Shown: piece after piece, positions 1 through 64,000 of the stretch
Numbering within the stretch: the first letter of the stretch is position 1
Layout: each line of letters starts with the position of its first letter
From: Runella rosea
Lineage (GTDB): Bacteria; Bacteroidota; Bacteroidia; Cytophagales; Spirosomataceae
Length of the DNA stretch: 64,000 nt
Reading direction: 5' to 3'
NCBI RefSeq assembly: GCF_003325355.1
Contig: NZ_CP030850.1
Span: forward strand, 3,038,001 to 3,102,000
Position numbers and translations under genes: made by a program
Notes under the pieces: generated by a model
Database searches by the model: none
What the model saw: only the letters and a program-made list of their open reading frames with translations
What the model was told of the DNA's origin: nothing

Positions 1-588
1 GTGAATCGGGCTGGGTGCCCCTTCGTAATCTATCCATAACAAACTGATTTTGCCGTAGTTCGTCAACAATTCGCGCACCTGTTGCTCCACTCGATTGGCA
101 AAAACATCATTCGTTTTGGGGTTGCGACAATCGGGGTCTTTCCAGTCGGCCACCGAAAAATACCAGCCGATGGGCATCCCCGCTTCGTGGGCAGCTTGGG
201 CAAGTTCTTTACAAACATCCCGCCCAAAAGGGCTATTCATGATGTTGTAGGACGTGGTTTTGGTATCAAAGAGGCAAAATCCGTCGTGGTGTTTTGAAGT
301 CAAAACCAAATACTTCATTCCTCCCGCTTTGGCCAACTTTACCCATTCTTTGGCGTTGAATTGCTTAGGATTAAATCTCAAATACAACGAATCGTACTTG
401 CTTTTACCATAGCCATTGCGCGACCAACTGATTTCTTTCCCAATCAACGAAACAGGCCCCCAGTGGATAAACAAGCCCATTTTGGCATCTTGCCACCACT
501 TTAAGCGCTGCTCTTTTGAAATGTTTTTTTGAGAATTACCCTGAAAAGCAATCAGGACAAACAACAGAATGATAGATAATTTTTTCAT
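1..588 (-). CDS. GH29 alpha-L-fucosidase, N-terminal part (cut by window start)
   Basis: The first 196 codons of a minus-strand gene are present; it runs off the window at base 1 with the frame open. It starts MKKLSIILLFVLIAFQGNSQ, a clear signal peptide, so the enzyme is exported, probably to the periplasm. Family GH29 hallmarks follow: GLFIHWGP near residue 38, SKHHDGFCLFDT near residue 97, and LLWIDYEG near residue 187, where the Asp is the expected catalytic nucleophile. It has the most canonical GH29-A-like pocket of the three GH29 genes here (HHDGF intact). It lies 15 bp downstream of fucP and is probably the tail of the same operon. Function, release of terminal L-fucose from glycans, is from family knowledge. 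Confidence 0.93.
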   Translation of the reverse strand, partial: MKKLSIILLFVLIAFQGNSQKNISKEQRLKWWQDAKMGLFIHWGPVSLIGKEISWSRNGYGKSKYDSLYLRFNPKQFNAKEWVKLAKAGGMKYLVLTSKHHDGFCLFDTKTTSYNIMNSPFGRDVCKELAQAAHEAGMPIGWYFSVADWKDPDCRNPKTNDVFANRVEQQVRELLTNYGKISLLWIDYEGAPSPIH

Positions 589-603
589 TGAAATAGAGTT
601 TAA

Positions 604-1848
604 CTACTTGATAACATGGCCTTTCTGGGCGTAATAAAAAATGTAAGCGTAACACAAAATGGGTAAAACAAAGGCAAAGCGAATGCTGTACATATCAGAA
701 ACGAGCCCCATGAGCGGCGGGACAATGGCCCCACCTACAATGCTCATGATAATCAACGACGAACCCGTTTTGGTGTAAGCACCCAAATTTTTGATGCTCA
801 ACGTAAACAAAATGGGGTACATCACCGAGGTACAAAGCCCCACGATTGAAAGAGAGACAATCGAAACATAGCCGGTACTCAAAATTGCCACTGTCACCAA
901 CCCTATCGCCCCCAACGCACAGGCCATCAACATTTTGGAGGGGTTTACTTTTTGTAGAAAGTACGCCCCTGACAGCCGTCCGACCAAAACCAAAGCCATG
1001 AAAAGCGTGATAAAAAGAGCCGCTTTTTGCTCACTTAATTCATTTATTTCCAGGGATTTGGCATACCGGATTAAAAAACTGACGATCCCCACCTCTGCCC
1101 CTAAATAACAAAATACGCCCAGTGCTCCGAGAACAGTATGTTTAAATTTAAAAATGGCATTTAATCGAATATTCTGTTCACCTTCTTCTTGAATATCAGG
1201 TAGTTTAATAAAAAACAAAGCCACCCCCAGTATCACAAACAAGGCCCCCAAGCTCAGGTAAGGCATTTTGACCAATTGAGCTTCGGCATTGAGATAAGCC
1301 GACAATTGGCTTGGGTTGAACTGCTGAACGGTAGCTTCGGAAGTATCGGTGGCGTGAAGTAAAAACACCGCCCCAATGTAAGGGCCGAGGGTAGCACCCA
1401 TAGAGCCTACCGCCGCCGCCAAACTGAGCCGACTTGACGCTTTTTCGGGGTCCCCCAAAATGGAGAGGTAGGGCGTAGCCGTCACTTCCAGAAAAGTAAA
1501 GCCTGCGGCCATGATGAACAAAGCCGTCAAAAAAAGTGGATAAAAGCGCGTTTCGGCGGCTGGAAAAAATATAAATGCCCCCACCGCCGCCATTAAAAGT
1601 CCCGTAATCATGCCTGCCCGATAGCCAAAGCGACGAATGTATTGACCCACGGGCAAGGCCAACAAAAAATACCCGCCAAAAAAAGCCGACTGCACCAATG
1701 ATGACTGAAAATCCGTCAATTGACAGGCTCTTTTGAGGTGGGGAATGAGCACATCGTTGATATTTCGACTCAAATTCCAAATAAACATCAGGCTCATGAC
1801 GACCAAAAGCGGTATCAGAAATGGGTTGCGGTTTTTCACTTCAGACAA
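604..1848 (-). CDS. fucP: L-fucose:H+ symporter (MFS, FucP family)
   Basis: 414-aa protein with about 12 hydrophobic segments, typical in length for FucP. It imports L-fucose across the inner membrane with a proton. Two acidic residues match those needed in E. coli FucP: Asp32 in NINDVLIPHL and Glu121 in FTFLEVTATPYL. The MFS loop after helix 2 (GQYIRRFGYRAG) is visible. Its start overlaps the end of the upstream mutarotase gene by 13 bp, implying translational coupling. Surrounding fucosidases and L-fuconate dehydratase support L-fucose as substrate, although related symporters carry other sugars such as glucose or galactose. Confidence 0.9.
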   Translation of the reverse strand: MSEVKNRNPFLIPLLVVMSLMFIWNLSRNINDVLIPHLKRACQLTDFQSSLVQSAFFGGYFLLALPVGQYIRRFGYRAGMITGLLMAAVGAFIFFPAAETRFYPLFLTALFIMAAGFTFLEVTATPYLSILGDPEKASSRLSLAAAVGSMGATLGPYIGAVFLLHATDTSEATVQQFNPSQLSAYLNAEAQLVKMPYLSLGALFVILGVALFFIKLPDIQEEGEQNIRLNAIFKFKHTVLGALGVFCYLGAEVGIVSFLIRYAKSLEINELSEQKAALFITLFMALVLVGRLSGAYFLQKVNPSKMLMACALGAIGLVTVAILSTGYVSIVSLSIVGLCTSVMYPILFTLSIKNLGAYTKTGSSLIIMSIVGGAIVPPLMGLVSDMYSIRFAFVLPILCYAYIFYYAQKGHVIK

Positions 1849-2192
1849 TCATTTAACATAAAAACAGGTTTCATTTCAGCCCAGTGTTCGTGGGGTTTGG
1901 CTTCGGCCAATCGTTGTTGGAATCCCTCCATAAAAGCCGCCCATTCGGCTTGCAGAGGCATTTTACCAATGGCTTCAAAAGCCGTATTTAGGTCAATACC
2001 TTCTTCGGTTTCGACAATCATAAACAGCCGGGTCCTGAGGCGATAAATTTGCATATCAACAATTCCGCCCGCTCTGATACCCTTCGGGATTTCGGGCCAA
2101 ATGTGTTCGGGCTGGTGAAAATGTTCGTATTGGGCAATGAGTTCGTCGTTGTCCTTTAAATCGAGGGCTAAACAGGTTCTTTGCGTTTGCAT
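1836..2192 (-). CDS. L-rhamnose/L-fucose mutarotase-type protein (RhaM family)
   Basis: 118-aa protein of the RhaM-like (formerly DUF718) alpha/beta-barrel family. These dimers interconvert alpha and beta anomers of deoxysugars in the cytoplasm. The conserved region EHFHQPEHIWPEIPKGI with its catalytic-type His is at residues 23-39, and the RLFMIVET strand follows near residue 55. Although the family is named for L-rhamnose, the neighbours (fucP overlapping by 13 bp, an SDR 5 bp upstream, FucD) point to L-fucose as the substrate here. It probably feeds the correct anomer to the dehydrogenase encoded just upstream. The substrate is an inference. Confidence 0.85.
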   Translation of the reverse strand: MQTQRTCLALDLKDNDELIAQYEHFHQPEHIWPEIPKGIRAGGIVDMQIYRLRTRLFMIVETEEGIDLNTAFEAIGKMPLQAEWAAFMEGFQQRLAEAKPHEHWAEMKPVFMLNDCLK

Positions 2193-2197
2193 GTCTT

Positions 2198-2962
2198 TTA
2201 TTTTTTATATCCCAACTCCGCCCCTCCACTTACTGGCATGATACAGCCCGTTATGAACCGGGCAGCATCTGAAACCAAAAACACTGCCACATCCGCAATG
2301 ACGTCGCCTTCCGGACAGTAGCCCAAGGCGTGAATGTTATCCAGATAATTTTCAATAGCCTCCGGATTAGTCTGTTGCGTTGCCCATTCTCGCAGCATAG
2401 GCGTCCATACGCCAGCGGGACAGATGGCGTTTACCCTAATGCCAAACGGTGCATAATCCAAGGCCATGGCTTTGGTCAAGGCACTCATGCCCCCTTTGGT
2501 AGCCACGTATGCCGCGTGGTTTTCCTGCCCAATGGTACCCACCATGCTACTGGTGTTTAAAATGCAACCTTTGGTCATTTTTAGGTAAGCGATGCCGTAA
2601 CGGGTAGTCCAATACACACTTTTCAGGTTGACCGAAAACAGACTGTCCCATTCATTTTCGGTGGTTTGGTCGAGTGGTTTTGAGGGGTGGGCAATCCCAG
2701 CGTTGTTGTGAATGACGTCTATTTTACCAAATTGGGCCATGGCTTTTTCGATGGCCGATTTTACCGCAGTTTCCTGTTGAACATCCCCTACAAAACCGCC
2801 GTGTTCGTTCCCCAAACGGCCCATGAGTTGATTCAAAGACACTTCTTCTTTATCCATCACAAAAACGCGTGCGCCCGCTTTTGCATACGCATTAGCACAG
2901 GCTTCGCCAATGCCCGAAGCACCTCCCGTGAGAAAAATCACTTTATTGGTCAATAAGGTCAT
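2198..2962 (-). CDS. SDR oxidoreductase, probable L-fucose dehydrogenase
   Basis: 254-aa classical short-chain dehydrogenase. The cofactor motif TGGASGIGEA is at residues 12-21, NNAG at about 86-89, the catalytic Ser is in NTSSMVG, and the YxxxK pair in YVATKGG. The C-terminus SGGAELGYKK resembles HSD17B14 and bacterial L-fucose dehydrogenases, which end in a similar GGAELGY segment. With FucD next to it, oxidation of L-fucose to L-fuconolactone is the likely reaction. The alternative is 2-keto-3-deoxy-L-fuconate dehydrogenase, a different SDR of the same pathway. It lies 12 bp downstream of FucD and 5 bp before the mutarotase gene. Confidence 0.82.
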   Translation of the reverse strand: MTLLTNKVIFLTGGASGIGEACANAYAKAGARVFVMDKEEVSLNQLMGRLGNEHGGFVGDVQQETAVKSAIEKAMAQFGKIDVIHNNAGIAHPSKPLDQTTENEWDSLFSVNLKSVYWTTRYGIAYLKMTKGCILNTSSMVGTIGQENHAAYVATKGGMSALTKAMALDYAPFGIRVNAICPAGVWTPMLREWATQQTNPEAIENYLDNIHALGYCPEGDVIADVAVFLVSDAARFITGCIMPVSGGAELGYKK

Positions 2963-2974
2963 GTTTTGGGTGGA

Positions 2975-4201
2975 TTAGGTTTTCAAATCGCTGCTACTAC
3001 CTGTTTCTTGGGGCACTTGATAAAAGCCATCAATAATCGTAGCGGGATGCACAAAATAAGGCCGTAAATGGGGGATATATTCCAAAAACAAGTTTTCGTG
3101 TCCGATACCAATATGATTAAAAAGCACCAAATGCTGATGAATTTGGCCCATATCGCCCACGTGTGGCAATACAGGTATTCCAAATTTTTTTGAGAGTATA
3201 CTAATGGTCAGAAACTCCGAGATACCCCCTACGCGTACGGCATCTACCTGACAAAAATCCATGGCCTTGGCTTGCAGAAAGTTCTTAAAAACCACCTTAT
3301 TGGGGATGTGTTCGCCAGTGGCTACTTTAAAAGGGGTAATGGCTCGGGCAATGGCCTGATGCCCAAACACATCGTCGGGATGCGTAGGTTCTTCAATCCA
3401 ATAAGGGTTGATGCTACCGAGCCGTTGACAAATATCTAATGCTTGCGGTACGTTCCATTTTTGATTGGCATCCAGCATGATCGTGGCGGTATCGCCCGCC
3501 GTTTGTCGAATCAAAGCCGCGCGTCGGAGGTCGCGCAGTGGGTCGTCAGAGCCTACTTTGAGTTTAAGTGCCGTAAAGCCTTTATCGAGGGCTTGCTTTG
3601 TTTTTTCAACGATGAGCTCATCTGAAAAATTAAACCAACCCACCGACGTATCGTAGCCTTTGTAGCCAGTTTTCAGCACAGAATTTCTGTTTTCTCTTGT
3701 TTTGTACTGTTCAGTGAGTAATTGTATGGCTTGCTCGCGCGTAAGCTCATCTTCTAAGTAGCTTAAATCCAGCGTATCGACCAGCGCTTCGGGCGACAAA
3801 TCCAGTAGCAATTTCCAAAGAGGCACTTGTCGAGATTTGGACCAAAGGTCAAAGCAAGCATTGACAATGGCCGCCAATGCCAAGTGAACCACGCCTTTGT
3901 GTGGCCCCAACCAGCGCAACGAAGGCTCGTCGGCCAACTCACGGTAAGTTGCACCAAAGTTGGTCATTAATTCTTCGATTTCCGTTCCTACTAATTTTAC
4001 GGATAAATATTGAATGGCTTTGCACACTAAGTCATTGCCTGCCCCCAGCGTAAAAGCCAACCCTATTCCTTGCACGGCAGTATCCGTTTTTAACACACAA
4101 ACGGCATAAGAATACTGAGGGTTGGTGTGGGTTGCATCTGAACCCGCCCCCTCCCCCATTTTAAAACGTTTATCAAGGACTTCAACAGAATGAATATACA
4201 T
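2975..4201 (-). CDS. L-fuconate dehydratase (enolase superfamily)
   Basis: 408-aa enolase-superfamily enzyme, close to the usual length of L-fuconate dehydratases. It dehydrates L-fuconate to 2-keto-3-deoxy-L-fuconate in the cytoplasm. Visible motifs are the KxK base in ALKLKVGSDD, the metal ligand in MLDANQKW, a second in WIEEPTHPDD, a third in ATGEHIPNK, DAVRVGG, and the His in LPHVGDMGQIHQH. The N-terminus (GSDATHTNPQYSYAVCVL) also fits FucD. It sits between a GH29 gene and the SDR in the fucose operon. The later enzymes (lactonase, keto-acid dehydrogenase, hydrolase or aldolase) are not in this window. Confidence 0.9.
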   Translation of the reverse strand: MYIHSVEVLDKRFKMGEGAGSDATHTNPQYSYAVCVLKTDTAVQGIGLAFTLGAGNDLVCKAIQYLSVKLVGTEIEELMTNFGATYRELADEPSLRWLGPHKGVVHLALAAIVNACFDLWSKSRQVPLWKLLLDLSPEALVDTLDLSYLEDELTREQAIQLLTEQYKTRENRNSVLKTGYKGYDTSVGWFNFSDELIVEKTKQALDKGFTALKLKVGSDDPLRDLRRAALIRQTAGDTATIMLDANQKWNVPQALDICQRLGSINPYWIEEPTHPDDVFGHQAIARAITPFKVATGEHIPNKVVFKNFLQAKAMDFCQVDAVRVGGISEFLTISILSKKFGIPVLPHVGDMGQIHQHLVLFNHIGIGHENLFLEYIPHLRPYFVHPATIIDGFYQVPQETGSSSDLKT

Positions 4202-4235
4202 GAAACTAGGTTAATTTCGTACAGATAAAATGCGA

Positions 4236-5633
4236 TTACTGCTTAGTCATAACATTGAAAATACCAACGTTTTTTAATCTTGGCGTTGCCGTGCTTTGCG
4301 TAATTGTGAGGCGAAATTTTGCTCCTTCAATCGGGTCAACGGCTCGAATATGTTTGTAGCCAATATTTGTTCCTTCGGCGATGGTTTTCCATTTTTTATT
4401 CATTTCTACCTCAATTTTAAAAGCCCTTACCCGCTCGCCTTGGGCAATATCCTCTTGCAAAACGAAATAATTGACTGCCTGTTTTTTTTCTAATTTCAAC
4501 TCAAAAACAGTTCCTTCACCATTTGTAGTTTTGAGGGGATAAGAGAAACGGCTTTTGATTTCCTCTCCCCATTCGGTGAGGCGTTTCACATCTGCATCGG
4601 GTAGTAAGCCTCTATCATCGGGGGTTAAACCTACGATTAAGGTCGAATTATGCCCCACCGAGCGCTCATACATATTCATCAAATTTTTTAGCGGAAAAAT
4701 ATGCGCGTCGTCATTAGGCTCCCAAAACCATTCATGGCGGCCATTGTACCCTCTCAATGGTGCGTCCGACATGGCGGGCATCCAGTATTTCCCATCTTTA
4801 TCGCCTTCTTTCAAGAGCTTGAAATCATCTTTAAAAACGATTTCTTTCTGCGCAGAATGCGAAAACGGGAATGGAAAAGTAGCCCAACATGGGTAAGGCA
4901 CCGTGCCGGATTCGGAGCCACCCCAACGAAAATCTGCCCGCTGCGCATTGTGATAAAACAGGCATTTGGGCTGGTATTTTTCAACAATGGGCAATACATC
5001 AGCCCCGTATTTTGTGGGGTCATCGGCACCGCCATCAAACCAAATCATAAACAAATCGCCGTAGCGCGTGCAGAGTTCTTTGACCATGCCTTCGCACATT
5101 TTTTTGTAGGCTATTTGCCGATTTTTAACAAATTGGCTTTCGCCTTCAATCCTAAAATCATGGACGCCCAAATACGAATTCCACCGAATACCGAGGTAAA
5201 TACCCGGTGCAATGCCGTATTTCCGACAAGAATTGACAAAATCACGCACTATATCTCCCTTACCCTCCTGAAATTTCAAGGCTTTCATACAATAGGGATT
5301 GACATCGCTTTGATACAGTGCAAAGCCCGTTTCGTGGGTGGCGGTCAGGACGGCAAATTTTCCGCCCATCGCTTTCACCGCTTTGACCCATTGGTCAGTA
5401 TCCAATTGGGTCGGATTAAAGACATTGATGTCCTCAATGGGCGTGATGCGATTATAGGGTTGGTTGTAATTTTTTCCATCAAAAACGTGTAAATCATAAC
5501 TAATAAGCGCCCCGATTTCCGCTTCATGCCATGCCATCTGGGAAAGCGTAGGTTTTGGAAAGTCGTTACTTTGAGTTCTAACTTGCGTTGTTAAACCCAA
5601 AATAGTGAAAAGAAAAAGTAGGCTATTTTTCAT
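4236..5633 (-). CDS. GH29 alpha-L-fucosidase (divergent pocket)
   Basis: 465 aa when started at the internal Met (5633), which gives a clean signal peptide MKNSLLFLFTILGLTTQVRTQ; an in-frame start 8 codons earlier (5657) is less likely. The GH29 fold is shown by GKGDIVRDFVNSCRKYG, PGIYLGIRWNS and LFMIWFDGGADD, where the Asp is the expected nucleophile. ESGTVPYPCW may hold the acid/base. The usual HHDGF segment is replaced by THETGFALY, so the fucose-binding pocket differs from GH29-A. A C-terminal beta-domain (about residues 370-465) resembles a discoidin-type carbohydrate-binding region. It is a paralogue of the gene at 7266-8939, probably with another linkage specificity. Confidence 0.88.
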   Translation of the reverse strand: MKNSLLFLFTILGLTTQVRTQSNDFPKPTLSQMAWHEAEIGALISYDLHVFDGKNYNQPYNRITPIEDINVFNPTQLDTDQWVKAVKAMGGKFAVLTATHETGFALYQSDVNPYCMKALKFQEGKGDIVRDFVNSCRKYGIAPGIYLGIRWNSYLGVHDFRIEGESQFVKNRQIAYKKMCEGMVKELCTRYGDLFMIWFDGGADDPTKYGADVLPIVEKYQPKCLFYHNAQRADFRWGGSESGTVPYPCWATFPFPFSHSAQKEIVFKDDFKLLKEGDKDGKYWMPAMSDAPLRGYNGRHEWFWEPNDDAHIFPLKNLMNMYERSVGHNSTLIVGLTPDDRGLLPDADVKRLTEWGEEIKSRFSYPLKTTNGEGTVFELKLEKKQAVNYFVLQEDIAQGERVRAFKIEVEMNKKWKTIAEGTNIGYKHIRAVDPIEGAKFRLTITQSTATPRLKNVGIFNVMTKQ

Positions 5634-5676
5634 TGATTCATAGCTTATTGAAAACATTGACGAGATTTTTTGGGCG

Positions 5677-7188
5677 TCACTTTACTCCGTCTGGATACGG
5701 AATGGATTGCCCCGTGGCTTTGAAAGTAGGGAGATGCGCATTCCGTTTTTTGAGTTCAACGGTCAATAACTGAGCCATTTGTTTCAGCTTTGTGGGCTGG
5801 GCTTTCGCTAAGTCGTTCAGTTCTCCAATATCATCCTTCAAGTTGTATAATTCTAAGGTTTGAGTTTTGTGTAAATAGACCAATTTCCAGTCACCTTGGC
5901 GCATGGCACTCCCCCACGACGTGCCTTTAAAATTTACGTTGGTCCAGTTGTTAGGATAGTGCCACAGGAGGATTTTTTTGTCGTCGCGTTTGTTCTTGTT
6001 TTCCAAAAACGGCCGTAAATTTTTGCCATCTACGGTTTGGAGAGTAGTGTATCTGGCAACGCCCGCCATACCCAAAACCGTAGGGAAGAAATCGTCAATA
6101 GACACGTACTGACTGGAAATGCTGTTTTTCTCAACCTTCGGCCCAGACACCAGCATAGGCACCCGAATACCTCCCTCATACAGAGAGCCTTTGCCCTGCT
6201 TTAAGGGTAGATTTTGGGTGTGTACTTCCCCGCTACGTAGCTGAAGGCTATACCCACCGTTGTCAGAAACAAATAAAATATACGTGTTTTTATCCAAATT
6301 ATTTGTTTCCAAATAATCCATAATATCGCCCAGACTCTTGTCCATTCCCTCCACCAAGGCCGAGTACCTCGCCTCAGTATCGGTCAAGCCTTGGTCAATG
6401 TATTTTTGGTAAAAACGGGCGTCTTTATCAAAAGGCAAATGAACAGCATAATGCGACATATACAAAAAAAACGGCTTCTGACTCGGCTGATTTTCTTTTA
6501 GGGCAGCGATGGCTTCTTGCGTAAGCGCTTCGGTCAGAAATATGTCTTTTCCGTGGTATTTTTCTAAGTCGCGTACTCCCCAAGTGGTGTCGTTGGGGGT
6601 ACGTCTGAATTTTTTTTCGCCCAAAAAGCTACTTGGATGGCCTGCGGCGGTACCAGCAATATTTTTCTCAAAACCTATGGCAAGCGGATTGGCCGCCGGC
6701 GTTCCGTAAGAGGCAAAGTGCGCCTTGCCACAATGGAGCGTGAAGTAACCTGCCTGCCGCAGCAATTGAGGCAAAGGCGTAGCATGAACGGTCTTGGCAA
6801 TGCCCGCCATGGGACTCATGCCGTTGTAATTCCAGCTAGGAGGGTTCAGAAGGCTGTCGGGGTAGTCGGTGGGGGTGTCTTTGTGGGTGTTCGTCCAGTT
6901 GGTGACATTGTGCCGTGCTACGTTCATACCTGTCATCAGACTTACGCGGGTTGGTGTACAAACAGGGTTGGCGTAGGCATTCGTAAACTTCATACCATTA
7001 CGGGCAAGCCGTTCCATGTTGGGGGTATGAAAGCGCTGATTAATGGGAGTTTTGTCTTTCCAAAAGGGTACAGAAGTATCTTGCCAACCCATATCATCAA
7101 CCAAAAAAATGATAATATTGGGCTGGCTTTGCGCCAAAACGAAGTGACTCCCAACGGTAATTCCGAGAATTATTAATAGTCTTAACAT
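5677..7188 (-). CDS. Exported type I sulfatase (S1, formylglycine dependent)
   Basis: 503 aa from the Met at 7188, which begins the signal peptide MLRLLIILGITVGSHFVLAQ. A longer frame starts at 7269 and overlaps the upstream stop as ATGA, but it would bury the signal peptide behind 27 residues. Sulfatase motifs: NIIIFLVDDMGWQD (metal site) and NPVCTPTRVSLMTG, where the Cys of CxPxR becomes formylglycine, then a conserved Lys/His region (LHCGKAHF) and VSDNGGY. It removes sulfate esters from glycans. Its place between two fucosidases suggests sulfated fucose as target. No formylglycine-generating enzyme or anSME is in the window. Confidence 0.92.
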   Translation of the reverse strand: MLRLLIILGITVGSHFVLAQSQPNIIIFLVDDMGWQDTSVPFWKDKTPINQRFHTPNMERLARNGMKFTNAYANPVCTPTRVSLMTGMNVARHNVTNWTNTHKDTPTDYPDSLLNPPSWNYNGMSPMAGIAKTVHATPLPQLLRQAGYFTLHCGKAHFASYGTPAANPLAIGFEKNIAGTAAGHPSSFLGEKKFRRTPNDTTWGVRDLEKYHGKDIFLTEALTQEAIAALKENQPSQKPFFLYMSHYAVHLPFDKDARFYQKYIDQGLTDTEARYSALVEGMDKSLGDIMDYLETNNLDKNTYILFVSDNGGYSLQLRSGEVHTQNLPLKQGKGSLYEGGIRVPMLVSGPKVEKNSISSQYVSIDDFFPTVLGMAGVARYTTLQTVDGKNLRPFLENKNKRDDKKILLWHYPNNWTNVNFKGTSWGSAMRQGDWKLVYLHKTQTLELYNLKDDIGELNDLAKAQPTKLKQMAQLLTVELKKRNAHLPTFKATGQSIPYPDGVK

Positions 7189-7265
7189 CAATTTATCGTT
7201 TAATATATAAGGACAAAATACCGCCAATTCTAAACAACTTTTAGTATATAATCGCCCTTTACTGG

Positions 7266-8939
7266 TCAACGTTTTCTGATTTTTACAAAACCTTTATTTT
7301 GAAACGACCTGTTATCTGAACTCATCACAACGTTCAGGATTGAACTTGTCCCTTTATCAATTTGGCCAGTACGATTGATGAAAAACACATTTTCCTTGCG
7401 TTTTCTTTGAATAAATTCCTGAAGCGTATTAGGGTCATTATCAAAAATGATTTCGGCTTTTTCAACGTACATACCCGTCACGCTAACCGCATTGGTAAAA
7501 CTTACTTCGTATTGGCCTGGCGCAGTGATATACTTTCCTAAATCAATACGCATGTGGCCTTTGCCGTTTACGAAGTCTTTGGTATCCCATTCTTGCACTA
7601 TGGTGTACTCTTTGGCTTCTTTCTCCGATTTTGGGAGTTCAAAATTAGTAACGTAATAGGCTGTCATGCTCCTGATGAGAGGAGTACCTTTGTTTTCGGT
7701 GACCTTTAACTTTATGGCCGTAAGTTCAACATCGTCGAAATAATCTATTTTTGTTACCCCTACCGACCTGCCATCGGTCAATTTTTCCCACTTGTTTTTT
7801 GTAAGCCCCCACAGTTCGTATTTTCTGATTCGGTGCCCCTGTCGGTAGTCTTCTTTCAATATGATGTGGTTTACCTTGGTAGGTTTTGTAAGCACCAATT
7901 CTACTTCTTTGGCGGTTTTGTTTTTCACTTCGGCCAAGGGTCGGTTAAATCTTCGGCTGACTTCTGCCCCAAATTCGGCGTATCTTTTTACATCTCCTGC
8001 CGGGATAAGGCCCGTGGTATCGGGATTGGAATTGAGCAATAAAGTCCCTCCGTGACCGACCGATTTGTAATAAATCTCCATCAACTCCTCTACCGATCTC
8101 CGTTTTGCTTCATTTTTGGGCGACCAAAACCAATTGTGGTTATACAGAGTCACATCGGCTTCCAAAGGAGCCCAAACATCACCGTCGGGGTCATCATCGT
8201 ATTGGGTCGCTACCCCGGACCTCAAGACATCCCCTTTGAGGGAATTCCAAACCGGATAATGAAGGATGCCGCTTTCGGTACCGGGCCAACGGATGGTCGC
8301 ATCTGAGCCTTGAAAGATGACCGCTTTGGAGGCGTATTTTTGTAAAATATCGCTGACCGGTACCTTACAAGAGCCATCAAACCAAACTTCGAGCATCTCG
8401 CCATAATTTGCCAAAACCTCGGTAAGTTGTTGTCTGAAAATTTTATTATAAGCTTCCTGTTTTGAAGGGTCTTTGGTAATACCCCCGCTTCCGAGGCCCG
8501 CACCCCACTTGATATCGCCGGGATAAATATAGATGCCAAGGTTCAAACCCGCCTTTTTACAGGAATTTGCCAAGTCTCTGATAACGTCGCCTTTGCCGTT
8601 TTTCCACGGAATATTTCTGACGCAATACTCGGTGGTATAGGTGGGCCACCAGCAAAAACTGCCGGCATGTTTGGCCACAAAAATGATTTCTTTTGCTCCC
8701 CACGACTTGGCAACACTGCACCACTGATCAGTGTCGAGTTTGGTAGGATTGATGCGGGAAATGTCAAATTCGCCCGTCTCGTCGTACTCTTGGCCAAGCC
8801 AGGTGGCCACCCCAAAATGGACAAACATAATACGCCCCTGCTCCTGCCATTTATACTGAACATCAGAAGGTTTAGCCAATTGTTGGCCCGATAAATGTAT
8901 ATGAGCCAATAAGCAAACGATAAAAAAAATCTTCTTCAT
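7266..8939 (-). CDS. GH29 alpha-L-fucosidase with C-terminal beta-domains
   Basis: 557-aa exported enzyme with signal peptide MKKIFFIVCLLAHIHLSGQQ. GH29 features: RIMFVHFGVATW, GKGDVIRDLANSCKKAGL, NLGIYIYPGD, and MLEVWFDGSC with the likely nucleophile Asp. The equivalent of HHDGF reads KHAGSFCWWP, so the pocket is altered compared with classical GH29. About 200 C-terminal residues beyond the barrel include a discoidin-like part (NHIILKEDYRQGHRIRKYEL) and another beta-rich region (AYYVTNFELP onward). It is paralogous to the gene at 4236-5633 and precedes the sulfatase by 77 bp. Terminal fucose release is family knowledge; exact specificity is unknown. Confidence 0.88.
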   Translation of the reverse strand: MKKIFFIVCLLAHIHLSGQQLAKPSDVQYKWQEQGRIMFVHFGVATWLGQEYDETGEFDISRINPTKLDTDQWCSVAKSWGAKEIIFVAKHAGSFCWWPTYTTEYCVRNIPWKNGKGDVIRDLANSCKKAGLNLGIYIYPGDIKWGAGLGSGGITKDPSKQEAYNKIFRQQLTEVLANYGEMLEVWFDGSCKVPVSDILQKYASKAVIFQGSDATIRWPGTESGILHYPVWNSLKGDVLRSGVATQYDDDPDGDVWAPLEADVTLYNHNWFWSPKNEAKRRSVEELMEIYYKSVGHGGTLLLNSNPDTTGLIPAGDVKRYAEFGAEVSRRFNRPLAEVKNKTAKEVELVLTKPTKVNHIILKEDYRQGHRIRKYELWGLTKNKWEKLTDGRSVGVTKIDYFDDVELTAIKLKVTENKGTPLIRSMTAYYVTNFELPKSEKEAKEYTIVQEWDTKDFVNGKGHMRIDLGKYITAPGQYEVSFTNAVSVTGMYVEKAEIIFDNDPNTLQEFIQRKRKENVFFINRTGQIDKGTSSILNVVMSSDNRSFQNKGFVKIRKR

Positions 8940-8988
8940 TGGTAAAAAAATGATGGGTAAGTTAACTAGCTAAAAGTGGGTTAAAAAC

Positions 8989-11274
8989 TTACTTTTTAGC
9001 GTCATTTTTAATTTTTATACTTCCATTTTTTTCAAATGCTAATTCCATAAACTCAGTGTTTTGTGAAATTACCTTTACTCCTTTATTGAACTCAATCGAA
9101 TGGTTTTTAAAAGGTAGTTTCACTTTTGTTTTTCCACCTTTTTCGGCCTTTATTTCAATACTCGAAACCATGCCATTGGTTTTTTGGGCACTTACCAAAA
9201 ATGCCCCTTCGGCCCGTAAATCCTTGAAAGAGGCTTGAAGCCATTTTTGGGGAATGGCCGGAAAAACCTCAATTTGCCCAGCATAACTTTGTAAGAGCAT
9301 CTCCTGAATACCTGCAGCGTAGGCAAAATTTCCCTCCAGCGTAAAGGGTCGATACGTCATATTCGATTTGCCAGACTTCGTTTGGTCACCGTTGAGGTGA
9401 AAGGAGTTGGTGGAACAAAAGGCCGTAGCAAAATCGGTCAAGGCCGCCGCCGCCCCTTCACCATCTTTGGCGCGGGCTTTCAGATTGCCCTCCCACGCAT
9501 ACGAATATCCGCACCACCAAGCGGGGCCGACTTTATCCAGTAATTTGAGCGAATTTTGAATAATTTCTTGGTCTTTTGTTCCGTTTTCCCAGCGAATTTC
9601 ACCGAGTGGATGGATGGCCATCAGATGCGAAAAATGGCGATGAGATTGGTTATATGGCAGGTCTTTTGAGAAGTTAAGTTCTTTGTTATCAGACAAATGA
9701 TAAGACTGAAACTGATTCAAAATTTTAGAATAATGCTCGGCTTCGGTTGGTAGATTCAGTTCAAGTGCCAGTTCGTTTGCCTTCGCAAACAAAAACCGCA
9801 TCAGAGCCAAATCATAATTGGTATTTTCTAAAAACCAAGCTGACTTTTTATTGTCATTAATTTCAGGGCTCGAACTTAAAGGCAACTGACGGTAGCCATT
9901 TTTATCGATGTACGTAATTTCTTCGAGGTGTTGGGCTACTTCTTTAAACCAAGGATAAGCCCGTGTTTTTAAGAAATCTTTATCCATGCTGTACCGCCAG
10001 TGTAAATAATAATGTTGCGCCAACCATGCCGATACCGTGGGCGAAAGCGAATATTGAATCCATCCGCCCATTTCTTCACCCAAAAGCGTAGTGACACCCG
10101 GTACATTGAGACCGTTAGAGCCAAAATACCATTTCGTGTATTTTTTATATTGTTCTCGGTTTTGGTCTAGGTGGTTAAGGTAGCCCATAGCTTCTTCCAA
10201 ATGATTGGCGCTGTAAGCGGGCCAATAGCTGAGTTGCGTGTTTAAATCGTGGTGAAAGTCACCCTTCCAAGGGGGAATGCGCCCGTTGTCGGCCGTCCAA
10301 ACCGCCTGCAAGGAAATAGGGGGAGTATTGCTTCGAGCGGCGCTCCCAAATTTATACAGCTCCAGATAATATTGTTTTTCCAGTACGGGATCGGGCAATG
10401 ACACGGACGATTTTGCCCAAAAGTTTGTCCACCAATTCTGATGCGACTGCCATGCTGCGCTGTAACTAGGGGCTGATGCCACTATTTTTTGGGCTTCTGG
10501 TTGGGGCTTGTTGGGATAATGGGCAGAGATCGCCCAAGAACCTTCAATCGTTTTAGGATTAATTTTCTTCCATTTTACATACACTTCATAATAGAATCCT
10601 CCCCATCCCTGCTGAATATAGCGATAGGATTGGCCACTTTGGGTAACTTCCCCTTGCTTATATCCAAGCCTTGCCAAGTCGTCGCCGGCTACGGGGCCAC
10701 CGGCGGTATTGCCGGAACTGCCTTCGTACTTCGGTGCTAACAATTTTAGAGTCAAATCATTAAGATTTTCAAATCTAAAATAGCCAATGTTTTGTTTGGC
10801 ATGAACGAACGATGTCATTTTTACGCCATTTTGCCAACTGATGGTTGCTTCCGCCGTTTCGATATTGAGCGTGGCCTGTTTGACACCGCCCCAATCTTTG
10901 ACCTCAAATTCGAGGGCTGCCCCGGGTATTTTACTGGGGGCGGGTTCTCGGTCGTAGGGCTTGTCGCCTATTTTTTGTACGGCAGCGTAGTTGTCGGCAA
11001 GCACCTGTTCTTTGACCCATTGATAGTTAAAGCCCGGGGTGTGCAGTTCCTGCATAGGGCGCATATCCCAGAGTTCGGAGTGGTCGAGCGAAAAGCGCAG
11101 TTTATCTTCTTTTTGCCAAATCAGTTCGCCAATCAGGCCATTGCCGAGGGGCAGACCTTCATCCCAGCGAACAGGTATTTTTTCAGATTGAAGCCCTATT
11201 CGATTACGTTGGATTTGACCAAACGCGCTAAAAACCAGAAGTATTTGCAGTGAGATTAGTATAATTGACTTCAT
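8989..11274 (-). CDS. GH95-family alpha-L-fucosidase, exported
   Basis: 761 aa from the Met at 11274, which begins the signal peptide MKSIILISLQILLVFSAFGQ; an upstream Met at 11295 adds seven residues. The N-terminal beta-domain carries WDEGLPLGNGLIGELIW and LDHSELWDMRP, the GH95 N-terminal signature (LPLGNG...LWxG). The (alpha/alpha)6 barrel contains WTADNGRIPPWKGDFHHDLNTQ, a typical GH95 active-site segment, and HRHFSHLMAIHP further on. It probably cleaves alpha-1,2-linked fucose or fucose/galactose. It follows susD after a 273-bp gap, wider than the other spacings in the operon. Confidence 0.9.
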   Translation of the reverse strand: MKSIILISLQILLVFSAFGQIQRNRIGLQSEKIPVRWDEGLPLGNGLIGELIWQKEDKLRFSLDHSELWDMRPMQELHTPGFNYQWVKEQVLADNYAAVQKIGDKPYDREPAPSKIPGAALEFEVKDWGGVKQATLNIETAEATISWQNGVKMTSFVHAKQNIGYFRFENLNDLTLKLLAPKYEGSSGNTAGGPVAGDDLARLGYKQGEVTQSGQSYRYIQQGWGGFYYEVYVKWKKINPKTIEGSWAISAHYPNKPQPEAQKIVASAPSYSAAWQSHQNWWTNFWAKSSVSLPDPVLEKQYYLELYKFGSAARSNTPPISLQAVWTADNGRIPPWKGDFHHDLNTQLSYWPAYSANHLEEAMGYLNHLDQNREQYKKYTKWYFGSNGLNVPGVTTLLGEEMGGWIQYSLSPTVSAWLAQHYYLHWRYSMDKDFLKTRAYPWFKEVAQHLEEITYIDKNGYRQLPLSSSPEINDNKKSAWFLENTNYDLALMRFLFAKANELALELNLPTEAEHYSKILNQFQSYHLSDNKELNFSKDLPYNQSHRHFSHLMAIHPLGEIRWENGTKDQEIIQNSLKLLDKVGPAWWCGYSYAWEGNLKARAKDGEGAAAALTDFATAFCSTNSFHLNGDQTKSGKSNMTYRPFTLEGNFAYAAGIQEMLLQSYAGQIEVFPAIPQKWLQASFKDLRAEGAFLVSAQKTNGMVSSIEIKAEKGGKTKVKLPFKNHSIEFNKGVKVISQNTEFMELAFEKNGSIKIKNDAKK

Positions 11275-11290
11275 TAATTTGTTCCGTTGT

Positions 11291-11350
11291 GACATAGTAG
11301 GTGGTGGATTTGGCAGACCAAAGGCGAAATCCGTCGTGGTGCTCCGTAAG
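11291..11350 (-). pseudogene. Remnant of a GH29 alpha-L-fucosidase gene
   Basis: A short stretch in the gap upstream of the GH95 gene reads LTEHHDGFRLWSAKSTTYYV in minus frame. This matches the conserved GH29 core (compare SKHHDGFCLFDTKTTSYNI in the gene at 1-588). No further fucosidase sequence is readable on either side and there is no start or stop context of its own, so it looks like a scar left when a further GH29 copy was deleted. It could also be an accidental coding-like match, but five identical residues in HHDGF plus the following KxTTYYV make that unlikely. Confidence 0.5.
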
Positions 11351-11484
11351 GATATTGATCGTAGATAGGTAACCGATGGGAGTCGGCAGGGTAAATGAGT
11401 AAGGCAAGCTTAATACAGCCACTTATGAGAGCAAAATTATTTGCTTCATTGTCAGAATATTACAACAAAAAGTGGACTTATGTA

Positions 11485-11524
11485 AGCGTTGGTGTTTCTT
11501 CCAAAAATCAGAAACACCAACGCT
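11485..11524 (-). other. Stem-loop after susD in the fucan operon
   Basis: Perfect 14-bp inverted repeat (AGCGTTGGTGTTTC at 11485-11498 and its complement at 11511-11524) with a 12-nt loop, just downstream of the susD stop at 11548 on the minus strand. No T-run follows, so it is not a simple terminator. Such hairpins after susCD often mark a processing or mRNA-stability step that lets susCD be expressed more than the downstream enzymes; that role is inferred. Confidence 0.55.
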
Positions 11525-11547
11525 CATTTCAACTAGCGTACACGCTG

Positions 11548-13077
11548 TTAATAGCCAGCATTCTGTACCAAGCTCTTGTTTCTATCCAATTCGTTTTGGG
11601 GAAAAGGAAGCACATTATTTTTTTCGCCAAAAGATAGTGTTACGCCCGCAGGATTTTTGACATTAGCTAATTTTGCCGCCATTACGCCCCAACGTTTCAG
11701 GTCAAAATAGCGATGTCCTTCCAAAGCCAGTTCAATGCGTCTTTCGTGACGGATAAATTCCCTTAGCAAGTCTTTGGAATTGTATTTGGTTCTGTCCATA
11801 GGAGGGAGGTTTACGCCAGTACGGGTCCGTATTTTATCAATGGCGTCATAAATAGTGGCATCCGGTCCCGAAACTTCATTTTTAGCCTCGGCATAAGCCA
11901 ACAGCACTTCGGCATAGCGTGTATGTACCACGTTCATGTCGGTAACCGTAATTTTAGACCGATCCCAGGGCAATTTAGAAGTATCCATGTACTTCTTTTG
12001 ATTAAAACCAGTAAGCAATGGATCTGTAACAGCAAATGTAGAGCCATCTGGGTTTTTGTATGAATCACCCGGCACTAAAATGGTCATTTTTAGCCTTGGG
12101 TCTCTGTTTTCATAGGGATTGGCGGCATCATAGCCCGAGCCAGCCTCGGTAATTGGTTTGCCATTTGCCATTTCATAGTCATCTACGAGGTTACGATAGG
12201 GGGCAATGGCTCCGTACCAACCAAGCTCTACGAGCATACCTTCTCCTCCTTGTGGATTGTTGGGAGCAAGAAATTTGGTAGAAAAAATGATTTCTGGGTT
12301 ATTCTGCTGGGTTGTCGTTAGAAAAAGATTGGCGTATCCTCCCTGGTAGATTGAAAATTTGCCAGAATCAATAATATCTTTGGTAATCGCCGCCGCATCT
12401 GCCCAGTTTTGTTGATACATCCTTACCCGGGCTTTTACCATTTGGGCCGCTGCCTTCACCGCACGACCTGAGTAAGCGGTAGCCGGTAATTTTGAGATGG
12501 CAAAATCCAATTCTTCAATCACAAAGGCCAGTACATCGGCTTTGGGGGTTTTGGCAATTTTGGCTTCTTCGGCGGTTTTGGGGGCCGTTTTATAGACCAC
12601 TACATCGCCAAAGAACTGTACCAAGTCAAAATAATACATGGCCCGAATAAAACGTACATCAGCCTTGTAAGCATCTTTATTGGCCTGAGATACTGCGGCT
12701 ACGCCATCAATGTTGTCCAGAAAATAATTACACTGAGCAATTCCCGAATAGGGTACATTGTATAAGGCAGTATTGACATTGGAAGGATTGATAACCCCAA
12801 TGGTGTAATTTCCAAAACCAAAAAAAGTATGTCGGTCTAAGGCATTGTCAGAATAGGCATCTAAAAAAGGCTTACGGGCACCGTAAAAGTTATTTTGCAA
12901 TGTTCGATATACGGCAGTAAGCGACATTTGCACATCCGTTTCTGTTTTCCAGAAAGTAGGACCTGAAATAGCATTAAGCGGATTTTTATCCAAGAAGTCT
13001 TTATCGCAGGAAGTATGGGTAGTTACAACCATTATTGCCAGCAATGCAGAAGCTATGTATTTATTTTTGAATTTCAT
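11548..13077 (-). CDS. SusD/RagB-family glycan-binding lipoprotein
   Basis: 509-aa surface lipoprotein. The signal ends in a lipobox (TTHTSC) with Cys24, followed by DKDFLDKNPLNAISGPTFWKTETD, the usual SusD start. TPR-like helices bearing FIRAMYYFDLVQFFGDV follow, and the C-terminus RHERRIELALEGHRYFDLKRWG is the conserved SusD region. It caps the SusC transporter encoded 39 bp upstream and binds the incoming oligosaccharide. Because the operon encodes fucosidases and a sulfatase, a fucosylated or sulfated fucan is the probable ligand. Confidence 0.95.
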   Translation of the reverse strand: MKFKNKYIASALLAIMVVTTHTSCDKDFLDKNPLNAISGPTFWKTETDVQMSLTAVYRTLQNNFYGARKPFLDAYSDNALDRHTFFGFGNYTIGVINPSNVNTALYNVPYSGIAQCNYFLDNIDGVAAVSQANKDAYKADVRFIRAMYYFDLVQFFGDVVVYKTAPKTAEEAKIAKTPKADVLAFVIEELDFAISKLPATAYSGRAVKAAAQMVKARVRMYQQNWADAAAITKDIIDSGKFSIYQGGYANLFLTTTQQNNPEIIFSTKFLAPNNPQGGEGMLVELGWYGAIAPYRNLVDDYEMANGKPITEAGSGYDAANPYENRDPRLKMTILVPGDSYKNPDGSTFAVTDPLLTGFNQKKYMDTSKLPWDRSKITVTDMNVVHTRYAEVLLAYAEAKNEVSGPDATIYDAIDKIRTRTGVNLPPMDRTKYNSKDLLREFIRHERRIELALEGHRYFDLKRWGVMAAKLANVKNPAGVTLSFGEKNNVLPFPQNELDRNKSLVQNAGY

Positions 13078-13116
13078 TTTTGTAACAGTTTAGTGAAAGT
13101 GAATTTGACTCCTGTT

Positions 13117-16100
13117 TTAGAATTTAATGCTTAGGCCAGCGGTATAGATTTTCAACTGTGGGAATTGGGCAAATCTACCAGAGCCGGCGCGTTCGGGGTC
13201 ATTTCCTTCGTATTTCGTCCAAGTGATCAGGTTATCGCCTGATAGATAAACGGTTAAGCCCTTTGATTTAATTTTACTTAAAATTTGCTCATTAAGGGTA
13301 TAAGAGAGGTAAAGGTTCTTTAAGCGCAAATACGACGCATCCTGAATAAAATAAGTAGAACTATAGCCCGATACCCCCGCATAACCCGTCAGGTAAGTAG
13401 CCGGTACTGTATTGCTTGGATTGGTAGGCGACCACGCATTGAGGAATTTAACTGGAGGTGCCGAACCTTGCTGGAAGGGTTCGTAGCCCCAACCCGATAC
13501 CTGCGTATTGATTCCCTGTACGCCCTGAAAAAACGCGCTTACGCTAAACCCTTTCCAACCTGCATTGAGATTAAAAGAATAGTTATAATTGGGGAATCGA
13601 CTTACGCGAATTCGATCTTCTGGTCCTACGGTACCGTTGCCATCTATATCCCTTATTTTCAAATCACCGGGCTTGAGCGTTCCTGAGTTGGGTTGCTTAG
13701 GAGAATTATTGATTTCTTCCTGACTTTGAAACACGCCTATCCATTCATAAATAAAGAAATTGTTGTAAGGTTGACCTACTTCGATGGTTCCTAAGGTTGG
13801 AGCGAGGATTTTGGTTACTTTATTTCTGTATCTGTGAAAAAGTACACTGGCACCGTAGTTGAAATCGCCGAAACGTTTTCTGTGTCTAAGCTCAACTTCA
13901 AATCCTTTGTTTTCCATGGCTCCGGCATTGACAATAGGAGCGGCCAAACCTACACTATTGGGCAAATCGGCACGTTGAGAAAGAATATCGGTGGTGTTGC
14001 GCTTGTACCAGTCGATCGTAGCGCCAAAGAGCCCTTTAAAAATATCAATGTCCAGACCAAAATCCAGCATCGACGTCTTTTCCCATTTCAAATCTTTGGT
14101 TACCAATCGCGTAACGGCCGCACCAGAACTAAGTCCGCTAAACGGATACGCCGTAAGGCTTAAAACATCCTGATATGGGTAGTTTCCGATTTCCTGGTTA
14201 CCCAGTGTACCATACGAAGCTCTCAATTTTAGATTATCCACCCAAGACAGCGAATTTTTGATGAACCCTTCTTCCGATATTCTCCACGCGGCGGAGCCTC
14301 CACCGAATATTCCAAAGCGATAATCGGGCGCAACGCGTGAGGAGCCATCGCGGCGAATATTGCCCTCCAGAAAATACTTGCCTTTGTAGTCATAATTGGC
14401 CCGTCCAAAGAATGATTGTAAGGCCCATTCCGATGCTCCTCCGCCGGTGGCCTGATTGACCGCCCCGCTGCCATCTAGCACCATGATGCTTGTATTTGGA
14501 AAGTCAAACCGATTGCCCAGTATGTTTTCTGTAAAATTATTTTGCTGCTCATAGCCAGCCAAAACCCCTAAATTATGATCCGTTCCAATTTGTTTTGTGT
14601 AATTTAAGGTACTGAAATAGGTCTTGGTGATGTTACGGCTTTCGTTTTGTTGGAGTCCAAAAAAGGTTGGATTTCCATTGGCTACCTGCACATAGTTGCC
14701 CGCTGCATCCGGCTGATAAGCGTACGATGGTGAGCCAAACTGTCGGTTTTTGTATTGGTCATTAAAGAAAGTAAACCCAGCTTTGTTTAGCCATTTCAAC
14801 CCTTTCAAAATCTCAACTTCGGCGTATGCTTGAGCATTCACGTTATAGGTCTTTGTAAATTGACCGCCCGTCGCATATACTTCTTCTACACTTCGGTTGA
14901 CTCCTCCGTTGCTTGCAAAATCTCGGTTGGTGACTCTTCCGCTGCCATCGGGCAAAAAGGGAGCGTACGTGGGTGCAGTGGCATAGGCCAATAAAAGCAG
15001 GTTGTCGTTGGTAAGCCACGGTGCTTTCGCATCCTGAAAGGAAAGGTTAATATTGGTACCTACTCTAACTCTTTTATGCACCTGACTCGAAAAGTCAATC
15101 AGCCCGTTGTAACGCTTGTATTTGTAGCCTTTCGTAATGGCATCCTGATTCAAATAGTTGAATGAGATGTTGTATAAGGTTTTTTCATTGCCTCCGCTGA
15201 ATCCCAAATGTTGATTTTGGATAGGACCTTTGTCCAGTACATAGTCCAACCAATTGAAATTGGGGTATTTATCACTATTGGGATTACTTTTATACAAATC
15301 AATTTGTGCCTGTGTATAAAGCGGGGCCTGACCGCTTCGGGCTCTGGCCGAGTTGTACATTTCCATGTACATGGGAGAATTAGTAATGAGTTCAGGCACT
15401 CTGGTGGCTTCACTTATCCCGTAGCTTGCAGCATATTCTATTTCTGATTTGCCTGCTTTCCCTTTTTTGGTCGTAATCAAAACCACTCCATTCGCCGCAC
15501 GAGCACCGTAGATAGAGGCCGAGGCCGCATCTTTCAATACCGTAACACTCTCAATGTCTTGCGGGGAAAGATTCTTAATAGAGGCAATGATCCCATCGAC
15601 CAGAATCAAGGGAGAGTTTGAAGCGCCAAATGAACCAAATCCTCTTAATTGGTACGAAGCGTCATCCCGACCCGGCTCTCCTGTGGACTGAATAATATCC
15701 AAGCCCGCAATCCTACCTTGCAAAAGGTTTTGCACGTTGGGTACTGGCCGCTCCGTGAGTTCTTTGCCTGATACCGTCGAGACCGAGCCCGACAAATTGG
15801 CTTTTTGCTGAACACCGTAGCCCACCACAACCACCTCAGAAAGTGACTCAGCCGCCGGCACTAAATTTACATCAATGGTAGTTTTACTGCCCACCAATAC
15901 CTCTTGTGCGATGTAACCAATATAGCTAAATACCAACGTAGACCCACTGGAAGACTGAACGTTGTATTTTCCATTTACGTCTGTTATTGTTCCTGTGGCA
16001 GTACCCTTTATCTGGACACTGGCTCCCGGCAAAGGTGCACCTCCTGAGTCAAATACGGTACCTGAAACTGGGCGATTTTGGGCAAATAACCCTTGACCTC

Positions 16101-16245
16101 CTAACGACAGCCAAAGGCTGACTAACAGGAGTAACGTTTTTGTACTTGCGGATTTAGCAGTACCTCTCAGCGTGCTATTTGAATCGCCGACCGTGGTGTA
16201 TAAGCACCCATCTGGCTTAGAATTGAACCGGTAAAGACATTTCAT
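13117..16245 (-). CDS. SusC/RagA-family TonB-dependent outer-membrane transporter
   Basis: 1042 aa. A hydrophobic segment (TLLLLVSLWLSLGGQGLFAQ) near residue 37 is the signal sequence, so the N-terminal ~35 residues are unusually long and the true start may be further in. A carboxypeptidase-like repeat domain (VSGTVFDSGGAPLPGASVQI) precedes the TonB box (EVVVVGYG) and the plug with PLILVDGI and VLKDAASASIYGARAANGV. The C-terminal beta-barrel is complete and ends in a short aromatic/hydrophobic strand (AGLSIKF). First gene of the fucan operon; it imports oligosaccharides together with the SusD protein. Confidence 0.94.
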   Translation of the reverse strand: MKCLYRFNSKPDGCLYTTVGDSNSTLRGTAKSASTKTLLLLVSLWLSLGGQGLFAQNRPVSGTVFDSGGAPLPGASVQIKGTATGTITDVNGKYNVQSSSGSTLVFSYIGYIAQEVLVGSKTTIDVNLVPAAESLSEVVVVGYGVQQKANLSGSVSTVSGKELTERPVPNVQNLLQGRIAGLDIIQSTGEPGRDDASYQLRGFGSFGASNSPLILVDGIIASIKNLSPQDIESVTVLKDAASASIYGARAANGVVLITTKKGKAGKSEIEYAASYGISEATRVPELITNSPMYMEMYNSARARSGQAPLYTQAQIDLYKSNPNSDKYPNFNWLDYVLDKGPIQNQHLGFSGGNEKTLYNISFNYLNQDAITKGYKYKRYNGLIDFSSQVHKRVRVGTNINLSFQDAKAPWLTNDNLLLLAYATAPTYAPFLPDGSGRVTNRDFASNGGVNRSVEEVYATGGQFTKTYNVNAQAYAEVEILKGLKWLNKAGFTFFNDQYKNRQFGSPSYAYQPDAAGNYVQVANGNPTFFGLQQNESRNITKTYFSTLNYTKQIGTDHNLGVLAGYEQQNNFTENILGNRFDFPNTSIMVLDGSGAVNQATGGGASEWALQSFFGRANYDYKGKYFLEGNIRRDGSSRVAPDYRFGIFGGGSAAWRISEEGFIKNSLSWVDNLKLRASYGTLGNQEIGNYPYQDVLSLTAYPFSGLSSGAAVTRLVTKDLKWEKTSMLDFGLDIDIFKGLFGATIDWYKRNTTDILSQRADLPNSVGLAAPIVNAGAMENKGFEVELRHRKRFGDFNYGASVLFHRYRNKVTKILAPTLGTIEVGQPYNNFFIYEWIGVFQSQEEINNSPKQPNSGTLKPGDLKIRDIDGNGTVGPEDRIRVSRFPNYNYSFNLNAGWKGFSVSAFFQGVQGINTQVSGWGYEPFQQGSAPPVKFLNAWSPTNPSNTVPATYLTGYAGVSGYSSTYFIQDASYLRLKNLYLSYTLNEQILSKIKSKGLTVYLSGDNLITWTKYEGNDPERAGSGRFAQFPQLKIYTAGLSIKF

Positions 16246-16320
16246 GGATTGGATAAGGTTAATGCAGGTTAATTTTGTACAGGTATTATTCTTTGCATAG
16301 TATAAAAAAAATATTTAATA

Positions 16321-16342
16321 GTTATATTATGCATAATATAAC
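16321..16342. promoter_or_regulatory. Perfect 22-bp palindrome between susC and the AraC regulator
   Basis: GTTATATTATG followed directly by its exact complement. It lies 76 bp before susC and 59 bp before the -7 box of the divergent araC-type gene, a natural place for an operator controlling both. A dimeric regulator such as the LacI-type protein encoded at 17476 would suit this symmetry better than an AraC protein, which usually binds direct repeats. The binding protein is inferred. Confidence 0.6.
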
Positions 16343-16400
16343 CGCAAAACAATGCCTTGAAGAGCGAAAAAGCCTACAATAGGTTGATATGTTTATGTAC

Positions 16401-16408
16401 TATATTTG
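16401..16408 (+). promoter_or_regulatory. -7 promoter box of the AraC-type regulator
   Basis: TATATTTG fits the Bacteroidota -7 consensus TAnnTTTG. It ends 25 bp before the ATG at 16434 and lies downstream of an alternative in-frame ATG at 16389, so it supports the later start. A convincing -33 box is not seen. Confidence 0.6.
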
Positions 16409-16433
16409 CATAATTGATAATTGTCTCAAAAAC

Positions 16434-17306
16434 ATGAAACCTACTTTCGCACTTTTGCCCGATTTTGCTACTTCTCAAACTCTTTTTGTGGCAAAAGAAA
16501 TCATACGCCCGGCCTTTGCTACGGATTTTCATTTTCACGATGAATGCCAGTTGGTGTATATCCGATCCGGTGCAGGAACTCGCATCATCGGTGGCTCTAT
16601 CGAACATTTTGAAGCAGGAGATTTGACTTTCGTAGGGCCACGGGTACCCCATGTTTGGTATTCAAAACCCAAACCCAATGATACTGATAACCCGGATGTA
16701 TCACTAACTCTCTATATAAACCCCGTTAAGATCGTAGACCATTTAAAATTTTTTGTAGACACACAATCACTGAAATCGTTCTTTCAACAATCCACAAGGG
16801 GGCTTAGTATTGTAGGGACAAAAAAAGAGGTAATGACAAACCTTCTGCAAAATATGATTCACCAAAAGAATGTGCCCCTATTGGCTTCTTTTATTCAAAT
16901 TCTCGACTTGTTGTTAGATCCCGAAGAGCTGGTGTGGTTAAACGGTGCCTCCATATTGTCGGCTTATTCCAACGACGCTAAGGGACGGGTGGCACAATTA
17001 ATGGATTTTATCCAACAAAATTTTCGGGCAGAAATTACCTTAGAAAAAGCGGCTTCAGTAGCAGGCCTGCAACTTCACTCCTTTTGTCGTTTTTTTAAGA
17101 TGCTTACTCACCGTACTTTTTCGGATTTTATCAATGAGGTAAGAATTGGCTTTGCCTGTCAGCTTTTGCAGCAGACTGATTTACCGATTACGCAGGTGGC
17201 TTTCGAGAGTGGTTACAGCAACATTTCCTATTTCAACCGTTCGTTCAGGAAAATACACCGAATTACGCCAAAGGAGTTTCGGGCTCAAATGAGTACTTTA
17301 CCTTAA
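16434..17306 (+). CDS. AraC-family transcriptional regulator with cupin sensor
   Basis: 290 aa from ATG 16434; an upstream in-frame ATG (16389) lies before the -7 box and is rejected. The N-terminal cupin (about residues 25-75) shows DFHFHDECQLVYIRSG and FEAGDLTFVGPRVPHVW, a sugar-sensing type. The C-terminal two-helix-turn-helix AraC domain (about 185-285) shows ITLEKAASVAGLQLHSFCRFFK and ITQVAFESGYSNISYFNRSFRK. It is transcribed away from susC and probably activates the fucan operon in response to fucose or a derivative. The inducer is inferred. Confidence 0.92.
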   Translation: MKPTFALLPDFATSQTLFVAKEIIRPAFATDFHFHDECQLVYIRSGAGTRIIGGSIEHFEAGDLTFVGPRVPHVWYSKPKPNDTDNPDVSLTLYINPVKIVDHLKFFVDTQSLKSFFQQSTRGLSIVGTKKEVMTNLLQNMIHQKNVPLLASFIQILDLLLDPEELVWLNGASILSAYSNDAKGRVAQLMDFIQQNFRAEITLEKAASVAGLQLHSFCRFFKMLTHRTFSDFINEVRIGFACQLLQQTDLPITQVAFESGYSNISYFNRSFRKIHRITPKEFRAQMSTLP

Positions 17307-17475
17307 ATTGCCTCTGCATCCATGAACTTCAACCACACAGGACTACCAATCCGGCAGATTTTAAGGAGATATCTTTACTATAATAGAACAAAATCGACAA
17401 CGTTTTCTCACTGCTCCAATTACATCCATCCTCATTGATACCCCGATAGCTTTTTAAAAAAACAGTACCATTGTT

Positions 17476-18627
17476 ATGATCAAATGCACCAAATGCCAAC
17501 AGATTGAATTTGTCCAAAAGTCGGGTATCGTCAGGGGAAAACAACGGTACTTTTGCAAGTCGTGTAATTATCATTTTACGTTACCCGAGCCGCATAATCC
17601 TTCCGACAACAAGCGCCACCATCAGGTAACCATCATGGACATTGCCAATCAGTTGGGAATTTCAAAGTCTACTGTCTCACGCGCCTTACGCGGGCATACT
17701 GATATTCACGCTGGCACCCGCAAAATGATCTTGGATTTGGCACAACAATTGGAGTACCAACCCAATCCGCTGGCCAATGCACTGCTGAAAAGCCGGACCA
17801 ACATCATCGGTATTTTGGTGCCTGAGTTCCGGCATTATTTCTTTCCTACCATCATCATGGGGGCACAGGAAATACTGTCAAAAGCGGGGTATAACGTTAT
17901 GATTTGCCAATCGGACGAATCGTACGAAACCGAAGTAGCCAACGTCAAAGCCCTGATGAGCAGCCGCGTCGACGGATTGTTGGTTTCGGTGACAGCGCAA
18001 ACCAATAACTTCGATCATTTTAGAGCCGTACTGAGGAAGGAGGTGCCATTGGTATTTTTTAACCGCGTTTGTCCTGAATTGGATACACCCCAAGTCATCG
18101 TCGACGATTATAACGGGGCTTTTCAAGCAGTAGAACATTTGATTGAACAAGGCTACCGGCGCATTGCGCACTTGGCTGGGCCAGTTTCGTTGCTGGTCAG
18201 TCGATTAAGGATGCAGGGATATTTGGATGCCTTACAAAAACACGGTTTTCCCGTAGAAAATGAGCTCATTATCCATTATGATTTGTCGGAAGAAAAAGCC
18301 CGTATTTACGCCAATTATCTACTGAGTTTACCTCAACCGCCCGACGCGATATTTGCCATCAATGACCCCACCGCCATCGAAATTATGCTCGTAGCCAAGA
18401 GTCGAGGGGTCAAAATTCCGCAAGAACTGGGCATTGTAGGTTTTAGCAATGACCCCATTTCGGCCATCATTGAACCAACACTTACCACCGTGGAGCAACC
18501 CGTTTGGGAAATGGGACGACAGGCAGCACGGCTGTTGCTAGAACAAATGGAATCGCCTCATACTGTGACTCATACGCTCGACACCAAATTGATTATCCGA
18601 AATTCTTCTGTCAATTTAAGGTCATAA
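17476..18627 (+). CDS. LacI-family regulator with an N-terminal IS1-type zinc ribbon
   Basis: 383 aa, about 45 longer than usual LacI regulators. Residues 1-36 form a four-cysteine zinc ribbon (CTKC at 4-7, CKSC at 27-30, with GKQRYFC between), closely resembling the N-terminal ribbon of IS1 InsA. A linker rich in His/Pro leads to the LacI helix-turn-helix VTIMDIANQLGISKSTVSRALRG (about 52-74). A periplasmic-binding-protein-like effector domain follows (IIGILVPEFRHYFFP to the end). No internal ATG with a promoter box suggests a shorter start. Probably a sugar-responsive repressor of the adjacent fucan genes; the added ribbon may extend DNA contact. Confidence 0.9.
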   Translation: MIKCTKCQQIEFVQKSGIVRGKQRYFCKSCNYHFTLPEPHNPSDNKRHHQVTIMDIANQLGISKSTVSRALRGHTDIHAGTRKMILDLAQQLEYQPNPLANALLKSRTNIIGILVPEFRHYFFPTIIMGAQEILSKAGYNVMICQSDESYETEVANVKALMSSRVDGLLVSVTAQTNNFDHFRAVLRKEVPLVFFNRVCPELDTPQVIVDDYNGAFQAVEHLIEQGYRRIAHLAGPVSLLVSRLRMQGYLDALQKHGFPVENELIIHYDLSEEKARIYANYLLSLPQPPDAIFAINDPTAIEIMLVAKSRGVKIPQELGIVGFSNDPISAIIEPTLTTVEQPVWEMGRQAARLLLEQMESPHTVTHTLDTKLIIRNSSVNLRS

Positions 18628-18702
18628 AGGCAACTTTCTCTAAATGAATGGGGTTAAATTCTATGCAACCACCGTGACACAGCGCACATAGTTTAGAACA
18701 CT

Positions 18703-19950
18703 TTGAAAACTTCCACCAACGATCCCTATGCCGCGTTGCGGTATCCCGAGTTTGTCCGATTGATTTCAGCCAACAGCATGATTACCGCGGCCATCATGAT
18801 TCAGGAGGTAGTCATTGGCTACGAACTCTATAAACTCACCCACGACCCGCTTTCGCTGGGTTTTATCGGTTTGGCCGAAGCGCTCCCTTACATCTCAATT
18901 GCCTTATTTGGAGGGCATTACGCCGACCGCAAAGACAAGCGTACCATCATGCAAATCAGCCAAAGCGTGATACTTTGCTGCTCTTTGGCGTTGATTTGGG
19001 TGATGTATCCAGCGCACCGTGCTGAGTACTCAACCACGTCTTTGCTCCTGACCGTCTACGGAATTTTGGCCGCCATTGGCTTTGCCAAAGGATTTTATTC
19101 TCCCGCCTCTTCTTCCATGAAGGCTTTTTTGACCCCGCGTGAGGTATATTCCAACGCGGCCACTTGGAGCAGTACGTTTTGGCAAACGGGCGCCATCGCA
19201 GGGCCAGGCATTGCGGGATTTTTGTACGCGTACATTGGCTTGACCAATACGCTGTGGGTAGTGGTGGGGTTATTTGTCGTCAGTCAAATCTTATTAGCAT
19301 TAATCAAGAAGAAACCCATTCCTGAAGTGGCAGGCCCCGAAGTAAACGTGTGGCAAAGCATCAAAGAAGGCATCAAGTTTGTGTACGAAAAAAAGATTCT
19401 ATTTTACGCCACCTCGCTCGATTTGGCGGCGGTACTTTTTGGCGGGGTGATTGCCATTTTACCCGTTTTTGCCGAAGATATTTTGAAAGTAGGTGCCGAA
19501 GGACTTGGCATTATGCGGGCCGCGCCTTCGGTGGGGGCCGTACTGACCATTTTTGCCACGGCCTACTACACTCCCACCCGCAATGCTTGGCGCAACATGC
19601 TCATTGCCGTAGCTGGTTTTGGGGTTGCCACGTTGGTGTTTGCCATTTCCACCAATTTCTGGCTGTCGGTGTTTATGCTCTTCCTAACGGGCGCATTTGA
19701 CGCCATCAGCGTGGTGATTCGTCAGACAATTTTGCAGGTGGTTCCACCCGACCACATGCGCGGACGCGTGCTTTCGGTCAACAGCGTTTTCATCAGTTCT
19801 TCCAACGAAATAGGGGCATTTGAATCGGGCGTAGCGGCCAAAGTCTTCGGAACGGTTCCTTCCGTTTTAATCGGTGGCGGGCTTACGATGGTTATTGTAA
19901 CCTGGGTATGGCTGCGTTCCAAAGAGTTGTTTGGCATAAAATTAACCTAA
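18703..19950 (+). CDS. MFS exporter, EntS/macrolide-efflux (MFS_3) type
   Basis: 415-aa membrane protein with about 12 hydrophobic segments. It begins at a TTG codon (18703); the next in-frame ATG would remove part of helix 1. The loop GGHYADRKDKRTIM after helix 2 is the MFS signature, and PPDHMRGRVLSVNSVF late in the protein is typical of the transmembrane-effector branch of MFS (EntS-like). It probably exports a small molecule or is an orphan permease. It starts 75 bp after the LacI gene in the same direction; no sequence links it to fucose use. Confidence 0.85.
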   Translation: MKTSTNDPYAALRYPEFVRLISANSMITAAIMIQEVVIGYELYKLTHDPLSLGFIGLAEALPYISIALFGGHYADRKDKRTIMQISQSVILCCSLALIWVMYPAHRAEYSTTSLLLTVYGILAAIGFAKGFYSPASSSMKAFLTPREVYSNAATWSSTFWQTGAIAGPGIAGFLYAYIGLTNTLWVVVGLFVVSQILLALIKKKPIPEVAGPEVNVWQSIKEGIKFVYEKKILFYATSLDLAAVLFGGVIAILPVFAEDILKVGAEGLGIMRAAPSVGAVLTIFATAYYTPTRNAWRNMLIAVAGFGVATLVFAISTNFWLSVFMLFLTGAFDAISVVIRQTILQVVPPDHMRGRVLSVNSVFISSSNEIGAFESGVAAKVFGTVPSVLIGGGLTMVIVTWVWLRSKELFGIKLT

Positions 19951-19988
19951 AAAACAAACTGTTTTTATATTTTATTTATCGGTCAATT

Positions 19989-20014
19989 ATCTAATAATCA
20001 AATGATTATTAGAT
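19989..20014. promoter_or_regulatory. AT-rich inverted repeat after the MFS gene
   Basis: ATCTAATAATCA and its exact complement TGATTATTAGAT separated by AA, in the 161-bp gap before the DUF5522 gene. With no GC stem and no T-run it is unlikely to be a terminator. It could be an operator for the small gene downstream. Confidence 0.35.
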
Positions 20015-20111
20015 TCAATATTGCCAATAAAAGACAATAATCAAACAAGACATAAAACAATTCTGCATCATTTGCTGTTTATCCCCCATTATACCAAATA
20101 CAATCATTGCT

Positions 20112-20303
20112 TTGAGCAATCAGCGTTCCTCACTTACTCACAAAAAAAACGCTTTTAAGCGCCACGGCTTAGAAGAAGAGGACTATTATACCGACCCCAA
20201 CGGTTTTTTAGTGTTTACGGCGGCCTATCACCTCAAACGCGGCTATTGCTGCAAAAACGGCTGTCGGCACTGCCCATACGGATTTCGGAAGGGAGAGAAG
20301 TGA
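20112..20303 (+). CDS. Small cysteine-rich protein, DUF5522-like
   Basis: 63 aa, starting at TTG. The C-terminal half reads YHLKRGYCCKNGCRHCPYGF, with four closely spaced cysteines and one His (CCxxGCRHCPY), the hallmark of the DUF5522 family common in Bacteroidota and eukaryotic oxidoreductase-like domains. Cysteines suggest metal or redox chemistry but the function is unknown. It ends 8 bp before the end of the convergent leucine-rich-repeat gene. Confidence 0.82.
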   Translation: MSNQRSSLTHKKNAFKRHGLEEEDYYTDPNGFLVFTAAYHLKRGYCCKNGCRHCPYGFRKGEK

Positions 20304-20311
20304 AATTTAAA

Positions 20312-23263
20312 TCAATCCACCAAAACACTTTGCGCTTTCAGCGAAGCCGTTAGACGACGAATAAGGGCTTTTTGCTCGGTAGGATAGTCCAAACTTTCCA
20401 ATGCTTCTTCAAAGAGTTGATAACTCCAACCCTGTATTTTTATTTTTTCTGTTCTCAAGCGTTTCTCAAAGGTTTCCACTTCCTCTTCACCAGCCTGTTT
20501 TTGGGCAACTTGCGCTGCCAACAGCAGATAATCTGCCAAACGGTTTTCTTCAGATCTGAATTTTGTCCGGTCCAGCCCAAATAGATATTCGTAGGCTTTA
20601 TCTGGTTGTTCATTCATCAAATACACTTCGGCCGCGCTGAGTTGTACCATCGGAGGTGGATTGCGGACGGCTTCATACATGTTAAGCGCTTTATCAAACG
20701 CCGCGCCGCTTTTACCAGCCGTAGGGCGATAGCGCTTGTACCATACCCCGAGACGGCCCCACAGATTGGGCGCAAAAAGTTTGTAGTCGTTCACCAGCAG
20801 CTCGTAATCTTTGATAGCCCCCAACGAATCGCCCAGTTTCCATTTGGATTGCCCTCTGAGATCTATATAAAGTGCTACAGGAAGTCCACGTTGCTGTTGT
20901 TGCCCAAGGGATTTTTGAAGTTCTTTCTCGTACTTAAAATAACGCTCAACAACCACATTTATGCTGTCGATGGCGCGACGGTATTGATGGGTATGAAAAT
21001 AGAACCGCGACCACAGTTCGATGGCATATTTTCCTTCGGTCGAATCTATCCGCTGTACTTCTTTCATGTATTCCACAAAGCACTGAATATCACCTATATT
21101 CACCTTTTTTCCCGCCTGATTTAAGTACGCCCGCGCCATTTCCTTCGTTTTGGGAAAGGGCTTGGGAACATCTATCCCCATTTCATCGCCCAACAGTAAG
21201 CGCTCCTCAAATGAGCGAAATTCCTGATTCATGGCGGGCGGCGTTAATTTATTTCCAAACAACACTATGGTGTTGATTCCTTTGGCCTTATACCAGTCGG
21301 TCGGGAATTGCGTCAGTTCATTTTTAACCAGTTGCAGGTTTTGTATCTGCGTATCCAGCCAACCCGTCATTGGTATAGCACTCAAATTACACTCGGTCAA
21401 GTTAACGGTTCCCTTTGGCATACGGAGTTGTTGAATCACGGGCCACAAGGCTTTTTCATCCCAATATTTATTACGGGATAAATCAAGACTGACCAGTTTA
21501 CGGCAATTGGCCAAGGACGCTGGCAACGACCGAAGTTGGTTGTGGTTTTTGGCTGGCACTTGGTCCAACGTTCGGCTATTAATGTTCCGATTAAAATACA
21601 AGACGTCAGCGTCGGCAAGGTTCAGAAAATTTAGGTGCTGCAATTTTCCCAGCGAATTAGGCAAGGTTTCCAAACGACAATTCGACAGCGTTAGCATTGA
21701 GAGGCTGTCGCAATCGCCCAACGATTCAGGGAGTTGGGTCAGTGGATTATGGGAAACATCAAGCGCTCTGAGGCGTTTCAATTGACCGATGGAATTGGGC
21801 AGCTCGGTCAATTCATTATTGTTTAATTGTAGATTTTGCAAGCTAACCCAACTGCCGATATTTTTGGGTAATTCGGTCAATTGATTCCCTCTTGCATTCA
21901 GCTCCTTTAGTTTTTTGCACTTTGAGAATTCCGTAGGAAGCCTTATCAGGTTGTTGTCTGCCAAAAAGGCCATCTCCAATTCAACCGCATTAACCAACCC
22001 TGACGGCAGTTCGGTCAATTGGTTATTTTCCACATTCAACATTCTGAGCTTTACCGCTTTTCCTATTTCTTTAGGTAACTCTTTCAGTTGATTGTTATTG
22101 ACGATAAGATACCTAAGCTTGGTCAGCTTGCCCAACTCAGGTAATTGGGTGAGACGATTTTCGGCCAGATTGAGCGTTTCCAATTCAGTCATTCTTTCTA
22201 TCCCTTTCGGCAAAGACCCTCCCAATACTCTTTCAAGTTGAAGCACTTTCAACCCAATGGATTTTGAAAAATCAGGCATTGCAGAAAGAGGATTTTTTCG
22301 CAATGAATCTTCGGATAAATTCCAAAAAATCAATTCTTTTAGGTTGGGTAGTTCTATCGTTGTAGCCGCAGAAAAAGAAGGTAAAGTACTCATTATCAAA
22401 TAAAACGACTCTAATCGCGGACAACTATTCAAGGCGCTTATCAATTCATCGGTCTCGGAAAGTGTACAACTATTTACAGAAAGATGCTGTAATGAATCAC
22501 TTAAATCTTTAAAATCAGACCCTTTGAATCTAAAGTTGCTGATTTCTACCCCCTTTAAAGAGGCAAATTCAGACAAAGTCTTTGGGTAAGTAAACAAGGG
22601 TTGTACCTTATTCTCATGATACTTTCCTTGGAGCGTTATATACTCAAGCGTTTTGAGCTCGGCAAGCCAATCGGGCAACTGTCCTTCAAACGATGAAATC
22701 TTGAGTGATTTGAGATTTTTACATTCTCGCAATGCCACCGGCAGATCCATTTGCTTTGAGGGTAATTCTAAGTCCAGCGCGACCAAGTGCTTAAACGTAG
22801 GCAACGCAGTCCAGACAGCACTTGCATTAATCCCACCTCCCATTTTAAGACTAAGCCCTTCCAAACCTTTCAGCTTTTCTACATTAGCGGGTATCTTTAG
22901 GATATTCCCCGATTTGTCGAAATATCCTCCTATATTCAAATATTTCAACTTAGGTAATCGGCTCAGTTCTTCAAAAAATGCGACCAATCTTACAGAATCT
23001 GACCTTGAAATATGAACAAATACCTGCTCAACATCCACAAATTGCGCAAGCGGTGCGCCCAAAGGTTTGGCATAGTCATTCAGAAATAACATGGTAACAG
23101 GCTTGCCATTCTTCAGATCGGTTTCGGCCTGTTCATAACTTTTTGCGGCATATTGCCTGTTGAATCTTTCCTGATAGGGATTCTGCCAATTTTGGGCTTG
23201 CAGATGCTGGGGAGCAACGACCACCCAAAGCAGTAGCCATAAGCAACGTGTCATGGAATCCAT
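20312..23263 (-). CDS. Exported leucine-rich-repeat protein with C-terminal TPR-like helices
   Basis: 983 aa. Signal peptide MTRCLWLLLWVVVAPQHLQAQ, possibly starting at the second Met (23254). About 20 leucine-rich repeats span residues 80-640, most regular in the middle (LTELPKEIGKAVKLRMLNV type, repeat length 23). The last 330 residues are helical with TPR-like units (YAIELWSRFYFHTHQYRRAID, LGDSLGAIKDYELLV). No catalytic motif is seen. LRR surfaces bind proteins or peptides, so a cell-surface or periplasmic interaction role is likely. Upstream, 37 bp separate it from mutS. Confidence 0.85.
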   Translation of the reverse strand: MDSMTRCLWLLLWVVVAPQHLQAQNWQNPYQERFNRQYAAKSYEQAETDLKNGKPVTMLFLNDYAKPLGAPLAQFVDVEQVFVHISRSDSVRLVAFFEELSRLPKLKYLNIGGYFDKSGNILKIPANVEKLKGLEGLSLKMGGGINASAVWTALPTFKHLVALDLELPSKQMDLPVALRECKNLKSLKISSFEGQLPDWLAELKTLEYITLQGKYHENKVQPLFTYPKTLSEFASLKGVEISNFRFKGSDFKDLSDSLQHLSVNSCTLSETDELISALNSCPRLESFYLIMSTLPSFSAATTIELPNLKELIFWNLSEDSLRKNPLSAMPDFSKSIGLKVLQLERVLGGSLPKGIERMTELETLNLAENRLTQLPELGKLTKLRYLIVNNNQLKELPKEIGKAVKLRMLNVENNQLTELPSGLVNAVELEMAFLADNNLIRLPTEFSKCKKLKELNARGNQLTELPKNIGSWVSLQNLQLNNNELTELPNSIGQLKRLRALDVSHNPLTQLPESLGDCDSLSMLTLSNCRLETLPNSLGKLQHLNFLNLADADVLYFNRNINSRTLDQVPAKNHNQLRSLPASLANCRKLVSLDLSRNKYWDEKALWPVIQQLRMPKGTVNLTECNLSAIPMTGWLDTQIQNLQLVKNELTQFPTDWYKAKGINTIVLFGNKLTPPAMNQEFRSFEERLLLGDEMGIDVPKPFPKTKEMARAYLNQAGKKVNIGDIQCFVEYMKEVQRIDSTEGKYAIELWSRFYFHTHQYRRAIDSINVVVERYFKYEKELQKSLGQQQQRGLPVALYIDLRGQSKWKLGDSLGAIKDYELLVNDYKLFAPNLWGRLGVWYKRYRPTAGKSGAAFDKALNMYEAVRNPPPMVQLSAAEVYLMNEQPDKAYEYLFGLDRTKFRSEENRLADYLLLAAQVAQKQAGEEEVETFEKRLRTEKIKIQGWSYQLFEEALESLDYPTEQKALIRRLTASLKAQSVLVD

Positions 23264-23299
23264 TCTTAAAAGCTGTTAATCTGTTCTTTAAATAATTCC

Positions 23300-26020
23300 C
23301 TACTCCACCAATCGCCGCAATTCGTTCAGTTTCAGTAAGGCTTCAATCGGCGAAAGGGTATTGATATCCAAGGCTTTGAGCTTGGCTTTGAGTTCTTCTA
23401 TTTTGGGGTCTTGCGGCTCAAATAGGGTCATTTGGTAGTTTACTTTGGGCATTTCTTTCACGGCTTTGTTGGTTTCGGCCCGTTGGTGGCTCTTTTCGAG
23501 GCTGTGCAGAATATCGTTGGAGCGCAGCACAATCTCTTGCGGCATCCCAGCCATTTGCGCCACGTGAATCCCGAAGCTGTGCTCGCTGCCGCCTTCTTTC
23601 AATTTCCGCAGAAAGATCACTTTGTTGCCCACTTCCTTCACGGCTACGTTGAAGTTTTTGATGCGCGGAAAATCGTCGGCCAATTGGTTCAGTTCGTGAT
23701 AGTGCGTCGCAAACAGCGTTTTGGCGCGGTGGCGCGGGTGATTGTGCAAAAACTCCGCAATGCTCCACGCAATGCTGACCCCGTCGTACGTACTCGTTCC
23801 GCGCCCGATTTCGTCCATCAGCACGAGGCTCCGCTCGCTAAGGTTGTTGAGAATACTCGCCGTTTCGGTCATCTCGACCATGAAGGTACTCTCCCCGCGA
23901 CTCAGGTTGTCGGAGGCTCCCACGCGGGTAAATATCTTATCTACCAACCCAATCTCGGCCTCGGCGGCGGGCACAAAGCTGCCCATTTGGGCCATCAGCA
24001 CGATGAGTGCGGTCTGGCGCAGCAACGCCGATTTTCCCGCCATATTGGGCCCCGTGATGATAATAATCTGCTGGGTCTCGTCATCCAGATACAAATCATT
24101 GGGCACGTAACTTTCACCCAACGGCAGTTGCTGTTCGATCACGGCATGACGTCCTTCTTTGATTTTCAGCGATTTATCTTCCGTAATTCTGGGCTTGTTG
24201 TAATTATTTTTACGCGCTACCCGCGCAAACGACGCCAACGCATCCAGTACCGATACCACGCGGGCATCCTGCTGCACCGCCGCCACGTAATCGTTGGCCA
24301 TCATGACCAAATCGTTGAAAATACGCTGCTCAATGGCAAAGATTTTATCTTCGGCACTCAGGATTTTATCTTCGTACTCTTTCAGTTCGGGCGTAATATA
24401 GCGCTCGGCATTCACGAGTGTTTGCTTCCGAATCCACTCGGGCGGTACGCGGTTTTTGTGGGAGTTGGTCACTTCGAGATAGTAACCAAACACCTTGTTG
24501 TAGGCGATTTTGAGGGAGGTAATACCTGTGCGTTCAATCTCGCGGTTTTGAATTTGTATCAGATAATCTTTGCCCGAAAACGCCAGTTTGTGCAGCACGT
24601 CCAAATCAGCATCAATGCCACTCTTAATCATACCGCCCTGATTGGTCACCACGGGCGGGTCTTCGCGGAGTTCAGTTTCGATTTTTTCCAGTAAAAACTC
24701 ACAGGGATTGAGCTGGTCGGCGTATTTGCGTAACGGCGTCAGCGAGGAAGACGGAGAAACAGACAACGGAGTTTCGGATTCGTTACTGTCTGGCGCCCCT
24801 TCAACTTTGACACCCTTCCCTTTTACCTCTCCGTTCCACGCTTTTTGCAGCAATTCTTTCACGGGTGCAATGTGACTCAAAGACTTCTTCAGTTGCAGCA
24901 GTTCGCGAGGGTTGATGCGTCGAACCGCCACCTTTGAAATAAGGCGTTCGAGATCCCCAATTTGTTTGAGGTGCAGGGTGATTTCGTCCAGCAATTCTTC
25001 GTTTTGGAGAAAAAACTCCACCGTTTGCAGGCGCTCTTCAATCGGTGCTTTGTCTTTTAGCGGTAGTACCAACCACTTACGCAACAGCCGCGCGCCCATG
25101 GGCGTTACGGTTTGGTCGAGTATCTGAATCAACGGCACTCCGCCCTCTTGTTGGGGATATACCAATTCCAGGTTGCGAATGGTAAAGCGGTCGAGCCACA
25201 CGTATTTTTCTTCGTCGAGGCGCGTCAGGCGCGTGATGTGCTTTACGTCTTTATGCTCGGTATCGGCCAAATACCGCAAAATCACCCCTGCCGCAATGAT
25301 GCCTTCGGTGAGGGTTTCGACGCCAAATCCTTTGAGCGAAGTGGTTTGAAAATGCTTGATGAGAATTTCGTAGCCGAACTCATGCGTATAAGCCCAATCT
25401 TCGAGGCAAAAGGTATGAAATTTATCCCCAAACAACTCGCCGAATTCCTGACGGTATTTTTTACAGTACAACACCTCCGACGGCGCAAAACTTTGCAGCA
25501 ACTTCTCTATGTATTCTTTGTTGCCCTGAGTGGTCAAAAACTCACCCGTCGAAATATCTAAAAAGGCAATCCCAAAGGTGTTTTGTTTGCCAAAATGAAC
25601 CGACGCCAAATAATTATTCCGTCTGGTATCCAGCACATTATCATTGAAAGAAACCCCGGGCGTTACCAGCTCCGTTACCCCGCGCCGAACGATGCCTTTC
25701 GCCACGGCGGGGTCTTCCAACTGATCACAAATGGCCACGCGCTCGCCCGCCCGAACGAGCTTGGGCAAGTAGGTATCCAACGAATGATGCGGAAAACCCG
25801 CCAATTCTTCCTGCGCACCGCCATTGTTGCGACGGGTAAGCACAATGCCCAAGATTCGGCTTGCGCGGATGGCATCTTCCCCAAACGTTTCGTAAAAATC
25901 CCCCACCCTAAAGAGCAACATAGCTCCCGGATAGCGTGATTTTATTTGATTATATTGGCGATTAAGCGGGGTCTCTTTGGGTTTAAGCGGTTCTGTTGAG
26001 GTTTTTCCAGTACGGGCCAT
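23300..26020 (-). CDS. mutS: DNA mismatch repair protein MutS
   Basis: 906 aa, slightly longer than E. coli MutS (853). The mismatch-contact motif FYETFGEDA is near residue 42 (Phe-x-Glu). The C-terminal ATPase has Walker A GPNMAGKSALLRQTA, ESTFMVEM, Walker B LVLMDEIGRGTSTYDG and FATHYHEL. A Ser/Pro-rich insert (about residues 393-430, including SESETPLSVSPSSS-like sequence) interrupts the core lever region, where most orthologues have a short loop. The protein recognises base mismatches and recruits MutL. No mutL is in the window. A TAnnTTTG box lies 29 bp upstream. Confidence 0.97.
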   Translation of the reverse strand: MARTGKTSTEPLKPKETPLNRQYNQIKSRYPGAMLLFRVGDFYETFGEDAIRASRILGIVLTRRNNGGAQEELAGFPHHSLDTYLPKLVRAGERVAICDQLEDPAVAKGIVRRGVTELVTPGVSFNDNVLDTRRNNYLASVHFGKQNTFGIAFLDISTGEFLTTQGNKEYIEKLLQSFAPSEVLYCKKYRQEFGELFGDKFHTFCLEDWAYTHEFGYEILIKHFQTTSLKGFGVETLTEGIIAAGVILRYLADTEHKDVKHITRLTRLDEEKYVWLDRFTIRNLELVYPQQEGGVPLIQILDQTVTPMGARLLRKWLVLPLKDKAPIEERLQTVEFFLQNEELLDEITLHLKQIGDLERLISKVAVRRINPRELLQLKKSLSHIAPVKELLQKAWNGEVKGKGVKVEGAPDSNESETPLSVSPSSSLTPLRKYADQLNPCEFLLEKIETELREDPPVVTNQGGMIKSGIDADLDVLHKLAFSGKDYLIQIQNREIERTGITSLKIAYNKVFGYYLEVTNSHKNRVPPEWIRKQTLVNAERYITPELKEYEDKILSAEDKIFAIEQRIFNDLVMMANDYVAAVQQDARVVSVLDALASFARVARKNNYNKPRITEDKSLKIKEGRHAVIEQQLPLGESYVPNDLYLDDETQQIIIITGPNMAGKSALLRQTALIVLMAQMGSFVPAAEAEIGLVDKIFTRVGASDNLSRGESTFMVEMTETASILNNLSERSLVLMDEIGRGTSTYDGVSIAWSIAEFLHNHPRHRAKTLFATHYHELNQLADDFPRIKNFNVAVKEVGNKVIFLRKLKEGGSEHSFGIHVAQMAGMPQEIVLRSNDILHSLEKSHQRAETNKAVKEMPKVNYQMTLFEPQDPKIEELKAKLKALDINTLSPIEALLKLNELRRLVE

Positions 26021-26048
26021 GCGTCAATATTAAATAAAAAATAGCGGG

Positions 26049-26056
26049 CAAAAATA
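26049..26056 (-). promoter_or_regulatory. -7 promoter box for mutS
   Basis: Minus-strand TATTTTTG matches TAnnTTTG, with the start codon of mutS 29 bp downstream at 26020. No clear -33 box. Confidence 0.45.
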
Positions 26057-26175
26057 GCCAAAATATCGCAGTTTTGAGTAATACTTATTACTCCTTGCCT
26101 CTTATAACAAGTGATACTTTTTTCATTCATTTTCCCTCATTGCTTCAACCTTAAAGCCTAAATCTGCGAACGATT

Positions 26176-27618
26176 ATGAATAAATCATCGGAAGAACGCC
26201 GCGATTTTTTAAAACTGACGGGAACCATGGGCATTGGCCTGCTCTCTGCAGGCATCACACAGGCCTGTGCCACAGCCAAGCCAGTTTCCTCTCTGAACCC
26301 TATTCAACAACAAGCGCTCAAACCTCACACGCAAAAGTTTAACATGAGTGGATACGGGGCACCCAAAATAGAGACCGTCAGAATTGGGTATATTGGCATG
26401 GGGAATCGCGGTTCTGGTGCGCTCAACCGCATCGTTTACCTCGAAAATGTGGAGGTGAAAGCCCTTTGCGACATCCGGCCCGAAAAAGCCCAAGAAGCCA
26501 AAAAGAAACTAGAAAATACGCCCCACAATCCAACGCTGTACTCGGGTAGCGAAAACGAATGGAAAAAACTCTGCGAACGCGACGACATTGACTTGGTCTA
26601 CATTTGCACACCATGGAACCTCCACGCCCCAATGGCCCTCTACGCCATGGAGCAGGGCAAGCACGTGGCAGTAGAGATTCCCGCCGCTACTACGCTGGAA
26701 GACTGCTGGAAACTCGTCGAAACCTCCGAGCGGACGCGCAAACACTGCATGATGCTCGAAAACTGCTGTTATGACTTCTTCGAACTGCTCACGCTCAATA
26801 TGGCGCGTCAGGGGTTTTTCGGGGAGGTAGTTCACGTGGAAGGGGCTTACATTCACGATATTTACGATTCGTTTTTTGATAAAAGCAAACGCTACGACCT
26901 TTGGCGACTGAAAGAAAATCAGCGCAACGGCAACCTCTACCCAACGCACGGATTAGGGCCTATTTGTCAGGTTTTGAACATCAATCGCGGCGATAAAATG
27001 GACTACTTGGTTTCGATGGCGAGCAATGATTTTATGTTGGCACCGAGGGCGCACGCATTGGCCGCCACCGATGCCGATTTCAAGCAATTTGCCAACGCTT
27101 CGTTTCGGGGTAACATGAACACAACCACGATTCGCACCCAAAAAGGCAAAACCATCATGGTGCAGCACGATGTAACCTCTCCGCGCCCTTATTCACGCAT
27201 TCACTTGGTGAGCGGTACCAAAGCCACGGCGCTCAAATATCCGCTACCCGGTAAGATTTCAACGGGACACGACTGGATTTCGGAAGAAGAATACAAAAAA
27301 TTGGAAGAAAAATATCAGCCCGAAATCATCAAACGCATCGGTGAACTGGCCAAGAAAGTGGGCGGTCATGGCGGCATGGACTTTTTGATGGACTGGCGTC
27401 TGATTGACTGCCTCCGCAATGGCTTGCCGCTCGACCAAGACGTATACGACGCCGCTTCGTGGAGCGCCATTGCACCGCTGAGCGAGTGGTCGGTAGCTAA
27501 CCGTTCAGCCTCCATCGATGTGCCTGATTTCACGGGTGGGTCATGGAAAAATAACGCACCCGTCGATATTTCCATGACCAAAGGCGGCAATACCAGAATC
27601 AAAGAACGTTCACTCTAA
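26176..27618 (+). CDS. GH109 alpha-N-acetylgalactosaminidase (Gfo/Idh/MocA fold)
   Basis: 480 aa. It begins with a Tat-like leader (SSEERRDFLKLTGTMGIG...) and a Cys in QACAT that may serve as lipobox. The NAD-binding Rossmann domain shows VRIGYIGMGNRGSGAL near residue 66, then ICTPWNLHAPMALYAMEQGKHVAVEIPA and MLENCCYDFFELL. The C-terminal domain contains YPTHGLGPICQVLNINRGD, characteristic of GH109. These enzymes use bound NAD to cleave alpha-GalNAc (the A-antigen type). Next gene, 36 bp on, is a NagB-type deaminase, which fits GalNAc breakdown. Confidence 0.92.
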   Translation: MNKSSEERRDFLKLTGTMGIGLLSAGITQACATAKPVSSLNPIQQQALKPHTQKFNMSGYGAPKIETVRIGYIGMGNRGSGALNRIVYLENVEVKALCDIRPEKAQEAKKKLENTPHNPTLYSGSENEWKKLCERDDIDLVYICTPWNLHAPMALYAMEQGKHVAVEIPAATTLEDCWKLVETSERTRKHCMMLENCCYDFFELLTLNMARQGFFGEVVHVEGAYIHDIYDSFFDKSKRYDLWRLKENQRNGNLYPTHGLGPICQVLNINRGDKMDYLVSMASNDFMLAPRAHALAATDADFKQFANASFRGNMNTTTIRTQKGKTIMVQHDVTSPRPYSRIHLVSGTKATALKYPLPGKISTGHDWISEEEYKKLEEKYQPEIIKRIGELAKKVGGHGGMDFLMDWRLIDCLRNGLPLDQDVYDAASWSAIAPLSEWSVANRSASIDVPDFTGGSWKNNAPVDISMTKGGNTRIKERSL

Positions 27619-27654
27619 CTCACCTCCATCAGTACCTCTGTTTTCCCTTATTTT

Positions 27655-28401
27655 ATGAACATCCATATTTCTAAAAACCCCGCTGATTTAGGCGAGATTT
27701 CGGGCCAAAAAGCGGCCGAATCAATTCGCAACGCCATTGCTGAAAAAGGCTTCGCCAACGTTATTTTAGCCACAGGGGCGAGTCAATTCGGTACGTTACA
27801 AACACTTATTGACAATAAAGACATTGATTGGAGCAAGGTCACGATGTTTCATCTCGACGAATACATCGGCCTGCCACTTTCTCACCCCGCCAGTTTCCGA
27901 AAATACCTCAAGGAGCGTTTCTTGGACCAAGTTCCACCGCTAAAAGCGAGCTATTTGATTGATGGCGAAGTAAATCCAGAAGAAGAATGCGCACGATTAG
28001 GCGCGTTGATTCAGCAATTCCCCATCGACGTCGCATTGGTTGGTATCGGTGAAAACGGCCACTTGGCCTTCAACGACCCTCCGGCTGATTTTGACACTGA
28101 AAATCCGTACATCGTGGTAAATTTGGACGAGCCATGCCGCCGTCAGCAGATGAACGAAGGGTGGTTTCCGACTTTGGACGATGTACCCAAGCAGGCCATC
28201 AGTATGTCGGTAAAACAAATCATGAAAACTGCACACCTCATCTGCTCCGTCCCCGATTTACGAAAGGCGCAGGCCGTAAAAGATTGTTTGGAACATGAAG
28301 TAAATAATCTTTATCCTGCAAGTATTTTACAAAAACACCCCAATTGCAGTTTGTATCTGGATGAACTTTCGGCGAGTTTGCTTTCTAGGGAAGTGCGGTA
28401 A
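27655..28401 (+). CDS. Glucosamine/galactosamine-6-phosphate deaminase-isomerase (NagB family)
   Basis: 248-aa cytoplasmic enzyme. Motifs: VILATGASQFGTLQTL (phosphate loop), MFHLDEYIGL, VALVGIGENGHLAFNDPP and the His/Glu catalytic region. It converts an amino-sugar 6-phosphate to the keto-sugar phosphate and ammonia. Being paired with GH109, galactosamine-6-phosphate (AgaS/AgaI-like) is as likely a substrate as glucosamine-6-phosphate. The shorter C-terminus argues against the allosteric E. coli NagB. A terminator follows at 28498. Confidence 0.88.
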   Translation: MNIHISKNPADLGEISGQKAAESIRNAIAEKGFANVILATGASQFGTLQTLIDNKDIDWSKVTMFHLDEYIGLPLSHPASFRKYLKERFLDQVPPLKASYLIDGEVNPEEECARLGALIQQFPIDVALVGIGENGHLAFNDPPADFDTENPYIVVNLDEPCRRQQMNEGWFPTLDDVPKQAISMSVKQIMKTAHLICSVPDLRKAQAVKDCLEHEVNNLYPASILQKHPNCSLYLDELSASLLSREVR

Positions 28402-28497
28402 GTGGTGGTAAAAAAAACGACGAAGATGTCCGAAAATTAGTGGACCTCAAGCGTACTAAATCACAAGTTAATTGTGGACAGCTACCCGATCTTTAAC

Positions 28498-28533
28498 AAA
28501 AATCCCTGCCACTCGAAGTAGCAGGGATTTTTT
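28498..28533. terminator. Bidirectional terminator between nagB-like and susD-like genes
   Basis: AAATCCCTGC and its complement GCAGGGATTT form a stem around an 11-nt loop, with an A-run before and a T-run after, so it can end transcripts from both convergent genes. Confidence 0.85.
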
Positions 28534-28553
28534 AATTTTGGGCAACCCATAAA

Positions 28554-29936
28554 TTACCGCGTTTTTACGTATTCATCCCAGTTGATTTCGGCCTGCGGGC
28601 GGGCCAATTGCCTGAAAATTGTACCACGGTCAATGGTGACATCTACGTTTGCGGCATTGAGGCGATCGTAGCGACGCAAATCTACCCAACGATGTCCCCA
28701 AGGCTCGGCCCAAAGCGAATAACGGCGTTGGAACAAGATTTCGTCAATAAGGGCGTCTTTGGTCGTAGCGCCCGTGTAGTTGCCAATACCCGCAACGGTA
28801 CGAATACGGTTGATCGCCGCCACTGCCTCTGGGATTTTATTAAGCTGGGCGTTGGCCTCAGCAGCAATCAGCACCAACTCTTCATTGCGGAAAAACTTCA
28901 CCTCAGAAGTGTTGAGGGCAAAACGGTTGTCTTGGTACAAACCCGCCAACGGCGTGCCATCAGATGTAACTGATACAGGGGCCGTCCGGCGGAAGAACTT
29001 CGCACGTACGCGGGCATCTCCCGCAACGGTATCACGTAATACCGACGGGTGCACCACCATCATGGTGCTTACGTTGGCATTTTTGACAAAAAATAGCGGG
29101 TTAAATGTATCAGGTGGCGCCCCGAAGGTATGGGCAGGCCCTGCCTCTAAACTACCAGTTGCACTATAAAAAGATGCGGCTACTGCATCCAGCGCCCCTT
29201 GCCAGTCCTGACGATATACAGCTAAGCGAGCTGCAATGGCACGGTTCAGTTGACGCAGTCCAGCAATAGTTCCGAAGCCATTTCCTGTGAAACCAGACGT
29301 CAAACGTAAAGGGAAATTTCCTGTGCCAGCACCGTTCAATTCGGTATTGCCTTCGTCCAAGATGCGTTTGATTTGTGTAAGAGACTCAGCCAGCGGTAAG
29401 AAAGGCCCTGGATTTTGAAGATCTTTGACATCAATTCGAATCCCATTGTCGTATTGCCCCATTGCCACAATCAGGTATTGGTACGCCATGAGGGTTTTGG
29501 CAAAGCCCGAAACCGCATTTTTCTCTTCGGTTGTAAAGGTATTGGTATTGTTAACGGCATCAATCACCGTCAAGGCCTGACGAATGGCAAAATAAGGTTG
29601 CTGATACGTATTCAAATACCCAAACATATTGGCTGTTGCCTGACGCCCATTCATGCCGAGCCAATCAGTTTGCCAACGAGGGTCAGAGGCGTTTAAGTAC
29701 CAAAGCTCACGCCCCATTGTGCCGTACAGCATCGTCACGGTAAAGAGATAATCACGGTGACGTGATTCTAGCCCCGTCACCAAGTTTTGTACTTGGGTAC
29801 GAGACGCATTTTGGCTCACACTTCCCAGCGAAGGGTTATTGGGATCGTTGGGCGTATCAAGGCTGAAAAAGTTACAAGAACTCATCATCAACAACAGCCC
29901 TGCAAAAATCGGAGTATATAAGTGTATTTTTTTCAT
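28554..29936 (-). CDS. SusD/RagB-family lipoprotein
   Basis: 460 aa. Lipobox LLMMSSC at Cys21, then NFFSLDTPNDPNNPSLGSV. The C-terminus has EILFQRRYSLWAEPWGHRWVDLRRYDRL, a SusD hallmark. It is probably co-transcribed with the susC-like gene 13 bp upstream. It differs from the first SusD and belongs to another substrate system; the neighbouring GH109/NagB pair suggests amino-sugar glycans, but that gene pair faces the other way and the link is inferred. Confidence 0.93.
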   Translation of the reverse strand: MKKIHLYTPIFAGLLLMMSSCNFFSLDTPNDPNNPSLGSVSQNASRTQVQNLVTGLESRHRDYLFTVTMLYGTMGRELWYLNASDPRWQTDWLGMNGRQATANMFGYLNTYQQPYFAIRQALTVIDAVNNTNTFTTEEKNAVSGFAKTLMAYQYLIVAMGQYDNGIRIDVKDLQNPGPFLPLAESLTQIKRILDEGNTELNGAGTGNFPLRLTSGFTGNGFGTIAGLRQLNRAIAARLAVYRQDWQGALDAVAASFYSATGSLEAGPAHTFGAPPDTFNPLFFVKNANVSTMMVVHPSVLRDTVAGDARVRAKFFRRTAPVSVTSDGTPLAGLYQDNRFALNTSEVKFFRNEELVLIAAEANAQLNKIPEAVAAINRIRTVAGIGNYTGATTKDALIDEILFQRRYSLWAEPWGHRWVDLRRYDRLNAANVDVTIDRGTIFRQLARPQAEINWDEYVKTR

Positions 29937-29948
29937 GTCCGTAATGCA

Positions 29949-32900
29949 TTAAAATTCAACAACTAAATGACCAAAAAAGCGACGCTGTGTAGGATAAGGA
30001 GCAATATCTACCCCAGATGCTACGGCTTGTAACCCAAATGTAGAAGTTTCGGGGTCATAGCCACGGTATTTGCTGAACGTCAATGGGTTTTGGCAAGAGA
30101 AGCCTACACGCACCCGTGATATTTTATTGTTGGACCACTTATTCAATGAAGTAGAGGGAACAGTGTAGTACAAGGCCGCCTCGCGCAAACGAAGATAAGT
30201 GGCATCTTGCACCCAGCGATCGGCACCATTGTGAGGAGCTAAACCACGCTGACGGCCATTTGGCACACCGTCGCCGTTATCGTCATCGTCCCAGTCAGGA
30301 GAGGTTCCGCCGCCATCCCATAAAAACTCGGTCAGGTTGATGTTATCCCCACCTTTTTTCCAGTGCCAAAGCATGTTGAAATCAAAGTTTTTGAAGAAGT
30401 TGATTTCATTGCTCCACGACATCTGAAAATCGGGCTGGTTGTCTCCCAAAATATACGCTCCTGTGCGCACACCTTCTGCGGCAGGCGTATCATTGGCATC
30501 ACGCGCTGGGCGTGTACCCACGATGGTCGTCGGCGAAAAGCCCTCTTGGTACAGGAACGTTCCTAATGTTACCCCAAAAGCGCCTAAGTTATACGCAGGA
30601 ATCCCCAACTTGGTGAGAAGAATGTCGTTTTTCCACCACAATACCCGCGAACTCCAACGAAATTTTTCTTTTTGGACAATTGCCCCGCCCAATGAAAGCT
30701 CTACGCCACGGTTTTGGAGTTGGGCTAAGTTAGTAGGTATTGTACTGATACCCACGGCAGGAGAAAGTTGCAAATTCTGGATATTGCTACGGGTTTGCTT
30801 ATCGTAGTAAGTAGCTTCCAGTTGGATGCGATTATTAAACAACCCTAAATCCAATCCAAACTCCAACTCGCCCGCACGTTCAGGTTCGATGGTCGCATTT
30901 CCCGCCGCAGTGGTCACCACCGAGCCAAGCAATCCGCCAATATTGGCCGAGTTGAGCGGTGTAAATGTGGTTCCAAAACCCGGTACCCCAGCGGTTTGTC
31001 CATAAGCAACGCGGGGCTTGATTTGCGAGAAAACAGAAGCCAAGCTCGACGAGCGAACGAAGTCAAAGTTGGCTATGTTGATGGCCAAAGATGCTTTCGG
31101 AAAAGCCCAAAACTTGTCTGCATCGCCAATAAGGGTTGATTTGTCCCATCGTACACCTGCCGTAGCGATGATTTTATCATCCCAGTTGGCTTCTTGTTGA
31201 ACAAACGCACCTACGTCGGTAATGGTCTGAAAACGTTGGTCGAAAATCTCTTGTACTGTTCCTTGACGTAAGTTGGTTTGCCCTCCTGCCAATCCGCGCG
31301 ATCGGTTGAGCAAGCGGTCTTCGCGGAAGTTAAGCCGAACGGCGCCTGCCTGCGACGTAAGATTAACTTTTCCAATGTTCCAGTTATAAACCAACGCTGT
31401 TTGAAAGTTGGTATTCACGTTTTCGGTTTTCCCCCAAATCACATCGCCTGGGTTCCCTTGGGCGCGTTGAAACTGCAAATCTTCGGGAAGGTAAACAAAC
31501 GTTGTTCCTTGGGTGTAGTCCAAACCTCCTTGGCCCACCAATTTCAGAAGTGATTTTTCTGACTTGTAAAGATTCGCCGTCAGGTTAAACGACTGAATAA
31601 ATCGGTTGACATTGGTGTTGTTAATACCCCGGTCGGTCACTGCCACGGGATTTTCGGAGAAGTAAGGGTTGTCGGGATAGCGACCGCTTTCATCAGGGAA
31701 AAGGTTATAATAATTGGGTACGTAAGCGATGTTGTACCCAATACTCGCCCCTGAGTTATTTTGGTTTCCTGTAAAACCACGGTCGGAGTTGGTATTGATG
31801 TAGTTTGACCCTACGGATAAGGTAATATCGTTGGTCAGTTTATGGTCGATATTGGCCCGTAACGAATAGCGTTTAAAGCCCGTACGACGAACAATTCCTT
31901 TTTCATCGGTCAAGGCGCCCGAAATGAAAAACTTGGTTTTGTCATTGCCGCCCGAAATTCCCAAACGAGTGTTGGAAAGTGGCGCGGTGTTACCATAAAA
32001 ATACTTTTCATAATCCCAGGTTTGGCCATTGGCTGCGCGGAAGCGGTCTAACTCCGTCTGCCGGCGAGCAGCGGCAAAAAAAGTATTGATTTTAGCTTCC
32101 GTCCAGTTGTCCACCCCAAACAAGCGTTGTGGCGTAGCAAATCCATAGTCTTGAGCAAACGATACTTTTGTTTTGCCTGCACTACCGCGTTTGGTGGTGA
32201 TGATGATTACCCCAGCATTGGCCCGGGTACCGTAGATAGCCGCCGCCGATGGGCCTTTGAGTACTTCTACGTTTTCGATGTCGTTGGGGTTTAAGTCAGA
32301 AATACGGTTAGAGGCATCGTCTTGGGTTTCTGCCCCTGCGCCTGTGACAGAGGCACGACCCGAACGATTAACCCCATTGTTGGCATAGACTCCGTCAATA
32401 ATATAAAGGGGTTGGGATGCTCCTACCAGCGATGAAATACCCCGCAACTGAATCGAAACCCCGCCTCCGGGAGCGCCACCGTTGGTGTTCATGTTGACCC
32501 CTGGCAGTTTTCCGTAAAATGCGTTGTCTACCGTTTGAATTTGAGTCGTTCCCATGAGGTCTTTAGCCGAAAGAGTTGCTACGGCGTTGGCTAAGTTGGA
32601 ACGTTTGATGCTCGACGCCAAACCTGTTACAACGACTTCCTGAAGGTTTGAAACATCCTCGACAAGCGTTACATTAATGGTGCTGTTGTTGCCAACAGCC
32701 ACCTCTTTCGATTGAAAACCAATGGAAGAAAAGACCAACGTTGCGTTGTTTTGACGGAGCGTAATTGAGTACGTTCCATCCGCCCCGCTGGTGGTGCCTA
32801 TTGTTGTGCCTTTCACAACGACATTCGTTCCTGGGATAGGGGAGCCATCGGCGGATTTGACCGTTCCGCTGACTTGGTTTTGGGCAAAGGCAATTGCGGT

Positions 32901-32963
32901 TAGTAACCACATCCCCGTCGCAAAGACTAGCCTTGCCATCGAAAAATAGGTAAATTTTAACAT
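29949..32963 (-). CDS. SusC/RagA-family TonB-dependent transporter
   Basis: 1004 aa. Signal MARLVFATGMWLLTAIAFAQ (Met9 may be the true start). The carboxypeptidase-like domain QVSGTVKSADGSPIPGTNVVV precedes a TonB box LQEVVVTG and plug motifs LYIIDGVY and VLKGPSAAAIYGTRANAGVIII. The barrel ends in GHLVVEF. It forms a SusCD pair with the gene 13 bp downstream. A 261-bp gap separates it from the exported isomerase gene upstream and contains two terminators, so it probably has its own promoter there. Confidence 0.94.
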   Translation of the reverse strand: MLKFTYFSMARLVFATGMWLLTAIAFAQNQVSGTVKSADGSPIPGTNVVVKGTTIGTTSGADGTYSITLRQNNATLVFSSIGFQSKEVAVGNNSTINVTLVEDVSNLQEVVVTGLASSIKRSNLANAVATLSAKDLMGTTQIQTVDNAFYGKLPGVNMNTNGGAPGGGVSIQLRGISSLVGASQPLYIIDGVYANNGVNRSGRASVTGAGAETQDDASNRISDLNPNDIENVEVLKGPSAAAIYGTRANAGVIIITTKRGSAGKTKVSFAQDYGFATPQRLFGVDNWTEAKINTFFAAARRQTELDRFRAANGQTWDYEKYFYGNTAPLSNTRLGISGGNDKTKFFISGALTDEKGIVRRTGFKRYSLRANIDHKLTNDITLSVGSNYINTNSDRGFTGNQNNSGASIGYNIAYVPNYYNLFPDESGRYPDNPYFSENPVAVTDRGINNTNVNRFIQSFNLTANLYKSEKSLLKLVGQGGLDYTQGTTFVYLPEDLQFQRAQGNPGDVIWGKTENVNTNFQTALVYNWNIGKVNLTSQAGAVRLNFREDRLLNRSRGLAGGQTNLRQGTVQEIFDQRFQTITDVGAFVQQEANWDDKIIATAGVRWDKSTLIGDADKFWAFPKASLAINIANFDFVRSSSLASVFSQIKPRVAYGQTAGVPGFGTTFTPLNSANIGGLLGSVVTTAAGNATIEPERAGELEFGLDLGLFNNRIQLEATYYDKQTRSNIQNLQLSPAVGISTIPTNLAQLQNRGVELSLGGAIVQKEKFRWSSRVLWWKNDILLTKLGIPAYNLGAFGVTLGTFLYQEGFSPTTIVGTRPARDANDTPAAEGVRTGAYILGDNQPDFQMSWSNEINFFKNFDFNMLWHWKKGGDNINLTEFLWDGGGTSPDWDDDDNGDGVPNGRQRGLAPHNGADRWVQDATYLRLREAALYYTVPSTSLNKWSNNKISRVRVGFSCQNPLTFSKYRGYDPETSTFGLQAVASGVDIAPYPTQRRFFGHLVVEF

Positions 32964-33124
32964 GAATTTGACGATTTAGTTTATATTGAAATGGTTCAGT
33001 CAACTCAAAAACAAAAGCGGAGGCTTCAATGTTTTGAAACCAAGGTGGCTGTAAGCCAGAGAAGATTTTTACGCTGTTGCTAGAGAGTTGTTGAGGGCAA
33101 TAATATTGAAATAATTCTATTCTT

Positions 33125-33160
33125 AAAAAAAAATCCCTAAAAATTGTTGCTATTTAGGGA
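33125..33160 (-). terminator. Terminator, distal of a tandem pair
   Basis: Stem TCCCTAAA/TTTAGGGA (33134-33141 and 33153-33160); on the minus strand it is followed by nine T. It ends transcripts from the isomerase gene cluster before the susC promoter. Confidence 0.75.
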
Positions 33161-33171
33161 TACAATAAAAC

Positions 33172-33203
33172 AAAAAAGAGGCTACCTCTTTTGAGACAGC
33201 CTC
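33172..33203 (-). terminator. Terminator, proximal of a tandem pair
   Basis: Stem GAGGCT/AGCCTC (33178-33183 and 33198-33203) with extra inner pairs, followed on the minus strand by six T. It lies 21 bp after the stop of the exported isomerase gene. Confidence 0.7.
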
Positions 33204-33224
33204 ACTTAAAATCCATTTTTGAAA

Positions 33225-34091
33225 TTATAAACTCTTCAAATACGCAATACTCTTAGGCACTTGCTCGTACCAAGTAGGGCTTTCGTCTTCGATAAAGTAG
33301 TGCTTAATGCCGATTTTCTTGGCTTCTCTGATTACGCCCGCTACGTCAACCTGCCCTGTGCCCAACACTACGTCGTTTATCAATGGCGTACCGCCGGTCA
33401 AATCTCCTTTTACGCCATTTCTGAGGTCTTTGAGGTGAATGAGCTTGAAGCGCTTTCCGTATTTTTTTAACAAACTAACGGGCTCAGCTCCACCGTGAAA
33501 TGCCCAAAGAATGTCTAATTCAAAGGAAACATATTCGGGATTGGTGTTTTTGACAATGTAATCAAACAACGTTCCGTCTTCGTAGGGTTGGAACTCGTAG
33601 CCATGGTTGTGGTAGCAGAAAGTGATGCCGTTTTCTTTCAGCACTTTTCCGATCATGTTAAAATCATCCACGGCCTTTTTGGCTTCCTCAAAGGTAAAAC
33701 CACCTTTGACTTTGTGTGGAATCCATGCGCACATAAGATAACTAGAACCTAACAATTTGGCCGTTTTAGCCGCTGCTGCGGGGTCTTTTACCAATTGTTC
33801 GTAGCCTCCGCCCGTTCCGGGAATTTTGATGCCGCGCTCTTCGCACATTTTTCTAAATTCTTCGGGGGTGGTGCCTTTGGCGGCGCCTCCTTCGAGTTCG
33901 GTGACACCCAACATTTTAAGCGTGTCGAGCGTGGCGGCTACGTCTTTAGGAAAACTGGCGCGGTAAGTGTACGCCTGCATTCCGATGGGGAATGTGTATA
34001 GTTTGCCTTTTTGGGCAAAAACCTCGCTGATGGTACTGAACAGCAAAAGGGCAAGGCTCAATAAAATAGTTGTTTTTTTCATTGTATTCAT
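33225..34091 (-). CDS. Exported sugar phosphate isomerase/epimerase-like TIM barrel
   Basis: 288 aa with signal peptide MKKTTILLSLALLLFSTISEVFAQ (a Met three codons further upstream is also possible). It belongs to the xylose-isomerase-like/AP-endonuclease-2 barrel family: GMQAYTYRASF, MLGVTELEGG, FCYHNHGYEF, VSFELDILWAFHGGA, FKLIHLKDL and KHYFIEDESPTW hold the metal-binding His/Glu/Asp residues. The periplasmic location makes phosphorylated substrates unlikely. Downstream of the GMC oxidoreductase gene cluster, it may act on keto-sugars made there, as in 3-keto-glycoside pathways. Confidence 0.85.
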   Translation of the reverse strand: MNTMKKTTILLSLALLLFSTISEVFAQKGKLYTFPIGMQAYTYRASFPKDVAATLDTLKMLGVTELEGGAAKGTTPEEFRKMCEERGIKIPGTGGGYEQLVKDPAAAAKTAKLLGSSYLMCAWIPHKVKGGFTFEEAKKAVDDFNMIGKVLKENGITFCYHNHGYEFQPYEDGTLFDYIVKNTNPEYVSFELDILWAFHGGAEPVSLLKKYGKRFKLIHLKDLRNGVKGDLTGGTPLINDVVLGTGQVDVAGVIREAKKIGIKHYFIEDESPTWYEQVPKSIAYLKSL

Positions 34092-34106
34092 TTTGAGTTA
34101 GTTACT

Positions 34107-34143
34107 ATTTTTAAAACCGCAGAGAAACGGAGTTACACAGAGT
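34107..34143. repeat. Intergenic ACCGCAGAG-type repeat
   Basis: The gap between the GMC gene and the isomerase gene contains TTTTTAAAACCGCAGAGA followed by ACGGAGTTACACAGAG. Such (A)CCGCAGAG/ACACAGAG units are scattered in intergenic regions of many unrelated bacteria. Its first part resembles the arm of the long palindrome at 37341. Confidence 0.4.
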
Positions 34144-34148
34144 ATCGG

Positions 34149-35858
34149 CTATAACTTTCGTTTTTTCAATTGCTTCACGGCGTAGTCTGCCGCGCGGGCG
34201 GTGATTGCCATATAGGTCAGAGACGGATTTTGAGTGCCAGTAGAAGTCATACAGGCACCGTCGGTCACGAACACGTTTTTGCAACTGTGTACTTGATTCC
34301 ATTCGTTCAACATCGACGTTTTTGGGTCTTTGCCCATGCGAATACCGCCCATCTCGTGAATATCTGAACCTGGATTTGCGTGCGTATCCACGCCACGAAT
34401 GTTCTTAAATCCCGCCAACGTAAACATTTCGTTGAGTTGTTCGAGGTAGTCTTTCACCATTTTGTCGTCGTTTTCCGTCCACTTCACCGACGTCACTAGT
34501 TGCGGAATTCCGTATTTATCTTTCAGATTGGCATCAAGGCGCACATAATTGCTTTCGATGGGAATCGTTTCACCCATCATCCACGCGCTGATGTTCCAAT
34601 TGCCCAATTGTGGATGCAGAAGCGCGTCTTTGAGTTCTTCGCCGATTTCGGCCTGTCGCGTTAGGCGCCCCCGACCGCCACCGATGCCCGTGGCGTAGCC
34701 GCGCAGAAAATCACTTTCCTGTTTGTGGAGATTCCTAAAACGCGGAATGTAGGCATTGCTAGGGTTTTTGCCATCGGTCATTTTATCGTAGTAACCTTCG
34801 TATTCCGCGCTGATCCGTCCACGGTAATTGTGCCACGCGATGTATTTTCCCAGCGTGCCGCTGTCGTTGCCTAGGCCGTTGGGGAAACGGCTTGAAATGG
34901 AATTCAACAAAATCAAATTGCTGTTGAGCGCCGAGCCGTTGACAAAAATGATTTTAGCGTAAAATTCTATCACTTCCTTTGTAGTGGCATCCACAACTCT
35001 TACCCCCGAAGCCCTTCTTTTCTTCTCATCAAAAATAATGGAATGCACCACTGAATGCGGACGCAGGGTCATGTTGCCCGTTTTGGCCGCCCACGGTAAA
35101 GTAGATGCATTGCTACTGAAATAGCCACCGAACGGACAGCCACGGTTGCAGAGCGAACGGTGCTGACATTTGGCACGGCCTTGGTCGTAGTGGATTTGCT
35201 GCGGGTCGGTAATGTGCGCACAACGCCCCTGAATCACGTGGCGGTCTTTGTAATTTTTGGTGATGGCTTCCTGAAAATGTTTTTCAATGCAGCTCAATTC
35301 AATCGGCGGCAAAAACTCACCATCGGGCAATTCTGGCAAACCGTCTTTATTTCCCGAAATCCCAGCAAATTTTTCAACGTGACTGTACCAAGGCGCAATA
35401 TCGGCGTAGCGAATAGGCCAATCGGTCGCAAATCCGTCGCGGGCGGGGCCTTCAAAATCAAAGTCCGACCAGCGTTGCGTTTGGCGCGCCCACAAAAGCG
35501 ATTTGCCGCCCACGTGGTAGCCGCGCGTCCACTGAAACGGCTGTTCTTCCACAAACGGCTGTTCATCAGGCTTTATGGCCCAGTGTATGGTTTCTTCGCG
35601 CATGAAACTGGCGCGGCCTTTCGGGTACTGATTTCGTATTTCCAACGGCACTTGTCCACGATGCTCAAATTCCCACGGATGTTTATTGGCAGTTGGATAA
35701 TCGGTTACGTGCTGTACGTCACGACCACGCTCCAAAACAAGGGTTTTCAGTCCTTTTTCGCACAGCTCCTTTGCTGCCCAACCGCCGCTGATTCCTGAAC
35801 CAATCACGATGGCGTCGTATGTACGGTCTTTGATGGAATCTATATTAAGGTATGACAT
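34149..35858 (-). CDS. GMC-family FAD oxidoreductase (sugar/alcohol dehydrogenase)
   Basis: 569 aa. The FAD-binding motif YDAIVIGSGISGGWAAKELCEKG is at residue 14, GGKSLLWARQTQRW follows the flavin, and the C-terminus has GSDIHEMGGIRMG, VHSCKNVFVTDGACM and QNPSLTYMAITARAADY with the conserved catalytic region. A Cys-rich segment (CQHRSLCNRGCPFGG) may bind a cluster. It is the large subunit of a membrane-linked sugar dehydrogenase; the small subunit is encoded 93 bp upstream. No signal peptide is seen, so export may depend on the Tat-type partner. Substrate, possibly a C3-hydroxyl of a glycoside, is inferred. Confidence 0.9.
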   Translation of the reverse strand: MSYLNIDSIKDRTYDAIVIGSGISGGWAAKELCEKGLKTLVLERGRDVQHVTDYPTANKHPWEFEHRGQVPLEIRNQYPKGRASFMREETIHWAIKPDEQPFVEEQPFQWTRGYHVGGKSLLWARQTQRWSDFDFEGPARDGFATDWPIRYADIAPWYSHVEKFAGISGNKDGLPELPDGEFLPPIELSCIEKHFQEAITKNYKDRHVIQGRCAHITDPQQIHYDQGRAKCQHRSLCNRGCPFGGYFSSNASTLPWAAKTGNMTLRPHSVVHSIIFDEKKRRASGVRVVDATTKEVIEFYAKIIFVNGSALNSNLILLNSISSRFPNGLGNDSGTLGKYIAWHNYRGRISAEYEGYYDKMTDGKNPSNAYIPRFRNLHKQESDFLRGYATGIGGGRGRLTRQAEIGEELKDALLHPQLGNWNISAWMMGETIPIESNYVRLDANLKDKYGIPQLVTSVKWTENDDKMVKDYLEQLNEMFTLAGFKNIRGVDTHANPGSDIHEMGGIRMGKDPKTSMLNEWNQVHSCKNVFVTDGACMTSTGTQNPSLTYMAITARAADYAVKQLKKRKL

Positions 35859-35951
35859 TGGAGTATTGAGAATAAGGGGTATTAAGGATAAAGTATTAGG
35901 TATTGAGTACGAACATTGGGGGTTCAGTAAAGAGAAAAATCTGAATACTCA

Positions 35952-36470
35952 CTACTGAACTGGTACACACCCGTAGTAATGGCCTGGCGCTTGATTATAT
36001 TTCAGGTATTTGGTCTGGACGTATTCAGAGGTAGTAAAACCAAGAATTGTCAGTGATTTTATAAGTGTCAAATAGTCTTTTTGCGTCTGGTCGGCCGACA
36101 TCGCTACCTTACCCAAAATGTCTTTACGTTGAAGGGAGTTACAGTCTACAAAGGCCCGGAGATAACGGTCTTTGGCCATGGCATTGGTCTTTTCAAGACC
36201 TTTTTTGAGATTTTCTTGCACGTCTTTTTCGTAACAATCCAACAGCATTTTTTGGATAAAATCTGGTACGCCCAAGTCTTTGGCTCCGGGCGTATCGGTC
36301 GTTGGAATAATTGTATCCACCACCGAGACCAACATGGCTTCGTGCTCAAGCGAAAGATATGACGCCGACCTTTGGAGAGTGTTCAGGCTCCACGCTTCCG
36401 CCCAAGTGGGCAAAACGATGAATCCGCCTCCGGCCAAGGCGACATTTTTAAGAACTTCCCGTCGGTTCAT
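35952..36470 (-). CDS. Gluconate 2-dehydrogenase subunit 3-like protein
   Basis: 172 aa with a Tat-type leader MNRREVLKNVALAGGGFIVLP. Conserved segment SVVDTIIPTTDTPGAKDLGVPDFIQKMLLDCY (near residue 50) identifies the gluconate_2-dh3 family, the small subunit that accompanies GMC dehydrogenases and guides their export through the Tat pathway. It precedes the GMC gene in the same direction. Together they form a periplasmic FAD dehydrogenase passing electrons to a cytochrome not encoded here. Confidence 0.9.
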   Translation of the reverse strand: MNRREVLKNVALAGGGFIVLPTWAEAWSLNTLQRSASYLSLEHEAMLVSVVDTIIPTTDTPGAKDLGVPDFIQKMLLDCYEKDVQENLKKGLEKTNAMAKDRYLRAFVDCNSLQRKDILGKVAMSADQTQKDYLTLIKSLTILGFTTSEYVQTKYLKYNQAPGHYYGCVPVQ

Positions 36471-36533
36471 GCGTCTTTAGAGTTGCTTTGTTAACTAATA
36501 ACTTAAAGGGTTGATTTGCTATAATTTACTGAT

Positions 36534-37304
36534 TTAAAAACGTTTCATGGCTTCCGCGTAGCGGCGGCCTAGTTCGCGGGCGGCGGGGGTGTCAAAATGC
36601 GTTTTATCTCCTTTCTCTCCCAACCCTGCGGCTTCAACGCAAGCCGTGTGTTTAACTTTTCTGGGTAATTGGCGAAGTTGCTCATTGATGTCTTTTGCTT
36701 CTGGAACACGATTCACGAAGAAATCGCCCAAGGTGCCAACCACAAACGGAACCTTACGGGCCGATAATTCTTTGCGAAAACGCTTGATGAGCGCCTCTAA
36801 TTTTTGGGTATAACTTCCTACCAATGCAGGCTTGCTGTCGCTTTCGCCCTGGTGCCACAAAATCCCTTTCAATTTCCCCGCTGGTAGCGCTGCTTTTGCC
36901 CGACGAAGGGCGTCGTCGTAGGGATAACTTTTGGTTTGGTCGTGGTAGCCACCCGGCTGCCATGAGTCAATAGCCGAGCCACCCACAGCCGCTGGTATCA
37001 GACCAATGATGACCGATGTATCGGCTTCGGCCATTACGCGGGCAAATTCCAACCCTGGCCCAACGCCTGCTTCGGGTTTGTCGAAGTGCATGGGCGCAAC
37101 GGCCGGCACCCACTGATTGTCTTTGTTAAGCATCCAAATACGGGGATGCGGCGTGCGGTCAGACTCTTCCACCTTGCCGCGCCCCGCCATGTTTGACTGA
37201 CCAACGAGCAGATATAAATGCAGTTTTTTGCCTTTAAAATCAGGATTTTGGGCCACCGCTTTTAAAGAGAAAAGGACAAAAGCATAGATGAATAAGTGTT
37301 TCAT
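36534..37304 (-). CDS. Exported carbohydrate (sialate-type) O-acetylesterase, SASA/CE6-like
   Basis: 256 aa from the Met at 37304, which begins signal peptide MKHLFIYAFVLFSLKAVAQ; a frame extends upstream through the palindrome at 37341 to 37475 but is not needed. The SGNH-type catalytic block is LYLLVGQSNMAGRG (Ser in GQSN), AAVGGSAIDSW and LWHQGESDS; the Asp/His pair is in KTHFDTPA. It removes acetyl groups from glycans. It follows a sulfatase gene, so both may strip substituents before glycosidases act. Confidence 0.88.
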   Translation of the reverse strand: MKHLFIYAFVLFSLKAVAQNPDFKGKKLHLYLLVGQSNMAGRGKVEESDRTPHPRIWMLNKDNQWVPAVAPMHFDKPEAGVGPGLEFARVMAEADTSVIIGLIPAAVGGSAIDSWQPGGYHDQTKSYPYDDALRRAKAALPAGKLKGILWHQGESDSKPALVGSYTQKLEALIKRFRKELSARKVPFVVGTLGDFFVNRVPEAKDINEQLRQLPRKVKHTACVEAAGLGEKGDKTHFDTPAARELGRRYAEAMKRF

Positions 37305-37340
37305 AATGGATTGGTTTACTTTGCGTCTCTTGCGAAAATC

Positions 37341-37392
37341 CCTTGCGACCATTGCGGTTAAAAAATTATTTTTAACCGCAATGGTCGCAAGG
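37341..37392. repeat. Long perfect palindrome between sulfatase and esterase genes
   Basis: Two 24-bp arms are exact complements around a 4-nt centre (ATTA at 37365-37368). The outer end starts CCTTGCGACCATTGCGG and the inner end is an A/T run. It begins six bp after the sulfatase stop codon and lies 37 bp before the esterase ATG. No T-run follows on the minus strand, so it is more like a REP/MITE-type repeat or an mRNA-stabilising hairpin than a terminator. Confidence 0.75.
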
Positions 37393-37398
37393 AGGGAG

Positions 37399-38838
37399 TT
37401 AATCTTTAAAATATTTTTCCAAGACTTCTTTCGGTTGCCATTGGTCGGGTTTTCGTACAACGTTTTTGTAATCAAATACTTGTGATGAAATTTCCGAAGC
37501 CGTCAGCGGAAACGTATCACCGTATAGTTGCTGATGTTTCCTTAGGTCTTCCATCATTGTTTTTACCTTGGCGGTGTATTCGGGTTTTTGAGCCAAGTTA
37601 TTGAGCTCGTACGGGTCGGTCTGTAAATCAAACAGTTGGACAAAATCGACTTTTGGATAACGAATCAACTTCCAACGTCGATCACGAATAGCGCGCTGCG
37701 AGAACGTGTAGGCCGTAAAAACTTGCTCGCGCACCGATTGGGTTTTGTTTTGAATAATTCCCGACAAATCTTTTCCTTCCAAGTCTTTGGGAGCGGCTAC
37801 GTTGAGCATTTTACAGATTGTCGGAAACAGGTCGAACAGATAAACAAAAGCGTCACTTTTTTGATTTTTAGGAATTCCTTTTCCGCTCATAATCAGCGGT
37901 ACTCTCATGCTGTGCTCATAAAGGTTTTGTTTGCCCAACAGGCCATGACTGCCCATCGCCAAGCCGTTGTCGGCCGCAAAAACAATGATGGTATTTTTGT
38001 CTAATCCTTTCTCTTTCAGCTTCGCCAGAATCTTTCCAATGGCTTCGTCTAAGTGCGTAATCATGGCATAATACTCCGTGAGCTGTGATTTGATAACCTC
38101 GGTGGTTCGCGGATAAGCGGCCAGCATCTCGTCGCGCACGGTCATATCGCTGCCAAAGTTGAAGGGGTGAGCGGGCATAAAGTTTGGCGGAAGTGGCGCC
38201 GTTCCGTAGCGTTTGAGATAATCGGGCAAAGGCGAGCGCGGGTCGTGCGGGGCCGTGAACGCTACATATGTGACAAAAGGCTTATTAAGCGTTTGTTTGT
38301 CTAAAAACTGAATGGCCGTTTCGGCAAAATGATCGGTAGAGAATCCTTTTTTGATGGGAGCCGTAAAGGTTCCGTCGGGTTTTAAATCACTCATCGGGGT
38401 TTGATAATGATCGGCCATTCCGCCGAGCATTACGTTTTTGGCTTCCATAAAACTCGCCGCTACGGCGGCGGGTTCGTTGTGCCATTTGCCCGTCATAAAA
38501 GTAGAATAGCCATTTTGGCGTAACAGCATCGGCCACGTAGTGACGCCATTTAGTTTGTCAGTTACTCTAAAAAACCCTTTCCCGCTCATCAACATCGCGC
38601 GGCTCGGCGCACAAACAGCCCCGTGATTGCCCCCCAAAATATGCGCCTCACTGAATAACATACCATTGCGCGCCAATTGGTCGAGATTGGGCGTTTGGAC
38701 GTAAGGATTTCCGTAACAACCCAAGGCATCGGCGCGGAGATCGTCAGCGAAGAGAAAGAGAATGTTGGGTTTGGGAGATTGGGCGTAAACTGACTGATAA
38801 AGCAGAAAACAGAGTAATAAAGATACGTTCCGAATCAT
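37399..38838 (-). CDS. Exported type I sulfatase (S1)
   Basis: 479 aa with signal peptide MIRNVSLLLCFLLYQSVYAQ. PNILFLFADDLRADALG holds the metal-binding acids; NHGAVCAPSRAMLMSGKG has the CxPxR core whose Cys becomes formylglycine; TGKWHNE and VFAADNGLAMGSHGLLGKQNLYEH contain further catalytic residues. Related to choline- and iduronate-type sulfatases (S1_7-like, inferred). It is upstream of the esterase gene across the palindrome and differs from the sulfatase at 5677. Confidence 0.92.
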   Translation of the reverse strand: MIRNVSLLLCFLLYQSVYAQSPKPNILFLFADDLRADALGCYGNPYVQTPNLDQLARNGMLFSEAHILGGNHGAVCAPSRAMLMSGKGFFRVTDKLNGVTTWPMLLRQNGYSTFMTGKWHNEPAAVAASFMEAKNVMLGGMADHYQTPMSDLKPDGTFTAPIKKGFSTDHFAETAIQFLDKQTLNKPFVTYVAFTAPHDPRSPLPDYLKRYGTAPLPPNFMPAHPFNFGSDMTVRDEMLAAYPRTTEVIKSQLTEYYAMITHLDEAIGKILAKLKEKGLDKNTIIVFAADNGLAMGSHGLLGKQNLYEHSMRVPLIMSGKGIPKNQKSDAFVYLFDLFPTICKMLNVAAPKDLEGKDLSGIIQNKTQSVREQVFTAYTFSQRAIRDRRWKLIRYPKVDFVQLFDLQTDPYELNNLAQKPEYTAKVKTMMEDLRKHQQLYGDTFPLTASEISSQVFDYKNVVRKPDQWQPKEVLEKYFKD

Positions 38839-38955
38839 GGAGATGCCGTTGGTTTATTTCTACTTTTAAAAAGCATTTTTAGGCACCCAACTACTAAATG
38901 AAAGAACCTTATAGGGCCATAAAAAACTTATATACCCTTATAAGGTTCAAGGCTT

Positions 38956-39837
38956 TTAAAAATCCCCGTAGTTCACCTGCAAACACGGCAAGCCCAGCTC
39001 CAAGCGCCACAAATCCACGACTTGGTTACGGTCATCGAGCACGAACTGCACGAAATATTGCCCTTTTACATGCGCTTCGTAAAGCTCTTTTTTGACAACC
39101 GCATCTTTGCGCATATCTCCCGTCGCACGCATGTAGAGCGCGTGATAAAGGATATTGTTGTATTTCAACCAATTGAGCGTCGGCGTTCGTGCTTTCTCTT
39201 CTCGACCCGACATCAAAATAATTTTGACGCCCAAAGTGTAATAATTTTTGATGATTTCAGCAATGGGTTGGTTGAGATCATCCAATTCGCACGACATAGC
39301 ATCGTAAGGGCTTCGGTTTCTCAAAATAGCCAACGTACCATCCAAATCACACAGAACAGCAGGCGGTAAACTTGTATCTTGGGGCTGATAATGCGGCCCG
39401 CGCTCATCGCCCAACACGTGGGTTTTGTACATGCGCAAAATCACGTCGCGGCCTACTTTTTTCTCCCGCACTTCATCCCGCGCCAAGCTTTCTTCCAGCG
39501 AAGTATTCATTTCTCGAATCTCAATTTTCACCTGCTCACCAGTGTCTTTGGTATATTTTTCCACCACCTGACGAATCCGCTCCACGGGACGATCCGATAA
39601 ATTAGTATCATCAATAATGACGTGTTTTCCATCACGTAGGGCTTCTACCAACATCAAATCACGGACTCGCTCTACAAATTTCTCATTGTGTTTGGAATGC
39701 TCGCTGTTGTCGAGCATGGCACGGAGTTCGTCTTTGTTAAGCCGCTTGTACATGCCTTTATTTTCATCCAACAGTTGTCGGGCGAGGGTGGATTTTCCAC
39801 TCGCAGGCAAGCCGCGTAGTAAGATTACTTTTTTCAT
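38956..39837 (-). CDS. T4-like polynucleotide kinase-phosphatase (RNA end healing)
   Basis: 293 aa. The N-terminal P-loop kinase has GLPASGKST (residues 9-17), IDDTNL (Asp in the 5'-OH site) and the lid segment ARDEVREKKVGRDVI. The C-terminal phosphatase of the HAD fold has CDLDGTLA (Asp164 and Asp166), MSGREEKAR and FVLDDRNQVVDLW. This is the domain order of T4 Pnkp, which phosphorylates 5'-OH ends and removes 3'-phosphate or cyclic phosphate. The ligase gene ends 3 bp upstream, so both are surely co-transcribed. It would prepare broken RNA (for example nicked tRNA) for sealing. Confidence 0.92.
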   Translation of the reverse strand: MKKVILLRGLPASGKSTLARQLLDENKGMYKRLNKDELRAMLDNSEHSKHNEKFVERVRDLMLVEALRDGKHVIIDDTNLSDRPVERIRQVVEKYTKDTGEQVKIEIREMNTSLEESLARDEVREKKVGRDVILRMYKTHVLGDERGPHYQPQDTSLPPAVLCDLDGTLAILRNRSPYDAMSCELDDLNQPIAEIIKNYYTLGVKIILMSGREEKARTPTLNWLKYNNILYHALYMRATGDMRKDAVVKKELYEAHVKGQYFVQFVLDDRNQVVDLWRLELGLPCLQVNYGDF

Positions 39838-39840
39838 TTT

Positions 39841-40875
39841 TTACACATCATAATTGGTAAACGGCTTCTGAAAAGTTGGCCGAATTTGTTTCCAGATAAT
39901 TTCGTCATAGGGTTTTTGGTCAAACATTTTGAACAAAACCGCCGGATAACGACAGGTCTGAAAATACAGTGCCGTGTCTTTACGCGTTTCTAAAATTCGA
40001 AAATCAGCTTGGCAAATCGCTTCAATTTCTGCAAATTTCGCTAAAAGCTGCGCGTGGATTTCCTTAACCCAATCATAAAATTCATCGGGTACTTTTTCCA
40101 GAATCGGCGCTAGATCCTGCCCCGCTTTCAGATACTCCCAAATACTTACGTTAGACACCCCCGTCACAATTCGGTGGATGCGTTGGTACTCTTCAAATTT
40201 AACTTTCAAACGATAGCCGCTCCGAAACCGTACCACAAACCCTTCTTTGTTGTCCTCTTCCAAGGTTTTCAGCAAATGTAAATCATTCAGGCCGTCGTAG
40301 CGTTGGATGACGTCAAAGCCTGCATTTTCGGTCTGCCAATGCGGCGTCTCTACAATATCAATTCCCGTTTGGGTATCAATAACGGCCAGAAGTACTAATT
40401 TTCGCTCGGTTCCGTAGTCTACTACGATACGGTTTTCGGGATAAATGATTTCAAATAGATACGTTTGAGCCCGATCTAAATGCGGAATCACGTGGGCGTA
40501 TTGCGTATGTAACATCTTAGTAGCTGCCTGCGCCTGCTCGCTTGTAAACGACCCACGAGAAGCGATAAACGGCTTATCCTCATACCAATACAAAATCCCT
40601 AACGAACCATCTAATTTTTCAAAGACTTCAAAAGACTCGTTGGGAATGGCTTGATTTTCCATTTCGCCCAAGTTGAAAAACTTCCCAAAAGGACGTGCTA
40701 TAATGTTGTATTCCTCATCTAAAATCAAGCCCCGACACGCCAGTGTCAGTTCGTTCCAGACACGGTCGTATTGGGTTTTTGGGGTATAGTTGTAGATGTA
40801 TAACGGTGCCGTTGGGTGCTTCTGCACCTTAATATAGTCCTCGGCAATGAGCTGTTGTAAGGCAGAGATATTCAT
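39841..40875 (-). CDS. T4 RNA ligase 1-like RNA ligase
   Basis: 344 aa from the Met at 40875 (a longer frame begins at 40977 but is poorly conserved). Nucleotidyltransferase motif I is EKLDGSLG with Lys87 as the adenylated residue; LACRGLILDEEYNIIARPFGKFFNLGE (residues 45-71) is typical of T4 Rnl1. Motif III (YLFEIIYPENRIVV), IV (EGFVVRF) and V (LKVKFEEY) are all present. The C-terminal part (WEYLKAGQDLAPILEKVPDEFYDW) matches the Rnl1 extra domain in character. It seals 5'-PO4 to 3'-OH ends produced by the kinase-phosphatase gene downstream. Confidence 0.92.
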   Translation of the reverse strand: MNISALQQLIAEDYIKVQKHPTAPLYIYNYTPKTQYDRVWNELTLACRGLILDEEYNIIARPFGKFFNLGEMENQAIPNESFEVFEKLDGSLGILYWYEDKPFIASRGSFTSEQAQAATKMLHTQYAHVIPHLDRAQTYLFEIIYPENRIVVDYGTERKLVLLAVIDTQTGIDIVETPHWQTENAGFDVIQRYDGLNDLHLLKTLEEDNKEGFVVRFRSGYRLKVKFEEYQRIHRIVTGVSNVSIWEYLKAGQDLAPILEKVPDEFYDWVKEIHAQLLAKFAEIEAICQADFRILETRKDTALYFQTCRYPAVLFKMFDQKPYDEIIWKQIRPTFQKPFTNYDV

Positions 40876-40960
40876 CGCTGTGTTGGTTAACGATGTAAAT
40901 AAGAATGTAATTGAGGAAGATTTGGGGATCAAGGCTAAAATTTGTGGAGCAACTAACAAC

Positions 40961-40992
40961 AAAAAAGCACTTAACATTTCTGCTAAGTGCTT
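40961..40992 (-). terminator. Terminator left of the integrated element
   Basis: Stem AAGCACTTA/TAAGTGCTT (40965-40973 and 40984-40992), followed on the minus strand by a T-run. Before integration this would have been the terminator of the tRNA-Asn gene. The rest of the 305-bp gap 40876-41180 contains the left attachment site and no gene. Confidence 0.75.
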
Positions 40993-41002
40993 GATTTTTA
41001 GG

Positions 41003-41016
41003 GCTCCCGAGGCTGG
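41003..41016. other. Left attachment site of the tRNA-Asn element
   Basis: GCTCCCGAGGCTGG is an exact 14-bp copy of the tRNA-Asn 3' end found at 50748-50761. It lies 10 bp after the ancestral terminator and 164 bp before the first gene of the element. Confidence 0.75.
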
Positions 41017-41180
41017 AGGTAATTTTATTGAATAAAGCCCTAATAATCAAGCAATTAGACATTTTTAATTAGTATTGAGATAAGTTTGTATGATGTCACA
41101 AACAAATAGGAATACTTAAATTATTGTTAATCAAATAGTTAAATGCAAAATTAAAGACAACATTGTATCTATTTTTGTAT

Positions 41181-41648
41181 CTATTCGCTGAAGTCTTTCT
41201 TTAATTTTTCAATATTTTGCTTTATCGATGTTTCTAAAATGCCTTCAGGGTCTATAATAGACTTTAAAATCAAGTTTAGTTCCTCGGGTGTTTTGCCGCT
41301 TTTTTCTATATATGAATTCCCGGTATTCAAAAAAAGCTTCATCAAAGCTTCCATTTGGATAGTCATTTTCCTTAGCTTCCCTAATTCTTCATCTTTTTGG
41401 ATAAGCTTCTCATTTAGAACATTTACATCTTTTTCGGGATACTGTACATCTTCTGGAAAAAGTAGCTCCCTTAAAGTGACATCAAAAGCTTTTGCAATCT
41501 CTTCTAATTGTTCAATAGAAAGCTTTTTCCCCTTCTTTACCAGTCTGTTGTAGTTGGCCGCGTCAATATCTAACTTTTTAGACAAATCAAGTTTAGACAA
41601 AGATTTTTTTGTGCGTAAGTCTTCAATTCTTTCAGCTAAATCAATCAT
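41181..41648 (-). CDS. XRE-family repressor of the integrated element
   Basis: 155 aa. Residues 5-62 are a Cro/CI-type helix-turn-helix: IEDLRTKKSLSKLDLSKKLDIDAANYNRLVKKG then LEEIAKAFDVTLRELL. The remaining C-terminal part is a likely coiled coil (LNEKLIQKDEELGKLRKM). It is divergent from the small gene at 41915 across 266 bp containing repeated TTTGATTA boxes and a -7 box for each direction, the arrangement of a phage lysogeny switch. It probably represses excision and replication genes; the target is inferred. Confidence 0.88.
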   Translation of the reverse strand: MIDLAERIEDLRTKKSLSKLDLSKKLDIDAANYNRLVKKGKKLSIEQLEEIAKAFDVTLRELLFPEDVQYPEKDVNVLNEKLIQKDEELGKLRKMTIQMEALMKLFLNTGNSYIEKSGKTPEELNLILKSIIDPEGILETSIKQNIEKLKKDFSE

Positions 41649-41673
41649 TGTATTATCAATTTTGATTACTCCA

Positions 41674-41681
41674 CAAAGGTA
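41674..41681 (-). promoter_or_regulatory. -7 promoter box of the XRE repressor gene
   Basis: Minus-strand TACCTTTG matches TAnnTTTG and precedes the start at 41648 by 25 bp. A TTTGATTA repeat overlaps the expected transcription start. Confidence 0.55.
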
Positions 41682-41882
41682 ATATTAAATATTGCAATAC
41701 AGTAATTTCATGATATAACATCATACTACCTCATTCAATACGCATAATTTAACTTAGAAAGTACCTTTTTATACCACCCTTTACTTGCTTTCATTTACTC
41801 TTAAACACTTCCAAACACAGTACAATACTTTCATTTTTGATTATTTTTATCAGAATAATTGATTTTTATTTTCATATTTGAT

Positions 41883-41890
41883 TACATTTG
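41883..41890 (+). promoter_or_regulatory. -7 promoter box of the rightward element promoter
   Basis: TACATTTG matches TAnnTTTG, 24 bp before the ATG at 41915, and overlaps the TTTGATTA box at 41877. A TTG at 41859 could act as the -33 element. Confidence 0.55.
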
Positions 41891-41914
41891 CAATCATTTA
41901 TAATCAAATTAGAT

Positions 41915-42127
41915 ATGAACAGTAATCAAACTCCAGTACAAGATGCCTTAAACAAATACGAAAACCGTATTGGTGGCAAATTCAAACCTGATGAAAGGTT
42001 TTACGGTAAAGTGGGAATTAACCACAAACGTTTTGCCCAACTGGTAAGAGGTGAAAAACCATTATATGGATTTGAAGCCAAAAACCTTGCTTCTTTCTTC
42101 GAAGTACCCTTAGAAAACCTTATTTAA
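41915..42127 (+). CDS. Small Cro-like helix-turn-helix protein
   Basis: 70 aa from ATG 41915; an in-frame TTG at 41888 lies inside the -7 box and is rejected. The C-terminal half INHKRFAQLVRGEKPLYGFEAKNLASFFEV resembles a small XRE/Cro DNA-binding domain. First rightward gene of the element, just before the integrase. It may counter the XRE repressor or act as an excision or replication regulator. Confidence 0.8.
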   Translation: MNSNQTPVQDALNKYENRIGGKFKPDERFYGKVGINHKRFAQLVRGEKPLYGFEAKNLASFFEVPLENLI

Positions 42128-42131
42128 CAAA

Positions 42132-42162
42132 AGCCCTGAACCGTCTGGCAACGGTCAGGGCT
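42132..42162 (+). terminator. Stem-loop between the Cro-like gene and integrase
   Basis: AGCCCTGA(A)CCGT pairs with ACGGTCAGGGCT with one bulged A, then AAC and a T-run. It starts 4 bp after the Cro-like stop codon, and could terminate or attenuate transcription into the integrase. Confidence 0.7.
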
Positions 42163-42176
42163 AACTTTTTCAATCC

Positions 42177-43457
42177 ATGTTTAATCCGAAACACAAATTT
42201 ACTATGTTAAAAGTACAAAAAATCTCTCAAAAGGACTCAAGGGAGAAACGTATTCAAAAGTTTTCTATACGCCCATTTGTTAGAGGCAGTCAACTTTATT
42301 TAAGATTGACTTATAACAAAAAGAACCTTTCATTTAGTACGGGCTTAAGTTGTCCTTCTTCAAAATTAGATGCAAAAACATTTTCTATTAAAGGCAACGA
42401 ACAAACAACTATTTATCTTCAGCAGCTACGTACAGATATAGAAAGGGTAGTTGCTGACTTCAGATTGACAAAACGCCCTATTGATTTACGCGAACTGAAA
42501 AAAATAGCTGTATTAAAAGAGACAATCCATTCGACTACACCTACCCTTAACGCGTGTTTAGACATTTTTTTCAAGAATGATTTTGAATCTCTATCAGGTA
42601 TAGATTACAAGGCAAAAACAGTTGAGAAGAAGCGCTATTTAGTTGAACGTATAAAACGATATGTTTTAGAGCACCATAAAAACCCATATCTGAAATTAAC
42701 AGAACTAAAACCTGTCGATGGTCAAAATCTAGTTAATTTTTGTAAAAAGAACTTTGGACATGGTCATAATCACGCGGTACTTCATGCTGAATTTCTTAAA
42801 CGGACTCTAAATTATGCCATTGCTAACGAGTGGATAGATAAAAACCCATTGGCATTCTTTCGACCTAAGCGCGAACGAAAGGAGGTAGAAGCCCTCAGTG
42901 AAGGCGAAATTTTAAATCTTCAGCAAACGGTTTTTCATGGTCATCAATACAACTATGTGAAAGACGTTTTTCTATTCTGCTGTTATACTGGGCTATCGTA
43001 CATTGATGTAAGTCGATTAGATAATACATTCTTTGTCACTCTCAAAAACGGTGATAAGATGATAAAAATTGGACGTGGAAAAAATGAAAACCCTTGCATT
43101 ATCCCTTTAGTACCGCAAGCACTGGAAATACTTGATAAATACGCTGAAAATGAAGATTGCTTGAGTCGAGAGCGTTTATTGCCTGTCTATGCGAATCAGG
43201 TTATGAATAGAATTTTAAAAGAAATTCAGGCCATCTGTCATATCAAGCTGAAACTTACAACCCACGTTGCCCGTAAAACTTGTGCTTCATACTTCATTGC
43301 TAACGGTGTACCTCTTACCAGTGTAGCAACAATGTTAGGTCATAAAAAAACCAGTACAACAGAGTTATACTACACCCAACGTACTGAAGAGGCCGTAATT
43401 CGTCATATACAAGAGTTTAAAGAGCGTAAAGGTTTAGACAATTCAAAAGCTGTCTAA
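42177..43457 (+). CDS. Tyrosine recombinase/integrase (IntDOT-like)
   Basis: 426 aa (a second start Met at 42204 is possible). An N-terminal arm-binding part (FVRGSQLYLRLTYNKKN) and SAM-like core (HAVLHAEFLKRTLNYAIANEWIDKNPL) precede the catalytic domain. CCYTGLSYIDVSRLD has Ser where classical integrases have the first catalytic Arg, as in Bacteroides CTnDOT integrase. THVARKTCAS supplies the H-x-x-R, MLGHKKTSTTELYYT the His and the nucleophilic Tyr. It would catalyse integration into the tRNA-Asn 3' end. Confidence 0.93.
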   Translation: MFNPKHKFTMLKVQKISQKDSREKRIQKFSIRPFVRGSQLYLRLTYNKKNLSFSTGLSCPSSKLDAKTFSIKGNEQTTIYLQQLRTDIERVVADFRLTKRPIDLRELKKIAVLKETIHSTTPTLNACLDIFFKNDFESLSGIDYKAKTVEKKRYLVERIKRYVLEHHKNPYLKLTELKPVDGQNLVNFCKKNFGHGHNHAVLHAEFLKRTLNYAIANEWIDKNPLAFFRPKRERKEVEALSEGEILNLQQTVFHGHQYNYVKDVFLFCCYTGLSYIDVSRLDNTFFVTLKNGDKMIKIGRGKNENPCIIPLVPQALEILDKYAENEDCLSRERLLPVYANQVMNRILKEIQAICHIKLKLTTHVARKTCASYFIANGVPLTSVATMLGHKKTSTTELYYTQRTEEAVIRHIQEFKERKGLDNSKAV

Positions 43458-43460
43458 CAA

Positions 43461-43490
43461 AAAGCCGCATCCTTTATAGGATGTGGCTTT
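43461..43490 (+). terminator. Terminator after the integrase
   Basis: AAAGCCGCATCC pairs with GGATGTGGCTTT (one G-U pair) around a 6-nt loop, 3 bp after the integrase stop, followed by a short T/C run. Confidence 0.65.
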
Positions 43491-43528
43491 CTAATCATTT
43501 TTGATAATATTTTAATAAGTACAAAGTT

Positions 43529-44716
43529 ATGAGTTCTGTAGAAAAAACAAAAACAGCAAATACTCCTATTATTCGGCGTATCCAAGACTTTATTTTCGCT
43601 GAATATGACTATCGACTCAACATTATTACAAACCACCTAGAACGAAGTCCTAAAAGTGCTTCTGAATGGGAATTTGTAAATGTCAGTGATATTGAAGTTG
43701 AGCTTTACGAATATGGGTTAAAGGGCTTTAAAGACCCTTTAAAAGCTCTATTAGGTTCAAAAGTAATTCCAAAATTTGACCCTTTTACGGAATATTTTAC
43801 CAGTCTTCCAAATTGGGATAAATCACAACCAGATTATATAGAAAAGCTGTCAGGATTTGTAAGAACTGATGATGATTGGTGGTGGAAGCAAATGTTTAAG
43901 AAATGGGTTGTTAGAGTCGTAGGTCAAGCAACCGGCAAAATCCCTTTTAATAAGCAGTGCCTTACATTAGTGGGAAAACAAAATGATGGTAAAACAACTT
44001 TTTTAGACTTTCTAATTCCAAATGCTTTAAAAAAATATGCAAAGAAAGGCTTTGATTTTGGCAGTAAAGACGGCAAAATATCATTAGTGCAGAACTTTCT
44101 CATAAACCTTGACGAATTAGCATCTTTTGATAAAAAAGAGCTAAACAATGAGTTTAAAACGGTTCTTTCTGAAGGTATGGTTAAATACAGACCATTATTT
44201 CAAAATACAGAAGTTCCATTTGCCCGGCGAGCGAGTTTTGCAGCAAGTACAAACCAATTCGAGTTTTTGACAGATGAAACTGGCAACGTCCGTTGGCTTC
44301 CTTTTGTGGTTAGAGAAATCCTTCATGATTCTGGTGGATTAAATGGCTATGAAGCTAATAATGACATAGACTTATTTTGGTCTCAAGCCTATGCCCTACT
44401 AAACGATACTTCTTTTGAATGTAACATGACTAAAGATGATATCTCACATCAAGAAACATTGAATCGTAGATTTTTACGTACTACGACCGAAATGGAAGTT
44501 TTGGAGAAATATTATAAACCTTCTGACAAAGGAGTATTTGAAGCCGTATTCTTAACAGCTTCAGATATTGAAAATGAACTAAAAGCAAAAGTCAACCTAA
44601 GACTTCATCGCAATCAAATAGGGCGAGCACTTCAGATAATGGGATATAACCAAGAAAGTAACTACAACTCCCGCAAAGGATATACGGTAAAGGGCTACTT
44701 TGTTACTAGGCTCTAA
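43529..44716 (+). CDS. VapE/VirE-family ATPase (replication of the element)
   Basis: 395 aa, P-loop protein of the virulence-associated E family common in satellites and genomic islands. Walker A GKQNDGKTT is at residues 149-157; the segment FLINLDELASFDKKELNNEFK carries the Walker B type acid, and EVPFARRASFAASTNQFEFLTDETGNVRWLPF is the typical VapE sensor region. It is expected to act as a helicase-like motor with a primase during replication of the element. The iteron-like region and primase gene immediately downstream fit this. Confidence 0.88.
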   Translation: MSSVEKTKTANTPIIRRIQDFIFAEYDYRLNIITNHLERSPKSASEWEFVNVSDIEVELYEYGLKGFKDPLKALLGSKVIPKFDPFTEYFTSLPNWDKSQPDYIEKLSGFVRTDDDWWWKQMFKKWVVRVVGQATGKIPFNKQCLTLVGKQNDGKTTFLDFLIPNALKKYAKKGFDFGSKDGKISLVQNFLINLDELASFDKKELNNEFKTVLSEGMVKYRPLFQNTEVPFARRASFAASTNQFEFLTDETGNVRWLPFVVREILHDSGGLNGYEANNDIDLFWSQAYALLNDTSFECNMTKDDISHQETLNRRFLRTTTEMEVLEKYYKPSDKGVFEAVFLTASDIENELKAKVNLRLHRNQIGRALQIMGYNQESNYNSRKGYTVKGYFVTRL

Positions 44717-44721
44717 TATTA

Positions 44722-44930
44722 ATTACTCGATTACTCGAATTAATATATATATCTCTTTATCAATGAATTACACCAATATCTTTCGAGTGAGTAAGTATTT
44801 TATTCATTCTACTGGAAACTCGAAATTATAAAAAGAAATAGAGTAAGTAAAAAATGTAAGTTACTCGAATCAGAAAGGATAATGCATTGATTTTCAGAGA
44901 TTTTATTAAGTGAGTAGAACGAGTAAATAG
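44722..44930. repeat. Iteron-like TTACTCGAAT repeats, candidate replication origin
   Basis: In the 328-bp non-coding stretch 44717-45044, TTACTCGAAT occurs at 44731-44740 and 44861-44870. Further ACTCGA copies are at 44725 and 44818, inverted TCGAGT at 44783, and GAGTAAGTA at 44789 and 44841. The surroundings are very AT-rich. Placement between the VapE ATPase and primase genes suggests an origin (inferred). Confidence 0.55.
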
Positions 44931-45044
44931 ATTTTGCCGCTAAAAGAAAAAGAAAAATCGTAGAGAGTTAAATAGTGTATTCTCCTAATAATGGAAATAA
45001 ATGTCCAAGCTTTTAATCATTTTTTTATCATAAACTTTTCAACC

Positions 45045-45944
45045 ATGCAAAACCGTATTTTTTTTGACAAAGAAACCATTGAACAGGCTAAAACTGTATC
45101 AATCCCTGTTTTTCTGCAAAGTATCGGCATAGAGCCATTAAAGACCGTTGGTAATGAATGGCTCTATCTTTCGCCTTTACGTAATGAGAAAACCGCTTCT
45201 TTTTATGTAAACACTTCCAAAAACTGTTTTACGGATTTTGGCGGCTCTGAACAAATGAAAGGGGATTCAATCCGATTAGTACAGATAGTTAATAACTGCC
45301 ACTTCAAAGAAGCCGTAAAAGTACTTTTAGGATTAGCCCCTCAAACCATCTCTTTTTCTTTCAGCGGTCATAGTACCTCAACTAAAAACGGTCTTACTGT
45401 AGCCGCTGTAAAACCCCTTACTCATACTGCTTTAATAAAGTACGTACAAAGCAGGGGTATAGCTCTAAATTTGGCAAAAGCATATTTGAATGAAGTACAC
45501 TATTTGAGCAACGACAAACCATACTTTGCCGTTGGATTTCGGAATGACAATGACGGCTTTGAACTCCGTAACAGTTTAGGGTTTAAGGGCAAAACAGCAA
45601 ACGGTGTATCAACTTTTGATTTAGGTACTGATTCAATAGCAGTTTTTGAAGGTTTCTTTGACTTTCTTTCTGCCTTACAACACTACGACAAACAAGCCCC
45701 CTCTATCAGTACTATTGTGCTCAATACTACTAATAATCTAAAAGCAGTTTTACCGATACTCGCCCAATACCGCCAAATCAATACTTTTTTAGATAATGAC
45801 AAAGCAGGACTACAAGCTTTAAAAACGCTGATAAATAGCTGTTTAAATGTCAAAAACTATGCGAGCTTACTGTACCCTAACCACAAAGATTTTAATGCTT
45901 ATCTATGTGAAAACAGTAACGTAAACCGCCTAAAAACGGCTTAA
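45045..45944 (+). CDS. Toprim-domain primase-like protein of the element
   Basis: 299 aa from the Met at 45045; an upstream in-frame ATG (44991) adds 18 unrelated residues. The N-terminal part mimics a CHC2 zinc finger (WLYLSPLRNEKTASFYVNTSKNCFTDFGG...GDSIRLVQ) but lacks most zinc ligands. The toprim domain has IAVFEGFFDFLSAL (Glu) and INTFLDNDKAGLQAL (Asp-x-Asp). This type is frequent in Bacteroidota mobilisable elements. It probably primes DNA synthesis with the VapE ATPase. Confidence 0.87.
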   Translation: MQNRIFFDKETIEQAKTVSIPVFLQSIGIEPLKTVGNEWLYLSPLRNEKTASFYVNTSKNCFTDFGGSEQMKGDSIRLVQIVNNCHFKEAVKVLLGLAPQTISFSFSGHSTSTKNGLTVAAVKPLTHTALIKYVQSRGIALNLAKAYLNEVHYLSNDKPYFAVGFRNDNDGFELRNSLGFKGKTANGVSTFDLGTDSIAVFEGFFDFLSALQHYDKQAPSISTIVLNTTNNLKAVLPILAQYRQINTFLDNDKAGLQALKTLINSCLNVKNYASLLYPNHKDFNAYLCENSNVNRLKTA

Positions 45945-45997
45945 CCGCTAGGTAACTTAAAAGCAACTGATTTTGTAACCATTTATTAACTGATATT

Positions 45998-46390
45998 ATG
46001 ACCACTAAAAAAAAGTGTGCCGTATGTGGCAAACGATTTGAAGCAAAAAGAAGTGATACGTTGTATTGTTCGGCTCAATGCAAACAACACGCCCACTATA
46101 AACGAAGTGCGACGAAAGAAACCGACACTCCCCAAGAAGTTTTTTATATGGATGAGTACAACGAAGTAGAAAAAGTACAGAAAGAAATGGAGTTAATTAC
46201 CTACTGTTTTTTACGTCGTAATCTTAACGCAGATGCCACCGTTGAGGAAATTTTAAGATACATTCAAAGTGTTTGGGATTATGGTCAATTATGGGAAAAT
46301 TTTTGGGAAACAAAACCCTTTATTGAATACAGAAACAGATTCTTGAACGGAGAAGTCAAAATATTTTCTAAACGCCCTCAACCCCAATAA
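45998..46390 (+). CDS. Small zinc-ribbon protein
   Basis: 130 aa. Residues 4-30 form a treble-clef zinc ribbon (CAVCGKRF then YCSAQCKQH), like that of small Bacteroidota mobile-element proteins. The rest is acidic/helical with no recognised domain. The stop codon lies within the long palindrome at 46382. Function unknown; it closes the core gene set of the element. Confidence 0.75.
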   Translation: MTTKKKCAVCGKRFEAKRSDTLYCSAQCKQHAHYKRSATKETDTPQEVFYMDEYNEVEKVQKEMELITYCFLRRNLNADATVEEILRYIQSVWDYGQLWENFWETKPFIEYRNRFLNGEVKIFSKRPQPQ

Positions 46391-46432
46391 ATGAAAACAG
46401 CCACATTATGTGGCTGTTTTCATTTATTGGGG
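46382..46432. terminator. Long bidirectional hairpin between core genes and cargo operon
   Basis: Two perfect 25-bp arms (beginning CCCCAATAAATG) around a single T at 46407. It overlaps the stop codon of the zinc-ribbon gene and lies 10 bp before the end of the convergent DUF2075 gene. It contains GGCTGTTTTC on one strand and its complement on the other, and ends transcripts from both sides. Confidence 0.8.
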
Positions 46433-46442
46433 CATTTAATAA

Positions 46443-48299
46443 CTAATACTTAAGCCTTTCCTTAAAATATTTTTTAACCTCTGGATTTGTGAAGAATACA
46501 TAACATCCTTTCATTCCTCGTGTCATTAAGGTTCTGTATGTATTTTTTATGATTTTATCTAATGTTACCACTGCGCCGGGGTCTTTGGCCAAAAGGCTTT
46601 TATAGCCTCTTACGGACATATCAGATTTAGCTCGCTTGTCAGGTTTACCAATCAAATCTCCATTTTCAATGGCTAAATCATCACCGACAATTACACCAAT
46701 ATAATCTACTTCTAGCCCTTGACATGTATGTATACAACCAATTTCGTTTACAGATTCAGGTGCTATAATCCATAAGCTGCCATCAGTAGTAAGATTCCAA
46801 CGCATTTTAAAGCTATATTCAGGTATTACTACATCATAAAGTGCTCCATTCTTCTTACTAGCCCATTCCCAACAGTAGCCCGCTACCATTCGGGCTTTAT
46901 TATTTAGTTTATTTTTCGCTAGAATTTCTTTCTTTAATTCTGTAGGATCATCAAAGATTCTAAAATCATAGTTGAGGTCTTTAATGGAATCGTTTGCTGT
47001 CTCTCTTATTTGTAAGACATCATCCAACCAAGCTAAATATCCATCAGAGCCACCACATCTAAATTGAGAGCTTAACGTCATATAATGGGTGTTTGCCCCC
47101 AGTTTATCAGCCCACATTTGTATCTCTTTCTTCTCTCCAATATCATTTAAATGTATTTTTTGGTCTTCGTCTATAAAAAATACTGAGAATTTAGAAGATG
47201 CTATTATCTCTTTTATTTGGTTCTCACCTAAGTTACTATACAAACCTGACTTTTCATTTAGTCGGTGGGCTTCATCCACAATCAATACATCATAAATATT
47301 GTTTTTTGATTCTGTAAAAGCTCCTGAACCTTTGAATAAATTTGATATATCCGTTTTTCTGAATGACTCTGTTAATTTATTTTCATATACTGCTCTAGGT
47401 GCTGCATTTTTAGAAACATACATTGAAACCATTTGAAGTGACGTTAGCTTTACCAATAGATTAATGGCTACTACTGACTTACCTGTCCCCGGCCCACCTT
47501 CAACAATCAGAACATTTTTATTCTTAGAATTAGATTGTCTTGCTAAAGCTAATGCATTCTCATATACAAGTTTCTGGTCATCTATCATTATAAATTCCTG
47601 ATTCCCCTTTAGCAGTGATACCATACTATCGGACAAGCTTTTGGAAGGTCTAATTTTCCCGCTATCAATACGGAACATGATTTTTGACTTATCACCGTAT
47701 TTGACATGAGTTTTAATAAACTCCTGAAGCTTCGCTGCATCATTTTTTAGGAAGACTGGTGCTTTATCAATGTATTCCTGATAAAATGCATTTTTGATGA
47801 TATTATCATTGTGGTAATTATGAAGGTATGCACAGGGTTTTAACAAAATGCCCTCACTTTGCACTGTTTCGTTAAAATTATTTAATAGGGATGCATAGGA
47901 CCATGCTTGATATGATGGGTGATTGGTTTCTGTAGACCCATGTTGAAATCGAGTAATAACTACCCCATCTTTTGCTGTCAATTCTGCTTTCTCCCATTGT
48001 TTAAGCTCAACTAAAATTGCGCTATCTCTTCCTGAACTATCTTGACCTGTTAGAATAAAATCAATCCTCTTAGAAGTCATTGGAATCTGATACTCAATTA
48101 CCACTCCGCAATCGTTGGGTATTTCGGAATCGTTTAAAACACGGTCCATATATGATAGTGATTCTCTCCATGACCTTATTTCACTTGAAGATGTTGACCG
48201 ATTAAGACGCGACTCAAAAAAATTAAGAATGATGTTATCGATATTGTTTGAAAAGATATCTTTACCGAATTCAGCTTTAGAAGCTTGATAGACAATCAT
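46443..48299 (-). CDS. PD-(D/E)XK nuclease-DUF2075 helicase fusion
   Basis: 618 aa. Residues 65-105 carry a PD-(D/E)XK nuclease core: Asp80 in KRIDFIL and Glu98-x-Lys100 in ILVELKQW. The DUF2075 superfamily 1 helicase follows: Walker A EGGPGTGKSVVA (268-275), Walker B VLIVDEAHRLNEK (342-345), SSQFRCGG motif, and CIHTCQGLEVDYIGV and RTLMTRGMKGCYVF late in the protein. DUF2075 helicases are related to the helicase part of Schlafen proteins. It is last in a three-gene operon, 15 bp after the MazG gene. Nucleic-acid degradation or unwinding in anti-phage defence is inferred. Confidence 0.92.
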   Translation of the reverse strand: MIVYQASKAEFGKDIFSNNIDNIILNFFESRLNRSTSSSEIRSWRESLSYMDRVLNDSEIPNDCGVVIEYQIPMTSKRIDFILTGQDSSGRDSAILVELKQWEKAELTAKDGVVITRFQHGSTETNHPSYQAWSYASLLNNFNETVQSEGILLKPCAYLHNYHNDNIIKNAFYQEYIDKAPVFLKNDAAKLQEFIKTHVKYGDKSKIMFRIDSGKIRPSKSLSDSMVSLLKGNQEFIMIDDQKLVYENALALARQSNSKNKNVLIVEGGPGTGKSVVAINLLVKLTSLQMVSMYVSKNAAPRAVYENKLTESFRKTDISNLFKGSGAFTESKNNIYDVLIVDEAHRLNEKSGLYSNLGENQIKEIIASSKFSVFFIDEDQKIHLNDIGEKKEIQMWADKLGANTHYMTLSSQFRCGGSDGYLAWLDDVLQIRETANDSIKDLNYDFRIFDDPTELKKEILAKNKLNNKARMVAGYCWEWASKKNGALYDVVIPEYSFKMRWNLTTDGSLWIIAPESVNEIGCIHTCQGLEVDYIGVIVGDDLAIENGDLIGKPDKRAKSDMSVRGYKSLLAKDPGAVVTLDKIIKNTYRTLMTRGMKGCYVFFTNPEVKKYFKERLKY

Positions 48300-48314
48300 A
48301 TTAAGGTTTAGGTT

Positions 48315-48644
48315 TTATAATTCAGTGTATTTTTTGGCAGTACCTTTAGCTTTTTCTACAGGGTATTTTTCAGCATTTTTTTGAATTTTATCTAATACCA
48401 AATCCCTGACATTAAGATTATATTTATCGGCAAGCAGTATGCAAAAAGCTAAAATGTCAGCAAGTTCTTCTTTGACTTTTTCTGTTTTGGCCTCTTTAAA
48501 GTCTTTCCACAAAAACACCTCTAACAACTCGTTCGCCTCTATCGAAATAGCAATAGCCAAATCTTTGGGATTATGAAACTGTTCCCAATCCCTTTCATTT
48601 CTGAAATCAATAAGTTTTTGTCTTAATTCCTCAAAATCTGACAT
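48315..48644 (-). CDS. MazG-like nucleotide pyrophosphohydrolase
   Basis: 109 aa, a single MazG/dCTP-pyrophosphatase domain. Metal-binding acids: Glu36 and Glu39 in IEANELLEVF, Glu60 and Asp63 in EELADILAF. The C-terminus KIQKNAEKYPVEKAKGTAKKY is characteristic of the short DCTPP1-like branch. It hydrolyses a (d)NTP to the monophosphate and pyrophosphate. It starts 3 bp after the TPR/peptidase gene and precedes the helicase-nuclease gene, so the three are one operon. Nucleotide depletion or sensing on infection would fit a defence role; that is inferred. Confidence 0.9.
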   Translation of the reverse strand: MSDFEELRQKLIDFRNERDWEQFHNPKDLAIAISIEANELLEVFLWKDFKEAKTEKVKEELADILAFCILLADKYNLNVRDLVLDKIQKNAEKYPVEKAKGTAKKYTEL

Positions 48645-48647
48645 TGG

Positions 48648-50627
48648 TTATCTTTTTACCAAAGTTTTAGCTAATTCATATTCCTTATCAAAGGGTAACT
48701 GAAGCATTTTATGCATTTCTGGGTTGAAAAGTTTCCACGTAACATAATAAAAGGCTAATAAGTGATAGCCGCTAAACTCTACATTTGGGATAGCGGCAAT
48801 TTTGTAGCCTTTTTTATCAGGGGAAATACCTTGAGTACCCAACATAGCTATTTCAACCGCTACTTTTTGCAATTCTGATATTGAGGCATTTTGATATTTT
48901 TCTAAAGCACTCACCATGTACATAACTACCGCCATATTTATATCTTGGTCTTCATGGTTCTTAAGAAATATTTCCAACTCTTTTTCTCTGAGTGGGTTTT
49001 GAGTATTTATATCAAATGGGTCTTTTTCAATTTCATTTAATAATTCTAAAGGGTCTAACCGTTGATTTCGGTATTTACTTTCATCCACCAATTCAAAGTA
49101 CCCTGAGACTTTCAAGTCATTTGCCCAGTTTTGTACTAATTCATATTCTTCTGCGGGTTCTTTATCCTTACTATAATCCTGATATTCAGCTATAAACTTT
49201 TCAGCCTGTTTCAATTCAAAAGGGCTACCTTTCATCTGTGTCACAAAATCTACTCCATAAAGGTTTTTAAAGTGAATAGCGTTAACCAGATTGTAAATCT
49301 TTGACGTTGATAATACTCCTTTAGGACTTAAGTCAACGACTTTGGGATTAGTAACAGCCTCTTTTCCTTCCTGATTCATTATGTAAAGAGATATGAACTG
49401 GAATGGCCTTAACTCTTTGTAGTTCTGAAAAAGAAAATCTTCAATAAACAAATCTATGGGTGTATTGAAAATTTGCCGGTTAATTCCACTAAAAAGCTCT
49501 TCAGCAAACCGCGCTAGTGATTCTTCAGGTATACCCTCCTTTGAAAGTCGTAGTAAATCTTTTTCAAGGGAACGGATAAAACCTTGCTTGTGATGTTGTG
49601 TGCTTGTAAAAAGGGAGTTATTGCCAGTTTTACGGGCTTGAGTAATAAAATCAAGGTGAACCAGTTCATGCATTATTAAATGCTGATAGCCAGGTCTATT
49701 ACTTTTAAACTTGATTATATGCTCTTGCCGATTATAATTTTCGGCTACTTCTAGTTTTGCAACAGTTGGAATAGAATCATCCTGTATCTGAAGCACTTTT
49801 TTTCCTGACTGATTTTCAAGCCTTTGAATATAGCTTTTAACTATATCATTGATTTTTTCATTTTCAATTAATCTTCGGCTGACGTTGGTTACAATTTCTA
49901 AAGCATACTTGTACATAGTGTTTTTACTATCCACAAGCTTTAACGTATCACAACCTTTCTCAAAAGCGGTTACGAGGTCGTTTTCTTTTTCTGCTAATAC
50001 GGCCAAAGCATAATGTGTATTTGGATAAGCAGTATTTATACTTATGGCTTTATCAAAATACTTTTTTGCTTCTTTGTACTTTTGGTTCTCCATTAGAACA
50101 GCCCCGATATTATTTAAGGCAATATTATTGCTCGGGTCTACTAAAACAGCTTGGTCATAATATTTCATTGCTGTTTCAACATCGTTTTGATGCCTTGCAA
50201 AAATATTACCCATCATTATCAAAGCCCACTTGTTTTTTGGGTCCCAACATAAAGCATCAATCAATTGATTAATTGCCTCGGTCTGATTTCCTTCATCAGA
50301 ATGGATTTGGCCTAAAATCCTGTAATACTCTGAATTTGTAGGGTTTTTCTTAATAAGTTCTTTTAATAATGGCTTAGCTTCAGAGAATTTACCTTTTTCA
50401 CAAAGGGTGATTATTTTTCTATAGTCAGTATCATTCTCTGAAATTTTAGGAATATTTATCTCAATGACTACTTGATTTCCTTTGATACTGATTGCAGGCT
50501 TATAACCTCCATACTCATAGTAGTCACTAAGCAAAACTTTAAGTTTTTCTTCGTCCACTTCTCCGTTTACTGTGGCACTTGGAAAAAGCTCCAAGAAAAA
50601 ATCGTCTATATTATGAATGATAATCAT
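48648..50627 (-). CDS. TPR-repeat protein with HExxH metallopeptidase motif
   Basis: 659 aa from the Met at 50627; the upstream Met at 50651 lies inside the -7 box and is unlikely. After an N-terminal segment, about five TPR units (residues 67-227; for example LGQIHSDEGNQTEAINQLIDAL and IGAVLMENQKYKEAKKYFDKA) are followed by a zinc-metallopeptidase-like domain with IMHELVHLDF, residues 320-324 HELVH. A candidate third ligand is the Glu in PIDLFIEDFLF. The C-terminal ~200 residues are unrecognised. First gene of the cargo operon; TPRs probably bind a partner or trigger and the peptidase acts in cis or trans. No close family was recognised. Confidence 0.85.
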   Translation of the reverse strand: MIIIHNIDDFFLELFPSATVNGEVDEEKLKVLLSDYYEYGGYKPAISIKGNQVVIEINIPKISENDTDYRKIITLCEKGKFSEAKPLLKELIKKNPTNSEYYRILGQIHSDEGNQTEAINQLIDALCWDPKNKWALIMMGNIFARHQNDVETAMKYYDQAVLVDPSNNIALNNIGAVLMENQKYKEAKKYFDKAISINTAYPNTHYALAVLAEKENDLVTAFEKGCDTLKLVDSKNTMYKYALEIVTNVSRRLIENEKINDIVKSYIQRLENQSGKKVLQIQDDSIPTVAKLEVAENYNRQEHIIKFKSNRPGYQHLIMHELVHLDFITQARKTGNNSLFTSTQHHKQGFIRSLEKDLLRLSKEGIPEESLARFAEELFSGINRQIFNTPIDLFIEDFLFQNYKELRPFQFISLYIMNQEGKEAVTNPKVVDLSPKGVLSTSKIYNLVNAIHFKNLYGVDFVTQMKGSPFELKQAEKFIAEYQDYSKDKEPAEEYELVQNWANDLKVSGYFELVDESKYRNQRLDPLELLNEIEKDPFDINTQNPLREKELEIFLKNHEDQDINMAVVMYMVSALEKYQNASISELQKVAVEIAMLGTQGISPDKKGYKIAAIPNVEFSGYHLLAFYYVTWKLFNPEMHKMLQLPFDKEYELAKTLVKR

Positions 50628-50648
50628 TAAAATCTTAAGGTTAATATC

Positions 50649-50656
50649 CAAAAATA
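50649..50656 (-). promoter_or_regulatory. -7 promoter box of the cargo operon
   Basis: Minus-strand TATTTTTG matches TAnnTTTG, 22 bp before the Met at 50627. It overlaps the upstream in-frame Met (50651), which therefore is not the start. Confidence 0.5.
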
Positions 50657-50696
50657 CACTCTAGAAGTGAATCTAGCACACTGTAAGAAGAAGTGA

Positions 50697-50736
50697 TAAA
50701 AAAAATACCTGACAATCCGCTGATTATCAGGTATTT
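50697..50736 (-). terminator. Terminator at the right end of the element
   Basis: Stem AAATACCTGA/TCAGGTATTT (50703-50712 and 50727-50736), with an eight-base T-run on the minus strand. It ends the tRNA-Asn transcript just inside the element, replacing the terminator now at 40961. Confidence 0.75.
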
Positions 50737-50747
50737 ACATTTTTGTT

Positions 50748-50761
50748 GCTCCCGAGGCTGG
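50748..50761. other. Right attachment site within tRNA-Asn
   Basis: GCTCCCGAGGCTGG covers the last nucleotides of the tRNA acceptor stem and part of the T stem. It repeats exactly at 41003-41016. Confidence 0.75.
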
Positions 50762-50822
50762 GCTCGAACCAGCGACCCTCTGATTAACAGTCAGATGCTC
50801 TAACCGACTGAGCTACTCGGGA
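50749..50822 (-). tRNA. tRNA-Asn (GTT)
   Basis: 74 nt. Acceptor stem TCCCGAG pairs with CTCGGGA, discriminator G. D arm AGCTCAGTCGGTTAGAGC, anticodon stem TCTGA/TCAGA around loop CTGTTAA (anticodon GTT), and T arm CTGGTTCGAGCCCAG are all in place. CCA is not encoded (GCAAC follows), as is common in Bacteroidota. Its 3' end is the insertion site of the element at 41003-50761. Confidence 0.97.
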
Positions 50823-50858
50823 ATTTGGACACCTACGTCGTTTCCGATTTTGGTGGTG

Positions 50859-50889
50859 CAAAAGTAAGTAGTTCAGTATTTCAATGCAA
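50859..50889 (-). promoter_or_regulatory. Promoter of tRNA-Asn
   Basis: On the minus strand a TTG (50887-50889), 20 bp, then TACTTTTG (50859-50866), matching the Bacteroidota -33/-7 pattern, 37 bp before the tRNA 5' end. Confidence 0.55.
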
Positions 50890-51006
50890 GAACTTTTTGA
50901 AAAAACTTTGTTTCTTTTTCGCTTATTGCCTGACATTCTATGGGTTAAACCTGCCAAAAAAGACAGATAAATAAATCACTCAACGGTAAAAAGAGGCAAA
51001 AACTTC

Positions 51007-51282
51007 CTAAACTCGCTCCAAAATAAGTGCCTTGATGCGCTGTGCGTCGCTTTTTGTAAAGTTTTCAATGACAATTTCAGGCCTTGCACGTGGAATCACC
51101 CGGATGGTCGCGAAGAACATACCACTGTCAATTTCAACGCCAGAGATATCGCTATAAAACACAAATTGCTCGGTGCCGCCGATGAGTTTTCTCATTTTAA
51201 AACTTACCCCTTTGTCGGTCAACTGAACCTCATTCGGCCTAACGGGGTCTTTTATACTGCTTGATTTGAATACTTCGTTCAT
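51007..51282 (-). CDS. Small PH-like domain protein of unknown function
   Basis: 91 aa, no signal peptide or membrane segment. Alternating beta strands (VQLTDKGVSFKMRKLIGG, QFVFYSDISGVEIDSG, MFFATIRVIPRAR, EIVIENFTKSDAQRIKALI) suggest a bacterial pleckstrin-homology-like fold. It precedes rsmG by 32 bp in the minus direction and may share its transcript. No specific function can be assigned. Confidence 0.6.
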   Translation of the reverse strand: MNEVFKSSSIKDPVRPNEVQLTDKGVSFKMRKLIGGTEQFVFYSDISGVEIDSGMFFATIRVIPRARPEIVIENFTKSDAQRIKALILERV

Positions 51283-51314
51283 GAGTTTAAAATTTAACGT
51301 ATAATAGCAGGATA

Positions 51315-51947
51315 TTATCCTATGGGTACATAAACAATTTTTTTTGTCTCAAAGAATTCTTCTTCAAAGAAATCCTGAAGTTCAAAGATACGGCTTTTAC
51401 GCTTTAGTTCGGCTAATTCCTCGTCCAAATCGCCTCCCTTCAGTGCTAAAATACCGTTTGTGATGGGGTGAACATGATTGCGGCTGATTTTACTACGAAC
51501 CCAACTATACAGCGGCGCAATACGCGTAACCGCTCTCGTAACCACAAAGTCGTAGTCTCCATCGGCCTGTTCGGCCCGACAATGTTCTGCGCGAACATTT
51601 TTCAAATCAAGGGCATTGGCGATTTCTTGCACAACTTTGATTTTCTTCCCGATGCTATCCACCAAATGGAACTCTGATTCAGGAAATAGAATTGCCAAGG
51701 GAATCCCGGGGAATCCACCGCCAGTACCTACATCTAAAATATTAGCAAACTCTCTGAATTTTACCACTTTGGCAATGCTCATCGAGTGCAATACGTGGCG
51801 CTCGTAAAGATTTTCCACATCTTGCCGCGAAATGACATTAATCTGTGCGTTCCAGAAAGCATACAGCTCTTGCAGTTGACCAAATTGTGCTTTTTGCTGA
51901 GGCGATAATTTTGGAAAATATTTTTCTACTATTTGCATATCATTCAT
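51315..51947 (-). CDS. rsmG: 16S rRNA m7G527 methyltransferase RsmG (GidB)
   Basis: 210 aa, the usual length. SAM-binding NILDVGTGGGFPGIPLAILFP, FHLVDSIGKKIKVVQEIANAL and FVVTRAVTRIAPLY are the diagnostic RsmG motifs. It methylates N7 of G527 in the 530 loop of 16S rRNA. It starts 21 bp after the stop of the upstream GT2 gene on the minus strand. Confidence 0.96.
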   Translation of the reverse strand: MNDMQIVEKYFPKLSPQQKAQFGQLQELYAFWNAQINVISRQDVENLYERHVLHSMSIAKVVKFREFANILDVGTGGGFPGIPLAILFPESEFHLVDSIGKKIKVVQEIANALDLKNVRAEHCRAEQADGDYDFVVTRAVTRIAPLYSWVRSKISRNHVHPITNGILALKGGDLDEELAELKRKSRIFELQDFFEEEFFETKKIVYVPIG

Positions 51948-51968
51948 GTTTTACTGATTCATTGGGGG

Positions 51969-53141
51969 TTACCTCCATCTTACTTTTTTACGTCGATTGT
52001 ACCACATCACAAACGACATTGTAAAATAATAGACAAAGAGCGTCAAGTCCATCAATGGAATCGCAAACCAACCTACTGATTTGTAAAGTTTGCGAGAGGC
52101 AAGGCCCAGTACAATCCATTGTGCCACAAGACGTATACTAAAAAGTAGGCCTATAATAATAATGTAGGCCAGTAAAGCAGGATAATTCCATAAACAACCT
52201 AAAAGCAACCCTAAAAATAACATCCACGACAATACATGCGTACCAGATAATACCGCTAAACGAACTTTATTGCCCGTTTTATAATATTTGCTGACCGATA
52301 AATGTCTTTTCTTTTGGCGATACCAATCCTTCCACGTTGTTTTTGGAAGGGAAACCATAAATGTATCGGCATTGAGGCAAACCGCCGTATTATACCGAGT
52401 AGCAATTTCATTCATCAACAAATCGTCATCACCACCCATAACCCGTAAATGCGTATAAAAGCCTTTGTTTTGGGTAAAAAGCGACTTACTGTACATTAAA
52501 TTCCTGCCTACTGCCATGTAAGGCTTTCCTGCCAAGGCTAAGGATAGGTATTGAATAGCCACATAGAATGTTTCAAAACGAATCAAGCGATTGAGAAAGC
52601 CGTCGAGTTTTTGGTAAGGGGAAAATCCAATAACAACCTGCTTCTCCTCCGTAAGACAGGCCGCCATCCCTTTAATCCACTGATCGGTTGTTGGCCGGCA
52701 ATCTGCATCGGTGAGTAATATTACATCATGCTTCGCGCCTCGCACTGCGGTTGTAACAGCGTACTTTTTGGGCGTAACGTGGTCGTACTCTTGCCTGATA
52801 TGTACAAAACGAACCTTTTTCCAGACGTTTGCTTCTTCTTCCGCAAATTCTTCAGTTCCATCCCAAGAACGGTCATTCATCACAACTACCTCATAGTCAG
52901 GGTAGTCTTGTTCGTTGAGCATGGGTAATAACTCGCGTAAATTTCCCAATTCATTGTGCGCACAAACCACAACCGTTACAGGTGGCCATTGTTCTTTCTC
53001 AACAGGGGTCTGTTGGAAAAGAAGTTTCGCAAATACGAACAAGATGTAATACAATTGAACTAAGACAATTACGACAAACAGGCCTAGTAAAATGTTTAAG
53101 AAAGGATAAAGGAACCAATTGGTCGAGTAGAATATATCCAT
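51969..53141 (-). CDS. Membrane glycosyltransferase family 2
   Basis: 390 aa from Met 53141; a longer frame starts upstream (53162) but overlaps the -7 box at 53160. One N-terminal membrane segment (FLNILLGLFVVIVLVQLYYILFV) leads to the GT2 domain: VTVVVCAHNELGNL, YEVVVMNDRSWDGTEE, LLTDADCRPTTDQWI (DxD) and RQKKRHLSVSKYY (QxxRW-like). Three to four C-terminal helices follow. It extends a polysaccharide or glycolipid at the inner membrane; product unknown. Confidence 0.9.
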   Translation of the reverse strand: MDIFYSTNWFLYPFLNILLGLFVVIVLVQLYYILFVFAKLLFQQTPVEKEQWPPVTVVVCAHNELGNLRELLPMLNEQDYPDYEVVVMNDRSWDGTEEFAEEEANVWKKVRFVHIRQEYDHVTPKKYAVTTAVRGAKHDVILLTDADCRPTTDQWIKGMAACLTEEKQVVIGFSPYQKLDGFLNRLIRFETFYVAIQYLSLALAGKPYMAVGRNLMYSKSLFTQNKGFYTHLRVMGGDDDLLMNEIATRYNTAVCLNADTFMVSLPKTTWKDWYRQKKRHLSVSKYYKTGNKVRLAVLSGTHVLSWMLFLGLLLGCLWNYPALLAYIIIIGLLFSIRLVAQWIVLGLASRKLYKSVGWFAIPLMDLTLFVYYFTMSFVMWYNRRKKVRWR

Positions 53142-53159
53142 GCGGTAGTAAAAAGTCCG

Positions 53160-53167
53160 CAAATATA
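53160..53167 (-). promoter_or_regulatory. -7 promoter box of the GT2 gene
   Basis: Minus-strand TATATTTG matches TAnnTTTG, 19 bp before the ATG at 53141, and overlaps the alternative start at 53162, ruling it out. Confidence 0.55.
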
Positions 53168-53222
53168 ACAGGGGTTGGGCAGATGCTAAAGACCTAATGA
53201 TAGATTAAATCATATAGTATTC

Positions 53223-53230
53223 TAATTTTG
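53223..53230 (+). promoter_or_regulatory. -7 promoter box of tgt
   Basis: TAATTTTG matches TAnnTTTG, 25 bp before the tgt ATG at 53255. It is divergent from the GT2 promoter. Confidence 0.5.
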
Positions 53231-53254
53231 CGCCTCAAAGGTTAAATCACTTTC

Positions 53255-54388
53255 ATGAAATTCGATATTATTCATAAAGATTCTGGTACCAAGGCCCGGG
53301 CCGGAATTATTCAGACCGACCATGGTACCATTCAAACCCCCATTTTTATGCCCGTTGGTACCGCTGGTACCGTTAAAGCCGTGCATCAGCGTGAATTACG
53401 GGATGATATAAAGGCGCAGATTATTTTAGGAAATACCTACCATCTTTATTTACGTCCTGGGTTGGATATTTTAGAAAAAGCAGGTGGGTTGCATCGTTTT
53501 AATGGCTGGGATAAGCCTATTTTAACCGATAGTGGAGGGTATCAGGTCTATTCATTGGCCAAAACAGGACGCAAAATCAGCGAAGAGGGCGTAAAATTCA
53601 AATCGCATATCGACGGGTCTACCCACTTTTTTACTCCTGAGGGCGTCATGGATATTCAACGCAGAATCGGCGCAGACATTATTATGGCTTTTGACGAATG
53701 TACGCCTTACCCTTGTGACTTTTCATACGCCAGGACGTCTATGGATATGACACACCGCTGGTTGAAGCGCTGTTGCGATCGTTTTGACAACACACAGTCT
53801 ATTTATGGCTACCAACAAACGTTATTCCCGATTGTTCAGGGGAGTGTTTATAAGGACCTAAGGAGACAATCAGCCGAGTTTATTGCCAGCATGGAGCGAG
53901 AAGGCAATGCCATTGGGGGATTATCTGTGGGAGAACCCGCCGAAGACATGTACGAAATGACCGAGTTGGTTTGTAATATTTTGCCTGCCGATAAGCCCCG
54001 TTACCTGATGGGCGTCGGCACCCCAGAAAATATTTTGGAGAGCATTGCATTGGGTATCGACATGTTTGATTGTGTGATGCCTACCCGAAATGCCCGGCAT
54101 GGTATTTTATACACAACAGAAGGTGTGATAAATATTAAAAATGAGAAGTGGAAAGATGATTTTAGCCCTATTGATGAGCGTTTAGGGGGCTACGTAAGCA
54201 CATCTTACACAAAAGGGTATTTAAGGCACCTCATCAAATCAGAGGAAATCCTCGGGGCCCAGATCGCAAGTGTGCATAATCTGAGCTTTTATTTATGGCT
54301 TGTTGGGCAGGCGCGGGAACAAATTATTGCGGGGACATTCCCTTTGTGGAAGGCTGAAATTTTAAGAAAATTAACATGCCGACTTTGA
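53255..54388 (+). CDS. tgt: Queuine tRNA-ribosyltransferase
   Basis: 377 aa, typical length. ILTDSGGYQVYSL holds the catalytic Asp for base exchange, MAFDECTPYPCDFSYARTSMDMTHRW, GGLSVGEPAEDMYE, MPTRNARHG and the zinc-ligand segment near the C-terminus are visible, although the canonical CxCxxC reads GYVSTSYTKGYLRHL without cysteines. It exchanges guanine-34 for preQ1 in tRNAs for Asp, Asn, His and Tyr. The lack of zinc cysteines appears shared by some Bacteroidota orthologues (family knowledge, not checked). Confidence 0.95.
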   Translation: MKFDIIHKDSGTKARAGIIQTDHGTIQTPIFMPVGTAGTVKAVHQRELRDDIKAQIILGNTYHLYLRPGLDILEKAGGLHRFNGWDKPILTDSGGYQVYSLAKTGRKISEEGVKFKSHIDGSTHFFTPEGVMDIQRRIGADIIMAFDECTPYPCDFSYARTSMDMTHRWLKRCCDRFDNTQSIYGYQQTLFPIVQGSVYKDLRRQSAEFIASMEREGNAIGGLSVGEPAEDMYEMTELVCNILPADKPRYLMGVGTPENILESIALGIDMFDCVMPTRNARHGILYTTEGVINIKNEKWKDDFSPIDERLGGYVSTSYTKGYLRHLIKSEEILGAQIASVHNLSFYLWLVGQAREQIIAGTFPLWKAEILRKLTCRL

Positions 54389-54430
54389 AAGCTGGTAAAA
54401 AAGAATTTTCTTTAGAGTATCAAAATATTT

Positions 54431-54460
54431 TTTGAAATAAAAATTGAATCCATACTTTTG
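54431..54460 (+). promoter_or_regulatory. Promoter of the OmpA-family gene
   Basis: TTTG (54431-54434), 18 bp, TACTTTTG (54453-54460): a good -33/-7 match. It predicts a leader of about 85 nt before the ATG at 54554. Confidence 0.65.
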
Positions 54461-54553
54461 TTGGCGAATCTGGTCAGGAAAGACTATTTTTGCGATAGTA
54501 GAATTTATAGGTATAGTGAAACGTATCCCCCTTATTCAACAAAAAGGTTTATT

Positions 54554-56065
54554 ATGAAAAAAGTATCTCTGCTTGTCACATTCGTATTGTTGGGATTCTG
54601 TTTGCTTGAAACTCAAGCGCAGTACAATCCAAAGGCTCCTTACGAAGGCCCCTACAAGCTGAACACTTGGTCTTTAAGTGCTTATCTTGGTCCAAGTCAA
54701 TTTTACGGCGATTTACGTGAATATGACTTCTTTCCTGTAGGTACTGACAATTTTGACAGCCGTTCAGAACGTGGAACCATGCATTTTGGTGTATCTCTTG
54801 GAAAACAACTCACCTACCTCTTTGGGGCAAGATTAGACGTTGGTGCAGGAAATTTGAAAGGGATGAAACGCCGTATTTATCAGTCTTATTTTAATGCCAA
54901 TTATTTTCAAGCCGATGTCGCAGCCACTGTAAACATTAAAGGTCTTCTTTTTGGACCCACAAAATTGAAACGCTGGAAAATGGATGTGTATGCCGGTGCT
55001 GGTCAAGTTTGGTTTAAATCTACCGCTTATCAGTTAGGCTCTGGACGTTTGCAACGTCGATCTGATGATTCCCCTACCTTGCGTAATAATACGACTGAAC
55101 TCAATAAGAAAGCTTCGTCTTATACTCAAGAATGGGTTATCCCTGTTGGATTTAGTACTTCATACGAACTAACAAAGTCGCTTGATTTAGGTCTTGATTT
55201 TCGTTTGAATAACGTAAATACTGAAAAATTGGATGCAACCGTAGGCGGTGACGCTTCTTCTATCTACGATGGTCCAACGGGCGGGCGCTTATATGAAGGT
55301 GGCGATGCAAACAATTTCTTAGGAACACCTAAAGGAAGCTCAGCGCTTGACAAATACGGCTACCTTGCTGTAACGTTGACATACAAATTGGGAAAAAATC
55401 CATTACGTGTAGAGAAGAAAAACGGCAAATGGGCGTATGATTTTAATGCACTTGATGCTGGCAAAGGTTTTTACCACTTGCGCTATACCGATCCTAAGTT
55501 GCTCGTAAAACCGCCAAGAATTCTTTCATTGGCTGAAATTGACTCAATTGCGAAAGCCAATAAACCTAAAGAAATTGACCCTCGTTTGTTGCAGGATACG
55601 GATAATGACGGTGTTTCTGACTACTTCGATAAAGAGCCTAACACCCCCGCAGGAAGTATCGTAACTGGTGCTGGTCAGAAAATCGACTTTGATAAATATG
55701 TAAGAGACGCCCTTCCAGGCATGGCTTGCAATGAAATATTTGCCAACATATTGTTCGATACCGATAAAGCCATCATCAAACCAGAGTTTTATGACTTGCT
55801 TAACAAAGTGGTTGAGTTGATGAACAAAACACAATGCCGCCTGCAAATGGCTGGCCACGCTGACCGTCGTGCTTCAGACCGATACAACGTAGCTCTTTCT
55901 GAACGCCGCGTAAATGCCGTAAAACAATATCTTGCGCAGGCAGGTTTGAAAGATCCGAACCGCATTGTAGTTGACGCTTACGGTTCATTTAAGCCAATTG
56001 CTGACAATGGAACAGTAGATGGATTGAAGAAAAACCGTCGCGTAGAATTGAAATTAATGCCTTAA
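54554..56065 (+). CDS. OmpA-family outer-membrane protein
   Basis: 503 aa from ATG 54554 with signal peptide MKKVSLLVTFVLLGFCLLETQAQ; an upstream TTG (54458) lies in the promoter. An N-terminal beta-barrel (about residues 30-300) includes YLGPSQFYGDLREY and LGLDFRLNNVNTEKLD. A short Asp-rich thrombospondin-like repeat (DTDNDGVSDYFDKEP) follows. The C-terminal OmpA domain binds peptidoglycan (ILFDTDKAIIKPEF, MAGHADRRASDRYNVALSERR). It links the outer membrane and cell wall. Confidence 0.94.
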   Translation: MKKVSLLVTFVLLGFCLLETQAQYNPKAPYEGPYKLNTWSLSAYLGPSQFYGDLREYDFFPVGTDNFDSRSERGTMHFGVSLGKQLTYLFGARLDVGAGNLKGMKRRIYQSYFNANYFQADVAATVNIKGLLFGPTKLKRWKMDVYAGAGQVWFKSTAYQLGSGRLQRRSDDSPTLRNNTTELNKKASSYTQEWVIPVGFSTSYELTKSLDLGLDFRLNNVNTEKLDATVGGDASSIYDGPTGGRLYEGGDANNFLGTPKGSSALDKYGYLAVTLTYKLGKNPLRVEKKNGKWAYDFNALDAGKGFYHLRYTDPKLLVKPPRILSLAEIDSIAKANKPKEIDPRLLQDTDNDGVSDYFDKEPNTPAGSIVTGAGQKIDFDKYVRDALPGMACNEIFANILFDTDKAIIKPEFYDLLNKVVELMNKTQCRLQMAGHADRRASDRYNVALSERRVNAVKQYLAQAGLKDPNRIVVDAYGSFKPIADNGTVDGLKKNRRVELKLMP

Positions 56066-56085
56066 TATCTAAAGGCCTCTGATAG

Positions 56086-56115
56086 AAAAGACCTTGGCAA
56101 ACGTCAAGGTCTTTT
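56086..56115 (+). terminator. Terminator after the OmpA-family gene
   Basis: AAAAGACCTTG and its complement CAAGGTCTTTT around an 8-nt loop, 21 bp after the stop codon. Confidence 0.85.
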
Positions 56116-56170
56116 CATTTGGTACTAACCCCACACGTATTGTATCTTTACGGTCAGATTAATAAACAAA

Positions 56171-57460
56171 ATGTATCAGCAACTCCTCCAGAAAGAGAAA
56201 CAAATAGCAATTATTGGCCTTGGATATGTAGGACTCCCCATTGCTTTAGAATTTGCCAAGTATTTTCGAGTCATTGGATTTGATATTAATCAACATCGTA
56301 TTGATATGATGAAGGCGGGTCAAGACCCTTCCAATGAATTGGATTCAACCGTTTTTGAGGATAAAGACATCTTCTTTACGGCCAATCCCGACGATTTGCA
56401 ACAGGCTCATTTTTTTATTGTAGCCGTTCCTACCCCCGTTGATGATTACAAAGTACCTGATTTAAAACCCCTCATCGGGGCCTCTCACGCGATTGGAAAA
56501 GCCCTAAAAAAAGGTGATTACGTAATTTATGAGTCAACTGTCTATCCTGGCTGTACAGAAGAAGATTGTTTGCCGATTTTGGAGGCCGAATCTGGACTGA
56601 CATTAGGAGAGGATTTCAAAATCGGTTACTCCCCAGAACGAATCAATCCTGGTGACAAAGAACGCACCATTGATAAAATTCTAAAAATTGTTTCGGGGAG
56701 TGATGCTGAAGCTTTGGAAGAAATTGCCCAAGTATATGGTAAAATCATCACCGCAGGCATATACAAAGCCCCTACCATCAAAGTGGCCGAAGCCGCCAAA
56801 GTAATCGAAAATACCCAACGCGACCTCAACATCTCATTGATGAATGAGTTGGCCATTATTTTTGATATGATGGGCATTGATACCAAAGATGTGATTGAAG
56901 CTGCGGGGACCAAATGGAATTTCATTAAACTATACCCTGGCTTGGTTGGAGGGCATTGCATCGGTGTTGACCCGTATTATCTGCTCTATAAGGCTAAAAA
57001 ATTAGGCTACGACCCGCAAGTAATCCACAGTGGGCGACGTATCAATGACGGTATGCCCGGGTTTATCGCTAAACGATTGGTACAGATGTTGATCCAAAAG
57101 GGGAAAAGCCCTCAGAATGCCAAAGTGCTGATGATGGGAATTACTTTCAAGGAAAATGTCTCGGATATACGTAACTCAAAAGTGGCGGATTTGGTCAAAG
57201 AACTGATGAGCTTCTCCATCAATGTTCACCTTGTTGACCCGTATGCTTCCCCCAATGAAGTAGCCCATGAATATGGATTAACACTCATTGATAAGCCTTC
57301 CAAAGACTATGATGCGGTTATTGTTTCGGTAGGACATGACGGATATAAAACACTGGATATTAACTATTTCAAGTCTATTATGAATACTGAGCCAATTTTG
57401 ATGGACTTGAAAGGAATGTATAAAAATACGGAGGAAAATATAACGTATTGGAGGTTGTAA
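56171..57460 (+). CDS. UDP-N-acetyl-hexosamine (UDP-GalNAc/UDP-glucose type) 6-dehydrogenase
   Basis: 429 aa. NAD motif AIIGLGYVGLPIALEFAKYF is at residue 14. AVPTPVDDYKVPDLKPL, YESTVYPGCTEE, IGYSPERINPGD and VGGHCIGVDPYYLLYKAK show the catalytic Cys. The sequence resembles WbpO/TviB, which oxidise UDP-GlcNAc/GalNAc to the uronic acid for capsule or O-antigen. The next gene, 93 bp downstream, is UDP-galactopyranose mutase, so both serve surface polysaccharide synthesis. Confidence 0.88.
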   Translation: MYQQLLQKEKQIAIIGLGYVGLPIALEFAKYFRVIGFDINQHRIDMMKAGQDPSNELDSTVFEDKDIFFTANPDDLQQAHFFIVAVPTPVDDYKVPDLKPLIGASHAIGKALKKGDYVIYESTVYPGCTEEDCLPILEAESGLTLGEDFKIGYSPERINPGDKERTIDKILKIVSGSDAEALEEIAQVYGKIITAGIYKAPTIKVAEAAKVIENTQRDLNISLMNELAIIFDMMGIDTKDVIEAAGTKWNFIKLYPGLVGGHCIGVDPYYLLYKAKKLGYDPQVIHSGRRINDGMPGFIAKRLVQMLIQKGKSPQNAKVLMMGITFKENVSDIRNSKVADLVKELMSFSINVHLVDPYASPNEVAHEYGLTLIDKPSKDYDAVIVSVGHDGYKTLDINYFKSIMNTEPILMDLKGMYKNTEENITYWRL

Positions 57461-57553
57461 CTAATACTTGTAAGCAATCATTCTCTACCTGAAATAAATT
57501 TTTAAATAGCCAAAAACGAAAGGCTATAACTATTGGGCCATAAACAAAAAAAT

Positions 57554-58654
57554 ATGTACGATTATCTTATTGTGGGTGCTGGGCTATTTGGAAATGTATG
57601 GGCACACGAAGCCACCAAAAGAGGAAAAAAATGCTTAGTGGTAGACCGCCGGAACCACATTGGCGGAAATACTTACTGCGAAAATGTAGAAGGAATTAAT
57701 GTTCACTACTACGGTGCGCACATTTTTCACACCAATGACAAAGACATTTGGGACTATGTCAACTCATTTGTAGAATTTAACCGTTATACCAATTCGCCCG
57801 TAGCAAATTATTACGGTGAGCTTTACAATTTGCCCTTCAATATGAATACTTTCTACCAAATGTGGAAGGTGCGTACTCCTGAAGAAGCAAAAGCAAAAAT
57901 TCAGGAACAGATTGAAGCCGCCAATATCAAAGAGCCTAAAAATCTGGAAGAACAGGCCATCTCATTGGTAGGAACCGACATCTACGAAAAACTCATTAAA
58001 AGCTACACCGAAAAACAATGGGGACGTAAGTGTATAGATTTGCCAGCTTTTATTATCAAGCGTTTGCCCGTGCGTTTTACGTTTGACAATAACTATTTTA
58101 ACGACCGTTACCAAGGGATTCCGATTGGGGGCTATAATAAACTCAACGAAGCCTTATTGGAAGGAATTGATGTACGTTTGGGCGTGGACTACTTTAAAAA
58201 CCGGGCAGAATTGGATGCGTCGGCCAAGCAAATTGTATATACAGGCCAATTGGATGAGTATTTCGATTTTAAACTCGGATATCTGGAATACCGCAGCCTA
58301 CGTTTTGAGCACCAAACGTTGGATACCCCCAACCACCAAGGTAATGCGGTCGTTAACTATACCGACGGCGAAACAGCTTTTACGCGAATCATTGAACATA
58401 AGCATTTTGAGTTTGGGACGCAAGACAAAACGGTCATTACACACGAATATCCGCAGGAGTGGACGCCAGGTCAGGAACCTTATTACCCTGTAAATGACGA
58501 CAAAAACGATAAGCTATTACGTGAATATCGTAAACTAGTCGACGCAGAAACGAATGTGATTTTTGGCGGACGCTTGGCAGAATACCGTTATTATGACATG
58601 CACCAAGTGATTGGATCGGCCCTTGCAAAAGTTCGAAAACATTTTGGAGAATAA
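57554..58654 (+). CDS. glf: UDP-galactopyranose mutase
   Basis: 366 aa from ATG 57554 (a TTG at 57533 is upstream). FAD-binding YDYLIVGAGLFGNVWAHEA, DRRNHIGGNTYCEN, HYYGAHIFHTNDKDIWDYV and YTEKQWGRKCIDLPAFIIKRLP, RYQGIPIGGYNKL and the C-terminal GRLAEYRYYDMHQVI are all diagnostic. It interconverts UDP-galactopyranose and UDP-galactofuranose. It follows the UDP-sugar dehydrogenase gene in the same orientation. Confidence 0.96.
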   Translation: MYDYLIVGAGLFGNVWAHEATKRGKKCLVVDRRNHIGGNTYCENVEGINVHYYGAHIFHTNDKDIWDYVNSFVEFNRYTNSPVANYYGELYNLPFNMNTFYQMWKVRTPEEAKAKIQEQIEAANIKEPKNLEEQAISLVGTDIYEKLIKSYTEKQWGRKCIDLPAFIIKRLPVRFTFDNNYFNDRYQGIPIGGYNKLNEALLEGIDVRLGVDYFKNRAELDASAKQIVYTGQLDEYFDFKLGYLEYRSLRFEHQTLDTPNHQGNAVVNYTDGETAFTRIIEHKHFEFGTQDKTVITHEYPQEWTPGQEPYYPVNDDKNDKLLREYRKLVDAETNVIFGGRLAEYRYYDMHQVIGSALAKVRKHFGE

Positions 58655-58900
58655 AAAAAAAAGAATTATATTCGTATAGTTCTTTGCGTAAGTGTTTCTT
58701 TTCGTTCAGTGATTTTATTTTTAGAAATAGGAAATAAAACAGTGAGTAAGAAACGCCAAAAGCGTCTCAAATGCTGAAAAGCAGTCACAAAGTGGTTTAA
58801 GCAAGTTAAAAATCAGTATTCAAGTGAATGATTGATGATTAGTTTCCTTAAAAATTTTGGTGAACTAAGGTGCAAACAAGAAACTTACTCAAAAAACTAA
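58655..58900. other. Non-coding gap after glf
   Basis: No gene is evident here. It holds an imperfect inverted repeat (GTTTCTT...TCAGTGATTTTATTT near 58694-58720 against AAATAAAACAGTGAGTAAGAAAC near 58732-58754) that could fold into an RNA hairpin. No promoter box or recognisable RNA was identified. Confidence 0.3.
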
Positions 58901-58931
58901 AAAAAACGGGGCAGGTAACTGTCCCGTTTTT
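58901..58931. terminator. Terminator between glf and the small membrane protein gene
   Basis: AAAACGGGGCAG pairs with CTGTCCCGTTTT (one G-U pair), 4-nt loop, with A-run and T-run on the two sides, so it works for both convergent genes. Confidence 0.85.
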
Positions 58932-58956
58932 GCGTTTTATAGGTCCAAGTGTTTTG

Positions 58957-59277
58957 TCATTTACTTTTTACAAACCGCTGGCCACCAATCAGGTAAGTTA
59001 TAGTGAGTAAAAATGTGAAAATCAAAAGAAATACGATAGTGAGCAACTCATATTTTGTTCCTTTCAGCCACATAGTTAAACCTCCTGAAATAAAAAAAAT
59101 CAGCCCTATAAAAATGATAAAAATCCCAGCCCAGCGAGCTAAACCTTTCGGGTCGGTAAGTTCGTTTGGATCACGCGGAAAATTCGACAGCAAATAAATG
59201 GCCTGTTTTTTCCAAATAAACACCCCTAAGCCAATCAAAAAGCTACCAGTAATTCCGAAAATGTATATTTCTTTCAT
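58957..59277 (-). CDS. Small membrane protein (DUF3784-like)
   Basis: 106 aa with three hydrophobic segments (FGITGSFLIGLGVFIW, IFIIFIGLIFFISGG, LTIVFLLIFTFLLTITYLI). A segment DPKGLARWAGIF and topology recall DUF3784-type small membrane proteins; the match is weak. Its start codon overlaps the stop of the upstream Fe-S protein by one base (TAATG), implying translational coupling. Confidence 0.65.
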   Translation of the reverse strand: MKEIYIFGITGSFLIGLGVFIWKKQAIYLLSNFPRDPNELTDPKGLARWAGIFIIFIGLIFFISGGLTMWLKGTKYELLTIVFLLIFTFLLTITYLIGGQRFVKSK

Positions 59278-60611
59278 TAGCTTTTAAGATTATCAGCCCA
59301 GTTGAAACGGTCATCGGGAGAGAATTTCCACGGAGCTTGGTTGGTTTCAAGGTTATTGAACATAGCATTCCATGAACCCGGGGCTTGTGCTTCATCCATG
59401 ATTTTGTAACGGCGCAATTGTAAAATAATTTCTAATGGATTGATTAGCACGGGGCATTCTTGCACGCAAGCATTGCAGGTAGTACACGCCAAAATTTCTT
59501 CTTCTGAAATATAATCACCGAGCAGGCTTTTGCCGTCGTCTTTAAACTCTCCCCCATTAGCCAGCATGTTTTTACCAACATCTTCCAAACGGTCGCGGGT
59601 ATCCATCATGATTTTGCGCGGAGAAAGTTTTTTGCCCGTTATGTTTGCTGGACAGGCCGACGTACAGCGTCCACACTCGGTGCATGAGTACGCATCCATG
59701 AGGTTTTTCCAGCTTAAATCAGCCACGTCTTTGGCTCCAAAACGCCCGATTTCGGCGGGCACTTCGTTGGCATCAGGTTGTTCAAGCCCCAACATGATTT
59801 TGACTTCTTTCGTGATGTCTGGCATGTTTAACATTTCACCTTTGGGAGTCAAATTGGTAAAATAGGTATTGGGGAACGCCAAAAAAATGTGCAAATGCTT
59901 GGAATAAGTTACATACAACGCAAAACCAAAAATGCCCAAAATGTGCGCCCACCACGCAATGCGCTCCACCGCCACCAAAGCGCCATCTGAAAGATTCTTA
60001 AAAATTGGTTGCAAGAATCCACTAAAAAAGAAGCCTCCTACCAATGGATAATGCTCCACACCACGTTCTTGTAATAAGCTATCGGCGGCATTCATACTCA
60101 GAATTGCTAGCATCAGCACAATTTCAATCCCTAAAATGGTATTGGCATCCAGTACCGGCCAGCCGTTCAGCTCACGGTGACGAGTAGGTTGGAGACGCTC
60201 TACTTTGGTGATGTTGCGTCTAATCAGAAAAATGACGCAGACGGTGAGTACGCCCACAGCCAAAAACTCAAAGAAATTGATGAGGATTGGGTAAAAATCG
60301 CCCAATAATGGGGCAAACAACCGGTGAGTGCCCAATACCCCGTCCAAGACGATTTCGAGCACTTCAACATTGATGAGCAAAAAGCCCGCGTAAATCACAA
60401 AGTGCATCAGACCCACGAGGGGGCGGTCAAACATCTTTTTTTGCGCAAAAGCCACCCGTAGCATGGTAGACAATCGTTCGGCGGGGCGGTCGGTCCGATT
60501 GACGGCTTTGCTGAGTTGAATCGTCTTTTTAATAATCCCGATGCGTTTGCTGATCAGCCAAGACGTTAGGCCGAGTGCTGCTACAAAAAGAAGTTGTTGA
60601 ACAATTTGCAT
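59277..60611 (-). CDS. Membrane Fe-S oxidoreductase (HdrC/NarI-like)
   Basis: 444 aa from Met 60611; a TTG at 60623 is upstream. The N-terminal 270 residues have about six membrane segments with a NarI/HdrE-like cytochrome pattern. The C-terminal domain carries two [4Fe-4S] sites: CTECGRCTSACPANITGKK and CTTCNACVQECPVLINP. Such proteins pass electrons between quinones and soluble Fe-S partners. The usual CCG-domain (HdrB-like) partner gene is not adjacent here. Confidence 0.88.
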   Translation of the reverse strand: MQIVQQLLFVAALGLTSWLISKRIGIIKKTIQLSKAVNRTDRPAERLSTMLRVAFAQKKMFDRPLVGLMHFVIYAGFLLINVEVLEIVLDGVLGTHRLFAPLLGDFYPILINFFEFLAVGVLTVCVIFLIRRNITKVERLQPTRHRELNGWPVLDANTILGIEIVLMLAILSMNAADSLLQERGVEHYPLVGGFFFSGFLQPIFKNLSDGALVAVERIAWWAHILGIFGFALYVTYSKHLHIFLAFPNTYFTNLTPKGEMLNMPDITKEVKIMLGLEQPDANEVPAEIGRFGAKDVADLSWKNLMDAYSCTECGRCTSACPANITGKKLSPRKIMMDTRDRLEDVGKNMLANGGEFKDDGKSLLGDYISEEEILACTTCNACVQECPVLINPLEIILQLRRYKIMDEAQAPGSWNAMFNNLETNQAPWKFSPDDRFNWADNLKS

Positions 60612-60817
60612 AATGGTTCTCAATGGTTGATTTATTCTGCAAGCAGAGTATGAACAAATATCGGAAAAATGAAATAGGTTGCAAATGAACAGGATAAAAA
60701 ACTGCCCACCAATCTCTAAACCTCCTTAAAGTTGTTAACTTTCGGGAAGCTATGCAAAACTATTCTATCCTTTGGGCTGTTACACACACATACCCAAACT
60801 AACCAATTTTCGACAAT

Positions 60818-62335
60818 ATGACCTATCGTGAGTTGAAGTCTAAACAGCTTCTCAAAATCCACACGCTTGGAGAGTTAAAAGCGGCGGGTTATCAGCCAAA
60901 GTCCATTAAACAGGAATTAAGAGATAATCTTATTGAAAAATTACGGGCCAAAGAATCGGTTTTCCCAGGTATTTGGGGTTATGAGGATACCGTTATTCCT
61001 GATGTGGAACGGGCGATTTTGTCAATGCACCACATCAATCTATTGGGATTGAGAGGGCAAGCCAAAACACGTATCGCACGATTAATGGTCAATTTGTTGG
61101 ATGAGTACATCCCTGTGGTGGCTGGCTCAGACCTGAACGACGACCCTTTGGAGCCGCTTTCGCGTTTTGCCCGGGATATCATCCATGAAAAAGGAGACGA
61201 TACCCCAATTGGGTGGATGCACCGCGACGATCGCTACGCCGAAAAACTCGCCACGCCCGACGTTTCCATCGCTGACTTAATTGGAGATGTTGACCCCATC
61301 AAAGCGGCTACGCTCAAGCTACCTTACTCAGATGAGCGCGTTATCCACTTTGGGCTTATTCCACGTTCGCACCGTTGTATCTTTGTCATCAACGAGTTAC
61401 CCGATTTGCAGGCACGTATTCAGGTTTCTTTGTTCAATATTTTGCAAGAAGGAGATATTCAGATTCGCGGCTTTAAACTTCGTTTACCGCTGGATATTCA
61501 ATTTGTGTTTACCGCCAACCCCGAAGACTATACCAATCGGGGGAGTATTGTGACTCCTCTAAAAGACCGGATTGACAGTCAAATTGTTACGCACTATCCT
61601 AAATCGCTGGAAATTGGCCGCAAGATTACGCAGCAAGAAGCAATTGTCAAAACAGAACAAAAAGGCATGATTAAGACCAATGAAATCATCAAAGATTTGA
61701 TTGAGCAGATTGCCTTTGAAGCCCGCGAAAGCGAATACGTGGATTCTAAAAGCGGGGTATCGGCTCGCCTAACGATTGCGGCTTACGAAAACCTACTTTC
61801 TGCGGCGGAGCGGCGCGTACTTCTGAACGGTGAAAAAGAAACCTATGTACGTATTTCTGACCTTTATGGCGTAGTGCCGGCTATCTGTGGAAAGGTGGAA
61901 TTGGTCTATGAAGGCGAAGTAGAAGGCCCAGTAATTGTGGCCCAAAATCTGATAGGCAAAGCCATTCGTACCCAATTCCTGAATTATTTCATCAACCCCG
62001 AATCCTTAAAGAAGAAAAAGGGCGCTAAAAATCCTTTCCAAAAAATTCAGGACTGGTTTGGTGAAAATGAAATGGATATTTTGAGCGACCTCACCAATCG
62101 TGAATACGAAGCGCGTTTGCGTACCATTGAAGGTCTGGACGACTTGGTGGATGATTTCCACCGGGGATTGAGTCGCGAAGAAAAACTGTTTTTAATGGAA
62201 TTTGCCCTACACGGAATGGCCGAATACTCACTTGTGGGCAAGCAAGCGATGGATAACGGGCTTCATTTTAAAGATTTGCTCAGCAGTATGTTTTCAGGCC
62301 CCGATGCTGACGACGACGACGACGATGTGTTTTAA
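60818..62335 (+). CDS. ChlI/MoxR-like AAA+ ATPase (magnesium-chelatase type)
   Basis: 505 aa. The AAA+ module (about residues 60-330) has a P-loop-like NLLGLRGQAKTRIARLM and a Walker B-like segment RCIFVINELPDLQARIQVSLFNILQEGDIQIRG, in which Asn stands where most family members have the first Asp. Sensor region LDIQFVFTANPEDYTNRG follows. A C-terminal helical lid ends in an Asp-rich tail (DADDDDDDVF). Family members usually work with a VWA-domain partner; none is adjacent. It is expected to act as a chaperone-type ATPase; target unknown. Confidence 0.85.
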   Translation: MTYRELKSKQLLKIHTLGELKAAGYQPKSIKQELRDNLIEKLRAKESVFPGIWGYEDTVIPDVERAILSMHHINLLGLRGQAKTRIARLMVNLLDEYIPVVAGSDLNDDPLEPLSRFARDIIHEKGDDTPIGWMHRDDRYAEKLATPDVSIADLIGDVDPIKAATLKLPYSDERVIHFGLIPRSHRCIFVINELPDLQARIQVSLFNILQEGDIQIRGFKLRLPLDIQFVFTANPEDYTNRGSIVTPLKDRIDSQIVTHYPKSLEIGRKITQQEAIVKTEQKGMIKTNEIIKDLIEQIAFEARESEYVDSKSGVSARLTIAAYENLLSAAERRVLLNGEKETYVRISDLYGVVPAICGKVELVYEGEVEGPVIVAQNLIGKAIRTQFLNYFINPESLKKKKGAKNPFQKIQDWFGENEMDILSDLTNREYEARLRTIEGLDDLVDDFHRGLSREEKLFLMEFALHGMAEYSLVGKQAMDNGLHFKDLLSSMFSGPDADDDDDDVF

Positions 62336-62351
62336 TTTTAAATACTAAAGC

Positions 62352-62399
62352 GTCTAACCTAAACGCCCGGCCAAATTTGGCTGGGCGTTTAGGTTAGAC
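62352..62399. terminator. Long bidirectional terminator hairpin
   Basis: Arms of 21 bp (starting GTCTAACCTAAACGCCC) around AAATTT, with a single G-U pair. It lies between the ATPase gene and the convergent gene at 62394, whose stop codon is inside the right arm. Confidence 0.8.
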
Positions 62400-63398
62400 A
62401 GCTAGTCGTCGATTAGGTCGGAGGGAATCCAATAACGGTCGGGTGTTTTGTTGTAAGCGCTGTTTTACGAATCCATCGCGCAAATAAGCGGGAAGCGCAT
62501 CAATCCACTGCGTATACTCGTCTATCCCTACCGCTTTTGCTATGTAACATTCATGGACAAAATTGAGGTACTTCACGATGTTGAGCAAAGAATGGTGAAA
62601 TTGAGAAATATCGATATCTGCTTCAACAAACCGCTCTAATTCGCGCTGAGTGCCTGATACTTTTAGTCTTGCCATTATGTCGAAATAGGTCGTAACACCC
62701 ATACTTTTGGCAATTTGTTCCCAATTTCGTACCCCAAACTTCGTCAATATCTTTCCCGTCTTGGTACGGAGTGCCTTTTCAGGATTAGCCTGTAAACGCT
62801 GCCGAAACACTCGCGCCGATATGTTACGCGTAGTTTTCAGAAATTGAGCCACGTGTGCTTCCGCCTGCTTAGGCGTTTGGATAGGCAATAAAAGGGCTTG
62901 CTCATCGCTATCAAGCAAATGATGAAGGCTATAGTGCCCAACAGGGCCCTCCGCGTAAAAACTCACCGATTTAGGATACCAGCCTTTGACCACATACCCG
63001 TTGATAATCTGCCTGATAATGGCTTCAGCATTCACATTAATCCCCTGAATGGCTAGAAAAGCCTTGGCGCTATATAACACGCTATAATATGCCTGGGGAA
63101 AGGTGGAGTGAAGGGCATATTTGAGAAAATTCTTGTCAGGATTGGCCGCGGTAGTTCTCAATGTGTATTCTGCATTCCACGCGTTGAGGAGCCATTTTTT
63201 GGTGAGATTTAGGCGTTCAGCTTCCTGCTTTGGGTGGAACCTCCGCAACCCGGCCAAATGCCCGATTTTGTTCGAACCTGCCAAATGACGAATGTGGTAA
63301 TCAATCCCTCTAAAGTGATTTAAAAACACCTGTGCAGGAATGGATTTTTTCCACTGCTCATCAGCATTTATTAATTGATTTTCTGGCTGCTCTATCAT
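62394..63398 (-). CDS. Unrecognised 334-aa protein, possibly HEPN-like
   Basis: 334 aa, basic, with no signal peptide or clear membrane segment. Residues around 99-118 (TFPQAYYSVLYSAKAFLAIQG) resemble the helix of HEPN-type proteins (AYYAMFHAARALL pattern), and FRGIDYHIRHLAG near residue 29 contains R-x4-H. The C-terminal half is helical (SGTQRELERFVEADIDISQFHHSLLNIVKYLN). No family was identified with confidence. It is convergent with the ATPase gene. Confidence 0.55.
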   Translation of the reverse strand: MIEQPENQLINADEQWKKSIPAQVFLNHFRGIDYHIRHLAGSNKIGHLAGLRRFHPKQEAERLNLTKKWLLNAWNAEYTLRTTAANPDKNFLKYALHSTFPQAYYSVLYSAKAFLAIQGINVNAEAIIRQIINGYVVKGWYPKSVSFYAEGPVGHYSLHHLLDSDEQALLLPIQTPKQAEAHVAQFLKTTRNISARVFRQRLQANPEKALRTKTGKILTKFGVRNWEQIAKSMGVTTYFDIMARLKVSGTQRELERFVEADIDISQFHHSLLNIVKYLNFVHECYIAKAVGIDEYTQWIDALPAYLRDGFVKQRLQQNTRPLLDSLRPNRRLAV

Positions 63399-63553
63399 TG
63401 TTTTTGGTATTATTTTAATAAAACATCATTGTTACTAAACAACGAAAAACGGCCTTGAAAAGTTCATTAAAAATCCATCTCAAATTATAGCACATACACT
63501 TAATTATCAGATAGTTAATTGATTAATTTTACACCTAAAACCAGCCACTTTTT

Positions 63554-63576
63554 AGCCTTTAAAAAGGCTGCTTTTT
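63554..63576 (+). terminator. Stem-loop before the TPR lipoprotein gene
   Basis: AGCCTTT/AAAGGCT stem (63554-63560 and 63563-63569) followed by GCTTTTTT on the plus strand. It lies in the 279-bp gap 63399-63677, upstream of the lipoprotein's promoter, and may protect it from read-through. Confidence 0.55.
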
Positions 63577-63648
63577 TCGTATGATTTTTCCAACAAACAA
63601 GGTTTTAATTAAAAAAACCGGTTTCGGTAAAACCTCCGAGGAAGGCAT

Positions 63649-63656
63649 TATCTTTG
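63649..63656 (+). promoter_or_regulatory. -7 promoter box of the TPR lipoprotein gene
   Basis: TATCTTTG matches TAnnTTTG, 22 bp before the ATG at 63678. Confidence 0.5.
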
Positions 63657-63677
63657 TGACTTCAATATTGATTGTTT

Positions 63678-64000
63678 ATGGCCACATTTCTCTTCAAAAA
63701 AGCCCCTACCCTAAAAACCCTCATCCAATTCGTTTTTTCGGGCTACGTTATCATTTTGTCCTTGTTAACATTGGTTCTCACGGCTTGTTCTGACCAAAAT
63801 CAGAGTGAAGCTGCGCAGTTTTTTTTAAAGGGAAATCTTGCGTTGGAACAAAAAGAATACGCCAACGCCATTCGCTACTACGACGAGGCATTGGAGAAAA
63901 AGAAGGATTTTGCAGATGTTCACAGCAATCGCGGGATTGCTTATTTGCGGATAGGCGAGTTGGACAAGGCCTTGCAGGATTTTAATCAGGCCCTTGAGAT
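63678..64000 (+). CDS. TPR-repeat lipoprotein, N-terminal part (cut by window end)
   Basis: The first 107 codons are in the window and the frame is still open at the end. A hydrophobic leader ends in a lipobox LVLTAC (Cys37), followed by TPR units: FFLKGNLALEQKEYANAIRYYDEALEKK and VHSNRGIAYLRIGELDKALQDFNQALE. It is an outer-membrane or periplasmic lipoprotein that probably binds partner proteins. A -7 box lies 22 bp upstream. The rest of the gene, and so any catalytic domain, is unseen. Confidence 0.85.
   Translation, partial: MATFLFKKAPTLKTLIQFVFSGYVIILSLLTLVLTACSDQNQSEAAQFFLKGNLALEQKEYANAIRYYDEALEKKKDFADVHSNRGIAYLRIGELDKALQDFNQALE

Follow-up and report, generated by a model that had tools for sequence, protein, structure and literature searches.

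The 64-kb window, by which we mean the whole stretch of DNA analysed here, sits within a 7.16 Mb genome and contains, on the minus strand, an operon of three genes separated by intergenic gaps of 3 and 15 bp, the coordinates confirming the tight arrangement described in the initial annotation. The first gene encodes a protein combining TPR repeats with an HExxH peptidase motif (48648..50627; identified from TPR matches, the motif itself and predicted structure models), the second a pyrophosphohydrolase of MazG-like type with kinship to dCTP pyrophosphatase 1, DCTPP1 (48315..48644; PF12643, E 7.8e-20), and the third a PD-(D/E)XK nuclease fused to a Schlafen group 3 helicase (46443..48299; PF09848, SLFN-g3_helicase, which we take to be the former DUF2075, E 1.8e-102). 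A possible -7 box proposed in front of the operon, TATTTTTG, is indeed present at 50649-50656 on the minus strand, but with 74 copies of TANNTTTG in the window where 67.5 are expected, the motif is at chance level and the box alone provides no evidence.

The operon forms part of an integrated element of about 9.76 kb, delimited by a left attachment-site core of 14 bp (41003..41016, plus strand), which is a direct repeat of the 3' end of tRNA-Asn, and by a right core (50748..50761, plus strand), the 14-bp repeat copy constituting the 3' end of the tRNA-Asn gene itself (50748-50822, minus strand). The remaining genes of the element specify a phage-type HTH repressor (41181..41648, minus; HTH_3 E 3.6e-8, phrog_8), a tyrosine integrase (42177..43457, plus; Phage_integrase E 2e-13, phrog_1), a VapE-type replication helicase (43529..44716, plus; PF05272 E 3e-28, phrog_1313), a DnaG-like primase with domain matches to a zinc ribbon and Toprim (44991..45944, plus) and a small HNH/zinc-finger-like protein (45998..46390, plus; phrog_1271 E 6.5e-8). 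Measured in 1-kb steps, the G+C content is 30-36% within the element and 40-48% outside. No structural phage genes were found among the element genes scanned, and the trio is the only evident cargo, as had been supposed. On the outside, adjoining the left attachment site, a PNKP-type polynucleotide kinase-phosphatase and a T4 Rnl1-type RNA ligase (38956-40977, minus) make up what is presumably an RNA-repair pair, such as those that restore cleaved tRNAs.

The ATG at 50627 matches the position where most aligned homologues of the peptidase begin and is favoured as the start, a TTG at 50651 being probably wrong. The protein consists of a TPR region (residues about 59-257) followed by a peptidase domain (258-659), in which both the HExxH motif (here HELVH, encoded at 49656-49670) and E396 (49440-49442) are invariant in 60/60 aligned peptidases. 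The TPR protein with HELVH thus stands as first annotated, and by its motif it is predicted to be a zinc peptidase, as expected of a CapH-CapP-type enzyme; one homologue (L141, 8893-10476, minus) has lost HExxH. Comparison of the peptidase domain with the PDB gave no sequence match at E <= 10, hence none to CapP, and a Foldseek search with the domain alone gave none at E <= 0.001; the VIA-align fold list for the domain holds weak rows only, in which unrelated proteins score equal to peptidases, and the lists from full-length fold searches are filled by TPR proteins. At its N-terminus the protein seemed to resemble type III Mod proteins, but a profile comparison gave an E of 6.4 and the likeness was discarded.

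All three genes were followed through other genomes, where they are patchily distributed. The peptidase is found in 4/149 relatives (own genome included, two of the other three belonging to the same genus), in 23/395 genomes of a phylum-level sample (own genome included) and in 4/397 genomes of one family, while the nuclease, searched at E <= 1e-50 in the phylum-level and relatives samples, is found in 8/395 and 4/149 respectively, the own genome being counted in both. One search for the peptidase family gave 1491 hits, 120 of them listed. The co-occurrence of the three genes is conserved far outside close relatives, and as relatives in other genera keep the same gene order the arrangement of the trio is not due to chance. 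Peptide-pattern scans with the peptidase alone revealed no relatives in viral contigs or genome contigs, and neither the alignment-based scan with the peptidase nor the scan with the nuclease revealed any among viral contigs. The same trio is present in PP438423.1 (L004, 'Microcystis phage Mwe-JY31', 22 kb), with 52% identity for the peptidase and 74% for the nuclease, next to a replication initiator and a serine-recombinase-like gene; five proteins scanned from this record gave one weak terminase-like match and no other structural match, and it may be a Bacteroidota mobile element, not a cyanophage.

In the third protein the PD-(D/E)XK residues D80, E98 and K100, the Walker A residues G273-K274 and D342-E343 are invariant in 29/29 rows, which upholds the proposed fusion of a nuclease to a Schlafen-related helicase, and plasmid records list its homologues as DUF2075. 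The second protein had been called an NTP pyrophosphohydrolase; its MazG-like nature is clear, but it is better read as a predicted dCTP-type pyrophosphatase. Its best solved relative in the PDB is dCTP pyrophosphatase 1 (E 4.7e-19, residues 4-109), with which it has the ERDWEQFH and Trp-Lys motifs in common, and W20, H24, E39, E42, W46, E60 and D63, invariant in 52/52 rows, correspond to what we take to be the acidic metal motifs and aromatic pocket of a DCTPP1-like NTP-PPase.

These proteins had been put forward as a plausible three-part set; that they form one dedicated machine is not sustained by the ten other nuclease loci, eight of which have MazG and the nuclease without a TPR gene. MazG is close by in nine of the ten: in eight it immediately precedes the nuclease, in L159 it is some 1 kb upstream. 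L160 has no MazG within its 1.5-kb flanks; only L159 (= locus L140) among the nine also has the peptidase, a TPR homologue being absent from the wider stretches of the other eight. MazG-nuclease pairs also exist in Bacillota and a haloarchaeon: in the five nuclease regions examined outside Bacteroidota MazG lies directly upstream of the nuclease in Halalkalicoccus and Priestia and about 700 bp downstream in Halomonas, and is absent from the Methanosphaera and Streptomyces regions, while a faecal phage record has it divergent beside the nuclease. On this comparative evidence, MazG and the PD-(D/E)XK-Schlafen-type helicase appear as a two-gene unit. The gene preceding MazG in Priestia encodes MrcB_N together with a weak HNH domain, which is only a hint of specificity for modified DNA. 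In another locus (L172, 5023-12000) type III-like Res/Mod genes are directly upstream of MazG-DUF2075, again without a TPR gene.

The peptidase, for its part, keeps varied company. The alignment-based genome scan, from which the best 80 of 127 relatives were kept and to which further loci were added, led to the examination of 106 peptidase loci, 105 with the HExxH anchor and 98 non-redundant at 95%. Directly downstream of the peptidase in 64 of these 98 there is a classifiable cassette, and the context is one of restriction (labels assigned by hand, helicase types checked separately): a GIY-YIG-helicase in 20, a PD-(D/E)XK-helicase in 18, McrB-like AAA with DUF2357-PDDEXK_7 in eight, type I restriction-modification in four, an SNF2-type helicase in four (with a methyltransferase in two, the other two ending at a contig edge), type III or related restriction-modification in three, BREX in three, T5orf172 in two, and DUF6079 and ResIII in one each. 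The other 34 loci, of which 13 belong to Chlorobium or its genus code, are contig ends, lone copies or loci that show MazG but no complete nuclease. That the TPR protein is a sensor made for the present nuclease alone is therefore unlikely, as it also fronts cassettes of seven or more other kinds; and since MazG and the nuclease occur without it, and it occurs before other cassettes, the trio appears to consist of two modules and not to be one fixed system.

When cassette types are mapped onto a tree of these 64 peptidases, 30 changes are needed, the minimum possible being 9, while shuffled labels give 37.8 changes on average and none of 200 shuffles is as low as 30; when the PD-(D/E)XK and GIY-YIG helicase types are pooled the changes number 21. 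The tree is a quick one, with 17/61 inner branches weak and two rows long, and the pattern it suggests is frequent exchange on top of a degree of inheritance. Even peptidases that are close neighbours on short branches precede different systems: McrBC-like in L019, L022 and L042, GIY-YIG in L023 and type I in L021. Judged by these neighbourhoods, many restriction cassettes have the TPR-HExxH protein as their exchangeable front gene.

Several individual loci deserve mention. In L085, DISARM-like drmA and drmB lie upstream of the peptidase in place of a downstream cassette, and L041 has, downstream of the peptidase and convergent with it, a BREX operon that includes brxL and pglZ. A LexA-like S24 domain is found at the C-terminus of 14/20 GIY-YIG helicases (e.g. 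L016, 11301-13472) and also of one PD-(D/E)XK-helicase form (L059). L051, L052, L082, L020 and L002 each have two PD-(D/E)XK-helicase genes in succession, the second being divergent. An endonuclease/exonuclease/phosphatase-family gene identified by Pfam (L031, 10890-11600), and one resembling it by eye (L060, 10973-11680), are placed between peptidase and MazG. The Chlorobiaceae copies L068, L069 and L074 have no classified cassette directly downstream, and in the first two a similar 161-aa gene, without a Pfam match in L069, is situated 43 nt upstream of the peptidase.

The occurrence of MazG follows the kind of cassette. It is present in 46/48 methyltransferase-less cassettes, defined as those with no methyltransferase flagged downstream by exemplar or motif, as against 1/11 with a methyltransferase (Fisher p 1.1e-8; L044, L065, L067 (truncated), L029 and L046 are left out). 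When kinship is allowed for, none of the independent pairs runs against this trend (on average 0 same way, 5.3 opposite and 1.7 undecided), but the median p is only 0.0625. The rule is not absolute, since L018 and L072 lack MazG, L084 (type III) has it, and a search for DUF2357 proteins found 2/296 genomes, both with Chlorobium-group McrBC-like loci that have neither TPR nor MazG in the stretches taken. Nor is the MazG family devoted to defence only, as the 19 MazG-anchored plasmid records inspected include ones with other or unrelated neighbours: in six, MazG and a DUF2075 gene are no more than about 1 kb apart, two (Hymenobacter) have a TPR-peptidase gene or a piece of one before MazG, two without annotation gave tblastn matches to MazG and to nothing else, and the remainder have such other neighbours. 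On a Lactiplantibacillus plasmid (L187, 683-6078) a NUDIX gene, a PLD-helicase (DUF3427), MazG and a DUF2075-type helicase stand in a row, placing two enzymes of nucleotide-cleaning type next to one restriction-like locus.

The initial suspicion that the trio corresponds to no named defence system is upheld by PADLOC 2.0.0, which yields no such system, no full-length match for the peptidase (the best being PDC-M71B, E 7.6e-4, over residues 73-143 of the TPR part) and no match for MazG at E <= 1; in the open literature we found no published account of the peptidase family or of the MazG-DUF2075 pair, which does not prove that none exists. McrBC and other type IV restriction are among the closest parallels, in that by sequence a nuclease is combined with an NTP-driven motor and the trio lacks a methyltransferase; the McrB-like/DUF2357-PDDEXK_7 pair is moreover fronted by the same peptidase, mostly together with MazG. 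Unlike in McrBC, a Schlafen-type helicase replaces the McrB-like AAA protein and a MazG gene is present. The helicase core resembles those of Nhi (PADLOC E 5.4e-12, 43 bits, residues 253-414) and AbiO (E 1.9e-11, residues 233-414), but it is the core only that matches, the similarity to Nhi falling short of the full length of the model, and the partners here are MazG and the peptidase. Likewise, the match of the nuclease-helicase to the candidate PDC-S41 (E 3.2e-18, with the best stretch at residues 109-311) is partial, and PDC-S41 has in PADLOC neither a named mechanism nor a peptidase or MazG model. The MazG protein differs from dCTP pyrophosphatase 1/RS21-C6 in that it sits in a restriction operon and that its substrate is predicted. 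Lit is a phage-activated HExxH zinc protease thought to cut a host target after infection, and to this extent the peptidase may be compared with it; however, the Lit model of PADLOC gave no match to the peptidase at E <= 1, and the fusion to TPR and the restriction partners distinguish the present protein. In TOTE/TALON (TPR, OB, TBP, effector), as outlined in PMC12458937, a TPR protein is also the common core associated with effectors, but no OB or TBP domain was found among the scanned part of the neighbours here, a peptidase domain being present instead.

From the gene order, the swapping of modules, the association with restriction, the conserved active-site residues and the kinship of MazG to DCTPP1 we infer a defence activity, a specificity for modified DNA, a signal sensed by the TPR domain and a target of the protease. 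Our preferred reading, to which we assign a probability of roughly 0.4, is that the operon joins a type IV-like MazG and nuclease module to a restriction-coupled TPR-HExxH sensor protease whose target lies outside the cassette. The first module would be a methyltransferase-less, type IV-like restriction unit in which the helicase-nuclease is directed against invading DNA that is probably modified, and MazG hydrolyses dCTP or 5-modified dCTP, so that the host DNA would stay free of the marks to which the nuclease responds and MazG would take the protective place of a methyltransferase; alternatively, MazG might starve the phage of modified nucleotides. The second module would be an exchangeable metallopeptidase common to many restriction cassettes, whose TPR domain would sense infection in the form of a phage protein or a restriction product, and whose activated peptidase would cut something not encoded in the cassette, most probably to provide a further layer of defence should restriction be blocked. 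The main argument for an outside target is that, because the peptidase works with many unrelated cassettes, a cassette-specific substrate is unlikely.

The principal competitor, possible if rather unlikely, is that the TPR-HExxH protein acts as a CapP/ImmA/PprI-type controller which, activated by damage or phage, cuts a DNA-binding repressor and switches on the downstream cassette. We know of no TPR domain in CapP, which speaks against this assignment. Three families of shared immune-operon controllers, CapH-CapP, CapW/BrxR and CapK-CapS, are outlined in PMC13373217, each, like the TPR-HExxH protein, one exchangeable module beside many different immune operons, and CapP is a protease. Such a role accords with the position of the peptidase at the head of the operon, a same-strand gene of at least 75 aa ending within 50 nt upstream being present in only 6/64 classified loci (five HTH genes and one piece of the peptidase itself). 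It accords too with the XRE-type HTH genes directly upstream in 8/92 evaluable loci (gaps 5-68 nt; identified by eye, with Pfam confirmation for L022), with an HTH gene 342 nt away in L031, with the occurrence of IrrE, PprI and CapP among the weak fold matches of the peptidase domain, where unrelated proteins score equally, and with the convergent umuC-like polymerase gene that the lone peptidase of L069 adjoins. Yet 84/92 loci have no HTH gene within 150 nt upstream, and in the window, unlike in CapH-CapP, an adjacent HTH repressor is absent directly upstream. Furthermore, the peptidase differs from the Cap controllers in its TPR domain, and its classified partners among the neighbours scanned all belong to restriction; CBASS and Bub operons, by contrast, are also under Cap controllers (PMC13373217).

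With respect to MazG, it could be supposed that the enzyme is an abortive effector draining dCTP on infection, and not one of pool-cleaning or self-protection. Defence enzymes that deplete dNTPs exist and the DCTPP1-type active-site residues are conserved, but we consider this decidedly unlikely, since MazG tracks the methyltransferase-less cassettes and not the sensor-like peptidase, and pairs with the nuclease where the peptidase is missing, so that a link to the substrate of the nuclease fits better. Highly doubtful is the proposal that the peptidase clips either the restriction enzymes, restraining self-restriction in the manner of ClpXP, or phage-made inhibitors, destroying anti-restriction proteins. 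DNA restriction is the common denominator of its classified partners, and ClpXP-dependent restriction alleviation is described (PMC12255303); however, the cassettes, without an evident common protein and often swapped, make a dedicated cassette substrate unlikely, and the anti-restriction version is without direct evidence. Finally, ordinary crowding in a defence island without a functional link is very improbable, for although defence genes do cluster in islands and lone peptidase copies exist, in 57/64 classified loci the start of the following gene lies no more than 75 nt from the peptidase, frequently with an overlap, and the peptidase-first order is constant across many genera. A guard role is our tentative first choice for the peptidase, ahead of a Cap-type controller and of control exerted on restriction.

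We therefore class the trio with the shared accessory modules of immune operons, here with a protein family that we could match to no named one and that is tied to restriction. A wider reading, which we judge unlikely and put forward with reserve, is that the TPR-metallopeptidase of Bacteroidota and Chlorobi is a phage-triggered plug-in for restriction with a cassette-independent target, backing up restriction of types I, III and IV as well as BREX and SNF2-type systems, and that in systems without a methyltransferase a DCTPP1-like enzyme replaces it, self-protection consisting in modified dCTP being kept out of the host DNA. Restriction is usually seen as self-contained; if this wider reading is true, unrelated systems would share a common sensor or back-up step, for the testing of which one peptidase gene family gives a handle, and the MazG trend would offer a simple and testable proposal for how modification-dependent nucleases spare their own host.
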